Position numbers and translations under genes: made by a program. The notes below the pieces were generated by a model. That model saw nothing but the letters and a program-made list of their open reading frames with translations, was not told the origin of the DNA and did not search any database. This document shows positions 1 to 58,559 of a stretch of 58,559 bases of DNA, one piece after another; within the stretch, counting starts at the first letter, position 1; every line of letters begins with the position of its first letter. This DNA comes from Lachnospiraceae bacterium (GTDB lineage Bacteria > Bacillota > Clostridia > Lachnospirales > Lachnospiraceae), in NCBI GenBank assembly GCA_017500935.1, contig JAFVXW010000032.1, forward strand, positions 1-58,559, written 5' to 3'.

Positions 1-1
1 C

Positions 2-655
2 AGACTTTTGCATCTTTGCTATGAACAGTTTTCCTGGGCGGATTATGAGAGATTTTACAGCCAGTATATCCGGCAGGATTTTGAATGGGCGAGGGAAGAT
101 TTTCGCAAACCGGGAATGGAGGAAGCGGCAAAAGAACATTATTTCTTTGAACCCTGCAGCGCTGAGATTTTTTATGATGAACAGCGCATTGTCGTGAAAT
201 ATGCCTTTGATTCGACAGCAAGTGATAACTGCGGCTGCCCTAAGCAGATGGAGCTGATCATTACCGCTGAAAACGAAAAACTATGGCTTGATCTTGCCTG
301 GTTTGAAAAGCCTGCAAACCGTATTGCGGAAGCAGTGTGGATCGGATTTGAACCGGTTGCAGAGAGTAAAAAAATCAGCAAGTTAGCGGCTTTGATCGAT
401 CCGCAGAAAGTCGTGAAAAAGGGGCAGTCCTGTCTGCATGCCACTGATTATGGCGTGGTATACGATGAACTTGCGATCCGGTCTCTGGATGCGGCCCTTG
501 TCGCGCCGCAGGAGCCGATGCTTTTAAATTTCTGCGATCATAAACCGGGGGATTCCAAGGTATACTTCAATTTATATAATAACATCTGGGGAACCAATTT
601 CCCGATGTGGTATGACGAGGATGCGCGGTTTCGCTTTGAACTTGAAATGAAATAA
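2..655 (+). CDS. C-terminal part of a DUF5054-like glycoside hydrolase (left-truncated by window)
   Basis: The reading frame is open from the first bases of the window and ends at TAA 653-655, so only the last ~217 residues are present. The true start lies outside; the TTG at 8 is not a convincing start. The tail contains NLYNNIWGTNFPMWYDEDAR and ends RFRFELEMK, which I recognise as the C-terminal beta-sandwich of DUF5054 proteins, distant relatives of GH38 alpha-mannosidases. The catalytic part is not visible, so substrate cannot be inferred. A strong terminator follows. It fits the glycan-degrading character of the region. Family assignment rests on recall of the C-terminal signature only. 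Confidence 0.6.
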   Translation, partial: RLLHLCYEQFSWADYERFYSQYIRQDFEWAREDFRKPGMEEAAKEHYFFEPCSAEIFYDEQRIVVKYAFDSTASDNCGCPKQMELIITAENEKLWLDLAWFEKPANRIAEAVWIGFEPVAESKKISKLAALIDPQKVVKKGQSCLHATDYGVVYDELAIRSLDAALVAPQEPMLLNFCDHKPGDSKVYFNLYNNIWGTNFPMWYDEDARFRFELEMK

Positions 656-665
656 AAAGGACAAA

Positions 666-708
666 AAAGACCTCCGGTTGCTGCATATGCAGACAATTGG
701 AGGTCTTT
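666..708. terminator. Bidirectional rho-independent terminator
   Basis: Arms AAAGACCTCC (666-675) and GGAGGTCTTT (699-708) enclose a loop that itself holds a TGC/GCA dyad. It lies between two convergent genes, the left-edge glycosidase and the FUSC-type exporter, and A/T runs on both sides would let it serve both. Confidence 0.75.
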
Positions 709-749
709 GACATAACAAGACGATGTGTACGGCACGATACCGCCTGTTT

Positions 750-1292
750 TTATTCACCGGGTTTGTTGGTATAGAACTTTTCAAGCCAGGAATCCACGCG
801 CTCTCTGGAAAGCACCCAGTTGATTAAAAGTGCCACAAGCACGCCGATGCCGGTATCGAGCATACGGTTTAAGGAATAGGATATGTAAGTTGCCACCGGA
901 GTGTTAAATAAAATAATACACAGTACCACACCGCCGGGCTGTACCGCACCGGGCCAGCGGAACAGCTGGCTGGCAAGGATCAGGATGATCACACCGATAA
1001 ACAGCAGTAAAAGAAGCAGAGCATGGTATCCGCCGTCCGGATAGAAGATAATGTAGATGCGAAACAGGATCATCCCCAGAAAACCGCCGATCACAGTGCC
1101 AAAGAAACGGTTGCCGCCGTTTAACCAGGAATTGCCCATGTCACTGCCGACACCAAAAATAGCACCGATGCAGGCGAAGGTGGGGTTTCTGTCAATCAGA
1201 AAATAACCGATCGCACAAAGTGTTGCGGCCAATGCTGTTTTTAAATTACGCTGGCCAATATGAAATTGAAAATGATGCTGGGAAGAGTTCAT
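750..1292 (-). CDS. FUSC / aromatic acid exporter family membrane protein
   Basis: This 180-residue integral membrane protein resembles the N-terminal membrane half of the aromatic acid exporter (ArAE/FUSC) family. It begins with a soluble stretch and RNLKTALAATLCAIGYFL, followed by about five or six hydrophobic segments, one holding the family-like sequence GSDMGNSWLNGGNRFFGT. There is no large cytoplasmic domain, so it is a short form like those common in Firmicutes. The start at 1292 is chosen because AAAGGCGG precedes it and a promoter lies directly upstream; an upstream in-frame extension has no ribosome site and runs through the promoter. Transport substrate is unknown. Confidence 0.75.
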   Translation of the reverse strand: MNSSQHHFQFHIGQRNLKTALAATLCAIGYFLIDRNPTFACIGAIFGVGSDMGNSWLNGGNRFFGTVIGGFLGMILFRIYIIFYPDGGYHALLLLLLFIGVIILILASQLFRWPGAVQPGGVVLCIILFNTPVATYISYSLNRMLDTGIGVLVALLINWVLSRERVDSWLEKFYTNKPGE

Positions 1293-1339
1293 GAAAGTAT
1301 TACCGCCTTTTGTTAAGAAACTGTTCATTTTACAAAAAA

Positions 1340-1368
1340 AGTATAACATTTGGTCGGATAACTGGCAA
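1340..1368 (-). promoter_or_regulatory. Sigma-A-type promoter of the FUSC-family gene
   Basis: On the minus strand TTGCCA (1368-1363), a 17-base spacer and TATACT (1345-1340) lie about 50 bases before the start codon. Both boxes are near consensus. Confidence 0.65.
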
Positions 1369-1449
1369 CGCAGGAAAGAAATGTTTTCAAAATAGTACAG
1401 TCCGCGTTTGGATTTCCGATGATTGCGGAACGTCTGGTGCGTATAAAAA

Positions 1450-1485
1450 ACAGCCGCGGTCACATAGGAGGGTGACTGCGGCTGT
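1450..1485 (-). terminator. Terminator of the amino-acid symporter gene
   Basis: Read on the minus strand, ACAGCCGCAGTCAC and GTGACCGCGGCTGT form a 14-bp stem with an 8-base loop followed by six T residues. It begins 34 bases after the symporter stop codon. Confidence 0.85.
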
Positions 1486-1518
1486 ATGGTTTTTTGCGGT
1501 TACTTTGTAGGCGGGCAC

Positions 1519-2943
1519 TTATTTTTTCTTTTTTGCGTCAGCTTCTTTTACAGAGGTGATCACCATTTTTGTCAGGGCAAACAGTGCCATGGCGTTGGGG
1601 ATAACCATCAGATAGTTAAAGGCATCGGTCAGCTCCCATACAAGGTTATTGGAGAACTGTGTGCCGATAAAGATAAATACCAGAGCGATCAGCGTGTAGA
1701 TCACGGTGCATTTCTTCTGGTCTTTCTTGCCGAACATATACAGGACATTAATCTTTGCAAACATATTCCAGCTTAAAATGGTAGAGAATGCAAAGAAGAA
1801 CAGGCAGATTGCAACGAAAACGGCACCGAATTTTACACCGAATACAGTACCGAATGCAGTCTGCGCAAGATTGGATTTGGTGATGGCAGTGTTTGCTGCT
1901 GCCGCACCGCATTCATGCAGAGGACCGTCTGCGGTATACAGGGTGGAGATGATAACCAGCGCGTTCAGGGTAAGTACAACGAATGTATCAAGGAAAACAC
2001 CGATCATGGCAACAACACCCTGATCATGGGGATGTTCTACGTTGGCAAGTGCGTGTGCGTGGGGGGTGGAACCCATACCGGCTTCATTGGAGAACAGGCC
2101 GCGCTTTGCACCCTGGCTGATGGCTGCTTTTAATGCTGTGCCGACCGCACCGCCGATGATCGCCTGAGGCTGGAAAGCGTAACCGAAGATCATGCCGAAA
2201 GTTGCAGGCAGGTACTGGATACGGCAGATCAGGACAATCACGGAACCGATCAGGAAAAGGGCTGCCATAACGGGAACCAGTTTTTCGCAAACGGATGCAA
2301 GACGTTGTACGCCGCCAAGGAAGATGGTGGCGCAGATTGTTGCCAGAATCAGACCGGATACCCATGTAGGGATACCAAAAGCAGTTTTGATCGTGGAACC
2401 GATGGAGTTGGACTGTACCATGCTGCCCATAAAGCCCAGAGCAAGGATTGCGACGATTGCAAAGAAGCCTGCCAGGAATTTACCGAAGCTGCCTTTAAAG
2501 GCTGTGGTGATGTAGTAGACAGGACCGCCGTTCACGGTATTGTCCTTATTGACGATTTTGGTTTTCTGAGCAAGAGTTGCTTCTGCGTAAATGGTTGCCA
2601 TGCCCAGAAATGCAATGACCCACATCCAGAAGATCGCACCGGGACCGCCGGTTAAGATTGCCCCGGATGCACCGACGATATTACCGGTACCAACCTGTGC
2701 TGCAATCGCAGTTGCCAGTGCCTGGAAAGAACTTATGCCGGCTGTCTGTTTGCCGCCGCGTAAAGAGAGATTGCCAAATACCTTTTTCATGCCTTCGCCG
2801 AAACAACGGACCTGTACAAAACGGGTCTTGATAGAATACCAGAGACCAACTGCCACAAGCAAAAAGATCAGGATGTAACTGGACAGATAATTGTTGATGT
2901 CTACCACGATGGGATAGAGTGCATTTTCCAATGCTGCAAACAT
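1519..2943 (-). CDS. Sodium:alanine/glycine symporter (AGCS family)
   Basis: A 474-residue polytopic membrane protein. It has the family landmarks GTGNIVGASGA and LTGGPGAIFWMW near residue 80, then GLFSNEAGMGSTPHAHA around residue 290, and about eleven hydrophobic helices. AGCS proteins import alanine or glycine with sodium. The start at 2943 has GAGGAGG eight bases upstream; frames extending further would read through the terminator of the leader. A glycine riboswitch and an intrinsic terminator lie between its promoter and the start codon, so glycine is the likely substrate or signal. The C-terminus ends in a lysine-rich tail. Confidence 0.92.
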   Translation of the reverse strand: MFAALENALYPIVVDINNYLSSYILIFLLVAVGLWYSIKTRFVQVRCFGEGMKKVFGNLSLRGGKQTAGISSFQALATAIAAQVGTGNIVGASGAILTGGPGAIFWMWVIAFLGMATIYAEATLAQKTKIVNKDNTVNGGPVYYITTAFKGSFGKFLAGFFAIVAILALGFMGSMVQSNSIGSTIKTAFGIPTWVSGLILATICATIFLGGVQRLASVCEKLVPVMAALFLIGSVIVLICRIQYLPATFGMIFGYAFQPQAIIGGAVGTALKAAISQGAKRGLFSNEAGMGSTPHAHALANVEHPHDQGVVAMIGVFLDTFVVLTLNALVIISTLYTADGPLHECGAAAANTAITKSNLAQTAFGTVFGVKFGAVFVAICLFFFAFSTILSWNMFAKINVLYMFGKKDQKKCTVIYTLIALVFIFIGTQFSNNLVWELTDAFNYLMVIPNAMALFALTKMVITSVKEADAKKKK

Positions 2944-2958
2944 AATTTTTTCCTCCTC

Positions 2959-2994
2959 AAAATAAAAACGGAACAGCTGTGATACAGCTGCTCC
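2959..2994 (-). terminator. Leader terminator, probable expression platform of the glycine riboswitch
   Basis: On the minus strand GGAGCAGCTG-TATCA-CAGCTGTTCC (2994-2970) is followed by GTTTTTATTTT, just before the ribosome site of the symporter. A terminator at this place, between riboswitch and start codon, suggests transcriptional control. In characterised glycine ON-switches, ligand binding favours read-through; that it works this way here is inference. Confidence 0.7.
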
Positions 2995-3069
2995 GGAAAA
3001 GACAAAATCAAAATAAAGGGCGCACAGTAATACTGATATATGCCGGCCTGCGCAGTTTACCGGCATAAA

Positions 3070-3236
3070 CTGTTCTCTGTCCTTTTACCTGAGAGATTCG
3101 GCTGTGTGTACAGCCTTGCACCTTCGGTACTCATTTGATGAGCTTCTCCAGAGCTGCATCCATTCTTAGTCCTCACCCGCTGACGGGCACCTGAGAGTTT
3201 TACTCCTTCGGCAGGCATACGCCATTCCCCTAAGAA
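3070..3236 (-). promoter_or_regulatory. Tandem glycine riboswitch
   Basis: The minus-strand leader of the AGCS symporter has two aptamer copies. The first holds CCGAAGGAG, AACTCTCAGGTGCC and GGACTAAG. The second holds GCTCTGGAGAAGC, CCGAAGGTGCAA and CTCTCAGGTAAAAGGACAG. These are the conserved core strings of gcvT-type glycine aptamers. The tandem arrangement sits between a consensus promoter and an intrinsic terminator, upstream of an alanine/glycine symporter rather than the gcv cleavage operon. Confidence 0.92.
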
Positions 3237-3268
3237 CTTCAACTGCCGTTTTTTAATTGTTGAGCAAT

Positions 3269-3297
3269 ACACTACCACTTTAATTTGGTGATGTCAA
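3269..3297 (-). promoter_or_regulatory. Promoter of the riboswitch-controlled symporter
   Basis: On the minus strand TTGACA (3297-3292), a 17-base spacer and TAGTGT (3274-3269) stand about 35 bases before the first aptamer. Confidence 0.7.
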
Positions 3298-3315
3298 CGG
3301 CTTTTGGAGAAAAAT

Positions 3316-3465
3316 AATAAAAATAAGCGCCCTTGCAAGCAAGCTTGTGAAGTTGCCAGGGGACGCCATGCCATTCGGATTCCGCTGCGCTGCATCCTCA
3401 TGGACGGCTGTCGCCGTCTAATCACGTAACAATAAAAGCCCCTTTCCAAGTGAACTTGGAGGGGG
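3316..3465. repeat. 150-bp repeat, copy 1 (downstream of rubrerythrin copy 1)
   Basis: This stretch matches 8926-9075 over exactly 150 bases without gaps and with about 11 mismatches by eye. It starts AATAAAAATAAGCGCCC, contains the small dyad GACGGCTGTCGCCGTC, and ends in a hairpin built from CCCCTTTCCAAGT and ACTTGGAGGGG. No open reading frame explains it. The hairpin's outer arm is damaged here but intact in the other copy. Confidence 0.85.
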
Positions 3466-3535
3466 CCAAGGAACGCCATGCACCGCTCGAAAATGCTTTG
3501 CATTTCCTCGCTGTCGGGCTGTCGCCCTATGAACT
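3466..3535. repeat. Diverged relative of the 150-bp repeat core
   Basis: The order of short blocks (ACGCCATGC, then a TGCTTTGCAT-like dyad, then GGGCTGTCGCCC) mirrors the centre of the neighbouring 150-bp repeat with different sequence between blocks. It looks like a second, older member of the same hairpin-repeat family. Confidence 0.5.
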
Positions 3536-3580
3536 AATAAAAATAAGCGCCCTTGCAAGCAAGCTTGCAGAGCGCTATTT
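3530..3580 (-). terminator. Terminator of rubrerythrin copy 1, third repeat start
   Basis: The first ~30 bases of the 150-bp repeat recur from 3536. Here they continue into a full hairpin, AGCGCCCTTGCAAGC against GCTTGCAGAGCGCT. On the minus strand it is followed by TTATTTTTATTAG, a usable intrinsic terminator about 50 bases after the rubrerythrin stop. Confidence 0.65.
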
Positions 3581-3630
3581 TCATTAGTTCGCATGGCTTG
3601 TAGTGTATACCATATTGCATGACTTGTAGC

Positions 3631-4173
3631 TTATGCAAAGTATCTCTTCAGAAGTCCTTCAAATGCTTTGCCGTGGCGGGCTTCGTCGCGTGCCATTTCA
3701 TGCACGGTGTCATGAATCGCATCCAGATTCAGAGCTTTTGCGCGTTTTGCCAGATCGAATTTGCCTGCGGTAGCGCCGTTTTCAGCGTCTACTCTCAGTT
3801 CCAGATTCTTCTTGGTGGAAGCGGTAACAACTTCACCTAACAGTTCTGCGAACTTAGCAGCGTGTTCAGCTTCTTCCCATGCAGCTTTTTCCCAGTAGAG
3901 GCCGATCTCAGGATAGCCTTCTCTATGAGCCACTCTTGCCATAGCAAGGTACATACCAACTTCAGAGCATTCGCCTTCGAAATTAGCGCGAAGGTCAGCG
4001 ATGATATCTTCGGGAGCGCCTTCAGCCACACCTACAACGTGTTCTGCAGCCCAAACTTTCTCAGCAGCCTGTTCGGTAAACTTGGAAGCGGGAACCTTAC
4101 AAACGGGGCAGAACTCGGGAGCTGCATCGCCTTCATGAACGTAACCACATACCTGACATACAAATTTAGCCAT
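3631..4173 (-). CDS. Reverse rubrerythrin, copy 1
   Basis: A 180-residue non-haem di-iron peroxidase-type protein. Residues 1-35 form a rubredoxin-like domain (CQVCGY and CPVCK supply four iron-ligating cysteines). The rest is a ferritin-like four-helix domain with the metal-binding glutamates and histidines in [25 protein letters not shown] and DEARHGKAF. The rubredoxin part comes first, the reverse of classical rubrerythrin; this form reduces peroxide and oxygen in anaerobic clostridia. The start at 4173 follows AAAGGAGAT. The encoded protein is identical to that at 9107-9649, yet the genes differ at about 39 silent positions. It is monocistronic, with its own promoter and operator-like dyad. 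Confidence 0.93.
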
Positions 4174-4215
4174 AATCTTAATCTCCTTTTTCAAATAAGT
4201 TGTTTTTTGTTTGAT

Positions 4216-4242
4216 TAATATTAGTAACTCTTACTGATATTA
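4216..4242. promoter_or_regulatory. Operator-like inverted repeat at the rubrerythrin-1 promoter
   Basis: Twelve-base arms TAATATCAGTAA and TTACTAATATTA (minus-strand sense) are separated by three bases, with one mismatch between arms. The dyad begins at the edge of the -10 box and covers the expected transcription start, the usual place for a repressor. It does not match the PerR consensus, so the regulator is unknown. Confidence 0.55.
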
Positions 4243-4270
4243 AGATATCACAGCAGTTTCTATTTGTCAA
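4242..4270 (-). promoter_or_regulatory. Promoter of rubrerythrin copy 1
   Basis: Minus strand: TTGACA (4270-4265), 17-base spacer, TATCTT (4247-4242). The transcript would start within the adjacent dyad. Confidence 0.75.
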
Positions 4271-4304
4271 TAGAAAATCAGGAATAATTACTGAAATTTT
4301 CGAT

Positions 4305-4506
4305 TTATTTATAAACACCATATTCACGCCAGAGTTTCCGCATGCGTTCATATTTTGCCAGAGGCAGTCCGGTATACACGCAGTTGGAGGTTGAGAAGAT
4401 GTAGCCTCTGCCGTCGGCCATGCCTTCTTTGAGCGCTCTCAAAACATCCGCCTATGGGGTCGCATTTTAAAGTCCGGATAAAAGCTTCTCTTTTGGTCAT
4501 GGTCAT
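4305..4506 (-). pseudogene. Internally deleted URO-D-family gene remnant
   Basis: A ribosome site (GAAAGGAT) and ATG at 4506 open a peptide beginning MTMTKREAFIRTLKCDPIGG, the typical start of uroporphyrinogen-decarboxylase-family proteins of sugar loci. After about 20 codons the frame shifts into a different one reading MADGRGYIFSTSNCVYTGL and ending at TAA 4305-4307, the typical URO-D-family C-terminus. About 300 central residues are missing. This is a deletion remnant between the first rubrerythrin and the fucosidase gene. An intact relative lies at 24102-25289. Confidence 0.75.
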
Positions 4507-4587
4507 GAATCCTTTCTGGTGTGATTTTTGGAGAAACTGTGGTATGATCTTAGTATAGCAAAAACACAGGATCGCAGGAGGGGTTGT

Positions 4588-5964
4588 ATGGAGAAATTTT
4601 TACAGGAACTGACATATGCGGTGCCAAGCAAACGGCAGATGAGCTGGTTTGATATGGGATTTTATGCGTTTATTCATTTTGGGGTAAATACGTTTACGGA
4701 CCGGGAGTGGGGAAACGGAGATGAGCCGGAGGCGGTTTTTAATCCCCAAAAGCTGGACTGTGACCAGTGGGTGCGCGCTGTCAAGGCGGCCGGCATGAAG
4801 GGGCTTGTGCTGACAGCCAAGCACCATGACGGTTTTTGTCTGTGGCCTTCCAAATATACGGAGCACAGCGTGAAAAATTCGCCCTGTAAAAAAGATATCG
4901 TGCGCGAGGCGGCAGAGGCCTGCAAAAGAGGCGGTATCAAGTTTGGTTTTTATCTGTCACCCTGGGACAGAAACAGTAAACTGTACGGAACGGATGCTTA
5001 CAATGACTATTTCTGCAATCAGCTGACGGAGCTTCTGACAGAGTACGGCGATATTTTTTATGTATGGTTTGACAATGCCTGCGGTGAAGGCCCCAATGGA
5101 AAAAAACAGGTCTATGATTTCCCCAGATATTTTGAACTGATCCGCAAATATCAGCCCGATGCCGTGATTTTCAATGATTTTGGTCCGGATATCAGATGGT
5201 GCGGCAATGAAGCGGGCAGCTGCAGGGAAGCTGAATGGGCAGTGATTCCCGGCGAGCTGTGTCATTACAGCAAGGTGCAGACCGGTCCCGGTCCTATGGC
5301 CGCAAAGGGTGATCTTTCTTACCTGTATAATTCCACGGAAAATCTGGGCGGTCTGGATGTGGCGATTTTTTCAAAAGGTCTGACCTTTACGCCCGCCGAG
5401 GTGGACACTTCCATCCGTAAAGGCTGGTTTTGGCACAAAGAGGAGGAGCCCCGCACGCTGGAAGATCTGTTCCATGTTTATGTAAATGCGGTGGGAGGCA
5501 ACTGCTGTCTGAATCTGAACATTCCGCCGACAACAGACGGACTTTTGGATGAGCGTGACGTGAAGCGTCTGGAAGAGCTGGGAGAAAAGATCCGCACGGA
5601 ATTTGGCAAAGAGATTCCGGTGACACTGAAAAAACGGGAATGCGGTGATGTGTTCCAGGAAGAATATGAGATCATTTTCGATACACCCATAAACCGCATC
5701 GGCTATGTGGTTTTAGAAGAGGATCTGACCTGCGGTCAGCGTATTTGCGGCTTCCAGATCATCAAGGAAAGAGAAGGTTTCCGTGATTTTCCCGTATACA
5801 GCGGAAAGACTGTAGGCAACCGCAAAATCTGTATGCTCAAAAAAGGAAATGAAGGGCAGAATCCCCTTTTATTCGGAGAAGAAAATACACCTCTTGATCA
5901 TCTGGTGCTGCGGATCACGTCTGCCAGAGCAAAAGCAGTGTTAAAGAGTGTGAAAGTATACTGA
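4588..5964 (+). CDS. GH29 alpha-L-fucosidase
   Basis: This 458-residue protein has the GH29 signatures: FIHFGVNTF near residue 30, LTAKHHDGFCLWPS near residue 80, GFYLSPWDR near residue 120, and YVWFDNACGEG, whose Asp162 sits where GH29 enzymes have their nucleophile. GH29 enzymes release fucose from glycan ends such as mucin or milk oligosaccharides. The C-terminal ~110 residues look like a beta-sandwich carbohydrate-binding part. There is no signal peptide, so action inside the cell is likely. The start at 4588 follows AGGAGGGG; the in-frame ATG at 4528 lacks one. The next gene starts 28 bases later in the same operon. Confidence 0.93.
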   Translation: MEKFLQELTYAVPSKRQMSWFDMGFYAFIHFGVNTFTDREWGNGDEPEAVFNPQKLDCDQWVRAVKAAGMKGLVLTAKHHDGFCLWPSKYTEHSVKNSPCKKDIVREAAEACKRGGIKFGFYLSPWDRNSKLYGTDAYNDYFCNQLTELLTEYGDIFYVWFDNACGEGPNGKKQVYDFPRYFELIRKYQPDAVIFNDFGPDIRWCGNEAGSCREAEWAVIPGELCHYSKVQTGPGPMAAKGDLSYLYNSTENLGGLDVAIFSKGLTFTPAEVDTSIRKGWFWHKEEEPRTLEDLFHVYVNAVGGNCCLNLNIPPTTDGLLDERDVKRLEELGEKIRTEFGKEIPVTLKKRECGDVFQEEYEIIFDTPINRIGYVVLEEDLTCGQRICGFQIIKEREGFRDFPVYSGKTVGNRKICMLKKGNEGQNPLLFGEENTPLDHLVLRITSARAKAVLKSVKVY

Positions 5965-5992
5965 ACGATCAATGACAAAAAGGAGAAAAGGC

Positions 5993-7021
5993 ATGAATAT
6001 CGATCATCTTATTTCAAACTACAAATACGGAAAGCCGGTGCTGACCGGCTCCGGCGTGGAAGGCACTTACAATTACAGAGCAGTGGACTGCCCGCATGTA
6101 TTTTCTCACAATGGCCGTTTTTACATGACCCATGTGGGATTCGACGGTAAGGGATATCAGACTGCACTTGCGGTATCTGACGATCTTCTGCATTGGGAAA
6201 CGCTGGGCACCATTCTGCAGAGAGGTTCCAATAAAGAATGGGACAAGGTCGGCATGGCTGTGACAACGATCCTGATGGACAGAGATCTTTACGGCGGCAA
6301 CAAACTGAAAAAATGGAATGGAAAATACTGGCTTTTATACCATGCATATCCCGGAGAGGGCTATGAGGCGGGTTCCGCTGAGATTGGACTTGCATGGACT
6401 GAGGATGAAACATTGATGGACTGGCATTTTTACGGTGATCCTGTCTTTTCCTGGAAAGACGGTGCTGACTGGGAACACGGCGGTCTTTATAAGGCGGATC
6501 TGGTACAGTATGACGGAAAATTTTATATGTTCTATAACGCCAAAAACCGCGACCAGGACGGCTGGATGGTAGAAAATGTGGACGGTGAAGGCTGGATCGA
6601 GCAGACCGGTATGGCAGTGTCTGAGGATCTGATCCACTGGACACGCCCCTTTGATCATCCGATTCTGCCTGTCGATAAAAATGCATGGGACAGCGTTTTT
6701 GCAAGTGATCCCCAGGTGTTCTGGGATTCCAAAGAGGATCAGTGGGTTATGTTTTATTATGGTCTGGGCAATCTTTCTGCCTGTGACGGTATTGCTGTCA
6801 GCCAGGATCTGTATCATTGGACCAAATTCCCCGCACCTATCCTGACTATCGGCGGTGCAGGAACTATCGATTCTACTTACGCGCACAAGCCTTATGTAAT
6901 CTGGCATGAAGATGCGCTGTATCATTTTTACTGTGCGTGCCGTCCGTATCAGGAGGGCGATCCGGCCAATAATGGCGGGGAATTCCGCTGTATTTCCGTG
7001 GCACGGACAAAGCCGTGGTAA
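5993..7021 (+). CDS. Five-bladed beta-propeller glycosidase (GH43/GH130-like)
   Basis: A 342-residue protein with repeating propeller-blade motifs: CPHVFSHNGRFYMTHVGFDG, AVSDDLLHWE, YKADLVQYDGKFYMFYNA, AVSEDLIHWTRPF and FASDPQVFWDSKEDQWVMFY. These D/E-rich blades and D-L-x-H-W repeats are typical of clan GH-F and related families (GH43, GH117, GH130). The exact family is not certain. No signal peptide is seen, so it should be cytoplasmic and probably acts on products of the upstream fucosidase. The start at 5993 is chosen because AAAAAGGAG lies just ahead of it; an ATG at 5972 would put that site inside the gene. A strong terminator closes the operon. Confidence 0.8.
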   Translation: MNIDHLISNYKYGKPVLTGSGVEGTYNYRAVDCPHVFSHNGRFYMTHVGFDGKGYQTALAVSDDLLHWETLGTILQRGSNKEWDKVGMAVTTILMDRDLYGGNKLKKWNGKYWLLYHAYPGEGYEAGSAEIGLAWTEDETLMDWHFYGDPVFSWKDGADWEHGGLYKADLVQYDGKFYMFYNAKNRDQDGWMVENVDGEGWIEQTGMAVSEDLIHWTRPFDHPILPVDKNAWDSVFASDPQVFWDSKEDQWVMFYYGLGNLSACDGIAVSQDLYHWTKFPAPILTIGGAGTIDSTYAHKPYVIWHEDALYHFYCACRPYQEGDPANNGGEFRCISVARTKPW

Positions 7022-7038
7022 AAATAGAGCTTAATAAT

Positions 7039-7070
7039 GGGGGCTGAGTCAATACTCAGCCCCCTATTTA
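7039..7070. terminator. Bidirectional terminator after the fucosidase operon
   Basis: A perfect 11-bp stem, GGGGGCTGAGT (7039-7049) and ACTCAGCCCCC (7054-7064), with loop CAAT and a following TATTTAT. It separates the rightward fucosidase operon from the convergent symporter gene. Confidence 0.9.
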
Positions 7071-7091
7071 TGGATTCAAAGCAAAATAACC

Positions 7092-8459
7092 TTATGCCTG
7101 CTGTCTGCTCTGCAGTTCGGACATGATCTGCGGCATTTTTTTCTCCAGATCATAAAAGGCAAGGAGCAGCGCGATCAGGGCAAATACTGCGAAAGGTCCG
7201 AAAATATAAATGTTTGTGATCATGGAAAGAACACTTGCAGGCTGTGTCTGGGCAACATCTGCGGTGGTGCTGATATAACCGGAAAGAGATAACAGTCCGG
7301 TGGTGATCGCGGTCATAACGCCGAAGCCGATCTTTGCGCCGACCAGACAGGATGCGGTGATCAGACTTTCCTGACGGATATTGTTTTTCCAGAAGCCGTA
7401 TTCCACGGTTTCGCCGACAAAGGAATATAAAACAGAGTTAAAAGGTCCGAAACATGCACCGCGCAGTGCGGCGTTTACAATGATCAGCGGCATGCTGGTG
7501 GAGGCAGGCAGAAGGATCAGCTGTCCGGCAGCGCCGATAAAGCAGCTGGCAAGACAAACCTGGCGTTTGCTGTATTTTTTCAAAAAGAGCGGTGTCAGCA
7601 GCATGGAAACGATCATGGCAACGGTTTCCAGTATGTATAATAAGTTGTAGATCATACCGTCATTGCCAAGCAGGTATTTGTTAAAATAAGTAAGGCTGGT
7701 GCCGCCTGCAACAAAGAAGCAGGACTGCAGTGCCAGAAAACCTGCGGATGCCCAGAAATATCTGTTTTTCAAAACGCGGCCAAAGGATACGGCAAGCGGT
7801 TCTTTGACGGTGTCGGCGGCAACCTCAACGGTTTCTTCGCAGAAGAAAAAGCAGATCAGCAGCAGCACAATGGCGGCAGCGGCAAGCAGCGCGGAGGTGG
7901 TGATCCAGGAGGATTTGCTGTCTCCCAGAAAACGGATCAGGGACATGGTGCCGCACACGGTCATGAGTTTGCCGATATTGGCACAGCACATGCGGATAAC
8001 ACCCAGCATGTTCAGCTCGTCGGAATCACGGGTCATCACGTAGGACAGGCTGGCATAGGGCACGTTGATCGCGTTATAGAATACGCAGGTACACAGGTTA
8101 TATACAATAAATACATAAATATACTGAATGACACCTGTGGACATGGGAACGGTAAACAGAAGGATCAAAGAAACCGCAAAGGGAACGGCAGACCATAACA
8201 GCCAGGGTCTGTATTTGCCGTAACGGGATCGGGTCTTGTTGGCGGCAAAGCCCATGATCAGGGCAAAAGCACCGTCCACAAATTTGGAAATGAGCATGAT
8301 GGTGCCGACAATGGCAGCATTTAAGCCCACATAGTCTGTGTAAAAAAGAACAAGAATGCTGCTGAGCATGCCGACAACAATGTTGCAGGCAGCGTCACCG
8401 CCTCCGTAGGCAAAACGGCGGCTCCATAAGGTTTTGGGTGAAAGCTTGTTGGAATTCAA
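7092..8459 (-). CDS. GPH-family sugar:cation symporter (MelB-like)
   Basis: A 455-residue protein with about twelve hydrophobic helices and the glycoside-pentoside-hexuronide symporter signatures: a first helix starting RFAYGGGDAACNIVVGM, then ISKFVDGAFALIMGFAANKT and RSRYGKYRPWLLW in the first cytoplasmic loop. Family members import disaccharides or glycosides with sodium or protons. The start is a TTG at 8459, eight bases after GAGAGG; the nearby ATG is out of frame. It faces a truncated glycosidase gene across a shared promoter region and probably supplies the locus with oligosaccharides. The substrate cannot be read from sequence. Confidence 0.9.
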   Translation of the reverse strand: MNSNKLSPKTLWSRRFAYGGGDAACNIVVGMLSSILVLFYTDYVGLNAAIVGTIMLISKFVDGAFALIMGFAANKTRSRYGKYRPWLLWSAVPFAVSLILLFTVPMSTGVIQYIYVFIVYNLCTCVFYNAINVPYASLSYVMTRDSDELNMLGVIRMCCANIGKLMTVCGTMSLIRFLGDSKSSWITTSALLAAAAIVLLLICFFFCEETVEVAADTVKEPLAVSFGRVLKNRYFWASAGFLALQSCFFVAGGTSLTYFNKYLLGNDGMIYNLLYILETVAMIVSMLLTPLFLKKYSKRQVCLASCFIGAAGQLILLPASTSMPLIIVNAALRGACFGPFNSVLYSFVGETVEYGFWKNNIRQESLITASCLVGAKIGFGVMTAITTGLLSLSGYISTTADVAQTQPASVLSMITNIYIFGPFAVFALIALLLAFYDLEKKMPQIMSELQSRQQA

Positions 8460-8516
8460 GATACATACCTCTCAGGTGAAATTATTGCGGGAAAACAGTA
8501 AAAATAAGTTTGTTCC

Positions 8517-8545
8517 TTGTGCGTCCGTAACTTTTACAATATCAT
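8517..8545 (+). promoter_or_regulatory. Promoter candidate of the truncated glycosidase gene
   Basis: TTGTGC, 17-base spacer, TATCAT, about 60 bases before the start codon, in the divergent gap with the GPH symporter. No convincing minus-strand promoter was seen here. Confidence 0.45.
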
Positions 8546-8604
8546 TATTTATAAACATTGTCGAGAAGCTGTATGAGCGTTTTTTAACAATAAGGAGAGA
8601 AAAA

Positions 8605-8930
8605 ATGGAATTCAGGGAAGGGTACAGAAAGCTGATGAGCAGACTGGGTGTTTTCGGAACATCGGAAGAGTTTGAGGTGCAAAAGACAGTTGCCAGCATT
8701 GATACCCTGCTTCGGCGGGCGGACGATCTGTATCGCGGGGCAGTTCCTGTATATAATGAGGGACTGGATATTGAAAATCTCAAAAACAGAGCCATTGCGC
8801 ATCTGGAAGCACTGGAACGCGGAGAAAGACCGCTTGCCGGACGTTTTACCGAACCCGGTGTGACATTTGTGGATCACAGCTTTTTTGAGCATGACGGCAG
8901 ATTTTACATGATGTATACCGGTGTCAATAA
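8605..8930 (+). pseudogene. Glycosidase gene truncated by a 150-bp repeat
   Basis: The gene starts well (AAGGAGAG, then ATG at 8605) and encodes about 108 residues. An N-terminal helical part is followed by the first propeller blade, VDHSFFEHDGRFYMMYTGV, which resembles the blade motifs of the neighbouring glycosidase. The sequence then enters AATAAAAATAAGCGCCC, the start of the 150-bp repeat, and the frame runs on only into meaningless residues. At least two thirds of a five-bladed enzyme is missing, so the gene is probably inactive. Divergent placement beside the GPH symporter suggests it was once co-regulated with it. Confidence 0.75.
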
Positions 8931-9075
8931 AAATAAGCGCCCTTGCAAGCAAGCTGGTGGAGTCGCCGGGGTATGCCATGCCATTCGGATTCCGCTGCGC
9001 TGCATCCTCATGGACGGCTGTCGCCGTCTAATAACGCAACAATAAAAGCCCCTTTCCAAGTAAACTTGGAGGGGC
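8926..9075. repeat. 150-bp repeat, copy 2 (within truncated glycosidase)
   Basis: Gap-free match to 3316-3465 with about 11 differences. Its left boundary coincides with the point where the glycosidase reading frame loses its family resemblance. Its right end carries the terminator of rubrerythrin copy 2. Confidence 0.85.
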
Positions 9076-9078
9076 TTT
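9045..9078 (-). terminator. Terminator of rubrerythrin copy 2
   Basis: Arms AAAGCCCC...CCAAGT and ACTTGGAGGGGCTTT (9064-9078) form a stem with a small bulge. On the minus strand it is followed by TTTTATTG. It is the intact version of the hairpin in the 150-bp repeat. Confidence 0.75.
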
Positions 9079-9106
9079 ATCGTTACGTTATTGCATGGCT
9101 TGTAGC

Positions 9107-9649
9107 TTATGCAAAGTATCTCTTCAGAAGTCCTTCAAATGCTTTGCCGTGTCTTGCTTCGTCTCTTGCCATTTCATGAACGGTGTCATGGATCGCATCG
9201 AGGTTCAGAGCTTTTGCGCGTTTTGCCAGATCGAATTTGCCTGCGGTTGCGCCGTTTTCAGCGTCAACTCTCAGTTCCAGATTCTTCTTGGTGGAAGCGG
9301 TAACAACTTCGCCCAACAGTTCTGCGAACTTGGCAGCATGTTCTGCTTCTTCCCATGCAGCTTTTTCCCAGTACAGACCGATTTCGGGATAACCTTCTCT
9401 GTGAGCCACTCTTGCCATTGCAAGGTACATACCAACTTCGGAGCATTCGCCTTCAAAGTTAGCGCGCAGGTCAGCGATAATGTCTTCGGGAGCACCTTCT
9501 GCAACGCCTACAACGTGTTCAGCAGCCCAAACCTTCTCAGCAGCCTGTTCTGTGAACTTGGAAGCGGGAACCTTACAAACGGGGCAGAATTCGGGAGCTG
9601 CATCACCTTCATGAACGTAACCACATACCTGACATACAAATTTAGCCAT
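9107..9649 (-). CDS. Reverse rubrerythrin, copy 2
   Basis: The 180-residue product is identical, residue for residue, to that of the gene at 3631-4173: an N-terminal rubredoxin-like CxxC/CxxC domain followed by a ferritin-like di-iron domain. By eye the two genes differ at about 39 of 543 bases, all silent. The start at 9649 follows the same AAAGGAGAT leader as copy 1, and about 25 bases after the stop are also shared. It lies 65 bases downstream of a PerR-like regulator on the same strand, so the pair is probably co-transcribed from the perR promoter. The product should detoxify peroxide. Confidence 0.93.
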
Positions 9650-9714
9650 AATCTTAATCTCCTTTTTAAAAAAAACTGTGTTTTTAAATAATATCTGACA
9701 GTCTGTACTGTCTG

Positions 9715-10122
9715 TCAGGAGGCATCGCTGCCGTCCTGTGCGCTGCATTCGCTGCAGCTTCCGTAGAAGTAGGTGATATGACCGGTGATCCTGTTGCCTT
9801 CCAGGTCAGTGCCGGTAAGCTTATCTACTTCTGTAAGTGCTTCCAGCTTCAGGTCTATCACCCGTCCGCAATCCTTGCAGATGAAATGATAGTGCGGGCT
9901 GGTATCGGCATCAAAATGGTCTATGCCGTCGCCGAGTCTTAACCGGGCGATTTCTCCGATATCCGCCAAAAGCGTCAGATTCCGGTATACGGTTCCGAGG
10001 CTGATGTTGGGGAATTCGTTCCTCACAGAGCTGTAAACAACGTCTGCGGTGGGATGATCCTTGCGTGTCATCAGAAAGTTCATGATCGCTTCTCTCTGAC
10101 GACTGTATTTTAGAGCAGGCAT
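9715..10122 (-). CDS. perR: Fur-family peroxide regulator (PerR-like)
   Basis: A 135-residue Fur-family repressor. Residues 1-75 form a winged helix ([13 protein letters not shown], then [19 protein letters not shown]). The C-terminal half has [18 protein letters not shown], with the PerR-type metal histidines and Asp, and a second cysteine pair near the end (CSEC) for structural zinc. PerR proteins sense peroxide by iron-catalysed histidine oxidation and derepress rubrerythrin-type genes. Start ATG 10122 has GGAAGGAG seven bases upstream; the TTG two codons earlier is too close to that site. The next gene is a rubrerythrin, and a PerR-box-like site lies in its own leader, which suggests autoregulation. 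Confidence 0.85.
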
Positions 10123-10151
10123 GTTCAACTCCTTCCTCGCGATTGCTGCAA

Positions 10152-10168
10152 ACAGTAATCATTATTGT
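10152..10168. promoter_or_regulatory. PerR-box-like operator
   Basis: The minus-strand 17-mer ACAATAATGATTACTGT matches the PerR consensus ATTATAATNATTATAAT at 11 of 16 defined positions, including the core ATAATNATTA. It sits just downstream of the -10 box of the perR promoter. Confidence 0.5.
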
Positions 10169-10180
10169 TATCGTGTTTGT

Positions 10181-10209
10181 ATTATATATGACGAAAAGTG
10201 ATTTGTCAA
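10181..10209 (-). promoter_or_regulatory. Consensus promoter of perR-rubrerythrin operon
   Basis: Minus strand: TTGACA (10209-10204), 17-base spacer, TATAAT (10186-10181); both boxes are perfect. Confidence 0.85.
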
Positions 10210-10270
10210 ACGGTTTTAGAGATTTTTTAGAAAATAATTTTTTCGTTTTTATAAATAGAAGCTGCGAATA

Positions 10271-10279
10271 TGGTATACT
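10271..10279 (+). promoter_or_regulatory. Extended -10 promoter candidate of the two-component operon
   Basis: TGGTATACT (TG-n-TATACT) stands 55 bases before the sensor kinase start. The -35 region is A/T-rich without a clear TTGACA. Confidence 0.5.
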
Positions 10280-10333
10280 GATTACTGTATATAAATATTG
10301 GCATTAAAGCCCTGAAAAACAGAGGATTTATTC

Positions 10334-11815
10334 ATGAAGTTCAAGACAAAACTGGCGATCACCTTTCTGACGATGTTTTTGCTGCCGCTGGCATTGTCCT
10401 GTGTCGCATTTTTTGCGATCGGAACACTTCTGCTTCGTTCCATGAATCTGTATCCGGGAATGGTAAGCTCCGGATTCAGTATGTTTTCCAATACGGTGGA
10501 ATCCTACAGTCAGGCGACCAATGAACTTTTTAATGAAATTCTGGAAACTTCCAAGTTCAGGCCGCATGATTTTGAAGACAGGGTATATCTGGAGATCCTG
10601 AATAAAAAAGCACAGGAGCATTCCTCTTACATTATTATAAGAAGAGCAGACACGATTTTTTATGCCGGTGATCAGGATGCGGCGGAAAAGATCTTCCGGG
10701 TATTGCCCGCTTTTGGACGGGAAAACGAGCGGGCAGATGCGGGATTTTATTTTAACGATCTGAAAAAACTGGTCAAGCAGGTGGATTTTTTGTTCTCGGA
10801 TCAGGTTCCCGGCAGCGCCTTTATCGTAACCCGTGTGGGCAGTGTTTTTTCACAGTCGTTTCTGATCGATATGATGCTGGCGATCGTGATTATTTTGCTG
10901 ATCACGAGTGTCGTACTGACACAGTGGATCCACAAGAGTATTTTTTCACCGGTCAATAAGCTGAATCTGGCGATGAAGGAGATTTCGGAGGGCAATTTTG
11001 ATTATGTGCTGGAATCGGAGGATGACAGTGAGATCGGCGAGCTTTACCGCAATTATGAGGATATGCGGCTTCGTCTGAAGGAGTCTACGGAGGAGAAGCT
11101 TCATAATGAAAAGCAGAATAAAGAGCTGATCAGCAACATCACCCACGATTTAAAGACCCCGATCACGGCCATCAAAGGTTATGTGGAGGGCATCATTGAC
11201 GGTGTGGCGGATACGCCGGAGCGTCGGGAGAAGTACCTGCGCACGATTTACACCAAGGCCAATGATATGGACAGACTGATCAATGAGCTGACCTATTACT
11301 CCAGTATCGACAACAACCGCATTCCCTACAATTTCAAGCGCCTGGATGTGGTGGATTTCTTTGAGGACTGCGTGGAAGAGGTTGGATTTGAACTGGAGTC
11401 CAAGAATATTGAACTCAATTACACCAATGTGGTTACCCGCGGCACAAGGATCATTGCGGATCCCGAGCAGCTCAAAAAGGTGATCAATAATATAGTAGGA
11501 AACAGTATCAAATACATGAACAAGCCCAAAGGTGTCATAGACATCCGGATTCTGGACGAGCTGGATTCTATCCGTGTTGAGATTGAGGACAACGGAAAGG
11601 GCATCGCAGCCAAGGATCTGGGCAATATTTTTGAACGGTTTTTCCGTACGGATGCATCCCGCAACTCCACAAAGGGCGGCAGCGGCATCGGACTTTCCAT
11701 TGTTAAGAAAATCATAGAGGATCACGGCGGCTATATCTGGGCCACCAGCAGGGAGCATGAAGGCACCTGTCTGCATTTTGTGATCAGAAAATACAGGGAG
11801 GCAAGTGAAGAATGA
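10334..11815 (+). CDS. Membrane sensor histidine kinase (HAMP, HisKA, HATPase)
   Basis: A 493-residue class I sensor kinase. It has an N-terminal membrane helix, an extracytoplasmic sensor part (about residues 35-175), a second helix (LAIVIILLITSVVL), a HAMP linker, the phosphorylation box SNITHDLKTPITAIKG with His271, then the ATP-binding boxes N (NIVGNSIKYM), G1 (DNGKGIA) and G2 (GGSGIGLSIVKKI). The stop overlaps the start of the response regulator by four bases (ATGA), so translation is coupled. The signal is unknown. Confidence 0.93.
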   Translation: MKFKTKLAITFLTMFLLPLALSCVAFFAIGTLLLRSMNLYPGMVSSGFSMFSNTVESYSQATNELFNEILETSKFRPHDFEDRVYLEILNKKAQEHSSYIIIRRADTIFYAGDQDAAEKIFRVLPAFGRENERADAGFYFNDLKKLVKQVDFLFSDQVPGSAFIVTRVGSVFSQSFLIDMMLAIVIILLITSVVLTQWIHKSIFSPVNKLNLAMKEISEGNFDYVLESEDDSEIGELYRNYEDMRLRLKESTEEKLHNEKQNKELISNITHDLKTPITAIKGYVEGIIDGVADTPERREKYLRTIYTKANDMDRLINELTYYSSIDNNRIPYNFKRLDVVDFFEDCVEEVGFELESKNIELNYTNVVTRGTRIIADPEQLKKVINNIVGNSIKYMNKPKGVIDIRILDELDSIRVEIEDNGKGIAAKDLGNIFERFFRTDASRNSTKGGSGIGLSIVKKIIEDHGGYIWATSREHEGTCLHFVIRKYREASEE

Positions 11816-12501
11816 GTAAGATTTTAATTATTGAAGACGAAATTGCGATTGCGGATCTGGAAAAGGATTATCTGGAATTAAGCGGCTTTGAAGTGGAAAT
11901 TGAGACTGCCGGAGATACCGGACTTCTGCGTGCGCTGCAGCAGGATTTTGACCTGATCGTGCTGGATCTGATGCTGCCTGTTTTGGACGGTTTTGAGGTA
12001 TGCCGCAGAATCCGAGAGGAAAAAAATGTGCCGATCCTGATGGTCAGCGCCAAAAAGGATGATATCGACAAGATCCGCGGTCTGGGACTTGGCGCGGATG
12101 ATTATATGACCAAGCCTTTCAGCCCCAGCGAGTTGGTGGCGCGTGTCAAGGCACACATGGCACGCTATGAGCGTCTGACCAGCTCTCACCAGAAGGTAAA
12201 TGACATTGTGGAGATCCGCGGCTTAAAGATCGATAAGACCGCCCGCCGCGTCTGGATCAACGGCGAGGAGAAGGCATTTACCACCAAGGAATTTGATCTT
12301 CTGACTTTCCTTGCAGAAAACCCCAACCACGTATTTACCAAGGAAGAACTGTTCCGGGAAATCTGGGATATGGATTCCATCGGTGACATTGCGACCGTTA
12401 CCGTACACATCAAAAAAATCCGTGAAAAAGTGGAAATGGACACCGCGCATCCGCAGTATATTGAGACGATCTGGGGCGTTGGCTACCGGTTTAAGGTGTA
12501 A
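11812..12501 (+). CDS. OmpR/PhoB-family response regulator
   Basis: A 229-residue regulator with a receiver domain (residues 1-115; phosphoacceptor Asp52 in IVLDLMLPVLDG, Lys in DDYMTKPFSPSE) and a winged-helix DNA-binding domain (residues ~130-229, ending WGVGYRFKV, with TVTVHIKKIREKVE as recognition helix). It is the partner of the overlapping upstream kinase. A GNAT gene begins three bases after its stop, suggesting one operon. Confidence 0.95.
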   Translation: MSKILIIEDEIAIADLEKDYLELSGFEVEIETAGDTGLLRALQQDFDLIVLDLMLPVLDGFEVCRRIREEKNVPILMVSAKKDDIDKIRGLGLGADDYMTKPFSPSELVARVKAHMARYERLTSSHQKVNDIVEIRGLKIDKTARRVWINGEEKAFTTKEFDLLTFLAENPNHVFTKEELFREIWDMDSIGDIATVTVHIKKIREKVEMDTAHPQYIETIWGVGYRFKV

Positions 12502-12504
12502 TAT

Positions 12505-13272
12505 ATGACCAATCAGGATATATGGCGTATCGCTCTGCAGCAGTCCGCATACGACTGTAACTGTGAGCCGGAAGATTTTCTGGCAGATGAAAATAAAGTC
12601 GTACTCTCTCAGAAGCATGAAAAAGCCCGTGTCTACCTGCCTTTGCCTTTTGAATGCGATATGGTATCTTATGGCAGCAATATTGTGGCGCAGGTCAGCC
12701 CGCGCATGAAAGAAACAGTACAGTGGTATCTGGACAAATATCCGGTTGAACACTGTTTTGAGTCTCCGCATGTGATCGCATTGAATGAAAAACTGGCAGA
12801 GTTTGGCTATAAAGTGTGTTTTATGGCAGAATATTTCCTGCCGGATCTGGACGTGTTAAAGGAACTGCCCTGTGATTATGAACTGCGTGTGCTGCATCCG
12901 GCGGATTTTATGCGGTATTATACGGATACCTGGAGCAATGCCCTGTGCAAAAGCAGAATGCATCTGGACATGCTGGCAGTCGGTGCCTATGACAATGGGG
13001 AGCTGATCGGACTGGCGGGATGTTCAGCTGACTGTGAAGATATGTATCAGATAGGCGTGGATGTTTTGCCTGCATACCGCAAAAAAGGCGTGGCATCAGC
13101 GCTAACCAGCCGCCTTGCGCTGGAAACCTTAAAGCTTGGAAAGGTGCCTTTTTACTGTGCGGCATGGTGTAATGTCAGATCGGTGCGCAATGCCATCCGT
13201 TGTGGTTTTAAGCCCGCGTGGGTGGAGCTGACTGCGCGTGACAGTGCTTTTGTGGATGAAATGAACCGGTGA
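12505..13272 (+). CDS. GNAT-family N-acetyltransferase
   Basis: A 255-residue protein whose C-terminal half carries the GNAT acetyl-CoA fold: GELIGLAGCS, YQIGVDVLPAYRKKGVASAL as motif A, and WCNVRSVRNAIRCGFKP as motif B. The N-terminal ~110 residues resemble the extension of GNATs with a partner-like domain. It follows the response regulator with only three intervening bases and is closed by a terminator, so it is the third gene of that operon. The acceptor substrate is unknown. Confidence 0.8.
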   Translation: MTNQDIWRIALQQSAYDCNCEPEDFLADENKVVLSQKHEKARVYLPLPFECDMVSYGSNIVAQVSPRMKETVQWYLDKYPVEHCFESPHVIALNEKLAEFGYKVCFMAEYFLPDLDVLKELPCDYELRVLHPADFMRYYTDTWSNALCKSRMHLDMLAVGAYDNGELIGLAGCSADCEDMYQIGVDVLPAYRKKGVASALTSRLALETLKLGKVPFYCAAWCNVRSVRNAIRCGFKPAWVELTARDSAFVDEMNR

Positions 13273-13277
13273 AATCA

Positions 13278-13306
13278 AAATGCCTGTATCAATCAGGCAT
13301 TTTTTT
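13278..13306 (+). terminator. Terminator of the two-component/GNAT operon
   Basis: AAATGCCTG (13278-13286) and CAGGCATTT (13294-13302) with a 7-base loop and a run of seven T residues. Confidence 0.9.
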
Positions 13307-13391
13307 CATTTCCTGCAAGATTATACATGGTATATGCAGAAAAATAGGTGTACAATGATCATAATTGAGATTGTATGGGAGGCACTGTATC

Positions 13392-13496
13392 ATGGGGGCT
13401 ACAGCAGAAAAGAAGATGCCGCAGATGGCATTGGATCTGGTGCCGGAAGGCACCTATGCGCAGGAAATGGAGCGCAAAGAATAGCGCAAATGGAAA
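13392..13496 (+). other. Interrupted 5' end of the MATE transporter gene
   Basis: ATG 13392 has a good ribosome site (GGGAGG, nine bases away) and is in frame with the transporter. It encodes 30 residues and hits TAG at 13482-13484. Next to the stop AGCGCAAA occurs twice, 12 bases apart. Removing one 12-base unit restores a continuous reading through MERKWKMPEEVS. The stop therefore looks like the product of an in-frame 12-base duplication. Confidence 0.6.
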
Positions 13497-14861
13497 ATGC
13501 CGGAGGAAGTTTCCAGCAAGTATGTTTACAGGGATATCGTCAGGATCGCATGGCCCTCTCTGGTGGAACTTTTGCTGACACAGCTGGCATCTATGGTGGA
13601 TATGATGATGGTAGGACAGCTGGGAAGTGCGGCTTTGTCTGCTGTCGGTCTGACCACACAGCCCAAGTTTTTATTAATGACACTGATCATGTCCTTGAAT
13701 GTCGGCGCAACCGCGATGGTGGCACGTCATAAAGGGGCGGGCAATAAAGAGAAGGCCTTTTTGATTCTGCGTCAGTCCCTGATGCTCAATACGATCATTG
13801 CAGTGCTGATGACGGTAATCGGTATCTGGGCGGCAGAGCCGCTGGTTATTTTCATGGGTGCGCAGGAAGATACCGTAAAGGATGCCACCATTTATCTGCA
13901 GATTCAGATGGCAGGCTTTATCAGTATCGGTATTACTTCGTCCATTACGTCCTGTCTGCGCGGTGCAGGTGATTCCAGAACGGCGATGGTTTATAATGTT
14001 ACCGCCAATGTGGTGAATGTAATCTTAAACTACCTGCTGATCTACGGTAAGTTCGGATTCCCCCGCATGGAAGTTGCCGGTGCATCCCTGGCGACCATTA
14101 TTGGTCAGTTTGTGGCAATGTTTATGGCAGTTTATGCAGTCATGAAAAAGAATGACAAGCAGTATCTGCAGTTACATATTAAAGATGGCTTTCTGCCGGA
14201 TTTTGCAGCGTTGAAGGATATCGTGCAGATCGGTCTGCCCGCGATGATGGAACAGCTGGTAATGCGCGCCGGTATGATCATTTTTGCAAAGACCGTAGCC
14301 GGTCTGGGAACCGTTTCCTATGCGATCCATCAGGTCTGCATGAATATTTTGTCCATGTCCTTTATGCTGGGACAGGCATTTGCGGTATCCGCAACCTCTC
14401 TGGTAGGACAGAGTCTTGGCAAGAAGCGTTCTGATATGGCTAAAACCTATGCCAGCCGCGTAAGCAGTATCGGATTTGTATTTTCCTTCATTCTGGGTAT
14501 GGTATTTTTGTTGTTTGGCGAGCAGATCGTCAGTCTTTACAGCAATGAAACCGAAGTTATTGAGACCGGTGCGGTCATGCTTCGCTATGTGGCATTGGTA
14601 CAGCCGTTCCAGGGGGCACAGTTCATACTGGCAGGTGCGCTGCGCGGTGCCGGTGATACCAAGGTGACTGCGATGATCACTTTCCTGACAGTGCTTCTGG
14701 TTCGTACCTCTGTGGCAATCGTCCTGATCAATGTGGTGGGAATCGGACTCAGCGGTGCATGGATCGCAGTAGCAGCCGACCAGCTTTTACGTTCCACACT
14801 GGTATTTTTAAGATATCGCGGCGGAAAATGGATGTATATGCGGTTAAAACCGGAAAATTAA
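13497..14861 (+). CDS. MATE-family multidrug efflux transporter
   Basis: 454 residues from ATG 13497, with twelve hydrophobic helices in two homologous halves (AWPSLVELLLTQLASMVDMM in the first; QIGLPAMMEQLVMRAGMIIF in the second) and the typical CLRGAGDSR/ALRGAGDTK loops. MATE proteins export cationic drugs or metabolites with sodium or protons. The start is a problem: ATG 13497 lacks a ribosome site, while the well-placed ATG at 13392 leads into an in-frame TAG. Expression may need reinitiation after that stop, or the gene may be a recent null. All transmembrane segments lie downstream of the stop. A terminator follows. Confidence 0.85.
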   Translation: MPEEVSSKYVYRDIVRIAWPSLVELLLTQLASMVDMMMVGQLGSAALSAVGLTTQPKFLLMTLIMSLNVGATAMVARHKGAGNKEKAFLILRQSLMLNTIIAVLMTVIGIWAAEPLVIFMGAQEDTVKDATIYLQIQMAGFISIGITSSITSCLRGAGDSRTAMVYNVTANVVNVILNYLLIYGKFGFPRMEVAGASLATIIGQFVAMFMAVYAVMKKNDKQYLQLHIKDGFLPDFAALKDIVQIGLPAMMEQLVMRAGMIIFAKTVAGLGTVSYAIHQVCMNILSMSFMLGQAFAVSATSLVGQSLGKKRSDMAKTYASRVSSIGFVFSFILGMVFLLFGEQIVSLYSNETEVIETGAVMLRYVALVQPFQGAQFILAGALRGAGDTKVTAMITFLTVLLVRTSVAIVLINVVGIGLSGAWIAVAADQLLRSTLVFLRYRGGKWMYMRLKPEN

Positions 14862-14869
14862 AAAGGATG

Positions 14870-14900
14870 AAAGCCGGGATGCAATATCCCGGCTTTTATA
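14870..14900 (+). terminator. Terminator of the MATE gene
   Basis: Perfect 11-bp stem AAAGCCGGGAT (14870-14880) and ATCCCGGCTTT (14886-14896), five-base loop, T-rich tail. Confidence 0.85.
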
Positions 14901-14980
14901 GAAAGGAAACCGTGTTCATCTTCAGGCAAAACTGCGCTGAGCAGGATGGACACACTATATGCTGTAAGGGTAGTTGAAAT

Positions 14981-15490
14981 ATGAAAAAATCAGTGTATAT
15001 CCGTCCGGCAGTCGTTTCTGATGCGCCGGAAATCGAAGCGGTGCGTTTATACACCTGGAAAACAACCTATTTGGGGCTGATGCCGGAGGAAATGCTGGAT
15101 CAGCGTATTGCTGATATTGAGAAGAGAACAGAAATTACACGGCAAAAAATAGCAGATGGTCAGCCTTTTTTTGCGGCGGAATATGATGGGCAGATCGTGG
15201 GAATGGCAGTCTGTACACCGTCCCGTAACCCGGATTATCCCGGAGACGGCGAGATTCAGGCAATCTATATTCTGAAAGCATTTCAGGGACTGGGAATCGG
15301 CCGGAAGCTTTTTGACTTTTGCTGCGAATATCTGCGGGGCTGCGGACATACAGAAATGATCGTTAATTGTCTGGACGGCAATCCGTCGGCTGCATTTTAT
15401 GAAAAAATGGGCGGACAGGTCGTTGGAAAGCGGCAGGATCCGCTGGGGGACACGGTGATAAACGAGATAATTTTCCGTTTTGCGATCTGA
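14981..15490 (+). CDS. GNAT-family N-acetyltransferase
   Basis: A 169-residue single-domain GNAT. The N-terminal IRPAVVSDAPEIEAVRLYTW leads into LMPEEMLDQR, typical of the family. Motif A is IQAIYILKAFQGLGIGRKLF and motif B is VNCLDGNPSAAFYEKMGGQV. The substrate cannot be inferred. A HAD phosphatase follows 60 bases later on the same strand. Confidence 0.88.
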   Translation: MKKSVYIRPAVVSDAPEIEAVRLYTWKTTYLGLMPEEMLDQRIADIEKRTEITRQKIADGQPFFAAEYDGQIVGMAVCTPSRNPDYPGDGEIQAIYILKAFQGLGIGRKLFDFCCEYLRGCGHTEMIVNCLDGNPSAAFYEKMGGQVVGKRQDPLGDTVINEIIFRFAI

Positions 15491-15550
15491 ACATTCAGGC
15501 TGTCTGACGTCGGTTTTACAAAAAAGAAAAGTGATGGAGGAAGATATACT

Positions 15551-16198
15551 ATGAAATATACAACCGTTCTTTTTGATATGGATGGAACAATCCTGGATAC
15601 ACTGGATGATCTGACAGACTGTGTCAATTATACCATGAACGTAATGGGATGGCCGCTGAAAGAAAAGATGCAGATCCGTTCTTATCTTGGAAACGGTATC
15701 CGTCGTCTGATGGAACTGAGTGTTCCGGATGGAGTCGGTGAAGCTGATTTTGAAAAGGCTTTTGCAATTTTTAAGGAATATTATGATATACATAATCAGG
15801 ACAAGACCGCGCCCTATGCAGGTATTGTGGAAGTGATGGCACAATTAAAGGAACAGGGAATTAAAATGGCCATTGTATCCAACAAGGTGCAGAGTGCAGT
15901 GCTTGCCTTGCGGGATCAGTTTTTTCCTTATGTAGAGGTTGCTTTGGGCGATCTGCCGGGTATGGCAAGAAAACCGGAGCCGGATTCCTGCTATAAAGCA
16001 CTGGAACTGCTGGGCAGCACGAAACAGGAGGCTGTGTATGTGGGCGATTCCGAGGTGGACATGCTGACGGCAAAGAATGCAGGACTTGACTGCATTACCG
16101 TGCTTTGGGGATTTCGGGATAAGGATTATCTTGTGGAGAAAGGCGCAGCTGTGTTTGCGGAAACGGCGCAGGAACTGCTTGCTGAGATTTTGGGATAA
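15551..16198 (+). CDS. HAD-superfamily hydrolase, phosphoglycolate phosphatase-like
   Basis: A 215-residue HAD subfamily IA hydrolase. Motif I is FDMDGTILDT with the nucleophile and acid/base aspartates near residues 9 and 11, a helical cap follows (about residues 17-90), motif II is IVSNK, the motif III lysine lies in RKPEPD, and motif IV is VGDSEVDMLTAKNAG. Proteins of this type remove phosphate from phosphoglycolate and other small phosphoesters; the exact substrate is open. RBS: ATGGAGG. A long palindrome follows the gene. Confidence 0.88.
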   Translation: MKYTTVLFDMDGTILDTLDDLTDCVNYTMNVMGWPLKEKMQIRSYLGNGIRRLMELSVPDGVGEADFEKAFAIFKEYYDIHNQDKTAPYAGIVEVMAQLKEQGIKMAIVSNKVQSAVLALRDQFFPYVEVALGDLPGMARKPEPDSCYKALELLGSTKQEAVYVGDSEVDMLTAKNAGLDCITVLWGFRDKDYLVEKGAAVFAETAQELLAEILG

Positions 16199-16253
16199 AG
16201 AGATTTTCAAAATAGCGGGAATGAGATGTCCTGTTTGGGGCTTGAACGTAACA

Positions 16254-16294
16254 CGAGCATGCAAAATCTGGTATTTGCGGATTTTGCATGCTCG
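16254..16294. repeat. CATGCAAAATC palindrome between convergent genes
   Basis: CGAGCATGCAAAATC (16254-16268) and GATTTTGCATGCTCG (16280-16294) are perfect 15-base arms around an 11-base loop, followed by TTTT. It probably terminates the HAD gene. The arm shares GATTTTGCATGCTC with the tandem units of the array at 34.5 kb. Confidence 0.85.
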
Positions 16295-16318
16295 TTTTGG
16301 CGTTTTTAGTGTAAAACT

Positions 16319-18427
16319 TCAAATGCGGTATTTCAGATTCTTATCAAAGGACATTCTGAAATCAATCTCGGCAGCGGGCGGGCAGGTATCCCAGGCCTCG
16401 TCCAGAAGTGCCTGCATCGCGAAGGTGTCGGACAGAGAAATGCCGCGTTCCTTTGCCATGCGGCGTGCACAGAATTCAAACCAGATATCGGTCAGGGAAA
16501 CTTCGCCTTCGCGGATGTCATGGTGTTCCTGCGCAAAGAAAAGTTCCAGATAGTCAAGATGATCGAGCTTGACGGCTGCCTGTGCGGCGCTGATGCGGAT
16601 GCGGTCCACGTTGCGGCAGTTTAAGGGCAGTGCAGAGAAAATTTGCCATACTTTTTCCCATCTTGCCTGACTGCACAAAAAGATCAGGTACTCGGAAACC
16701 AGCGCAAAATCGTCGTAAACGCCGGGAAGTTTGAGGGCGCAGTCATAATAGTGCTCGGCGAGCGCGGTGTTGCCGCACTGTTTTTCCAAAAATGCCAGAT
16801 TGCGGTATGCCCATACATTGGGGGTCAGAGTCACGGATTCTGTCCAGGCCTTTCTGGCAGCTTCGGTCTGCTGAGTATCAGCTTCTTCGTTATAGGAACT
16901 GTTGGCGAGTCTGGTCAGATCGCTGTGTTCATAAACTGCAACGCCGTAATGGAGCAGGCTGTACCAGGTGCGGCCGTTTTCTTTTTTCAGAGAGGAAGAA
17001 AGAAGCGGGAACCATTTTTCACTGATCATGTAGGAATCCGGGATCACGCGCACATCTTCAGCGGGAAGGATGCCGGTTTTAAGCAGATTGTACCAGGGAT
17101 ATTCTGTTTTGCCGACAGAGGAAACCGGGAAATACATGGAGGCAGGAGCACAGGCTTTTCCAGTCTGTTCCATGCGCATGATTTCGAGAGCGCCGAAACC
17201 GGAGCCGTTATGGCAGAGGGCAGTGGGCGCAACCGGAAGATCAGCCAGTTTGCAGAGCTTGTCATTTAATGCAAGGATATCTTCGGTGGATAAAAAGCTG
17301 TTTAAACTGTCGTCAAAATAGGAACATGCCTGATGGAAATCCGGTGCAAAAAGTGCGTCGCGATCCAGTTTTATGCCGCCGAAACACTGGGTCCATTCAT
17401 AGGTGCTGTGGGCAGGCAGGATTTTGTCGTGCAGCTGGGAAGGCGCGATACCTGCCTGGATTTCTGCGTAATAGCCGGTGCCTGCGCCGTCTGAGAGAAA
17501 TTCCTGCCAATGGCGCCCGGCATGGTGATTGCCCCAGCCGAATAGTTTTTTATAAGAAAGCGGAGCGGTGGAACGTTCATAGAAAACAGTGCCGTTGGGA
17601 TAAGCGGCTGCCTCCCAGGTGCTTTCGTTTTCAAAGTTTTCCTGAATGAAGTAGTCAAAGCTGCGGGGCGCATTGGACGGATAGGAAAGATCCTTTCCGG
17701 GCATGGAATCGATATAGGGCAGCAGCTCATAGTCGCATTTGCCTTCGGTAAAGGACATGATCTTTTTACCGGAAGCAAGAATTCGTGTGGAACCGTCATC
17801 AGGAACAGCCACATTGCTCCACCAGTAGGTGGTGGTATCCTGGTCAAACGGATTGATCATGCGAACATGGGTGATCAGATAGGGGGTATCCTCGGGAAGA
17901 TGGAAGTCAACCTGCCAGAAGATACTCTTTAAACGTTCAAATTCATAAATACGCAGGAAATCATTGCCGTCATCATCCTGCAGAATCGCACTGAAAACAT
18001 TGTCGCAGGTGGTATAGCAATGGCCCAGATTGCCGATATTCCATTCAATGCCGCCGGAAAGCCAGGCATTGCGGATCGCCAGATTACCGGGCTGGATCAC
18101 GGGATTGGAAAAAAGCAGTTCTTCATTTTTATCCTTGTCAAACAAAGAATAGAGCCTGCCGCCGTATTCAGGAAGAAAGCGGGCAGTAAGGTGCTCATTT
18201 TCCAGAACAAAACTCTTTAATTTTAAGGGGAGACGTTTACGGGAGTAGCGATCCTGTGTCAGATAGGGCAGCACTTTGGTGTTGGTTCCCAGAGTGGTCT
18301 TTAAATGCTCCGGAAAACGGTCGCTGGTGACAGGTACGTCGGGTTTGCGGTTGCGAAACGCCGGAAGGGGATTGGTGCCTTCAAGCGGTGCGCCTTTGAT
18401 GGTGAAAATTTCAGTTCTGATCTTCAT
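16319..18427 (-). CDS. DUF5107-type protein with TPR-like C-terminus
   Basis: A 702-residue protein, no signal peptide. The N-terminal ~370 residues have the features of DUF5107: FLPEYGGRLYSLFDK, LAIRNAWLSGGIEWNIG, WGNHHAGRHWQEFLS and EWTQCFGG, a galactose-mutarotase-like sugar-binding fold. The C-terminal ~230 residues are helical and look like tetratricopeptide-type repeats (LTPNVWAYRNLAFLEKQCGN, ALAEHYYDCALKLPG). Such proteins occur in glycan-utilisation loci and may act on or bind carbohydrates; no reaction can be assigned here. Start 18427 follows GGGAGG. It is transcribed alone, divergently from the ferredoxin gene. Confidence 0.75.
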   Translation of the reverse strand: MKIRTEIFTIKGAPLEGTNPLPAFRNRKPDVPVTSDRFPEHLKTTLGTNTKVLPYLTQDRYSRKRLPLKLKSFVLENEHLTARFLPEYGGRLYSLFDKDKNEELLFSNPVIQPGNLAIRNAWLSGGIEWNIGNLGHCYTTCDNVFSAILQDDDGNDFLRIYEFERLKSIFWQVDFHLPEDTPYLITHVRMINPFDQDTTTYWWSNVAVPDDGSTRILASGKKIMSFTEGKCDYELLPYIDSMPGKDLSYPSNAPRSFDYFIQENFENESTWEAAAYPNGTVFYERSTAPLSYKKLFGWGNHHAGRHWQEFLSDGAGTGYYAEIQAGIAPSQLHDKILPAHSTYEWTQCFGGIKLDRDALFAPDFHQACSYFDDSLNSFLSTEDILALNDKLCKLADLPVAPTALCHNGSGFGALEIMRMEQTGKACAPASMYFPVSSVGKTEYPWYNLLKTGILPAEDVRVIPDSYMISEKWFPLLSSSLKKENGRTWYSLLHYGVAVYEHSDLTRLANSSYNEEADTQQTEAARKAWTESVTLTPNVWAYRNLAFLEKQCGNTALAEHYYDCALKLPGVYDDFALVSEYLIFLCSQARWEKVWQIFSALPLNCRNVDRIRISAAQAAVKLDHLDYLELFFAQEHHDIREGEVSLTDIWFEFCARRMAKERGISLSDTFAMQALLDEAWDTCPPAAEIDFRMSFDKNLKYRI

Positions 18428-18544
18428 GGAAACCTCCCGGAGAATTGTTCGCGTTTTTGAGACGGCAAAACAGTAGTTGTCGTACTTTCAGAGTAAACCA
18501 TTGAGTGGGACAAGTCAATCAATATGAAATTTTTAAAAAAGATA

Positions 18545-18573
18545 TTGCTGACGGAGGGAAAATCTACTATTCT
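18545..18573 (+). promoter_or_regulatory. Promoter candidate of the ferredoxin gene
   Basis: TTGCTG, 17-base spacer, TATTCT, about 30 bases before the ferredoxin start. Confidence 0.5.
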
Positions 18574-18605
18574 GATAGAAAGAATGTACAAAGGAGACAA
18601 TACAT

Positions 18606-18812
18606 ATGGCACCGGTAGCACCCGTAAGAGTAGCAAACGTAAATAAAGACAAGTGTGTCGGCTGCGGCGCATGCATGAAGGCGTGTACCAGAAATGCAGT
18701 GACAGTCTGGATGGGAAAATTTTCAGCAGTAAACGAAGCAGCCTGCATCGGCTGCGGCAGATGTACAAGAGTATGTCCCAGAGGATGTATCCAGTTAAAG
18801 GAAGTAAAATAA
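18606..18812 (+). CDS. Small 2[4Fe-4S] ferredoxin-like protein
   Basis: A 68-residue protein with two CxxCxxCxxxC clusters, CVGCGACMKAC and CIGCGRCTRVCP, in the spacing of bacterial 2[4Fe-4S] ferredoxins. It should carry electrons at low potential in the cytoplasm. The N-terminal MAPVAPVRVANVNKDK is about a dozen residues longer than in the smallest ferredoxins. RBS AAAGGAG precedes ATG 18606. It is monocistronic between two glycan-related operons and ends in a perfect terminator. Partner enzymes are not in the window; the rubrerythrins could accept electrons from it but nothing in the sequence shows this. Confidence 0.9.
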   Translation: MAPVAPVRVANVNKDKCVGCGACMKACTRNAVTVWMGKFSAVNEAACIGCGRCTRVCPRGCIQLKEVK

Positions 18813-18817
18813 AACGA

Positions 18818-18852
18818 ATCGGGCAGGAGAATTCTCCTGCCCGATGTTTTTT
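18818..18852. terminator. Perfect bidirectional terminator
   Basis: A 28-base palindrome with arms ATCGGGCAGGAGAA and TTCTCCTGCCCGAT followed by GTTTTTTT on the plus strand. It separates the ferredoxin gene from the convergent beta-galactosidase. A second small hairpin (ACGCACTCATGCGT) follows, which on the minus strand also precedes a T run and can serve the lacZ operon. Confidence 0.9.
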
Positions 18853-18880
18853 TACGCACTCATGCGTGATTTTTACAGCG

Positions 18881-24089
<5,209 letters not shown>

Positions 24090-24101
24090 AAGAAAATCCT
24101 C

Positions 24102-25289
24102 TTATTTACGGTGCGTTTTGTAATAGTGCAGGCCTTCCAGCAGTGCAACGATGTTTGCGGAAGAAACACCGGGAGCAAGGCTGGAGGAGCAGCCAAGAGT
24201 CAGCGCAGTATCGCCGTGAACGCTCACCAGATATTCCAGTTCTTTGCGCACATCGGCGGGAGTGCCAAAGGGCAGTGTCCTTGTCACGGACACACCGGCG
24301 ATCATAAAAAGGGGCTGTCCGTCATTGCCCCGCAGTTTGCACAGTTCTGCAAAGTCAACGCCGTCTTCGTACTGGAAGCCCTGAAAGCCTCTGACGCCCA
24401 CATCCAAAAGTCCGGGAACCATGGGCATGATATTGCCGTCGCAGTGCCAGATCAGGCGCACACCGCAATTTTTCAAAACCGGCTCCAGACTGCAGGCAAG
24501 CTGCGGAAACCAGATTTTTTCCAGACTCTTTAAGCTGACCAGTGTGGAGCGGGAGTCAGTCATATCGTGGTCGAGGCGGTAAAGTTTGGGCAGATCATAG
24601 CGGTTATAGGCTTCTGCCGCCGCCAGATTGTTTTTATAGGAAAGTTTGGCCTGCAGTTTGAAGTGCTGTTCGATCACATCTTCGTATAACTGGTAAGCAC
24701 AAAAGTAATTTTCATAGCCGTAGCGGTAATAATCAAGGATTGGAAAGGTGATGAAATCATAACCGGTCTTTAAAACATCCAGACCGATCTCATGCTGCTG
24801 GTTATACTCGCTCAGACCGATCTCGCGGACTCTTTTTTCATGGTCAAAATTGTCGATCTTACGCTGCAGACGCGGAAATTCCACTTTTTCCAGATGTTCC
24901 ACCACATCCTCGGGTTCCTTGATCTCCATGCCGTCCACGATGATCTTCGCATCGCCGGTGGTGGCATTGAAGCTGCCGCCCTCATAACCCTGGTCACGCA
25001 TGGAAAGCGGGTTGTCCGGAATCCACTGGTCGCAGAAATCACAGCCGATCTCGCGCTGCGCGCGGGCATATACGGCCACATGGTCGTTGACATAATCGGG
25101 ATTTTCCATACCGTTTCGGGCTGCCAGACGGTTTAACTGCGCATGTTCCATAATATTGGCACCGGGACAGGGATAGCCGTTTTCGTTATAGCCTGCGATG
25201 GCGGCGGTTATTTCGGTGTGACGTTTGTTCTGGGAAGAAAAAAGGTCACGGATCTGGGCATCGGTAATGTTGGGATGATCGTTTTGCAT
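24102..25289 (-). CDS. Uroporphyrinogen decarboxylase (URO-D) family protein
   Basis: A 395-residue TIM-barrel protein of the URO-D superfamily: LIWHCDGNIMPMVPGLLDVG, RGFQGFQYEDGVDFAEL and GCSSSLAPGVSSANIVALLE are typical of the divergent branch found in Lachnospiraceae sugar and methyl-transfer loci. No haem-biosynthesis gene is nearby. True HemE has a conserved N-terminal RxPxWxMRQAGR motif that I do not see, so decarboxylation of uroporphyrinogen is unlikely; corrinoid-linked methyl transfer or a sugar-related reaction is possible. Start ATG 25289 follows GGAGG. It is first in the operon with the GH20/84-like and lacZ genes. Confidence 0.75.
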   Translation of the reverse strand: MQNDHPNITDAQIRDLFSSQNKRHTEITAAIAGYNENGYPCPGANIMEHAQLNRLAARNGMENPDYVNDHVAVYARAQREIGCDFCDQWIPDNPLSMRDQGYEGGSFNATTGDAKIIVDGMEIKEPEDVVEHLEKVEFPRLQRKIDNFDHEKRVREIGLSEYNQQHEIGLDVLKTGYDFITFPILDYYRYGYENYFCAYQLYEDVIEQHFKLQAKLSYKNNLAAAEAYNRYDLPKLYRLDHDMTDSRSTLVSLKSLEKIWFPQLACSLEPVLKNCGVRLIWHCDGNIMPMVPGLLDVGVRGFQGFQYEDGVDFAELCKLRGNDGQPLFMIAGVSVTRTLPFGTPADVRKELEYLVSVHGDTALTLGCSSSLAPGVSSANIVALLEGLHYYKTHRK

Positions 25290-25309
25290 GGTTGTGTACC
25301 TCCGTTTTC

Positions 25310-25318
25310 ATTATACCA
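25310..25318 (-). promoter_or_regulatory. Extended -10 promoter of the URO-D/lacZ operon
   Basis: Minus strand TGGTATAAT: a perfect TATAAT with TGn extension, about 20 bases before the start. No clear -35 box. The region 25320-25405 must also hold the promoter of the divergent operon; I see only weak boxes (TATGAT, TAGAAT) there. Confidence 0.6.
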
Positions 25319-25411
25319 TTTGAGGGAAGAAAAAATAAGATATTTCTCCATTTTCACGCTGTATTATGATAGAATAGTAGCAACCTAAAAAGACAGCAGG
25401 AGGCGTTGGTT

Positions 25412-27571
25412 ATGGGTATGGTGGAATTAAAACAGGAAGGCAGTTTTTATGTATATGAAAATGTAAAGCTTACAGAAACATGCTGGTTAACGGTACGTTT
25501 TGCAGGCAAAGAAGGCTGTTCCATTGTCAATCTGGCGGCAGATACGCCGGAGAACATCATCCTGTCCTTTTCTGTGATCGACTGGATTGGATTTCCGGAA
25601 AAGAATATTGCGCATGTAACGATAGAAGGTATGGCAGGAGTGCATACGCTGTATTTTATCCCTCATGATGAGCAGCTGCAGATTTTATCTGCAGAGATCG
25701 GGGAAGAAAATCCTGTTGCAGAATATGTGCCGGTACCGGATGAAGCACTGATCGATATGGAGTCCTCACAGTGGGCGGCAGTGGATGAACTGGACAGAAA
25801 GGTGGCAGACGCAGAGGATGTGCGCGGCTATCGTTCTGACCGCAAGGTGGGTATTTTTTACTGGACCTGGAGATCCGGCGAATACGAGATGGAGCCGCTG
25901 AATCTGAGCAAAATGCTGCGGGAATATCCGGCTGCGGAATACAATGAAAATCACCCTGCATGGGGCGGAAAGGATATCAGAACCAGCACTTCCTGGAATG
26001 AGCCGCTGTATGGTTTTTACAGAAACAGCGATCCCTATATTATCCGCCGTCATGCGCAGCTTCTGGCAGATGCAGGCGTGGATATGGTAATGTTTGACTG
26101 CACCAACGGCAGTCTGGTCTGGAAAGAGTCCTATGAACCGCTGCTGGAAGGATTCAGGGCGGCGCGTGCAGACGGCATCAATGCTCCCAGGTTTGCATTT
26201 ATGATGAATTTTGGACCCTGCCAGACCACAGAGGAAATGCTGCGCGCAGTGTATCAGGAAATCTATAAGCCCGGCAGATACAGGGATCTTTGGTATCTGC
26301 ACGAAGGAAAACCTGTTGTGATGGCATATCCGGAATCCCTGCCGGAGACCGGAAGCTGTGAAAAAGATACCCGGCTTTTAAATGAGATCAGAGAGTTTTT
26401 TGCATTCAAGCCGGGACAGCCTTCCTATGGTTTTGGCCCGACACAGAGCCGGATGTGGGGCTGGCTGGAAAAATATCCGCAGCATAAATACGGCTGCAGA
26501 CCGGACGGAAGCTGTGAGATGATGACTGTCGGCGTAGCACAGAACTGTAATGACGAGCTTCTTTGTACCTATTTTAATAATACAAAAACATACGGAAGAA
26601 GCTATACCCATGCTTACGGACATAAGCTTTTGGATGAAACTTCCTATAAATATGGTTTTAACTTTGAGGAACAGTGGAACCGTGCCATTGACTGTGATCC
26701 GGAATTTGTTTTTGTCACCGGATGGAATGAATGGATCATGGGACGCTGGCATGAGCCCTGGGTAAAAGACCCCAACAGCACGCAGCTTGCTTTCGTGGAT
26801 CAGTTTGACTTGGAACACAGCCGCGATATCGAAATGGACCGTGACGGCATCCGTGACAATTATTATCTGCAGCTTTGCTCCAATATCCGCAGATTCAAAG
26901 GTGCAAAGCCCCGTGCGATCCCTTCTGCACCCAAAACGATTCAGAAGCTTGCAGATTTTGAGGATGTAACGCCGGTATACAGAAGTACGAAAGGCACCAC
27001 GATCCACAGAGATCATCCGGGCTTTGGCTCCACCCATTACACCAACTTTACCGGACGCAACAATATTGTGGCGGCAAAAGTGGCGCGGGATGACGAATAT
27101 CTCTATTTCATGGCTGAATGTGCAGAGGATATCACGCCCAAGACAGGTGACAATCACATGACCCTGTATGTGAATCTGACCTGCGACAGAAGCAGCGGCT
27201 GGGAAGGCTATGATTTGGCTGTGGGACGTACGGCAGCAGGATGCTGTCAGGCGGATGGCGCGTCAGGCTGCGCAGAAAATACCGGTAAAAATGTAGTGCC
27301 CGTGGAAATGTGGGGGCCTGTCGGCTTTGAAGTAAAAGGCTGTGCCGAATATGTACAGGAAGGCAGACAGATCATGTACAAGCTGCCCAGAGAATTTATG
27401 GGCGAATTGTTTGATCTTTACGGCGTGAAGTTTTTGAACTTTGAATTCAAATGGGCGGACAATGTAGGATGCGAAGATATCATCAACTTCTACTGTGACG
27501 GTGATGTGGCGCCTACAGGCCGTTTTAACTATGTATTCCGTGAGATGGGATATCCTCTGAAAGGAGAATAA
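25412..27571 (+). CDS. GH71/GH99-like glycoside hydrolase with C-terminal sugar-binding domain
   Basis: A 719-residue protein without signal peptide. Residues ~1-110 look like a beta-sandwich. The middle (~145-480) resembles GH71/GH99-type barrels: VGIFYWTWRSGEYE, IRRHAQLLADAGVDMVMFD, KPVVMAYPESLP and FVFVTGWNEWIMGRWHEP. In such proteins the WNEW motif lies at the end of the barrel and carries active-site carboxylates. The C-terminal ~190 residues (EYLYFMAECAEDITP, NHMTLYVNL) look like a CBM9-type binding domain. Endo-acting mannan or related activity is only a guess. Start 25412 follows GGAGG with eight bases. First of a three-gene operon. Confidence 0.55.
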   Translation: MGMVELKQEGSFYVYENVKLTETCWLTVRFAGKEGCSIVNLAADTPENIILSFSVIDWIGFPEKNIAHVTIEGMAGVHTLYFIPHDEQLQILSAEIGEENPVAEYVPVPDEALIDMESSQWAAVDELDRKVADAEDVRGYRSDRKVGIFYWTWRSGEYEMEPLNLSKMLREYPAAEYNENHPAWGGKDIRTSTSWNEPLYGFYRNSDPYIIRRHAQLLADAGVDMVMFDCTNGSLVWKESYEPLLEGFRAARADGINAPRFAFMMNFGPCQTTEEMLRAVYQEIYKPGRYRDLWYLHEGKPVVMAYPESLPETGSCEKDTRLLNEIREFFAFKPGQPSYGFGPTQSRMWGWLEKYPQHKYGCRPDGSCEMMTVGVAQNCNDELLCTYFNNTKTYGRSYTHAYGHKLLDETSYKYGFNFEEQWNRAIDCDPEFVFVTGWNEWIMGRWHEPWVKDPNSTQLAFVDQFDLEHSRDIEMDRDGIRDNYYLQLCSNIRRFKGAKPRAIPSAPKTIQKLADFEDVTPVYRSTKGTTIHRDHPGFGSTHYTNFTGRNNIVAAKVARDDEYLYFMAECAEDITPKTGDNHMTLYVNLTCDRSSGWEGYDLAVGRTAAGCCQADGASGCAENTGKNVVPVEMWGPVGFEVKGCAEYVQEGRQIMYKLPREFMGELFDLYGVKFLNFEFKWADNVGCEDIINFYCDGDVAPTGRFNYVFREMGYPLKGE

Positions 27572-27574
27572 AAG

Positions 27575-28651
27575 ATGAACAGAACAGATCACAATGTGAT
27601 ATCTTTTGGACCTGACAAAGTGTATACCCGTCATAGCGAAGGTGCGTTTTTAAGATTAAAAGACGGACAGATTCTGTTTGTATACAGCCGGTTCAGCGGT
27701 TCCTATGATGACGATGCACCATCTGATCTGGTGGCGATCCGGTCTGCAGATGAGGGAGAAACCTGGTCTGAGGCAGAATTGGTTATTCCGGCCTCTTTCT
27801 ATCAGACAAAAAATGTGATGAGCGTTTCTTTAATGCGCATGGCAAACGGTGATGTGGGGCTGTTTTATCTTGTGAAGCAGAATGCGACGGTCAATCGCGT
27901 TATGCTGTCCCGATCTGCCGATGAAGGGAAAAGTTTTTATAAACATGTGGAATGTTCCATGCCGGACCGCGCAGGATATTATGTACTGAATAATGACCGG
28001 GCAGAAAGGCTTGCCAATGGCAGGATCATACTGCCGCTGGCTTTTCACAGGGGAAATTTTGAGGACGGCGGCAGCAAGGGATATTTTGACGGCCGCGGAT
28101 TTACCTGTTTTTTATATTCCGATGATGATGGGGAAACATGGAAAGAGAGTGCAGATACGGCATACCCGCCGTTTGCGCATTCTGAGACCGGCCTGCAGGA
28201 ACCCGGCGTGATCGAAAAGAAAAACGGTGTGCTCTGGGCGTACAGCCGTACAGATCAGATGTATCAGTACGAATATTTTTCTCTGGACAACGGAGAACAC
28301 TGGACTCTTCCTCAGGCATCACGTTTTACATCGCCGGCATCGCCGATGAAAATTGCACGGAATCCGTATACACAGGATCTGGTTGCAATCTGGAATCCGA
28401 TTCCCAATTACAATGGCCGCCGGATTTTTCGTGCAGGGTGGGGAAGAACGCCGCTTGTATATGCTGTGAGTGCAGATGACGGTATGACATGGAGCGAATA
28501 TACACTGATAGAAGGCGAAGAAGAACACGGTTACTGTTATCCGGCAGCCTTTTTTACAAAGGATAATGCGATGCTGACAGGTTACTGCAGCGGCGGTCCC
28601 AAAGACGGAATCTGTCTGGCCCGCCTGACGATCCGGAAAGTATGGTTATAA
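27575..28651 (+). CDS. BNR-repeat sialidase-like protein
   Basis: A 358-residue six-bladed propeller candidate with four Asp-box repeats: SADEGETWS, SADEGKSFY, SDDDGETWK and SADDGMTWS. These occur in sialidases (GH33) and relatives. The N-terminal VYTRHSEGAFLRLKDGQILF and RLANGRIILPLAFHRG are typical of the intracellular sialidase-like branch. The FRIP motif of classical sialidases is not visible, so sialic acid as substrate is uncertain. It starts three bases after the previous stop, with AAAGGAG inside that gene's end, so the two are tightly coupled. Confidence 0.72.
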   Translation: MNRTDHNVISFGPDKVYTRHSEGAFLRLKDGQILFVYSRFSGSYDDDAPSDLVAIRSADEGETWSEAELVIPASFYQTKNVMSVSLMRMANGDVGLFYLVKQNATVNRVMLSRSADEGKSFYKHVECSMPDRAGYYVLNNDRAERLANGRIILPLAFHRGNFEDGGSKGYFDGRGFTCFLYSDDDGETWKESADTAYPPFAHSETGLQEPGVIEKKNGVLWAYSRTDQMYQYEYFSLDNGEHWTLPQASRFTSPASPMKIARNPYTQDLVAIWNPIPNYNGRRIFRAGWGRTPLVYAVSADDGMTWSEYTLIEGEEEHGYCYPAAFFTKDNAMLTGYCSGGPKDGICLARLTIRKVWL

Positions 28652-28664
28652 TAAGGAGGAAAAA

Positions 28665-29846
28665 ATGCACAACTTTGAATTTTATGCACCGACAAGAGTG
28701 ATTTTCGGCAAAGGTACCGAGATGCGTACCGGTGAACTGGTAAAAGAATATGGCGGCAGTAAGGTTTTGATTCATTACGGCGGACAGAGTGCTGTGCGCA
28801 GCGGTCTGCTCGACAGAGTAAAAGCTTCCCTAGAAGCGGCAGGAATCTCTTATGTGACACTGGGCGGTGTTGTGCCCAATCCCCATCTTTCCAAAGTAAG
28901 AGAAGGCATTGCGCTGGCAAAGGAAGCGGGTGTGGATTTTCTTTTGGCTGTGGGCGGCGGCAGCGTGATCGATTCGGCAAAAGCCATTGCCTATGCGCTG
29001 GCTGAGCCTGAGTATGATATCTGGGAGCTGTATGCACATACCAGAAAAGCAAAGAAATGTCTGCCGGTGGCTGCAGTGCTGACCATTGCGGCGGCAGGAA
29101 GCGAAATGAGCAATTCCAGCGTGATCACTAATGTGGAAACCGGCCAGAAGAGAGCCTACAACGATAATCTGGCACGCCCGAAATTTGCGATCATGAATCC
29201 CGAACTGACAGTGACTCTGCCGGATTATCAGACCCAGTCCGGCTGTGCGGATATTATGATGCATACTATGGAACGCTATTTTACAAACGGCGGCAATATG
29301 GAGCTGACCGATCAGCTGGCAGAAGGCGTCCTGCGCACCGTGATCAAAAATGCAAAAATTCTGCATGAACAGCCGGATAATTATGAGGCGCGGGCAGAGG
29401 TGATGTGGGCTGGCAGTCTGGCGCACAACGATCTGACCGGATGCGGCAACGCCGGCGGTGATTTTGCAACTCATATGCTGGAACATGAAATGGGCGGTAT
29501 GTTTGACGTGACCCACGGTGCAGGACTTGCGGCTATCTGGAGCAGCTGGGCAAGATATGTATACAAAAACTGTCTGCATCGTTTTGTGAGATATGCACTG
29601 AATGTTATGCAGGTGGAACCCGGAGCGACCGACGAAGAGACCGCACTTAAGGGTATTGAAGCGATGGAGGATTTTTACCGCAGTATCGGCATGCCTACTA
29701 ATATGAAAGAACTGGGTATTGCGCCTACAGAAGAACAGATTCTTGAGATGGCGGAAGGATGTTACCGTGCAGCAGGCGGTCCGAAAGGGTCTGCAAAACT
29801 TCTGCAGGTAGAAGATATGGCAGCGGTTTACCGTCTGGCAAGATGA
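28665..29846 (+). CDS. Iron-containing alcohol dehydrogenase (butanol dehydrogenase-like)
   Basis: A 393-residue group III alcohol dehydrogenase. Residues 1-185 form the nucleotide-binding part with VGGGSVIDSAKAIAYA. The metal site is formed by the Asp and His residues in SGCADIMMHTMERYF, HMLEHEMGG and VTHGAGLAA. It resembles NADPH-dependent butanol or lactaldehyde-type reductases. In this operon, after two glycan-active proteins, it may reduce a sugar-derived aldehyde such as lactaldehyde from fucose, or simply balance redox during fermentation. AAGGAGG precedes ATG 28665. Confidence 0.9.
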   Translation: MHNFEFYAPTRVIFGKGTEMRTGELVKEYGGSKVLIHYGGQSAVRSGLLDRVKASLEAAGISYVTLGGVVPNPHLSKVREGIALAKEAGVDFLLAVGGGSVIDSAKAIAYALAEPEYDIWELYAHTRKAKKCLPVAAVLTIAAAGSEMSNSSVITNVETGQKRAYNDNLARPKFAIMNPELTVTLPDYQTQSGCADIMMHTMERYFTNGGNMELTDQLAEGVLRTVIKNAKILHEQPDNYEARAEVMWAGSLAHNDLTGCGNAGGDFATHMLEHEMGGMFDVTHGAGLAAIWSSWARYVYKNCLHRFVRYALNVMQVEPGATDEETALKGIEAMEDFYRSIGMPTNMKELGIAPTEEQILEMAEGCYRAAGGPKGSAKLLQVEDMAAVYRLAR

Positions 29847-29902
29847 TGCCATACAGATGAAAAACAGATGCAGGATGAAAGAACCTGCCGGGGAGTTATT
29901 TT

Positions 29903-30649
29903 ATGAGAACAAAGATCCTCGCAGAGGAAAAGGAATATCTGGTGTGTTTTAAGCCTTCCGGACTGGCGGTACAGAGCGCGAAGGCTTCGGAAACAGATAT
30001 GGTAAGTGAATTGAAAAACTATCTGGCAAGGCAGAATCGGCAGTCCGGCGGTGCAAACAATCAGGCAGGCGGTGCCAGCCGTCAAGCTGCCGGTTCCAGA
30101 CCTTGTCCGGGCAATGTTTATCTTGGGCTGATCCACCGGCTGGATCAGCCGGTTTCCGGTCTGCTTGTGTTTGCAAAGACGCAGAAAGCGGCAGCCAAGC
30201 TGAGCAGTCAGGTTTCCGGCAATGGAATGAAAAAAACATATCATGCCGTGGTGTACTGTAAGGACAGGGAACTGGCAGAAAATGCTGACGGACAGAAACT
30301 GACCGATTACATGATCAAAGAAGCCGGAGGCGGCGCGCGTATCGCACAGCCGGATGAAAAGGATGCCAAAAAAGCAGAACTGATTTACAGATGCCTGAAA
30401 AGAGACGGCGACCGCGCTTTAGTGGAAGTGGAGCTTCTGACAGGCAGACATCATCAGATCCGGGTGCAGATGGCCAATGCAGGACTGCCGCTTTTGGGAG
30501 ATGCCAGATATGGCTCTGCAGAAAGCAGGGCGGTTTCTGAGGAGAGCCGGATACGGGCGGTACAGCTGCAGGCGGTAAAACTGGAGTTTTTACATCCGGT
30601 GACAGGGAAGAAGGTTGCATATGAACTGGATGAAAAACTTGGGCTGTAA
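29903..30649 (+). CDS. RluA-family pseudouridine synthase
   Basis: A 248-residue enzyme with the catalytic motif GLIHRLDQPVSGLLVFAKT (catalytic Asp ~residue 80) and ELLTGRHHQIRVQMANAG. It isomerises uridine to pseudouridine in rRNA or tRNA. It lacks the S4 domain found in RluD-type members. Between the first strand and the catalytic motif lies an unusual Gly/Ala/Gln-rich insert of about 25 residues containing a 7-residue tandem repeat (GGANNQA, GGASRQA). The 3' end overlaps the next gene by 29 bases. Confidence 0.9.
   Translation: MRTKILAEEKEYLVCFKPSGLAVQSAKASETDMVSELKNYLARQNRQSGGANNQAGGASRQAAGSRPCPGNVYLGLIHRLDQPVSGLLVFAKTQKAAAKLSSQVSGNGMKKTYHAVVYCKDRELAENADGQKLTDYMIKEAGGGARIAQPDEKDAKKAELIYRCLKRDGDRALVEVELLTGRHHQIRVQMANAGLPLLGDARYGSAESRAVSEESRIRAVQLQAVKLEFLHPVTGKKVAYELDEKLGL
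30047..30088 (+). repeat. 21-bp tandem repeat inside the RluA gene
   Basis: Two in-frame units starting GGCGGTGC, encoding GGANNQA and GGASRQA, with a weaker third unit after them. They enlarge a loop before the catalytic motif. Confidence 0.7.
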
Positions 30650-32339
30650 ATGTGATGCAAAGCCGAATGTGCAGTATGGATCGCCGGAAGGCAGTGTACA
30701 GCTGTATGGATCGGCGGAGGGCAGTGTACGGCAGCGAGGTGTGTCATGGCGTGTTGTTCCGGGACTGATTGGCAGTGCGTTGGTCAATCTCTGGATTCTG
30801 GCGATGGTGACGGTGTTTCCGCTTTATGCACCGGACCGGTATTTTGACCTTGGCGCGCATAAATTTCAGTTTTTTTACAAATGCAGTCTGTGGTGTCTTC
30901 TGCCGGCAGCGGTTTTGTTTCTGCTGCAGGCGGTGGGCTGTCTGTTGGGAAGGCAGCGGTCGGGTTTGCGGCAGGTAAAACAGCAGTCATCCGGTGACAG
31001 AAAAAAAATAAGAATTTCCGGCATTGATCTGGCGTTTTTGGCGTATCTGGCGGTACTGGCAGGTTCTTTTGTCAGCAGTGATTACCGGCAGCAGGCGTGG
31101 ACCGGCGCGGAAGGCTGGTATATGGGCTTTCGCACCCAGCTTTTGCTGGCAGCGGCATGGTTTTGTGTTTCCAGGGCAAAGCTTTGGACAAAGGTTTTGC
31201 TGGCAGGGCATTTTACCGGCTCTGCGGCTGCAGCGCTTCTGGGAATCCTGCACCGGTTTGGCGCAGATCCGCTTCGTATGTACGAGGGAATTTCGGAAAA
31301 ATATTATCTGGAATTTCTGTCTACATTAGGTCAGGCAACCTGGTTTTCCAGTTATCTCTGTACGGTGCTGGTGATCGGAGCGGCGTGCTTTTTTCTGGAG
31401 CAAAACGGAAGAAAACGGTTTTTTTACGGTATTTACTGCGCGGTGATGTTTGGCGCAGTGGTGACCCAGAACAGCGACAGCGCCTTTTTAGCGATGGCGG
31501 TGCTGGCGGCAGGATTGTTCTGGATCTGCTGTTTTCATACGGCATGGATGGAGCGTTTTCTGGAATTTTTGCTTTTGATGCTGGGCAGCTTTAAGGTGAT
31601 TGGCATTTTGCAGCTTCTTTTACCGGCGCAGGCAATGCAGCTGGGGGCACTTTCTGTTTTTATGACGCAGAGTATGGAAACCTGGTATCTTTTGCTGGCA
31701 GTTTCGGTGATTTACACGCTGTTTCAGGCTTATAAAGGACGGATCGGCACTGGGGCAGCGCGGCGGATCGGGCGTGTCCTGTTTGGGACGACGGCTGCGG
31801 CAGCAGGATTTTCGGCTGTCGGCGGCGTGTTGTTTATCATATGTAATACTGCCGGTGTACTGCCGGTGAAAAGCAGCAATTCTTATCTTTTGTTTGACGA
31901 TGCCTGGGGAAATTACCGGGGTGTGATCTGGAAGGTTTCCGGAAAAATGTTTGCCAAAATGGATATCTGGCAGAAGCTGATCGGCGCAGGACCGGATTGT
32001 TACTGGCCGCAGTGTGAGGAAAATACCGGACTTCGGGAGCAGATTGCGGTTTATTTTGGCTGGGATCAGGTGTTGACCAACGCCCATAATGAATTTTTGA
32101 ATGTACTGATCTGTCTGGGCGTGCTTGGTCTGCTTGCGTATGCAGCATATCTGGTGACGGCATTTGTGCGTTTTTTAAAAGGGGTTCTGACATGGAAGGA
32201 GCCGGTTTTGCTGGCAGGATGTCTGGTGATTTTGACTTACTGTTCCCATAATCTGTTTTGCTATCAGCAGGTTTGCTGCACGCCGTTTCTGATCCTGATT
32301 CTGGCAATTGCGGAAAACCGCAGGCGGGACGTTATGTAA
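30621..32339 (+). CDS. O-antigen ligase-like polytopic membrane protein
   Basis: A 572-residue membrane protein with about twelve hydrophobic segments and a Wzy/WaaL-like signature near the end: KLIGAGPDCYWPQ, then a soluble segment and NAHNEFLNVLICLGVLGLLAY. The His-Asn-Glu string is the usual landmark of this family, which polymerises or ligates surface polysaccharide. Start ATG 30621 follows AAGAAGG and overlaps the RluA gene. The cytoplasmic N-terminus carries a 10-residue tandem duplication (YGSPEGSVQL, YGSAEGSVRQ). No other polysaccharide genes are adjacent, so its product is unknown. Confidence 0.8.
   Translation: MNWMKNLGCKCDAKPNVQYGSPEGSVQLYGSAEGSVRQRGVSWRVVPGLIGSALVNLWILAMVTVFPLYAPDRYFDLGAHKFQFFYKCSLWCLLPAAVLFLLQAVGCLLGRQRSGLRQVKQQSSGDRKKIRISGIDLAFLAYLAVLAGSFVSSDYRQQAWTGAEGWYMGFRTQLLLAAAWFCVSRAKLWTKVLLAGHFTGSAAAALLGILHRFGADPLRMYEGISEKYYLEFLSTLGQATWFSSYLCTVLVIGAACFFLEQNGRKRFFYGIYCAVMFGAVVTQNSDSAFLAMAVLAAGLFWICCFHTAWMERFLEFLLLMLGSFKVIGILQLLLPAQAMQLGALSVFMTQSMETWYLLLAVSVIYTLFQAYKGRIGTGAARRIGRVLFGTTAAAAGFSAVGGVLFIICNTAGVLPVKSSNSYLLFDDAWGNYRGVIWKVSGKMFAKMDIWQKLIGAGPDCYWPQCEENTGLREQIAVYFGWDQVLTNAHNEFLNVLICLGVLGLLAYAAYLVTAFVRFLKGVLTWKEPVLLAGCLVILTYCSHNLFCYQQVCCTPFLILILAIAENRRRDVM
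30675..30734 (+). repeat. 30-bp tandem repeat in the O-antigen-ligase-like gene
   Basis: Two units of 30 bases both beginning TATGGATCG and containing GGCAGTGTAC, five differences by eye, in frame, in the cytoplasmic N-terminal tail. Confidence 0.75.
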
Positions 32340-32412
32340 ATATTGGTTATTCAAGAATTTCATTCATATTCAGAGTACAAATACCTATACTACCTTCAAA
32401 TGGGAGGGATGT

Positions 32413-33465
32413 ATGGGTATTTTTGTGGAAAAAAACAGAAAAATGCTGTTGTTTTTTGCCATCTATGCGGCTGGACTGTATCTGGGATTCCGTTATCTTC
32501 TGCCGCTTGCGGCACCCTTTGTGCTGGCGTTTCTGGCTGTTTTTTTAGTGTGTCCGGGACTGGAAAAACCGGCCCGCAGGCTTCACATACGCCGGGAAAT
32601 CCTGTTTGCGCTGGTTTTGGCGGTCTGGGCGGTTTTGACAGGTCTTGTCTGTGTGTTTATGATACGCTGGTCAGCAAACTGGCTGCCGGGACTGGGCGAG
32701 GGTTTATATGTGCTGGAAGAACAGCTGGGACAGTGGATGCAGGATGGCTGTATTGTGCTGGAAAACAGCCTTGGGATCGATGCAGGGCAGCTGGAACAGA
32801 TTATTGTGGAAAAAATCGGTGTTTTTGCGGATAAAATGCAGATCAATATCTGGCCGGCAGCGGCAAAGCAATCTCTAAACTGGCTGAAAAAATGCGGAAA
32901 GGCGGCGGCTTTCTGGGGGATCACCTTTGTGGCGGCGGTGCTTTTGTGCAGGGATTATGACCGGATGACAGCGGCAAAAGAAAAGAATCAGATTTTGAAG
33001 ATTGTTTGGGAGTTTGCGGAAAAAACAGTAAAGATGATCGCAGGTTATGTGAAAGCACAGCTTGTGATCATTGTGGTTATCTGTGTGATCGCGGCGGCGG
33101 GATTGTGGATGATCCGGATAAAAAATGCCTTTTTATGGGGATTGCTGGCAGGCTTTCTGGATGCGCTTCCCTTTATCGGAACCGGAATCGTACTGCTGCC
33201 GCTTGCTTTGTGGCAGCTGTTAAGCGGCCGGGGCTGGGCGGCAGCAGCGGTATGTCTGCTTTATGTATTGTGTATTGCGGCAAGGGAACTGCTGGAACCG
33301 CGTCTTTTGGGAAAGCAGCTGGGAATTTCTCCTGTGTGGATGCTGTTTTCTGTCTATGCCGGGGTAAAAGTTTTTGGGCTTGCCGGACTGTTTTTAGGAC
33401 CGCTTTATGCCATGCTTTTGCGGGAGGGCTACCGGATGTATGCAGACAACGGCGGCAGAAGCTAG
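32413..33465 (+). CDS. AI-2E/YtvI-type membrane permease
   Basis: A 350-residue protein with about eight membrane helices and the AI-2E family signature in the C-terminal half: LLAGFLDALPFIGTGIVLLPLALW and EPRLLGKQLGISPVWMLFSVYAGVKVFGLAGLFLGPL. The length and Firmicutes setting resemble the YtvI-like sporulation-associated branch. Transport function is not established for that branch. Start 32413 follows GGGAGGG. The last four bases overlap the stop of the convergent AEC gene. Confidence 0.88.
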   Translation: MGIFVEKNRKMLLFFAIYAAGLYLGFRYLLPLAAPFVLAFLAVFLVCPGLEKPARRLHIRREILFALVLAVWAVLTGLVCVFMIRWSANWLPGLGEGLYVLEEQLGQWMQDGCIVLENSLGIDAGQLEQIIVEKIGVFADKMQINIWPAAAKQSLNWLKKCGKAAAFWGITFVAAVLLCRDYDRMTAAKEKNQILKIVWEFAEKTVKMIAGYVKAQLVIIVVICVIAAAGLWMIRIKNAFLWGLLAGFLDALPFIGTGIVLLPLALWQLLSGRGWAAAAVCLLYVLCIAARELLEPRLLGKQLGISPVWMLFSVYAGVKVFGLAGLFLGPLYAMLLREGYRMYADNGGRS

Positions 33466-34409
33466 ATCAGCTGCAGACTGCGCAGTACAAACAGCCAGAA
33501 GGTGAGCGTAACGGAGCTGAAAAAGGTGGTGGACACCACAACGCTGGAGGTCAGCGCGCCTTCATGCTGCAGATTTTTGGCCATGATATAACAGCTGACG
33601 GTGGTGGGAGCGCCCAGCATGATCAGAAGAGCGATCAGTTTCTGGGGAGAAAATCCCATCCAGACTGCCAGCGGCATGAAAACGGCGGGCCACACAAGAA
33701 GCTTGATCACGGAACAAATGATGGTGGGCTTGATGCAGGAAATCGCTTTTTTTCCTTCAAAACCGGCACCAAGACCGATAAGGGCCAGCGGAGAAGCAAG
33801 CACTGCAAAATTATTGACAGTTTTGGTCACGATCACCGGCAGGGAAAAGGGCAGCAGGGAAAACACAATACCCAGCAAAATGCTCAGAATGATGGGGCTG
33901 GTCAGAATGTCTTTGGCTGTTTTTTTAACCGCAGCGCGGTCCATGCCCTGCGCGTGTGCGCCGTTAAAGGACAGCACCACAACGGCAGCCGCGTTGTAGA
34001 GCGGAACGGAACCGATGATCATCAGCGGCGCAATGGAAGAATCGCCGTAAATATTCTGGATCAGGGCAATGCCAAGCACCGCCGCAGAGCTGCGGTATGC
34101 GCCCTGAATAAACTCACCGTGCAAAGATACATCCTTTAAAAAGAGGCGCGTGCCGATCCAGGAGACCGTGATGCTGATCAGGGTGGCGATAAAGCAAAAA
34201 AGCACGTAGCTGGTGTCCCATACCTGTGAAAAGTCCGCCTGTGAAATGTCGCGGAACAAAAGCATGGGCAGCGTGATCTTGTAGTTAAAGGCGTTGAGGG
34301 TTTTGACAAAATGCGGGTCCAAAAGACCGAAATATCTTAACAGATATCCAACCACCATGACCAGAAAGACCGGCAGAGTGGCATTTAAGCAAAAAAGAAG
34401 ATTTTCCAT
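33462..34409 (-). CDS. AEC-family (auxin efflux carrier-like) transporter
   Basis: A 315-residue protein with about ten helices in two halves, typical of bacterial AEC/malonate-type carriers: PVFLVMVVGYLLRYFGLLD at the N-terminus, YRSSAAVLGIALIQNIYGD in the centre, and LLIMLGAPTTVSCYIMAKNL at the end. Family members move organic acids or related anions; the substrate is unknown here. RBS AAGGAG lies before ATG 34409. Its upstream region is the CATGCAAA repeat array, shared with divergent pyk. Confidence 0.88.
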   Translation of the reverse strand: MENLLFCLNATLPVFLVMVVGYLLRYFGLLDPHFVKTLNAFNYKITLPMLLFRDISQADFSQVWDTSYVLFCFIATLISITVSWIGTRLFLKDVSLHGEFIQGAYRSSAAVLGIALIQNIYGDSSIAPLMIIGSVPLYNAAAVVVLSFNGAHAQGMDRAAVKKTAKDILTSPIILSILLGIVFSLLPFSLPVIVTKTVNNFAVLASPLALIGLGAGFEGKKAISCIKPTIICSVIKLLVWPAVFMPLAVWMGFSPQKLIALLIMLGAPTTVSCYIMAKNLQHEGALTSSVVVSTTFFSSVTLTFWLFVLRSLQLI

Positions 34410-34461
34410 GGGTACTCCTTAAAGTTTGGGAGATGGTAGGCGTTGTGGACATGAGTTTACA

Positions 34462-34680
34462 TGCCGGATTCATGCAATTTTGTGAAAAAACACGATTTTG
34501 CATGCTCTAAAATGGCAGAAACCAGGTCAGGTTCATGCAAATTTGAAAAAAACACGATTTTGCATGCTCTAAAATGGCAGAAACAAGGTCGGATTCATGC
34601 AAATTTGAAAAAAACACGATTTTGCATGCTCTAAAATGGCAGAAACCAGGTCGGATTCATGCAAAATAACAAAAAATGTG
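34462..34680. repeat. 62-bp tandem repeat (3 units and a partial fourth)
   Basis: Marker CACGATTTTGCATGCTC recurs at 34491, 34553 and 34615, an exact 62-base period. Each unit holds a CATGCAA and a TTTGCATG in opposite orientation around an A-rich spacer, then CTAAAATGGCAGAAAC. The fourth unit breaks off after CATGCAAAATAAC. Confidence 0.9.
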
Positions 34681-34965
34681 TTTTTGACTGCTCAACTTAG
34701 CCTGCATAAGCATGCAAAATGAGGAATTTTGAGTATTTGCATGATTTTTCAGTTTTGTACAAGCATTTTCAGCATGCAAATGTTCAAAAAAATAAAATCT
34801 GCATGCTTGGCGTTTGGAAAATACAATTTTCAGGCATGCAAAATTGCCGAATTTACAGATTTGCATGCGCCAGGCATTAAGAGCAGTTTCAATCGTCCAG
34901 CTACCAGTATAAAATTACGGCCGGTTGTTGTCAACACTGCTCAAAACATGCATGAACTGCCGGAT
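34465..34965. repeat. Array of alternating CATGCAAA / TTTGCATG sites between divergent genes
   Basis: The 726-base gap between the AEC transporter and pyk has no gene. It contains 14 CATGCA/TGCATG sites, almost perfectly alternating in orientation, so neighbours pair into hairpins. Three pairs lie in the 62-bp units; further pairs such as AGCATGCAAATG with TCTGCATGCT and GGCATGCAAAATT with ATTTGCATGCGCC continue to ~34870, and a lone site lies near 34950. No protein-like frame is supported. Confidence 0.9.
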
Positions 34966-35052
34966 TTTGCGGAATGCTAACGCAGATAACAGCTGAAAGA
35001 AAGAGTAAGGAAGCAGGCGCAGGGAGAAATTAGCAAAAAGGGGTAAAACGAT

Positions 35053-35081
35053 TTGACCGCAGGAGAATAATACGATATCCT
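35053..35081 (+). promoter_or_regulatory. Promoter candidate of pyk
   Basis: TTGACC, 17-base spacer, TATCCT, about 55 bases before the pyruvate kinase start and just beyond the repeat array. Confidence 0.5.
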
Positions 35082-35135
35082 TTTATCATAGCAATATCCG
35101 CCCGCAGACAATGCCTGCTTCACAAGGAGAGATGC

Positions 35136-36635
35136 ATGAGCAAAACAAAGATTGTCTGTACAATAGGCCCTTCTTCACAGGATGAGGAAACACTGCGAAA
35201 GATCATGCTGGCGGGCATGCATGTGGCAAGACTGAATTTTTCACATGGAGATCATCACGAGCAGGGTCAGAAGCTTGAAATGATCAGAAAGCTTGCCAGA
35301 GAGCTGCAAATGCCGGCAGCGGTACTGATGGACACCAGAGGCCCTGAGATCAGGCTGGGGCAGTTTGCCGACGGCAGGGTTTTGTTGCAAGCAGGTCAGC
35401 GGTTTGTGCTGACAGCAGAAACGGTGTCAGGAACCGCTGAACGGGTGTCCGTGTCATATACAAAGCTGCCCCAGGATGTGCAGCCCGGTCAGATCATCCT
35501 GATCGATGACGGACTTGTTGCTTTGCGTACAGAGCAGGTGACCGACACGGAAATTGTCTGTAAGGTACTCAATGATGGGCAGATTTCAGACCGCAAAGGA
35601 GTCAATCTTCCCGGTGCGAAGCTTAATATGCCGTTTTTGTCTGAAAAAGACAGGGCAGACATCCAGTATGCCGCTGAGCAGGGATTTGATTTTATTGCAG
35701 CGTCCTTTGTGAGGACGAAAGAGGATATTTTACAGATCAGGGAGATTCTGAATGCCTGTAGTGCAAAAACACAGATCATTGCAAAAATAGAATGTCTGCA
35801 GGCGCTTGATAATATAGAAGAAATTCTGGCAGTTTCCGACGGGCTGATGGTTGCCCGCGGAGATCTGGGGGTGGAGATCGCGCTGGAAGATGTGCCGTCA
35901 GTACAAAAAAGACTGATCGCCATGGCAGTGCAGGCCGGAAAACATGTGATCACAGCGACGCAGATGCTGGATTCCATGATGAAAAATCCGCGTCCTACCC
36001 GGGCGGAGGTCACGGATGTGGCCAATGCGATCTATGACGGAACCACGGCGATCATGCTTTCGGGAGAAACCGCAAACGGGGCGTATCCGGCAGAAGCAGC
36101 TGCTACCATGGCGCGAATCGCAGAAAGAACAGAGCAGGAGCTGGGATGGCGGACGGCAGCGATAGGCGCGTGCAATCCCCGGATTGATGCTGCCACAGCG
36201 ACAGCTGCCTGCAATACGCGGATCGATGCTGCCACAGCGACAGGCGCCCACAATATGCTGATTGATGCTGCCACAACGGAAGCAATCTGCCATGCGACCT
36301 GCACGATCGCAGCCAGACTGCATGCGGCAGCGATCATTACGGTTACCATGACCGGATTTACCTCCGCCATGGTGGCAAGGCATAAACCGGGATGCCGCAT
36401 CATAAGCTGCACCACCAGCAGAATGGTATGGCGGCAGATGAACCTGCAGTGGGGCGTAAGCCCGCTTCTGATCGCACAGGAAAACACCACGGAAGATCTG
36501 TTCCGCGAGGCTGTGGATGCAGCGGTGAGAGCAGGATTTGTAAAAAAAGGAGATACAGTGATCCTGACAGCAGGACTGCCCCTTGGGGAAGCGGGCAGAA
36601 CCAATATGCTGCGGATCGTTGAAATAAAGGACTGA
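35136..36635 (+). CDS. pyk: Pyruvate kinase
   Basis: A 499-residue glycolytic enzyme converting phosphoenolpyruvate and ADP to pyruvate and ATP. Landmarks are [16 protein letters not shown] and [12 protein letters not shown] at the N-terminus, the B domain from ~residue 70, the signature [18 protein letters not shown] with the catalytic Lys, and [20 protein letters not shown] plus [19 protein letters not shown]. The C-terminal regulatory domain lacks the extra PEP-utiliser domain of some clostridial enzymes. The linker near residues 346-384 carries three 13-residue repeats (RIDAATAT core) that most pyruvate kinases lack; without two of them the length would be ~473, the family norm. Confidence 0.95.
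36171..36287 (+). repeat. 39-bp tandem repeat (3 units) inside pyk
   Basis: Three in-frame 39-base units with GATGCTGCCACA at 36186, 36225 and 36264, encoding [26 protein letters not shown] and [13 protein letters not shown]. The last grades into the normal helix [12 protein letters not shown]. Confidence 0.85.
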
Positions 36636-36693
36636 GCCTGCAGCCGGATTTGAGAAAAATCTGCAGGTGCAGACCGGGACTGGAGGGTTATCG

Positions 36694-38193
36694 ATGAAAA
36701 AATATGTGATGGCACTGGATCAGGGAACCACAAGCTCCCGCTGTATTTTGTTTGACAGGCAGGGACAGATCTGCTCGATCGCACAGAAGGAATTTACCCA
36801 GTATTATCCCAAGCCCGGATGGGTGGAGCATAATCCGCTGGAAATCTGGTCCTCCCAGCTTTCCGTGGCGGTGGAAGCGATGGGAAAGATCGGGGCGGAT
36901 ATAGAAGAAATCGCGTCGATCGGCATTACCAACCAGCGTGAGACCACCATCTGTTTTTCCAAAAAGACCGGAAAACCGGTTTATCCCGCCATTGTCTGGC
37001 AGTGCCGCAGAACAGCGGACATGATCGAAAAAATGAAAGCCGACGGTTTTGACAAAATCATCAAAGAACGCACCGGACTGGTGCCGGATCCTTATTTTTC
37101 CGGCACCAAGATCAAGTGGATTCTGGAAAATGTGCCGCAGGCGCGCCGGATGGCTGAGGATGGAGAGCTTTTGTTTGGCACGGTGGACACCTGGCTGATA
37201 TGGAATCTGACCAAAGGCAGGGTGTTTGTGACAGATTACACGAACGCATCACGCACCATGTTGTTTGATATTCATAAAAAAGAGTGGGATCAGGAGATCC
37301 TTGACTATTTTGGTATTCCAAAGACCATGCTGCCGCAGGTAAAAGCATCAAGCTGTGTATACGGCATGACCGATGAGACTGTGATCGGCGGAGAGATTCC
37401 CATTGCGGGAGCGGCCGGTGACCAGCAGGCGGCGCTGTTTGGACAGTGCTGTTTTGAGGCGGGGGAAGCCAAGAATACATATGGAACCGGCTGTTTTCTT
37501 CTGATGAACACCGGTGAGACACCCATTGCATCTGAAAATGGTCTGCTGACCACCATCGCGGCAAGCCCGGAAGGACAGACACGCTATGCGCTGGAAGGCA
37601 GTGTGTTTGTGGCAGGTGCTGCGCTGCAGTGGCTGCGCGACGAAATGCGCATGATCAAAAGCGCGCCCCAGTCGGAGGAATATGCGGCAGAAGTCGAAGA
37701 TACGGAGGGCGTTTATGTGGTACCGGCCTTTACCGGTCTGGGAGCCCCTTACTGGAATCCCAATGCAAGAGGTATCGTGGTAGGGCTGACCCGCGGTACT
37801 TCCAAAGAACATTTTATCCGTGCAGCGCTGGAATCTCTGGCATATCAGACCTCGGACGTGATCGAAGCCATGGAAAAGGATGCGGGAATGCCGCTTTCTG
37901 TGCTGCGCGTGGACGGCGGGGCAAGTGCCAACAATCTGCTGATGCAGTTTCAGGCGGATTTATTAAACTGCAAGGTGCTGCGGCCGGAATGCATCGAGAC
38001 TACTGCGCTGGGTGCCGCATATCTGGCGGGACTTGCCACCGGATTCTGGAAGGATCTGGACGATGTGCGCACAAACCGGGCGCTGGGCAGACAGTTTGTG
38101 CCTGCAATGGAAACGGATATCAGAAAAAAACGTTTAAAAGGCTGGAAACGCGCAGTCAGATGTGCGCTTGCCTGGGCGGATGACGAGGAATAG
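36694..38193 (+). CDS. glpK: Glycerol kinase
   Basis: A 499-residue FGGY kinase that phosphorylates glycerol. Motifs: [19 protein letters not shown] at the N-terminus, GITNQRETT near residue 85, WKGPLD-like nucleotide loops, [15 protein letters not shown] near 265, and [15 protein letters not shown] near 345. Start 36694 follows GGAGGG; the upstream ATG lacks a site. There is no glycerol facilitator or dehydrogenase next to it; it sits after pyk and before a guanylate-kinase-like gene. Confidence 0.95.
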
Positions 38194-38202
38194 ACAGATA
38201 AG

Positions 38203-38805
38203 ATGGGCAGAATTTTTTATATCATGGGAAAAAGCGTATCCGGCAAGGATACGATCTACAGACAGCTGATACAGGATGAGGAATTTGGATTCCGCAAACT
38301 GGTTCCTTACACCACAAGACCGATCCGCAGCGGGGAAAAAGACGGAGAAGACTATTTTTTTACCGATGAGGCAGGTCTGGAAAAGATCCGGCAGGAAGGA
38401 AAGCTGGTAGAGCTGCGCACTTATCAGACTGCGCACGGACCGTGGCATTATTTTACAGTGGACGACGGGCATATTGATCTGGCACAATATTCTTATCTGG
38501 CGATCGGAACGCTGGAATCCTATCAGTCCCTGCGGGCATATTTTGGAAAAGAAATGCTGGTGCCGGTTTTTATCGATCTGGATGACGGCGTCAGACTGCA
38601 GCGGGCGCTGGACCGGGAGCGTATGCAGGAAAGTCCTAAATATAAGGAAATGTGCAGACGCTATCTGGCAGATCTGGAGGATTTTTCAGAAGAAAAAGTG
38701 GCGGCGGCCGGCATTGAGAAGCGTTTTTTTAATAACAATGAATTGACAGAATGTATCGAAAAGATCAAAATATATATCAGAGAAATTTGGAATGAGGAGG
38801 GGTGA
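38203..38805 (+). CDS. Guanylate kinase-like protein with variant P-loop
   Basis: A 200-residue protein with the guanylate kinase plan: an N-terminal P-loop, the GMP-binding YTTRPIRSGEKDGEDYFF, and a LID-like segment with RERMQESPKYKEMCRR. The P-loop reads MGKSVSGKDT instead of the usual GPSGVGKST; Asp replaces the Ser/Thr right after the Lys, with Thr one place on. It may be a second guanylate-kinase-like enzyme beside the housekeeping gmk. It directly precedes holB (ATG three bases after its stop), so it is in the replication/translation block. Confidence 0.8.
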   Translation: MGRIFYIMGKSVSGKDTIYRQLIQDEEFGFRKLVPYTTRPIRSGEKDGEDYFFTDEAGLEKIRQEGKLVELRTYQTAHGPWHYFTVDDGHIDLAQYSYLAIGTLESYQSLRAYFGKEMLVPVFIDLDDGVRLQRALDRERMQESPKYKEMCRRYLADLEDFSEEKVAAAGIEKRFFNNNELTECIEKIKIYIREIWNEEG

Positions 38806-38807
38806 CT

Positions 38808-39800
38808 ATGGCAAGATTTTCAGATGTCATCGGACAGGATGCGATAAAGGAGCATTTACAGAATGCGATTTCGCTGGGAAAGGTTTCCCATGCTTATATC
38901 ATCAATGGCGAGCGCAATGCGGGCAAGGAATTTATCGCAAAGCTTTTTGCCATGACCCTGCAGTGTGAAAAGAAGGGAATCGAGCCCTGTCAGGAATGTC
39001 ATTCCTGCAGACAGGCGCTTTCCGAAAATCAGCCCGATATCATCCGTCTGGTGCATGAAAAACCCAACACCATCGGTGTCGAGGATATCCGCAGCCAGAT
39101 CAACAATGATATGGCGATCAAACCCTACAGCAGCCCTTACAAGATCTATATCATCAGCGAAGCGGAGAAGATGACGGTACAGGCACAGAATGCCCTTTTA
39201 AAGACATTGGAAGAGCCGCCGGAATACGGCATCATTATGATCCTGACTTCCAGCTTGGAAACCCTGCTTCCCACCGTGCAGAGCAGATGTGTGATCTTGA
39301 ATGTGCGCCCGGTTGCCGATGAACTGGTGAAAAAATATCTGATGGAAACCATGCAGATCCCGGATTATAAGGCAGAAGTCTGCACTGCGTTTGCAAGAGG
39401 CAATATCGGCAGGGCCAGAATGCTTGCGTCCAGTGAAGAATTTGAAAAGGTCAAGGAAGAAGCCCTTATTTTACTGAAAAATATCAACGGCATGGAGATC
39501 GCGGAAATTGTAAGTGCGATCAAAAAGATCAATGAATACCAGCTGGATGTCAGCGATTATCTGGATATTCTGGCAATTTGGTATCGTGATGTGCTGTTAT
39601 TTAAGGCGATGAATGATGTAAACCACTTGATTTTCAGACAGGAAATACAGTATATTAAGAAAGTGGCTGCCAGAAGCTCCTATGAAGGCATTGAAAAAGT
39701 GCTGGAGGCTCTGGATAAGGCCAAAGTGCGCCTTGCGGCGAATGTGAATTTTGATCTGACGATGGAGCTGATGCTTCTGACCATTCAGGAAAATTCCTGA
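38808..39800 (+). CDS. holB: DNA polymerase III subunit delta'
   Basis: A 330-residue clamp-loader subunit. It starts MARFSDVIGQDAIKEHLQNA, has the AAA+ core with GERNAGKEFIAKLFA in the P-loop place (degenerate, as usual for delta'), a zinc-binding cysteine set (CEKKGIEPCQECHSCRQ), the IISEAEKMTVQAQNALLKTL segment and SSLETLLPTVQSRC. It opens the sliding clamp together with delta and gamma/tau. Start 38808 lies seven bases after GGAGG. The order holB, ricT, trmN6, rsmI is conserved in Firmicutes. Confidence 0.92.
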   Translation: MARFSDVIGQDAIKEHLQNAISLGKVSHAYIINGERNAGKEFIAKLFAMTLQCEKKGIEPCQECHSCRQALSENQPDIIRLVHEKPNTIGVEDIRSQINNDMAIKPYSSPYKIYIISEAEKMTVQAQNALLKTLEEPPEYGIIMILTSSLETLLPTVQSRCVILNVRPVADELVKKYLMETMQIPDYKAEVCTAFARGNIGRARMLASSEEFEKVKEEALILLKNINGMEIAEIVSAIKKINEYQLDVSDYLDILAIWYRDVLLFKAMNDVNHLIFRQEIQYIKKVAARSSYEGIEKVLEALDKAKVRLAANVNFDLTMELMLLTIQENS

Positions 39801-39860
39801 GAAATGTTGTTTCTTGGGGGCCGGCGGATGCAGATACTCGTCAGGCAGGGAGGTTTATAG

Positions 39861-40778
39861 ATGATTAAAGTAATTGGTGTAAGATTCCGTACAGCGGGCA
39901 AAATCTACTATTTTGATCCGCTGCAGTTTGATGTTAAAAGAGGCGATCACGTAATCGTGGAAACCGCCAGAGGCGTGGAATACGGTACGGTTGTGGGCAA
40001 TCCCCGTATGGTGGAGGATGACAAGGTGGTACAGCCCCTAAAGCCTGTGCTGCGCATTGCCACCGAACGTGACGACGAGCAGGAAATCGCCAACAAGATC
40101 AAGGAGCGCAACGCATTCAAGATCTGTCAGGAAAAGATTTTAAAGCATAATCTGGATATGAAGCTGATCGACGCGGAATATACCTTTGACAACAACAAAG
40201 TGCTGTTTTATTTTACAGCGGACGGACGTATCGATTTCAGAGAGCTGGTCAAGGATCTTGCAAGTGTGTTCAAGACCCGTATTGAACTGCGCCAGATCGG
40301 TGTGCGCGACGAGACTAAGATTTTAGGCGGTATCGGTATCTGCGGCAGAGTGCTGTGCTGTCACAGCCATCTGTCCGAATTTGTTCCCGTATCCATCAAG
40401 ATGGCCAAGGAACAGAATCTGTCCTTAAATCCCACCAAGATTTCCGGTGTATGCGGACGTCTGATGTGCTGTTTGAAGCATGAAGAAGAAACCTATGAAG
40501 ATTTAAACCGCAGACTGCCCAATGTGGGGGATTTTGTAACTGCAGATGACGGACTGAAAGGTGAAGTTGCTTCCGTCAATGTGCTCCGTCAGCTGGTAAA
40601 AGTGATCGTGGATGTCAACGATGAAAAAGAAATCCATGAATATAAGGTAGAGCAGCTGCGTTTCAAACGCAAACACCGCGGCAGAAGAAATGACAGCGCG
40701 GATGAAAAAGAATTAAAAGAACTGGAAAAGCTGGAACGCGAAGAGAAAAAGGGAGGCAAGTCAAAACTGGATGATTGA
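39861..40778 (+). CDS. ricT: PSP1-domain protein RicT/YaaT
   Basis: A 305-residue protein with the PSP1 C-terminal domain: CQEKILKHNLDMKLIDAEYTFD, FYFTADGRIDFRELVKDLA, and the cysteine clusters GGIGICGRVLCCHSHLSEF and GVCGRLMCCLKHEEETYED. In Bacillus it is part of the RicAFT complex that aids mRNA processing by RNase Y and affects sporulation and biofilm. The C-terminus is a charged tail. It overlaps the following methyltransferase gene by eight bases. Confidence 0.92.
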   Translation: MIKVIGVRFRTAGKIYYFDPLQFDVKRGDHVIVETARGVEYGTVVGNPRMVEDDKVVQPLKPVLRIATERDDEQEIANKIKERNAFKICQEKILKHNLDMKLIDAEYTFDNNKVLFYFTADGRIDFRELVKDLASVFKTRIELRQIGVRDETKILGGIGICGRVLCCHSHLSEFVPVSIKMAKEQNLSLNPTKISGVCGRLMCCLKHEEETYEDLNRRLPNVGDFVTADDGLKGEVASVNVLRQLVKVIVDVNDEKEIHEYKVEQLRFKRKHRGRRNDSADEKELKELEKLEREEKKGGKSKLDD

Positions 40779-41514
40779 TAAGGTTTTGTTGAAACCGACT
40801 GAAAGACTGGATGACTTACAGCGCAACGGCTACCGGATCATACAGGATCCGGGGCGTTTCTGCTTTGGGATGGATGCAGTGCTTTTATCCGGTTTTGCCC
40901 GTATAAAGCCCGGCGCAAAAGTGCTGGACATGGGAACCGGAACCGGCATCATTCCCATCCTTTTGGAAGCACGCAGTGAGGCGTCACATCTGACCGGTCT
41001 GGAAATACAGGAAGAAAGTGCAGACATGGCACGCCGCAGTGTGGCACTTAACGGCCTGGAAGAAAAAATAGCAATCGTACAGGGTGACATTAAAGAAGCA
41101 GGCGTCATTTTTCCGGCTGCTTCTTTTGATGTTGTGACCTGTAACCCGCCGTATATGATCGGACAGCATGGACTGCCAAATCCCGACAGCCCCAAGGCGA
41201 TCGCACGGCATGAAGTGTTATGTACCTTTGAAGATATTGCAGCGCAGGCACAGAAGGTGTTAAAGCCCGGCGGAAGTTTTTTTCTGGTGCACAGACCGTT
41301 TAGGCTGGCAGAACTGATCACTACGCTTGTAAAGTATAAACTGGAGCCCAAGCGTATGCAGCTGGTTTACCCGTATGTGGACAGAGAACCCAATATGGTG
41401 CTTCTGGAAGCGGTACGCGGCGGCAAGTCCCGCATGCAGGTGGAAAAACCCCTGATCGTGTATAAGGAGCAGGGTGTTTATACGGATGAAATTTATGATA
41501 TTTACGGGTATTAA
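40771..41514 (+). CDS. trmN6: tRNA1(Val) (adenine-37-N6)-methyltransferase-like protein
   Basis: A 247-residue class I SAM-dependent methyltransferase. Motif I is VLDMGTGTGIIPILLEAR and the N6-adenine active-site motif is NPPYM (~residue 125). It resembles Bacillus YabB and TrmN6, and the PSP1-yabB-rsmI order is conserved. Translation is coupled to ricT by overlap; rsmI follows 14 bases later. Confidence 0.88.
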   Translation: MIDKVLLKPTERLDDLQRNGYRIIQDPGRFCFGMDAVLLSGFARIKPGAKVLDMGTGTGIIPILLEARSEASHLTGLEIQEESADMARRSVALNGLEEKIAIVQGDIKEAGVIFPAASFDVVTCNPPYMIGQHGLPNPDSPKAIARHEVLCTFEDIAAQAQKVLKPGGSFFLVHRPFRLAELITTLVKYKLEPKRMQLVYPYVDREPNMVLLEAVRGGKSRMQVEKPLIVYKEQGVYTDEIYDIYGY

Positions 41515-41528
41515 ACAGGAGTAAAAGT

Positions 41529-42371
41529 ATGGCAGGAACTTTATATTTGTGCGCGACTCCCATCGGCAATCTGATGGATATGACGCCCCGTGTGATCGAG
41601 GCGCTGCAGAACGCAGACCTGATCGCGGCAGAGGATACCAGAAACAGCATTAAGCTTTTGAACCATTTTGATATCCATACGCCCATGACCAGCTATCATG
41701 AATATAATAAGGTAGAAAAGGCACATTATCTGATCGAACAGATGCAGCTTGGAAAAAATGTGGCGCTGATCACCGATGCAGGAACTCCGGCAATCTCTGA
41801 CCCGGGTGAAGTGCTGGTGGCATTTTGTCACGAGGCGGGAATCCGCGTGACCAGCCTGCCCGGTCCTGCGGCATGTATCACGGCGCTGACGCTTTCCGGG
41901 CTTTCCACCAGACGTTTTTGCTTTGAGGGATTTTTGCCCACAGATAAAAAAGAAAAAACAGCGGTGCTGGAAGAGTGTGCCAATGAGACACGCACCATGA
42001 TTTTTTATGAGGCGCCCCATCACTTAAAAAAGACGCTGGATGAGTTTAAAAATGCCTTTGGAAACCGCAGGATCACCCTCTGCCGGGAACTGACCAAGAA
42101 ATTTGAAACCGTCATGCCCACTACAATTGAGGAAGCGATCGCTTATTATGAGGAAAACGAGCCCCGCGGTGAGTACGTGCTGGTCATTGCAGGCCGTGAC
42201 AGAAAGGAAATGCAGCAGGAAGCGCAGAAAGCCTGGGAGGAAATGTCTGTTGCAGAGCATGTCAAGCTTTACGAAGATAAGGGAATGGACCGCAAGGAAG
42301 CGATGAAACAGGCGGCAAAAGACCGTGGTGTGAGCAAGAGAGATATTTATCAGGCGCTGCTGGAGGAATAA
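41529..42371 (+). CDS. rsmI: 16S rRNA (cytidine-1402-2'-O)-methyltransferase
   Basis: A 280-residue tetrapyrrole-methylase-fold enzyme. Landmarks: LYLCATPIGNLMDMTPR at the N-terminus, AAEDTRNSIKLLNHF, LITDAGTPAISDPG and SLPGPAACITALTLSGL. It methylates C1402 of 16S rRNA at the decoding centre. The C-terminal helical tail (DRKEAMKQAAKDRGVSKRD) is typical. No clear terminator follows, but the acyl carrier protein gene has its own promoter downstream. Confidence 0.95.
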   Translation: MAGTLYLCATPIGNLMDMTPRVIEALQNADLIAAEDTRNSIKLLNHFDIHTPMTSYHEYNKVEKAHYLIEQMQLGKNVALITDAGTPAISDPGEVLVAFCHEAGIRVTSLPGPAACITALTLSGLSTRRFCFEGFLPTDKKEKTAVLEECANETRTMIFYEAPHHLKKTLDEFKNAFGNRRITLCRELTKKFETVMPTTIEEAIAYYEENEPRGEYVLVIAGRDRKEMQQEAQKAWEEMSVAEHVKLYEDKGMDRKEAMKQAAKDRGVSKRDIYQALLEE

Positions 42372-42389
42372 TGGGTTGACAAAAAGGAA

Positions 42390-42409
42390 TTTTGGCACTT
42401 TTACCAAAA
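42390..42409. promoter_or_regulatory. Operator-like TTTTGG-n8-CCAAAA dyad before acpP
   Basis: TTTTGG and CCAAAA, separated by eight bases, stand 34 bases before the -35 box of the acpP promoter. The regulator is unknown; a fatty-acid regulator is possible from context. Confidence 0.35.
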
Positions 42410-42443
42410 CGCGTGCAAGCGGTTGGAAATTGCCGGAAACCTG

Positions 42444-42473
42444 TTGACAACCTGTATATGCAGATACTATACT
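42444..42473 (+). promoter_or_regulatory. Promoter of acpP
   Basis: TTGACA, 18-base spacer, TATACT. The ~90-base leader that follows holds two small hairpins (GGAGG/CCTCC and CGGG/CCCG) before the RBS AAGGAG. Confidence 0.75.
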
Positions 42474-42567
42474 TTGGGTAAATCAGAGGAGGAAAACCTC
42501 CGGAAATAGTGCGGACGGGTGAACTATGCCCGCAGCTATATACAAGAATTTGTAAGGAGAATGAATT

Positions 42568-42801
42568 ATGTTTGAAAGAATCGTAGAAATTATCCGTGAA
42601 CAGCTTGGTCTTGCCGATATGGACATCACCGAGGATACCTCTTTTAAGGATGACATGGGTGCTGACTCTCTGGATCTGTATGAACTGGTTCTTGCATTCG
42701 AAGAAGAATACGGCGTAGAACTTCCCGTAGAAGATCTTGAGAACGTGAACACTGTTGGCGATATCATGGAATTCATCAAAGATCAGGGCATCGACGCTTA
42801 A
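42568..42801 (+). CDS. acpP: Acyl carrier protein
   Basis: A 77-residue acidic four-helix protein. Ser34 in DMGADSLDLYELV is the site of phosphopantetheine attachment; the acidic helix II (ELVLAFEEEYGVELP) docks fatty-acid synthesis enzymes. It carries acyl chains for type II fatty-acid synthesis. It is monocistronic, with its own promoter and terminator, rather than next to fab genes. Confidence 0.95.
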   Translation: MFERIVEIIREQLGLADMDITEDTSFKDDMGADSLDLYELVLAFEEEYGVELPVEDLENVNTVGDIMEFIKDQGIDA

Positions 42802-42832
42802 GAATCTGCGAATTTTGCATATGAATTTTCAG

Positions 42833-42859
42833 GGCACTTCCGTCTGGGAGTGCCTTTTT
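42833..42859 (+). terminator. Terminator of acpP
   Basis: GGCACTTCC (42833-42841) and GGGAGTGCC (42846-42854) with one G-T pair, loop GTCT, then TTTTT. Confidence 0.85.
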
Positions 42860-42874
42860 GTGTGATTAAAAAGC

Positions 42875-42901
42875 GGCGGCGATTGACAGAGAATCGCCGC
42901 C
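42875..42901 (-). terminator. Terminator of the MBL-fold gene
   Basis: GGCGGCGATT and AATCGCCGCC, perfect ten-base arms; on the minus strand GCTTTTT follows. Confidence 0.85.
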
Positions 42902-42916
42902 GGGTCATCTGTTTTC

Positions 42917-43696
42917 TTAAATTTCTACTTCCAGTCCGTCATAGGCAACTAAAAGTTTGCTTTTTTGGGCTTTTTCAACCGTTTCCTCATGGCTCTTATG
43001 CAGGGAAGGCGCGATATGGGAAAGATACAGCAGCGCGTCTTTCTTATAGACATTGAGCTTTTTTAAGGATCTGCACATGGAGCGGATCATGCGGATGCTG
43101 TTGTGCTCAGCTACGCGGAAATCACCCTCGTAGTCACCGCAGGTGGCATCAAACACGATCATGTCCACGTTCTGCCCCCACAGATAGTACAGGGCATCAT
43201 ACATGATCCAGGCACCGTCGGTGGCATAGTAGAGTTTTTTGCCGCCGATCTCAAACAGATAGTGGGCGGGAAAACGGGTGTGGTTGGCAGGCAGCGCGGA
43301 CACATAGGCATCTTCGCCGATCTGCACTTTTTCCAGAAGGGTAAGACCGATGATCTCTGCGTTGGCGCCTTCCAGAGCCTGCGTCAGTTCGGGAACGGCA
43401 GCAGCCTGGGCATAGACCTTGAGCCTGCGGTCAGCGGCAGCAGCGATACTGCGGATGCTGTCGGGATTATAGTGATCGTCATGCAGGTGGGTCAGAAAGA
43501 TCATATCAATGTCGGACTGTGGAATGTTCTGAATACGCAGGGAATCCAGTGTGTGATGGCCGCAGTCGATCTGGATATGACCGTCTATCAGCGCGCCGGA
43601 GCTTCTGCGGGCATCTTTGTCTAAACAGTCTTTGTATACAGTCTGTAAAAGAGGGGAATAGTCACGGGCACAGGTGCCGGTAAAGGTGATTTTCAT
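42917..43696 (-). CDS. MBL-fold metallohydrolase
   Basis: A 259-residue metallo-beta-lactamase-fold protein with the metal motif LTHLHDDHYNPDS (~residue 70), an upstream GHIQIDCGHH, and a downstream Asp in FDATCGDYEGDF. The overall form recalls PhnP-like phosphodiesterases and related RNase Z-type proteins acting on small phosphoesters or nucleotides. The exact substrate is not clear. A terminator lies 16 bases after its stop. Confidence 0.8.
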   Translation of the reverse strand: MKITFTGTCARDYSPLLQTVYKDCLDKDARRSSGALIDGHIQIDCGHHTLDSLRIQNIPQSDIDMIFLTHLHDDHYNPDSIRSIAAAADRRLKVYAQAAAVPELTQALEGANAEIIGLTLLEKVQIGEDAYVSALPANHTRFPAHYLFEIGGKKLYYATDGAWIMYDALYYLWGQNVDMIVFDATCGDYEGDFRVAEHNSIRMIRSMCRSLKKLNVYKKDALLYLSHIAPSLHKSHEETVEKAQKSKLLVAYDGLEVEI

Positions 43697-43756
43697 TTAT
43701 GTCTCCTTGGGATAAATGCGCACTTGCGCACACTGTTTTATGGGCGGCGGCGATTA

Positions 43757-45172
43757 CTATTTGTAAATGCGGATATTTTCAAAAATAACCTCTGTATTAT
43801 GCGTATACAGTCCGATATCGCCGCTTTCATGGTCAAACATGCGGGCGCTCATGGCGATGCGGTCATTGACATAAACAGTCAGCACGCTGCCTTCGACGAT
43901 CATCAGCAGCGTATTCTTTTTGCCAGGAATAAGAGGGCAGAAGCGTTCCACATCCACATGACAGTGAATGGTGGCGTCTTTTCGGGGCATTTTGTCAAAG
44001 GTAAGTCTGTTGAAACGGGGATCGAAGCGAACCAGATAATACTTGTCCAGCTTTTCGTCCGCGCGTAAAAATACACCGAAATCGCCGATCTCATCGGCAG
44101 TGGTAAATTCCATTTCCACTTTACAGTTTGTGGGAAGTTCGCCCAGCATCTGGATGCTTCTGCCGCAGTTTTGGCCAATTTTGTATCCGTTTTCGGAAGC
44201 GGTCACCTGATTCATGGAAAAACCATCGCTCAGTGCTGCAGGAGAAGTGTACTGGTTTTTGATCTCTTCGGGGCATTTTACCCAGAGAGTGCCGTCAGTG
44301 TCCTGCACGATCTCATGGGGGATAATAGTGCCGCCCCACTGCCAGAATTCCTCGTCTTTTTCATGATTTTTGATGGGATTCCAGCCAAACAGAATACGGC
44401 GTGTGCCGTCAGAGGTGCTTTTTGCAGCATAATATGCATGACCGTCAAAGGTATCTACCTTGGGCGTGATCCAGGGACCATTGGGACTTTTTGCCATGCG
44501 GTAGCAGGTGGCAACCTTGTCTGAAAATTCACTGAAAAGCAGATACCACCAGTCGCCCATTTTGAAAAGATCGGGACACTCATGGGCAAAAAATGCCTGC
44601 GGCGCATAGAACGGCGTTTCATCTGCGGTCCAGTTCCACAGATCATCGGAATACAGGATCATGGTAATGCCTTTGTTGTTGGAAGGAATGTCGGTTTTGA
44701 CTCTTCCGACCAGCAGCATACAGTATTTTTTCTTTTCTTCATCATAATAAACGAATGGATCACGGAAATCATGGGGTTCTACCCAATCAGGGGCTTCCAG
44801 ACGAAATTCCGGCACTTTTTCCCAGTGAATACAATCTTTGCTCTTTGCCATCATGATCACTTCCTGCGCGAGACCTTTTTCGGGCAGCAGATGGTTGTGA
44901 CCGGTATAAAAAATATAATATTCGTCATTAAATTTGGCACAGCTTCCGGTGAACACTGCCAGATCCTGTTCTTGTGTGGTGCCGCGGTCGAGCACTGTGC
45001 CGTGTTCTTCATAATGCACCAGATCGGTTGTGGTCAGAAGATGCCACGGGATACCGATGCCGTATCCGTCCGGATCGCGGTGGTCTTTTAAATAGAAAAG
45101 ATAAAATTTGCCGTTTTCATAAAACGGGATGACATCTGCGCATACGGATTTGTTTTCTGATCTGTAATACAT
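43757..45172 (-). CDS. GH32-like glycoside hydrolase
   Basis: A 471-residue protein with a five-bladed propeller followed by a C-terminal beta-sandwich. The N-terminal ADVIPFYENGKFYLFYL matches the nucleophile region, HDFRDPFVYYDEEKKKYCM gives the RDP motif, and FFAHECPDLFKMGDWWYLLF gives the acid/base EC motif of GH32. The usual WMND string is altered to CADV, so it may be a divergent member. The last ~170 residues (EFTTADEIGDFGVFLR, GDIGLYTHNTEVIF) form the sandwich. No signal peptide. Fructan or a related furanoside is the likely substrate. It is transcribed alone behind a LacI-type operator. Confidence 0.8.
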   Translation of the reverse strand: MYYRSENKSVCADVIPFYENGKFYLFYLKDHRDPDGYGIGIPWHLLTTTDLVHYEEHGTVLDRGTTQEQDLAVFTGSCAKFNDEYYIFYTGHNHLLPEKGLAQEVIMMAKSKDCIHWEKVPEFRLEAPDWVEPHDFRDPFVYYDEEKKKYCMLLVGRVKTDIPSNNKGITMILYSDDLWNWTADETPFYAPQAFFAHECPDLFKMGDWWYLLFSEFSDKVATCYRMAKSPNGPWITPKVDTFDGHAYYAAKSTSDGTRRILFGWNPIKNHEKDEEFWQWGGTIIPHEIVQDTDGTLWVKCPEEIKNQYTSPAALSDGFSMNQVTASENGYKIGQNCGRSIQMLGELPTNCKVEMEFTTADEIGDFGVFLRADEKLDKYYLVRFDPRFNRLTFDKMPRKDATIHCHVDVERFCPLIPGKKNTLLMIVEGSVLTVYVNDRIAMSARMFDHESGDIGLYTHNTEVIFENIRIYK

Positions 45173-45225
45173 AAAAAGTCCTCCTTGCTGTCGGGGTAAA
45201 GGGCAGTTTTTTGCCTGTTGTAATC

Positions 45226-45254
45226 AGTATATGATGAGAAGAATGGTTTGTCTA
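45226..45254 (-). promoter_or_regulatory. Promoter of the GH32-like gene
   Basis: Minus strand: TAGACA (45254-45249), 17-base spacer, TATACT (45231-45226). Confidence 0.7.
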
Positions 45255-45278
45255 TAGAGGGTGTGTTTTACGTTTCAA

Positions 45279-45294
45279 ACGATAGCGCTATCGT
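45279..45294. promoter_or_regulatory. LacI/GalR-type operator palindrome
   Basis: ACGATAGCGCTATCGT is a perfect 16-base palindrome with the central CG typical of LacI-family operators. It stands 24 bases before the -35 box of the GH32-like promoter. No LacI-family gene is in the window. Confidence 0.6.
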
Positions 45295-45302
45295 AATCGT
45301 AC

Positions 45303-45340
45303 ATAAAATAAAAATTTCGCAGAGTATGACACTCTGCGAA
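45303..45340 (-). terminator. Terminator downstream of the GHKL kinase gene
   Basis: TTCGCAGAGT (45316-45325) and ACTCTGCGAA (45331-45340), loop of five; on the minus strand ATTTTTATTTT follows. It lies ~200 bases after the kinase stop, beyond the AP2 remnant. Confidence 0.75.
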
Positions 45341-45542
45341 AAATAACAGCTTTGGAGTACCGCCACCAAAATACAGGTGGCGGGTATTGTCGTCTGGTAT
45401 CTATTTCAACAAAAAGAATCAAAAATGGATCGCGCAGATCATGTTTAAGAAAAAAACACATTATCTTGGAAGTTTCCGAACGCTGGAAGAAGCGGCTGAA
45501 AGCCGGAAAAAGGATGAATTTTCGGTCAATCAGCTTTTTTAG
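45330..45542 (+). pseudogene. AP2-domain protein remnant
   Basis: One plus-strand frame, open after TGA 45327-45329 and closed by TAG 45540-45542, reads GIYFNKKNQKWIAQIMFKKK, then THYLGSFRTLEEAAESRKKD. This is one AP2-type DNA-binding unit, as found in bacterial homing endonucleases and phage integrases. There is no ATG or ribosome site, and no nuclease or integrase part. The 3' end touches the stop of the GHKL kinase gene. It is probably debris of a mobile element. Confidence 0.65.
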
Positions 45543-46816
45543 ACTGACAGCATAATGCGAAGCGTAAAAATGCCGTTTTCTGCTTCAAAGCTGTATAAAC
45601 CATGATGCTGCTCCACAATGGACTGTATACTGCGGCAGCCATAACCGTGACCGGACTGTGAGGAAATGGGGATTCCGTCCTGTAATTGAATCTCTCCAAG
45701 GTAAGGATTTTTAATTTCGATCAGCAGTTTGTTTACGCGAATATCGCAGTAAAAATCCACCCAGCGTTGCGTGGGTTCCAGTTTGGCGGCAGCGTGCAGG
45801 GCATTTTCCAGCCCGTTTGATAAAAGAGAACAAAGCTCTGTGTTGGGCAGAGAGAGCTTTTGCGGAAGCTGTGCCTTTACGGACATACGGGTTTGCTGGC
45901 GGGCAGCTTTTTTAAAATAGGAAGAACACAGCAGATTAACGGTATCGTTTTCACAGAAGCGTTTGGAAACAATGCTTTCGACATCCTGCTGGACTTTTCG
46001 GATGTATTCTCTTGCCTGTTCCACATCGTTACGGGAAAGATAACTGTCCAGAAGAACCAAATGATGGCGCATGTCATGCTGATAAATGGCAGCCTGTTTC
46101 TCGGTGTGCCGGAGGCGTTCCAGCGCTGCTTCGGCCTGGGTAAGCTCTGCTTCCAGCATGGATTTTTGGAATTCTGCCTGCTTTTGTGTTTCTGACCGGG
46201 TATGATAGGCGGAAAGAAACAGGAGATAGAAAATAATAAATGCGGTGGGCAGAAATTCCTTTGCAATCTGCGAACCGTCATACAGCGCATTGGAATAAAC
46301 GGTTGCAGCATAATCAAAAAGATAGTATGCAATCGGCAGACAGCCAAAAAGGAAGCTGGACTGTGAAGAATGAAGCAGTGCTTCCGACGCGGAATTGATA
46401 AAACCGTGACAGAGCAGGGCAAAAACAGGTACAATAAAGATACTGTAGCTAAGTTCGCCGATAAGGGCAGAACCGGTAAGCGTTTCAAATAAAATGCTGA
46501 TCCATCTGGGCAGCTGGCAGCAAAGATATGCGGTGCAGACACTGATAATGGCAGTGCTGCACTTTTTTTTGCATAAAAAAATCAGAATCAGAACAACGGG
46601 CAGATGGACGATAAGAGGATAAAGCTGCCGGACCGCATCTACGCCTGCCACAAGACAGCCAATCCCCTGAATCAGTAAAAGAAATGGGCATGACAGGATA
46701 ACAAAACGCCGTTGCCGCTGCTCTTTCCAGCAGCCAGCAATCATCACACTTAAAAAAAGCCCATAGATCAGAACAAGCGCGTAATTGATAAGTTTAAGAA
46801 TCTGTAAAAAATCCAT
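45539..46816 (-). CDS. GHKL-domain sensor histidine kinase (AgrC/LytS-like)
   Basis: A 425-residue protein. The first ~215 residues form six or seven membrane helices, a signal-binding arrangement as in AgrC-type kinases. The phosphorylation site is in AIYQHDMRHHLVLLDSYLSR (~residue 250), and the ATPase part has the GHKL N-box LLSNGLENALHAA and G-box SGHGYGCRSI. It starts four bases after the LytTR regulator with GGAGG in the gap, so the pair is an operon. Peptide or cell-envelope signals are typical for this class; the ligand is unknown. Confidence 0.9.
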   Translation of the reverse strand: MDFLQILKLINYALVLIYGLFLSVMIAGCWKEQRQRRFVILSCPFLLLIQGIGCLVAGVDAVRQLYPLIVHLPVVLILIFLCKKKCSTAIISVCTAYLCCQLPRWISILFETLTGSALIGELSYSIFIVPVFALLCHGFINSASEALLHSSQSSFLFGCLPIAYYLFDYAATVYSNALYDGSQIAKEFLPTAFIIFYLLFLSAYHTRSETQKQAEFQKSMLEAELTQAEAALERLRHTEKQAAIYQHDMRHHLVLLDSYLSRNDVEQAREYIRKVQQDVESIVSKRFCENDTVNLLCSSYFKKAARQQTRMSVKAQLPQKLSLPNTELCSLLSNGLENALHAAAKLEPTQRWVDFYCDIRVNKLLIEIKNPYLGEIQLQDGIPISSQSGHGYGCRSIQSIVEQHHGLYSFEAENGIFTLRIMLSV

Positions 46817-46820
46817 AGAG

Positions 46821-47540
46821 TCAATCCTCCCGCTGAGAAAACAGCAGCTTTAGATAATCCTTTTGCAGCTGCGGATAGGAGAGCCGTGATACCGGCAGGA
46901 GCTTGCCGGAAAAAGTACGGATGCCGGAGGGCGAAAATTCGGCAGCCTGCAGCATGTTTACGATATAAGAACGGTGAGGCTGCATGAATTCAGGGCGGCT
47001 GAGCAGGGCAGCTTCATATTCACGCAAGGTCCCGTAAACTTCGCGGACACTTCCGTCGGTCAGATTGAAAAACAAATGCTTTCCGTTGACTTCTACATAG
47101 GAAAGAGAGGAAAACGGGATTCTGATCCATGCAGAACCGCATTTCAGGGTGAGACCTTCTTCGGGCTTTTGCTCGCGCAAAAACAGCCGGTCCAGTATAG
47201 GGAAAAGCATATCCCGACGCACAGGCTTCAAAAGATAATCCAGAGCGCGGACACTGTAGCTTTCATAGGCAAAACCGGGGGAAGAAGTCAGAAAAACAAT
47301 ATCTGCCTTCTCATCAAAACGGCGGATCTCACGCGCTGCTTCCAGACCATCCATTCCGGGCATCATTACATCCAATATATATAAGGAAAAAGGTTCTTTC
47401 TCGGCGGCATCGAGCATAGCAGAGGCGCTGTTGAAGGTTTTCAGCCGCAGCGCATGATTTCTTTCACTCTGCCAGCGGTCAAGAAGATGGATCAGAAACT
47501 GCAGTTCTGATTCCTGGTCATCACAGATTGATATGTACAT
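46821..47540 (-). CDS. LytTR-family response regulator
   Basis: A 239-residue regulator with a receiver domain (phosphoacceptor Asp ~residue 57 in SLYILDVMMPGMDGLEAAR) and a C-terminal LytTR DNA-binding domain (LKCGSAWIRIPFSSLSYVE, FMQPHRSYIVNM). LytTR regulators bind short direct repeats and commonly control adhesion, biofilm and peptide production. It is divergent from the surface-protein cluster that begins ~190 bases away, which makes that cluster a natural candidate target. Confidence 0.92.
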   Translation of the reverse strand: MYISICDDQESELQFLIHLLDRWQSERNHALRLKTFNSASAMLDAAEKEPFSLYILDVMMPGMDGLEAAREIRRFDEKADIVFLTSSPGFAYESYSVRALDYLLKPVRRDMLFPILDRLFLREQKPEEGLTLKCGSAWIRIPFSSLSYVEVNGKHLFFNLTDGSVREVYGTLREYEAALLSRPEFMQPHRSYIVNMLQAAEFSPSGIRTFSGKLLPVSRLSYPQLQKDYLKLLFSQRED

Positions 47541-47655
47541 GCTAATTCCTTTCGCAAATATCGGTATAGTTGTATTCTATCACAAAGGGATTTCCCGTGA
47601 AAAGCATCTTGTCTGCATTTGAGGACGGAAATAAATACATTTCAGGGAGCGCCCG

Positions 47656-47678
47656 GTTTTAAACGGTTTGAATCTGTT
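47656..47678 (+). promoter_or_regulatory. Three GTT direct repeats, candidate LytTR binding site
   Basis: GTT triplets in GGTTTT, GGTTTG and TGTTAT begin at 47656, 47666 and 47676, exactly one helical turn apart, in the gap between the LytTR regulator and the surface cluster. LytTR sites usually have a GTT core repeated about two turns apart. Confidence 0.3.
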
Positions 47679-47726
47679 ATTTTTATCATGTATTATCCTG
47701 TGAAATATCAGAGGAAGGAGAACCCA

Positions 47727-48059
47727 ATGTTATCCTGGATTGCATGGCTGATCGCGCTCATAAGTACAACAATATGTATCTGTATCTGGTTTTATGATGT
47801 GCGGCGTATTATGAAAAGTCAGATGAGTACAGTGGAAAGTGCTTCCATGCAGCTGTTGTCATGCCGGAAAAAAGAAGAAAACTGGCGCAGCAGTCAGCAG
47901 GGAATCGCGATTATGGAACGAAGCGAAAGCATCTACAGTCAGGCAGTTGACCATTATAATACTACCCTGCATAAATTTTGGATCTATATTCCAGCCAGAT
48001 TGATGGGATTTGAAGAGGTGGAAAACAAAAACTGTTGTATAAACAGCAAAATTGCTTGA
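47727..48059 (+). CDS. Small membrane-anchored LemA-like protein
   Basis: A 110-residue protein. A single N-terminal membrane helix (MLSWIAWLIALISTTICICI) is followed by a helical part ending AVDHYNTTLHKFWIYIPARL, which resembles the C-terminal helices and conserved tail of LemA proteins, though much shorter than the usual ~180 residues. Function unknown. Start 47727 has GGAAGGAG six bases upstream; the earlier in-frame ATG has none. It opens the surface cluster, about 100 bases before the signal peptidase gene. Confidence 0.6.
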   Translation: MLSWIAWLIALISTTICICIWFYDVRRIMKSQMSTVESASMQLLSCRKKEENWRSSQQGIAIMERSESIYSQAVDHYNTTLHKFWIYIPARLMGFEEVENKNCCINSKIA

Positions 48060-48162
48060 AAACAGTGTGTAATAGTGTTATTGTAAATTGACTAACTAGT
48101 ATATTTCGCAAATATTTTATAATAAGGAAGCGCATTGTTTTTGGTGCAGGAAAAGACAGGAT

Positions 48163-48699
48163 ATGAGAGCAATTAAAAAAATATGGAATGTAATCACCAC
48201 TTTACTGGTAGCTGCCGCGGTTGTTCTGACAGTCGCTCTTGTGGGTGTCAGACTGATCGGTTTTCAGCCATACATGGTTTTATCCGGCAGTATGGAGCCG
48301 ACCTATCATGTAGGTTCCCTGATCTATGTCAAAGCAGTGGACTACAAGACACTCAAAGCCGGTGACCCGATCACATACATGATCAGCCAGGACACGGTAG
48401 TTACACATCGAATCGTGGAAGTGGTGGCAGATGAGAAGGAGGCGGAGACAATCCGCTATGTAACAAAAGGCGATGCCAATGATGCGGCGGACGGCAGCAT
48501 GGTCCACTACAAGAACATCATCGGCAAGCCGGTTTTTTGCATTCCTTACCTTGGTTACGTGTGCAACTACATACAAAACCCTCCGGGCATGTACATAGCA
48601 ATAGCCGCAGGAGCACTTTTAGTATTCTTTGTATTCTTGCCGGATGTGTTTGCATCTGATGATAAAGAAAAAAAGAAAAAGAACGAAAAGGATGCGTAA
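48163..48699 (+). CDS. sipW: Signal peptidase I, SipW type
   Basis: A 178-residue ER-type signal peptidase. An N-terminal membrane helix (NVITTLLVAAAVVLTVALVG) is followed by the catalytic Ser43 in VLSGSMEPTYHVGS and His82 in VVTHRIVEV, where classical bacterial enzymes have Lys. RYVTKGDAND and a second membrane helix near the C-terminus (MYIAIAAGALLVFFVFL) complete the SipW plan. In Bacillus, SipW matures the fibre proteins TasA and TapA. Five genes just downstream encode proteins with matching SipW-type leaders, so they are its probable substrates. A possible promoter with TTGACT lies near 48087. Confidence 0.93.
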   Translation: MRAIKKIWNVITTLLVAAAVVLTVALVGVRLIGFQPYMVLSGSMEPTYHVGSLIYVKAVDYKTLKAGDPITYMISQDTVVTHRIVEVVADEKEAETIRYVTKGDANDAADGSMVHYKNIIGKPVFCIPYLGYVCNYIQNPPGMYIAIAAGALLVFFVFLPDVFASDDKEKKKKNEKDA

Positions 48700-48781
48700 G
48701 AATTGGAATAGGGAAATTACACGCGATGCGTGTTGATATAGATAACTATTAAAAACAAATAAATGAAAGGAAGAAAACAAA

Positions 48782-49477
48782 ATGAAGAAAGCAAAAAAAG
48801 TTTTAACTCTGCTGCTTTGCGCAGCGCTGCTGGTAGGCGCAACCATTACTGGTACTTTGGCATTTCTGACTCAGACTACTGAAACTGTTACCAATACCTT
48901 TACTGTAGGTAAGGTTCAGTTGGGTGAGGATTCTGATGGAGACGGTATTGTTGAGGGCGGTCTGGATGAAGCTAAGGTTGATGTGTATGGTAGACGTCTG
49001 AAAAGTGATGACACTGTTTTTGATGAAGAAAATGACGATGAAAAGGATCTTGCAAAGCGCGTTACAGTTAATACCTACAAGCTGATTCCTGGACATACTT
49101 ATGTTAAGGATCCTACTATTCATGTGGCTAAAGGCAGTGAACCTTGTTATCTCTTTGTGAAAGTTACAAATCCTATTACAGGTATCGAAGCAACTGGAGA
49201 TACTACAATTGCAAAACAGATGGAAAATAATGGTTGGGCACCTCTTGCTGGTGTAACAGATACTTATTATAAGACTACTACAGTTTCTACAACTGAAGAC
49301 GCCGGAGAGGATGTTGATGTTTTTGGTAGTTTTACACTGGATGATAATGCAGATGTATCTACTTATGCAGGTCAAACCATCACTGTAGTTGCGTATGCGA
49401 TTCAGGCTGACGGTTTTACAACAGCTGCGGATGCATGGAGTGCTGCACCTAGCACTTGGGGTGTGACTACTCCTTAA
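48782..49477 (+). CDS. TasA/camelysin-like secreted protein 1
   Basis: A 231-residue protein with a SipW-type leader: KK-rich start, LTLLLCAALLVGATITGTLA, then FLTQTTETVTNTFTVGKVQL. The mature part is acidic with a predicted beta-rich fold; LIPGHTYVKDPTIHV and the ending VVAYAIQADGF-AADAW are shared with its neighbours. By family it should form or join an extracellular fibre. RBS GAAAGGAAG. A small hairpin (ACACGC/GCGTGT, 48719-48733) separates it from sipW and may trim transcription. The gene is visibly more A/T-rich than the housekeeping genes. Confidence 0.85.
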   Translation: MKKAKKVLTLLLCAALLVGATITGTLAFLTQTTETVTNTFTVGKVQLGEDSDGDGIVEGGLDEAKVDVYGRRLKSDDTVFDEENDDEKDLAKRVTVNTYKLIPGHTYVKDPTIHVAKGSEPCYLFVKVTNPITGIEATGDTTIAKQMENNGWAPLAGVTDTYYKTTTVSTTEDAGEDVDVFGSFTLDDNADVSTYAGQTITVVAYAIQADGFTTAADAWSAAPSTWGVTTP

Positions 49478-49579
49478 GAGTTTGAAGATGAAAAAAATCC
49501 CGATGAAGGTTGGATTTGGATGTTTTTGGAAAGTTAGAAAATAATCAATCTCAAATTTTAAAGAAACGAGGAAACTCAA

Positions 49580-50209
49580 ATGAAAGTAAAGAAAAGTATA
49601 AACACAAGAGTAGTGGTTCTTCTTTTAGCGCTTGTCCTTATGATCGGCGGTGTTGTAGGTGGCTCCTTGGCATTTCTGATGACAAAGAGTGATGCTGTTG
49701 TAAACACTTTTGTTGCCGGTGCTATTGGTGAATTGGATTTGGATGAAACTGAAACCGCAATAACGACTGCTGGTAATAATACCTATCTTATTGTACCCGG
49801 TAAAGATATTGCCAAAGACCCGTATGTTACTTATACTCCTACTACTGACGGTACTGATGTTGGTGAGGTTTATATTTTCGTCAAAGTAACTGGTGGTTCC
49901 TGGATGTATAACACCACTAACAGTAAATTTGAGGCAGATAGTTTAAGCTGGGCTGTGGATAGTAACTGGACCTATCTTAGTGACAATGTAATTTATAGAA
50001 CTGCATCGGCTGCTATTGCTAAAGACGCTGGTTATATTATTGCTGATAACAAAATTGAAGTTGCAGATACCATCAAAGAAGATGATATCGATAATACAGT
50101 AACAGCAACTACTGGTTTAACTTTTACTGCTTATGCAATTCAAGCAGAAGGATTTACTGGAACTACTGCGGCTGCTGATGCATGGAATGCAGTTAAAGAT
50201 CTTCCGTAA
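49580..50209 (+). CDS. TasA/camelysin-like secreted protein 2
   Basis: A 209-residue protein with the leader VLLLALVLMIGGVVGGSLAF followed by VVNTFVAGAIGELDLDE. It has the family strings LIVPGKDIAKDPYVT and the shared ending FTAYAIQAEGFTG-AADAW. No cysteine is seen in the mature part. It starts ~100 bases after protein 1 with a GAGGA site and is co-oriented. It should be a SipW substrate exported to the cell surface. Confidence 0.83.
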   Translation: MKVKKSINTRVVVLLLALVLMIGGVVGGSLAFLMTKSDAVVNTFVAGAIGELDLDETETAITTAGNNTYLIVPGKDIAKDPYVTYTPTTDGTDVGEVYIFVKVTGGSWMYNTTNSKFEADSLSWAVDSNWTYLSDNVIYRTASAAIAKDAGYIIADNKIEVADTIKEDDIDNTVTATTGLTFTAYAIQAEGFTGTTAAADAWNAVKDLP

Positions 50210-50252
50210 TCCAACTTCACTGTAACTTACTCACTAAAAAGGAAGTAAAACC

Positions 50253-51020
50253 ATGAAAAAGAAACTTTTTACCATCGTGCTGTGCGTAGCTATGTTGGCT
50301 ATTGCCATCGCCGGCGGCACAATGGCCTATTTCACAGACAAAGATGATCAGACCAATACCTTTACTGCCGGTAAGGTAGACATTACCCTGTTTGAACACA
50401 CAGTAGAGAAACAGACTGATCCTGAAAAAGACAGATACGGTGATCTGGTTAAAACTGATGTAGAAACTCAGGATACCCAGAATTACCATCTGTTCCCCGG
50501 CATGACAGTGGATAAGGATCCCACCATTCGTGTTGAAGACGGATCAGAGGATGCATACCTTGCAGCAAAGGTTACTGTAAATAATGTTGAAGGTAAAGAT
50601 GTCCACGATCTGATTGGTATTGAGTATGGGCATATGCTGGCACTCCAGGATTTCCTGAGCGGCGGTTGCGCAGTTGTTTCCGTAGAACAGAAAGAACATA
50701 AACTTAATGAGCGTAACGGTATTCGTGTATACGGTGACGGTACATACTCTGTTTGGCAGGAAATCATCAATAATAACGGTCAGTACACCTATGTATTCTA
50801 TGTCTTTATTGAAGGCGCTAAGTCTGCCAAAGACGAAGTTACATTGTTTGAACAGATGAAGATCAAATCTGACTGGACAAATGAACAGATGGAGATTATG
50901 AATAATCTTTCCATCGATGTACAGGCATTTGCTGTACAGGCTAACGGCTTTAAGGATTGTTACACTGCAATGACCAGTGCTTTTGGTCAGAAGGCTGGAG
51001 ATCCTTTCTATTTTCCCTGA
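50253..51020 (+). CDS. TasA/camelysin-like secreted protein 3
   Basis: A 255-residue protein, the closest of the set to TasA in outline. Leader FTIVLCVAMLAIAIAGGTMA; then YFTDKDDQTNTFTAGKVDIT, a central HLFPGMTVDKDPTIRVEDG, TYVFYVFIEGAKSAKDEVTL and the ending VQAFAVQANGFKDCYTAM. Start 50253 follows AAAAAGGAAG. It is followed by a strongly structured 160-base gap, so expression of the genes after it may be attenuated. Confidence 0.87.
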   Translation: MKKKLFTIVLCVAMLAIAIAGGTMAYFTDKDDQTNTFTAGKVDITLFEHTVEKQTDPEKDRYGDLVKTDVETQDTQNYHLFPGMTVDKDPTIRVEDGSEDAYLAAKVTVNNVEGKDVHDLIGIEYGHMLALQDFLSGGCAVVSVEQKEHKLNERNGIRVYGDGTYSVWQEIINNNGQYTYVFYVFIEGAKSAKDEVTLFEQMKIKSDWTNEQMEIMNNLSIDVQAFAVQANGFKDCYTAMTSAFGQKAGDPFYFP

Positions 51021-51035
51021 ACCGTAACCTACATA

Positions 51036-51105
51036 CCTGCGCCCTTTTAAGGGCGCAGGGCATACAAGGACACCCAGAAATCTATACTGGATGCCCTTGT
51101 ATGTC
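51036..51105 (+). other. Double hairpin between surface protein genes
   Basis: A perfect 24-base palindrome with arms CCTGCGCCCTTT and AAAGGGCGCAGG (51036-51059) is followed at once by a long imperfect stem pairing GGGCATACAAGGACACCCAG with CTGGATGCCCTTGTATGTCC, ending before TGCGTTTTG. It is probably a partial terminator or RNA-stability element inside the cluster. Confidence 0.7.
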
Positions 51106-51179
51106 CTGCGTTTTGGGACTGAAAACAAAAAACTCCGCATTAGTGGTTTTCTAATATTCATGATAGGAGAGTTTTGCTT

Positions 51180-51755
51180 ATGAAAAAGAGAATCTTTTAT
51201 ATTGCAGCAATCCTGATTTGTCTGTCGCTTACGACAGGCGGTACACTCGCTTATTTTAATACAACTGAAACAGCAACCAATGTCATTACCACCGGCGGTG
51301 TTTCCATTGATGTGCTTGTAAACGGCTCTTTGGAGTCTGATTCCGACGAGCCGATTCCTGTAATGCCTGCCACGGAAGTTGACAGAAGTATCACTGTCCG
51401 GAGCAATAAGCAGGCTGCATGGATTCGGGTAAATTACACCCTTACAGTTTATGATGCAGAAAACAAAAAAATGGAAATTCCGGCAGATGAACTGAAAAAA
51501 GTAATTGTGATTACGCCTGACAATACCAACTGGACACAAAAAGACGGCTGGTGGTATTACAATACAGCAGTAAAAAACGGCGAAACCACAGCTCCGCTTT
51601 TTGAAAAGATTGCATTTTCCGGCCCGGATATGGACAACAAATATCAGCTTTGTACTTTGGTGGTTGATATTAACGCACAGGCAGTACAGCAGGCAAACAA
51701 CAAAACTTCTGCAACAGAAGCTTTGGGATGGCCTGAAATTGGAGAGGAGGAATAG
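51180..51755 (+). CDS. TasA/camelysin-like secreted protein 4
   Basis: A 191-residue protein with leader FYIAAILICLSLTTGGTLAY followed by FNTTETATNVITTGGVSIDV. The mature part has a conserved-looking SITVRSNKQAAWIRVNYTLT strand and KDGWWYYNTAVKNGETTAPL, and ends with the variant AQAVQQANN. This branch resembles the tip-associated members that accompany Cna-B or InlB proteins. Start 51180 follows ATAGGAGAG. The giant surface protein begins three bases after its stop with GGAGAGGAGG between reading frames, so the two are translationally linked. Confidence 0.8.
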   Translation: MKKRIFYIAAILICLSLTTGGTLAYFNTTETATNVITTGGVSIDVLVNGSLESDSDEPIPVMPATEVDRSITVRSNKQAAWIRVNYTLTVYDAENKKMEIPADELKKVIVITPDNTNWTQKDGWWYYNTAVKNGETTAPLFEKIAFSGPDMDNKYQLCTLVVDINAQAVQQANNKTSATEALGWPEIGEEE

Positions 51756-51758
51756 TAT

Positions 51759-54700
51759 ATGATAAAAAGAATACTTGCTTTGGCATTAGCTCTCCTGCTG
51801 GTAGTGAATATAATGCCGATGTCTGCTTTTGCAGTCAGCGGTAATGATATGCCTGATACTGCAGTGGAAAGTGAAATAGAAACTGCTGCAGAAGAAGCGG
51901 AAAGTACAGAAGAAAAGTCTCTCTGCCCTACCTGCGGTCAGTACGACTGCGTTTCTGACCATTTGACATGGTGCAGTGAATGTAAAAAGGATGACTGCGG
52001 CAAAACCCATGTGTGGTGCGAAACCTGCCAGAAAAATGACTGCGGTGTGGAACATAAAACATGTGAAATCTGCAATACGGTTGACTGTACTGCCGAACAC
52101 AAGGTTTGCGGCACTTGCAATACCATGGACTGTAAGAGCAGTCATGAAACATGGTGCACAATCTGCTTAAAAGATGACTGCGGCACAGAGCACAAGGCAT
52201 GTGACACCTGCGGAAACCTCGATTGCACCAAAGAACATAAAGTTTGCGACAAGTGCGAAAAAGTTGATTGCACCGCAGATCACACCAACTGGTGCAAAGA
52301 ATGCAAAAAAGATGACTGCGGCGTAGAACACAAAAAAGAGATTCTTCGTGTTCCTGTAAAATCTGCTGGTCTGACAACAGCTTCCAGCGGGAAAGAATTG
52401 ACGCAGGATTTCAGCGGTGATATCGGAAAGTATGTAAGACTGAGTGACGCTGTAAGTTCTATTCAGGTTTATGAAAAAGAAACCACTATACAATCAGCTT
52501 TTTTTCAAGATAGTTTCACAGAAGATACCATTCTGAAGATCGTTGATTGGGAGGTAAACGGAAAAGGTTTATGGTATCTTGTTGAATTTTATTCCGGTGA
52601 AGTTACAGGCGATCTGGCTGGAGGATGGCCTGCAAATCCCTGGATTTTGCAAACTGATGGCAACAGCTCCGATGCATTGGTGTTTATTGACTGCTGTGAA
52701 ACCTGTGGTAAGCCGGACTGTGATTCTTCACACGAAAACTGGTGCGAAATCTGTGAAAAGGATAACTGCGGACTGATCTGTGAAGAATGCAAAGAACATG
52801 GCTGCGAAATTGACCATGATGCACAAAAACCTACAGAACCGGAACTTCATGACCCGGACAGCGGCGTGACCGTTTATTTTGAAACAATTCCGGAAAACAT
52901 GAGTTTGAAGGTAAAAGAAGCGGATCTTGGGGAAAAGATTGGAGACTTCTTAATTCCGGTTGAAAAGCAGGTTTTTGCGTTGGATATTTCCCTGCAGGAT
53001 GAAAATGGCACTTGTCAGCCGGAAAGCACAGTAGGTGTAAAAATTCCGGTATCTGCTCCGGTTGGTTCCAAAATCGGTATTCTTCATAAACACGGAGATA
53101 CTACCGAATATGTGGGATGGGTGGAAGTGTTGTCTGATAATACTGTAGAGTTTGCCACAGACAAATTTTCCGAGTTTGTAGGCTTTACGGTGGACTTCCA
53201 CTATAACGGCATTGATTTCTCTATTGACGGTGAAAGCAGTATCCTGCTGTCCGAATTATTTGAAGCACTGGAAATAACTGACAGACCGGCAACGGATGCA
53301 GAATCAGTGGTTTTCTCTGATCCGTATTTATTGACTGTTGATCGGTTGGATGATGGTGACTGGGTATTAACTTCAACAGTTGCGTTTGATACGGAAGAAA
53401 CATTGGTTATCACATTTAGTGATGACAGTGTAATGGTTATTGATGTGACGGATGAACAGGGTAAGGTAGAAGTTGGTGACTATAATCGCTATGGCCTATT
53501 CCAAACTAAGATTACTGCAAATGGTGACAGTGTAGTTGCTTCTGATGGTAACCATTACTTTTGGTTATATTATTCTTCTAAATGGAACGCTATTTATCGA
53601 CATATTACTTTTCATTATAACAATGGAAGTGATCAAACGGATAAGGCAGAGCATTATCCATATTCTGATTCCACTTCAACGCGATTCGGATCAAATGCTA
53701 ATAATAGATGGTTTGAAATATATGATTTTGAAAATGTAAATATATCTGCAGAAACAAATGATAGTTTTAGAGAAACGGCATACCAAATTAGTGCTAAAAC
53801 AGGTATTTCCATTGGTAATAGTGACAGACATATCTATTTTTATGTACATGACGCAACGATTTCCATTCCTAAGGCAGAAGAAAAGTTGTGTACTGTATCT
53901 GTAAAACCCCGTGTTTGTAATACTGCAGCAAACATTAATAATAAGGAACCAAGGGATATCAAGATTTATCTGAATGGAGAGTTGATAGGAGAAAAATACG
54001 ATGTATATTTCCCTAATGACGATTCATATGACGATGCTGGTGGTTTGACAGTAACGCAAAATAATAAGTCCAGATATAAGCTCGAACAAACATATGATGA
54101 TACTAATAATGTGTACATCCTGAATTTTTACGATTATGCTTATAAATTAATCTATAATACAAACGGTGGAAAAACAGCTAATTTTAATACATCATATAGT
54201 GCACGTGCCAAAGAAAGTATGACTTTTACAATTTCTGATAAAGTACCGGAAAGAGAAGGTTATGACTTCCTTGGCTGGTCTAAGAGTAAAACTGCCACAG
54301 AAGCTGAATATGTGGCAGGAGATAGTTATAAGATTACTGGTCAAAAGCAAACGAAATCTCCTTACACCACAATTACTGCAACAGAAACATTATACGCAGT
54401 CTGGTCCCCAAAAACAGATACAGTATATAAGGTGAAAATTTACCATGAAAATGCGGATGATGCTGACTATACCAATGTCAGCACAGAGGATAAAACAGGA
54501 ACTACAGATAAAGAAGTATCTGTGACACCTCCGGCAGCTCCTACAGGTTTTGAATATAATTCAAGTAAATCTGTGGTTAAGGGAACAGTTACGGGGGATG
54601 GTGAACTGGTATTGGAAATTTATTATGATCGTATTGAGAGTAAACTGACATTGGAAAAAGGCACAGGTATTTCTAGTGTTACAGGTGCAGAAACCTATAA

Positions 54701-56852
54701 ATACGGTGCCAGCGTTACGATCAATGCGTCCTGTGCTACAGGTTATGAATGGTCAAAGTGGACTAATGGAAGTAGTCAGGTTTCAACAAATCAAAAGTAC
54801 ACATTCACCATGCCTGCGTCTGCTACAACCTATAAAGCAAATGCAAAACCGGTTCAATGCGATGTTGAATTTGATATCAATTATGAAGGAGGTACAGATC
54901 CTGCAAAGGGTGTTGTGGAATACAGCGGTAAATACAGTAACTTACCCATTGTACAGCGTGTAGGTTATAGTTTTGACGGCTGGTATACTGCTGCTTCCGG
55001 CGGCTCAAAAGTCACTGCAGACACAGTCTGCAAACAGACAACAGAACATACGCTGTATGCACACTGGACAGAGAATGTTTATAACATCACCTACGATCTG
55101 GATGAAGGAGAACTTCCTGAAGGAATAACAAATTATGAATCCTACAGGGCTTCTTCAGCAGATTTTACTTTGAATAATCCGGAAAAGACCGGTTATACCT
55201 TCACCGGTTGGACAGAAGAGATTTCGACATCCAACTGGACGGATGGATTTGTTAATTTGGAATCGGGAAATTATGAGTTTAATAATACTTATCCGAGTTC
55301 AGTTTTCAGTGAAAAAATTTATGTAGAAAAAGGTGTGACATATACAATAAACGGATCTGGACTTGAGAATATTCGTTGGCGGCTTTTTAAGACGGATGGT
55401 ACTTATGTTGCTAGTATATCTAGTTCTAAAACATGTACGCCCTCTGAAAATGGTTATGTTCATGTTCTTCTTCATATGGGATGTACAGAAGCTAACCGTA
55501 ATGCAGCCAGAATTACCTCTTCTCAGGGAGATTCCGTTACTATTGTAAGTGGTTCCACAGGTGACCGTAAATATATTGCCAACTGGGATGCAAATGAATA
55601 TACGGTTGCGTTTGACGGTAATGGTGCTACCGGCGGTTCTATGGAAAGCCAGAGTTTTAAGTATGGTGAGAATGCAAAAGAACTGACTGCCAACGCATTT
55701 AAAAAAGAGTACACGGTTACTTATCATAATGAAAGTACCACTTCCACGGCAGTTGCAGAAGCAAAATTCAATGGCTGGGCGACAAGTGCAGACGGAGACA
55801 AGGTTTATGATGACAAGCAGTCTGTAAGCAATCTGACATCTGTTAAGGATGAAACAATTACCCTTTATGCAGATTGGGAGGCGGCAGAAGTTACCCTGCC
55901 TGAACTGGAAGAGAGAATCGGTTATAGTTTCAAAGGATGGTATGCAGATTCTGAATTTAACACCTTTGTAGGTAATGCCGGAACGAAACTTTCGATTACA
56001 GAAAACACCGATCTGTATGCAAAGTGGGAAAGAGGATTTGTGACTCTGACGGTTATCTATGACGACAAACAGGCGGAACCGCAGAACAACAGTCTGCAGG
56101 ATTATACCCAGACCAATACAGGATGGGAACGCAATGTAGATACCGGGGCAACCATTTCACTGCCTGAGATTACGGCGAAAACCGGTTACAAGATCATTGG
56201 TATGTTAATTGATGATGTTGAGCAGCAAAACAGCGTAACCAGCCTGAAGATGGAACAAGATACTGTCGTTGAAATTCTGTCCTCACCCATCGAATACACC
56301 ATCTGCTTTAACAAAAATGCGGATGATGCAGAAGGAAGCATGGCTGATCAGACGATGACCTATGATAAAAAGGAGAAGCTGACAGAAAATACCTTTACCC
56401 GTGCAGGCTATACCTTCATAGGATGGGCAGAAACAGCTGACGGAGCGGTTGAATTTAAAGACAAAGATGACGTCATAAATCTTTCTGCTCAGGATGGGGC
56501 AGAAGTAACCCTCTACGCCGTATGGGAAGTCAAGACCTTCAAGCTGGAAATTGAAACCCAAAATAACATTGACAATGACCAGACCTACCTCTTTACTGTT
56601 GAGGGCGAGGGCTTAAATGGTCAGGAGATCAAGATTGTCATCGCATTAGGCGCAAAGGATAAGAAGTCGATATCTGGTCTGCCTGCAGGTACTTATACCA
56701 TCAGCGATCAGCAGAAATGGAGCTGGCGGTACAGCCCGCAGTCTAAAACAGTCAGCTTTACAGATTCTGCGCCGGAAAAACAGGTATTTACCTATAATTC
56801 CATGATCCCAGATAAGGTTTACTGGCTCAACGGTTACAGCAGTGTGAATTGA
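51759..56852 (+). CDS. Giant secreted InlB-repeat protein with Cys/His modules
   Basis: A 1697-residue surface protein. Signal peptide MIKRILALALALLLVVNIMP ending SAFA. Residues 56-193 hold nine tandem modules C-x2-C-x4-C-x3-H (for example CPTCGQYDCVSDH), and residues ~312-354 hold three more. Residues ~360-790 are beta-rich with no family I recognise. Residues ~794-1590 carry about six Listeria-Bacteroides (InlB B) repeats, each ending like TLYAVW or TLYAHW with GYTFxGW inside. A final domain resembles the prealbumin-like C-terminal modules of Firmicutes adhesins and ends YWLNGYSSVN. No LPXTG motif or anchor helix is seen. Adhesion or coat formation is likely; metal binding or disulfide cross-linking by the Cys modules is inference. 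Confidence 0.88.
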   Translation: MIKRILALALALLLVVNIMPMSAFAVSGNDMPDTAVESEIETAAEEAESTEEKSLCPTCGQYDCVSDHLTWCSECKKDDCGKTHVWCETCQKNDCGVEHKTCEICNTVDCTAEHKVCGTCNTMDCKSSHETWCTICLKDDCGTEHKACDTCGNLDCTKEHKVCDKCEKVDCTADHTNWCKECKKDDCGVEHKKEILRVPVKSAGLTTASSGKELTQDFSGDIGKYVRLSDAVSSIQVYEKETTIQSAFFQDSFTEDTILKIVDWEVNGKGLWYLVEFYSGEVTGDLAGGWPANPWILQTDGNSSDALVFIDCCETCGKPDCDSSHENWCEICEKDNCGLICEECKEHGCEIDHDAQKPTEPELHDPDSGVTVYFETIPENMSLKVKEADLGEKIGDFLIPVEKQVFALDISLQDENGTCQPESTVGVKIPVSAPVGSKIGILHKHGDTTEYVGWVEVLSDNTVEFATDKFSEFVGFTVDFHYNGIDFSIDGESSILLSELFEALEITDRPATDAESVVFSDPYLLTVDRLDDGDWVLTSTVAFDTEETLVITFSDDSVMVIDVTDEQGKVEVGDYNRYGLFQTKITANGDSVVASDGNHYFWLYYSSKWNAIYRHITFHYNNGSDQTDKAEHYPYSDSTSTRFGSNANNRWFEIYDFENVNISAETNDSFRETAYQISAKTGISIGNSDRHIYFYVHDATISIPKAEEKLCTVSVKPRVCNTAANINNKEPRDIKIYLNGELIGEKYDVYFPNDDSYDDAGGLTVTQNNKSRYKLEQTYDDTNNVYILNFYDYAYKLIYNTNGGKTANFNTSYSARAKESMTFTISDKVPEREGYDFLGWSKSKTATEAEYVAGDSYKITGQKQTKSPYTTITATETLYAVWSPKTDTVYKVKIYHENADDADYTNVSTEDKTGTTDKEVSVTPPAAPTGFEYNSSKSVVKGTVTGDGELVLEIYYDRIESKLTLEKGTGISSVTGAETYKYGASVTINASCATGYEWSKWTNGSSQVSTNQKYTFTMPASATTYKANAKPVQCDVEFDINYEGGTDPAKGVVEYSGKYSNLPIVQRVGYSFDGWYTAASGGSKVTADTVCKQTTEHTLYAHWTENVYNITYDLDEGELPEGITNYESYRASSADFTLNNPEKTGYTFTGWTEEISTSNWTDGFVNLESGNYEFNNTYPSSVFSEKIYVEKGVTYTINGSGLENIRWRLFKTDGTYVASISSSKTCTPSENGYVHVLLHMGCTEANRNAARITSSQGDSVTIVSGSTGDRKYIANWDANEYTVAFDGNGATGGSMESQSFKYGENAKELTANAFKKEYTVTYHNESTTSTAVAEAKFNGWATSADGDKVYDDKQSVSNLTSVKDETITLYADWEAAEVTLPELEERIGYSFKGWYADSEFNTFVGNAGTKLSITENTDLYAKWERGFVTLTVIYDDKQAEPQNNSLQDYTQTNTGWERNVDTGATISLPEITAKTGYKIIGMLIDDVEQQNSVTSLKMEQDTVVEILSSPIEYTICFNKNADDAEGSMADQTMTYDKKEKLTENTFTRAGYTFIGWAETADGAVEFKDKDDVINLSAQDGAEVTLYAVWEVKTFKLEIETQNNIDNDQTYLFTVEGEGLNGQEIKIVIALGAKDKKSISGLPAGTYTISDQQKWSWRYSPQSKTVSFTDSAPEKQVFTYNSMIPDKVYWLNGYSSVN

Positions 56853-56869
56853 GAAAGGAGGAGTCATCT

Positions 56870-57436
56870 GTGAAACAGAAAAAACGTAAATGTTCTGCAA
56901 GGAACAGAAAACGGAATAAAATTGTTGTCGTGGCACTCTCCCTTCTCATGACACTTACATTTATTGCCGGTGGAACGATAGCATATCTGAGCATCAGCGG
57001 TGGACGTGTTACCAACACCTTTCAGGCAGGTCAGGTGGACTGTGAAGTAAACTATAATAACCAAAACTTTGAGTCCATTACCAATAAGGGAAATGTATCT
57101 GCTTACATTCGTGTTGCTGTGACCGTAAACTGGGTAGAAGACTGGCTTTCTGATAGAGATACTTACGCGATTGCACCGGAGTATACAATTACTGCAAATG
57201 AAAGCGGTGGATGGGAAGAGCGCGACGGCTATTTCTACTATGTAAATCCGGTTCCGGCTAAAGAAAATAATGTGATTTCTGCAGTACCTGCAACTGTTAC
57301 GGTTACAAGCGAAAATCCGAATGACAACGTTTATGAACTGGAAATTCGATACCTTGCAGAAGCCATTCAGGCCGAAGGCGTAAAGGACGGAACCAATACC
57401 CCTGCATATCAGAATGCATGGTATGGCACTGAATAA
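56870..57436 (+). CDS. TasA/camelysin-like secreted protein 5
   Basis: A 188-residue protein with a very basic N-tail (KQKKRKCSARNRKRNK), then leader VVVALSLLMTLTFIAGGTIA and YLSISGGRVTNTFQAGQVDC. The mature part has KGNVSAYIRVAVTVNWVEDW and the ending IRYLAEAIQAEGV. I chose GTG 56870, which follows AAAGGAGG with proper spacing; the TTG at 56849 would place that site inside the gene. It most resembles protein 4 in the strand after the leader, and like it adjoins a larger surface protein gene. Confidence 0.82.
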   Translation: MKQKKRKCSARNRKRNKIVVVALSLLMTLTFIAGGTIAYLSISGGRVTNTFQAGQVDCEVNYNNQNFESITNKGNVSAYIRVAVTVNWVEDWLSDRDTYAIAPEYTITANESGGWEERDGYFYYVNPVPAKENNVISAVPATVTVTSENPNDNVYELEIRYLAEAIQAEGVKDGTNTPAYQNAWYGTE

Positions 57437-57450
57437 GGAGGGAAACAGGA

Positions 57451-58559
57451 ATGAAAAAGATACTGAAAAACATATTCCCTCTCCTTCTTGTGCTGGCAAT
57501 GACATTTGGTTTGCAGATAACCGCTTTTGCTTCGGAATCTTCTGTAACCTATCAGGATAACAACTTTATTTTCAAACCCGGAAGTGACTATTCGGGAACG
57601 GACCTGTTTGAAAACTTTAAGGATGTTATGCCCGGTGATACGCTGACAGAGACGATCGAAGTCAAAAATGACTCCGGCAGAAGTGATTATGTCACAGTTT
57701 ATCTGAAAGCACAGATACATGACAAAGCAGACGCTGCAATGCTGGATTTTCTTTCCAAGCTGCATTTGAAAGTGTATGACAGCGGCAATCTGATCTTTGA
57801 CGGAGCTGCCAATGAAACAGACGGTCTGACAGACAATGTCCGCCTTGGAACCTTTCATAAGGGAGAAGGCACGACACTGCAGGTGGAACTGACAGTACCT
57901 ATTGAGCTTGGAAACGAATATGCCAACCGCATCGGCAAAGTAGACTGGGTATTTCTGGCAGAGGAAGGCAATTATCCTCCGGAGCCTGAGTATGAGACCC
58001 GTATCGTCAAAAAGGTATGGCAGGATGACGGCATCAACCGCCCTAAAAGCGTCAAAGTAACCCTGATGCGAAACGGTGAGCCTTTTGAGACAGTAGAGAT
58101 CAACGAAGGCTGTAACTGGAAGTACATCTGGACAAATCTTGCCAGCGGCTACAGCTGGACCATCGTGGAAAAGGACGTGCCGGAAGGCTATCAGGCGGCG
58201 TATAACATCGTGACAGATACCACCACCATCACCAACAAAAAGATCGGCATAAGCTATGAGGATCTGCAGGTGATCAAGGCATGGAGCGATAACCGTTTAA
58301 ACCGGCCTGATTCCATCACAGTAACCCTGTTTTCCGGTGAGACTGCGGTGGAAACCGTAACCTTAAGTGCAAAGAACAAGTGGAGCCACACATGGAAAAA
58401 CCTGCCGACAAACGGCAACTGGTCAGTAGTGGAAACATCCGTACCGATGGGTTACAGAGCCATGTACAGCAGACACGGAAATACCATTGTAATTACCAAT
58501 GTGTCTTCACTGTTGCAGACCGGACAGTTAAACTGGCCCATTTACCTTCTGCTTATCGC
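57451..58559 (+). CDS. Cna-B domain surface protein (3' end beyond window)
   Basis: At least 369 residues. Signal peptide KNIFPLLLVLAMTFGLQITA ending FA-SE. Residues ~25-185 form a beta-rich domain (DVMPGDTLTETIEVKNDSGR) found next to SipW substrates. Two Cna-B modules follow, TRIVKKVWQDDGINRPKSVK and LQVIKAWSDNRLNRPDSITV, each with a WxxLP/WTNLA strand and a Glu before the end as in isopeptide-bond-forming pilins. The last visible residues are SSLLQTGQLNWPIYLLLI: a sorting-like LLQTG directly before a hydrophobic helix. The Pro of LPxTG is replaced by Leu. RBS AAGGAGGG. The stop lies outside. Confidence 0.85.
   Translation, partial: MKKILKNIFPLLLVLAMTFGLQITAFASESSVTYQDNNFIFKPGSDYSGTDLFENFKDVMPGDTLTETIEVKNDSGRSDYVTVYLKAQIHDKADAAMLDFLSKLHLKVYDSGNLIFDGAANETDGLTDNVRLGTFHKGEGTTLQVELTVPIELGNEYANRIGKVDWVFLAEEGNYPPEPEYETRIVKKVWQDDGINRPKSVKVTLMRNGEPFETVEINEGCNWKYIWTNLASGYSWTIVEKDVPEGYQAAYNIVTDTTTITNKKIGISYEDLQVIKAWSDNRLNRPDSITVTLFSGETAVETVTLSAKNKWSHTWKNLPTNGNWSVVETSVPMGYRAMYSRHGNTIVITNVSSLLQTGQLNWPIYLLLI

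Follow-up and report, generated by a model that had tools for sequence, protein, structure and literature searches.

A rightward run of genes near the end of a contig from a Lachnospiraceae bacterium probably builds a surface fibre, and many gut Clostridia share its gene order. Within the window, the whole 58,559-nucleotide stretch of contig JAFVXW010000032.1 analysed here, this conserved unit reads sipW–S1–S2–S3–S4–ADH–S5–BASE (Table 1). We lean towards the interpretation that it encodes a cell-wall-anchored fibre of the donor-strand type carrying an interchangeable adhesin.

Gene order and conservation

An earlier note on this DNA had placed a rightward gene series at 47727..58559 of the window, and the series is there. 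The note counted an order confined to this strain as evidence against its reading and proposed a search of other genomes; the order recurs far beyond the source strain. Among the best 80 relatives of the last gene, BASE, both adhesin and BASE are present in 42, and of 43 adhesins 42 are followed by S5. Across the same 80, adhesin and S5 occur together in 42, are jointly missing in 36, and S5 occurs alone in 2. S4 precedes the adhesin, or BASE where the adhesin cassette is missing; in Saccharibacteria the operon is present without this cassette.

The Ser/His signal peptidase named in the earlier note holds up, scoring above the cut-off of TIGR02228 and below that of NF046067, which is the Bacillus SipW equivalog model. 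Its SGSMEP and THRI motifs are visible by sight. Among 59 SipW-like ORFs, the SGSMEP-type motif is found in 37, HR[IV] in 42 and both in 34, so that strict SipW motifs miss many of these ORFs.

Two neighbouring candidates were set aside. The LemA-like mini-protein, previously listed as a cluster member, was rejected as a fibre component: its match is weak (E 0.01, 16.1 bits versus a cut-off of 26.2) and no similar ORF (E <= 0.01) was found in 103 other loci (23 from set 2 and 80 named). A divergent GHKL/LytTR pair at 45539-47540, which the note does not mention, was considered as a conserved regulator and likewise rejected, clear relatives of both genes being found at only one other locus (L111).

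Table 1. Features of the putative fibre cluster, numbered from the first letter of the window
Feature	Position	Strand	Evidence
SipW-type (Ser/His) signal peptidase	48163..48699	+	TIGR02228 106.5 bits, cut-off 51.85; NF046067 121 bits, below cut-off 190
S1, SipW-dependent subunit; predicted mature start FLTQTTETVTNTFTVG	48782..49477	+	TIGR04088 24.7 bits, cut-off 19; positional group A8
S2, SipW-dependent subunit; predicted mature start FLMTKSDAVVNTFVAG	49580..50209	+	Curated leader models without match; group A9
S3, SipW-dependent subunit; predicted mature start YFTDKDDQTNTFTAG	50253..51020	+	TIGR04088 42.4 bits, PF12389 32.1 bits over leader; group A10
S4, SipW-dependent subunit	51180..51755	+	TIGR04088 28.7 bits; one clade 97/97; position
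ADH, 1697 aa: Sec-type leader, Cys/His repeats, InlB B-repeats, SpaA-like C-terminal domain, tail	51759..56852	+	PF09479 E 5.6e-45, PF18998 2.3e-13
ADH, nine tandem C-x2-C-x4-C-x3-H repeats, period 15-16 aa	51924..52331	+	Sequence
ADH, C-terminal SpaA/DUF7601-like domain, common to adhesins with different bodies	56544..56822	+	
ADH, tail WLNGYSSVN, stopping before the N-x-F of most relatives	56823..56849	+	
S5, SipW-dependent, adhesin-associated	56849..57436	+	Group A7; one clade 98/95; co-occurs with ADH
BASE: Sec-type leader, TasA-like domain, two Cna-B spacer domains, LLQTG sorting signal start	57451..58559	+	
BASE, TasA-like beta-sandwich domain with invariant PGD	57532..57990	+	
BASE, start of sortase sorting signal LLQTGQLNWPIYLLLI	58510..58557	+	Sequence; relatives' complete signals

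SipW-dependent subunits

Five SipW-type leaders had been proposed. S1, S3 and S4 score above the curated TIGR04088 cut-off, and the only 3 matches to this model in the whole genome (E <= 0.1) all lie within the cluster. S2 and S5 fall below it, and their leaders rest on sequence, orthologs and a leader profile built partly from S2 and S5 themselves. Behind the predicted cleavage site, a candidate donor segment is marked by N-x-hydrophobic at position 12 or 13 in 153 of 159 extracted mature N-termini, the position being 13, 13, 12, 12 and 13 in S1 to S5 of the window. The TasA donor segment is of similar length, 12 residues from A28 to F39 in a numbering matched to 8aur.

On the tree, S4 and S5 form separate clades with one change each; S1–S3 require 3-4 changes each and were not supported as three strict orthologous groups. 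A proline is invariant (11 of 11) in each of the groups containing S1, S2 and S3, and the proline of the TasA donor-contact box is missing in S5, the one subunit type mostly without the proline box. Profile searches of the PDB with S1–S5 did not find TasA, nor did one with A6. S5, the only SipW-dependent subunit for which a structure model was made, gave a model of pLDDT 84.6 in which residues 1-19 do not belong to the sandwich; its start codon is uncertain and its mature start is predicted at 56984. Fold searches with this model returned weak matches to donor-strand pilins and the TasA fibre, none significant.

The adhesin and its tail

Adhesin bodies vary among relatives (InlB-type, vWA and others), and the C-terminal domain and a tail of the form W-L…N-x-F are common to them. 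Beyond its tandem Cys/His repeats, ADH has two further C-x2-C-x4-C-x3-H motifs at residues 313 and 341. The tails match the SipW-exposed donor strand in register in 27 of 39 cases (shuffles: mean 2.3, maximum 9), and a profile comparison of adhesin tails with donor strands gave an end-to-end match (P 3e-5), with reversed donors giving none. Scans of donor profiles over whole adhesins showed modest enrichment only; in the control for one of these scans, reversed adhesins scored as well as real ones, the best hit falling in the reversed tail for 10 of 32. We infer from these comparisons that the tail may mimic a donor strand, a reading to be taken together with the shortness of the window's own tail and with the one reversed control that equalled real tails.

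A probable anchored base

The earlier note had counted two large adhesins. The 1697-residue InlB-repeat protein stands as one (PF09479 E 5.6e-45), and the other, its Cna-B protein, is better read as a likely sortase-anchored base with a TasA-like domain. Foldseek with the conserved part of BASE returned TasA at ranks 1-2 (E 2.8e-4) and an archaeal bundling pilus, 7ueg, at rank 4; this domain went unmentioned in the note. The contig ends at 58559, so the BASE gene is cut inside its sorting signal (LLQTGQLNWPI...). Complete BASE relatives carry a membrane segment in 79 of 79 copies and an xxxTG motif in 73 of 79, a few of which by eye lie in linkers, as in the Saccharibacteria copies; the count of sorting signals depends on the pattern, from 71/79 with the first to 79/79 with a laxer one. 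In the window, a sorting signal was flagged on BASE and on none of S1-S5. No sortase was found on the window's contig, which is cut after BASE, and sortase matches in its own genome are on contigs C12 and C16 only.

Discussion

In the assembly that we propose, SipW would cleave the leaders of S1-S5 and expose at each N-terminus a donor strand 12 or 13 residues long ([YFW][FL]-x-...-N-x-F). S1-S4 would form the shaft, each subunit donating its own strand and taking another in a groove marked by the TasA proline box. The adhesin, predicted to leave by the ordinary secretion route and to carry a donor-like strand at its C-terminus, would donate only, and S5 would act as an adaptor that takes the adhesin tail and in turn donates a strand of its own to the shaft. 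BASE, in which a TasA-like fold and proline box are joined to a putative ordinary Sec leader with no recognisable donor strand, would accept only, and a sortase would join it to the wall, so that BASE would end the fibre at the cell. The chain would run from donor-only adhesin through S5 and shaft to acceptor-only base. Gene order, the pairing of S5 with the adhesin, the TasA-like fold of the base and the register of the tail come from computation, and from them we infer strand exchange, polarity, tip position, sortase action and adhesion. Against this model stand the window's own tail, which stops before N-x-F, the fold match of S5, which is not significant, and the one reversed-sequence control. 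As a whole this could be a Gram-positive counterpart to adhesive donor-strand pili that does without a chaperone, with a defined polarity, an adhesin on an adaptor, a wall-linked base and swapped bodies on a common docking module, a parallel that we draw tentatively.

The earlier idea of a multi-component fibre with specialised paralogs survives in the conserved order and in the separate clades of S4 and S5, with a different division of labour: rather than a paralog at the tip, ADH is the likely tip or side adhesin, and S5 is probably the dedicated partner that holds it. It is unlikely that the locus instead specifies a SipW-dependent mixed matrix whose paralogs, once secreted, polymerise or aggregate in the medium, the adhesin and anchored Cna-B protein being separate and sharing only regulation. 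Clostridium perfringens offers a precedent, as PMC7395162 reports BsaA polymers that are mainly extracellular and form without BsaB/BsaC, and for which srtB is not needed, its deletion changing neither pellicles nor BsaA; yet the ADH-S5-BASE order, the pairing of S5 with the adhesin and a TasA-like fold in the anchored protein would be unexpected for unrelated passengers.

Rather unlikely, too, is an arrangement in which S5 holds the adhesin at the wall or somewhere along the length of the fibre instead of at its end, the tail being a binding peptide and not a donor strand. The S5-adhesin pairing is strong while whole-protein scans give weaker evidence for the donor register, and one such scan is blind to direction; the tail in the window is short, and C-terminal placement of the adhesin strand reverses the geometry. 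Tails nevertheless match donors, and not reversed donors, in register and end-to-end profile. We consider it very improbable that the paralogs form a coat, an S-layer-like sheet or a spore-associated layer rather than a fibre: several paralogs could tile a surface, and TasA was first described as spore-coat-associated (PMC9674648), but the single anchored base of each unit and the donor-like segments at the N-termini of S1 to S5 point to linear growth.

The favoured wall-anchored fibre shares with Bacillus subtilis tapA-sipW-tasA the peptidase, SipW-type leaders, N-terminal donor-like segments, a TasA-like fold in the anchored protein and the proline box, and differs in its five paralogs and its large adhesin with a partner subunit of its own. 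Its anchored protein is a putative sortase substrate that lacks a donor strand, whereas TapA has been proposed to provide the first donor strand of the TasA fibre (PMC9674648 and PMC10151520). The C. perfringens sipW-bsaABCRSD locus is likewise clostridial and combines SipW with several putative secreted proteins and a two-component system, and differs, by description only, in that the available part of PMC7395162 describes neither a large adhesin nor an anchored protein with a TasA domain. A further difference is that the two-component genes beside our cluster are divergent and mostly not conserved. Bacillus cereus has sipW-calY1-bc_1280-calY2, in which bc_1280 is presumably CapP. This system resembles ours in its several co-assembling TasA/camelysin subunits and accessory CapP, but is described as sortase-independent, with no adhesin cassette described in the accessible parts of PMC13082335 and PMC10151520.

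Among pili, the archaeal bundling pilus of Pyrobaculum calidifontis (7ueg) is TasA-related, and for this group neither an adhesin with an adaptor nor a base anchored by sortase is known to us. Chaperone-usher (type 1) pili are alike in working principle only, with donor-strand subunits, an adaptor and an adhesin at one end; no chaperone or usher was noticed here, and the predicted polarity is reversed, the adhesin only donating and the base only accepting. Sortase-assembled SpaA-type pili have Cna-B domains and an LPXTG-like anchored protein in common with the cluster, but differ in having LPXTG-type major subunits and a pilus sortase in the locus, as against a sorting signal on BASE only and no sortase match on the window's contig, which is cut after BASE.

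Among the matches listed in a search of titles and abstract beginnings in the open-access literature, we found no paper on a SipW/TasA fibre combined with an adhesin and a sortase-anchored base. If the reading is correct, the cluster would represent a class of adhesive appendage, widespread among gut bacteria, for which we found no description, and would suggest a way to fix a TasA-type fibre to the cell and give it a specific adhesin. The presence of S5, the tail motif and the proline box would then serve as sequence rules predicting which fibres carry adhesins.

Gene order and leaders of the cluster

The cluster lies on contig G000:C15, all 58,559 bases of which make up the window, in a draft genome that is 95.07% complete with 5.67% contamination. 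The rightward series of open reading frames described in the earlier note is present: sipW is followed by predicted SipW-dependent subunits (S1-S5), an adhesin (ADH) and a last gene with a TasA-like domain (BASE). A LemA-like ORF that the note had counted as a member has been dropped, as its match is weak and a similar ORF occurs in none of the other loci searched.

Genes of the SipW cluster in the window
Gene	Coordinates	Strand	Remark
SipW	48163-48699	+	ORF
S1	48782-49477	+	ORF
S2	49580-50209	+	ORF
S3	50253-51020	+	ORF
S4	51180-51755	+	ORF
Adhesin (ADH)	51759-56852	+	ORF
S5	56849-57436	+	ORF
BASE	57451 to contig end	+	ORF, incomplete

Intergenic spacings are 82, 102, 43 and 159 bases from sipW to S4 and 3, -4 and 14 bases from S4 to BASE, and all terminator-like sites found on the + strand fall inside genes. 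The SipW protein scores above the TIGR02228 cut-off and below that of the Bacillus SipW model, and the leaders of S1, S3 and S4 are the only ones genome-wide to exceed the TIGR04088 cut-off. The contig end truncates BASE within LLQTGQLNWPIYLLLI; the C-terminus in relatives of this type consists of LIQTGQLNWPI followed by a membrane segment and a basic tail. Divergent from the cluster is a pair encoding a GHKL histidine kinase and a LytTR-type response regulator (45539-47540, - strand), with clear relatives of both genes at one other locus only (L111, 14241-16231), and upstream of this pair is a GH32 gene of the fructan hydrolase type (43760-45172, - strand).

Distribution and conservation of the unit

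Of 13 genomes in the genus, counting the window genome, 5 carried a sipW-like gene (E <= 1e-5), and the cluster is therefore accessory. Of 250 genomes from this family, 41 contained the N-domain of BASE (profile A2), 21 contained the C-terminal domain of the adhesin (A1) and 81 had TIGR02228 above cut-off. For BASE, 41 of 52 hits lay within 20 kb of an over-cut-off SipW, and 9 of the other 11 were in genomes with one elsewhere; for the adhesin domain, the figures were 16 of 22 and 2 of the other 6. By genome, SipW accompanied BASE in 39 of 41 cases versus 42 of 209 genomes lacking BASE (Fisher p=1.5e-20, uncorrected for relatedness). At phylum level, the BASE domain (A4) was present in 17 of 398 genomes, the window genome included.

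Named genomes yielded 178 BASE relatives, of which we kept the best 80, mostly from MAGs and as a sample skewed to the window's type, spanning Lachnospiraceae, Oscillospiraceae, Holdemania, Anaerofustis, one Peptoniphilus record and five Saccharibacteria records. Adhesin and BASE were both on the + strand in 42 of these loci, and the 25 with sipW and adhesin on that strand share the order sipW–S(1-5)–ADH–S–BASE with small variations. Four Saccharibacteria loci (L134, L145, L150, L172) carry sipW, other S proteins, S4 and BASE, and positional profiles detected neither adhesin nor S5 there; another, L140, is incomplete. Contamination is unlikely to account for L134, L145 and L150 because they have flanking chromosomal genes in common.

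Other loci follow a second layout, frequently with a pair of sipW genes, that places another leader protein after S4-BASE (L159, L163, L164, L171, L174, L175, L177, L178, L186, L189, L190, L192, L194, L199, L203, L204), and many of these loci contain large ORFs that lack the tail module of the adhesin. Genomes G185 and G120 gave 14 and 10 SipW-type peptidase hits, which suggests several separate SipW systems within one cell.

S5 is paired with the adhesin

We assigned S proteins to classes by comparing the mature portion of each with five profiles, one per position. Of 43 adhesins in the best 80 loci, 42 were followed by S5, and the other one is the first adhesin in a tandem arrangement. Adhesin and S5 occurred together in 42 loci, 36 had neither, 2 S5 only and none adhesin only, with profiles partly trained on the tested loci, many loci cut by contig ends, and relatedness uncorrected. 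In both S5-only loci (L128, L157) the contig begins just upstream. S4 immediately preceded the adhesin in 31 of 63 cases and BASE in 29, and ADH–S5 therefore resembles a cassette lying between S4 and BASE. In a second set covering several other gene orders (23 loci, three also in the named set, plus the window), S5 adjoined the adhesin or was one sipW away in 19 of 22 adhesin loci, and at L116, L119 and L120 it was in neither place. In a tree built from 55 sequences (11 loci), S4 (97/97) and S5 (98/95) were each separated by a single branch; S1, S2 and S3 were not each confined to one side of a branch.

S5 also differs in its proline. BASE has an invariant proline (62/62) aligned with the LKPGD of TasA, whose proline we take to be P62 in 8aur numbering. 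One proline is invariant (11/11) in each of S1, S2, S3 and S4, in a similar PG/PA context, and going by sequence pattern it would be the same position. In S5, 35 of 38 pattern-matched rows (of 41) lack a proline across the 16 residues that precede the NTG..AYIR core; one of the 38, L170, matched in the leader and is not counted. A proline-less S5 fits an acceptor groove whose partner is not the usual N-terminal donor. In the S5 model (pLDDT 84.6), residues 1-19 lie outside the sandwich; fold matches to the model were all non-significant, the recurring ones being donor-strand pilins (AfaE, Csu, Saf, AggB, HdaB, PsaA) and the TasA fibre.

The adhesin tail resembles a donor strand

Adhesin bodies vary around a common C-terminal domain, which is the defining criterion for these proteins: the window body consists of InlB repeats, and the eight relatives scanned, out of 43 adhesins, showed vWA (four), InlB-type (three) or no recognised (one) bodies. 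The C-terminal domain weakly matches Pfam SpaA, DUF7601 and DUF5979, and mostly carries a WSWRY-like signature; the proteins end in a tail. The window adhesin also has nine tandem C-x2-C-x4-C-x3-H motifs spaced 15-16 residues apart (51924-52331, residues 56-191) and two more at residues 313 and 341, eleven in total, a zinc-finger-like array in an extracellular adhesin; other Cys/His-rich arrays were seen by eye in adhesins or neighbours at L123 (3820-4764), L188 and L153.

Likeness between tail and donor strand was first seen on the first set and tested on the named set minus three already-seen loci. An N-x-hydrophobic motif sits 12 or 13 residues along, counted from the first residue of the mature protein, in 153 of 159 extracted S N-termini. 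W[LIMVF] occurs within the final 60 residues of 39 out of 40 adhesins, and 27 of these 39 tails show donor-strand spacing (5000 shuffles: mean 2.3, maximum 9). Comparing the profile of 40 tails, the three already-seen loci included, with that of 159 donors gave an end-to-end alignment with a score of 13.1 (P=3e-5); 100 column permutations scored no higher than 9.1, and reversed donors scored 3.6. Because the tails are homologous, both sets of statistics overstate independence. Whole-protein adhesin scans gave a weaker trend toward donor-like tails, and one failed its reversed-sequence control (8/42 forward versus 10/32 reversed). The window tail, WLNGYSSVN, ends before N-x-F.

Relation to known systems and a model for assembly

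The window cluster is a variant of SipW/TasA-type systems. Published sources place the TasA donor strand at residues 28-38, with hydrophobics F29, I32 and F39 (PMC9674648), describe a 14-residue N-terminal unit in TapA and the proline box (PMC10151520), and report that srtB loss had no effect in the C. perfringens SipW system (PMC7395162). Among the open-access matches listed, as far as their accessible text goes, we found no description of a TasA-fold base anchored by sortase, a subunit dedicated to an adhesin or an adhesin tail resembling a donor strand.

The analysis itself establishes conservation of the unit, pairing of S5 with the adhesin, the TasA-like fold of BASE and the tail register. 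We infer a strand-exchange model in which the adhesin would only donate, S1–S5 would both donate and accept, and BASE, as a putative sortase substrate, would only accept. S5 may bind the adhesin tail, and a C-terminal donor strand would put the adhesin body at the groove end opposite to that of an N-terminal donor. The simplest chain, adhesin–S5–shaft–BASE–wall, would set the adhesin at the end of the fibre, and such donor and acceptor bookkeeping would give the fibre its polarity.
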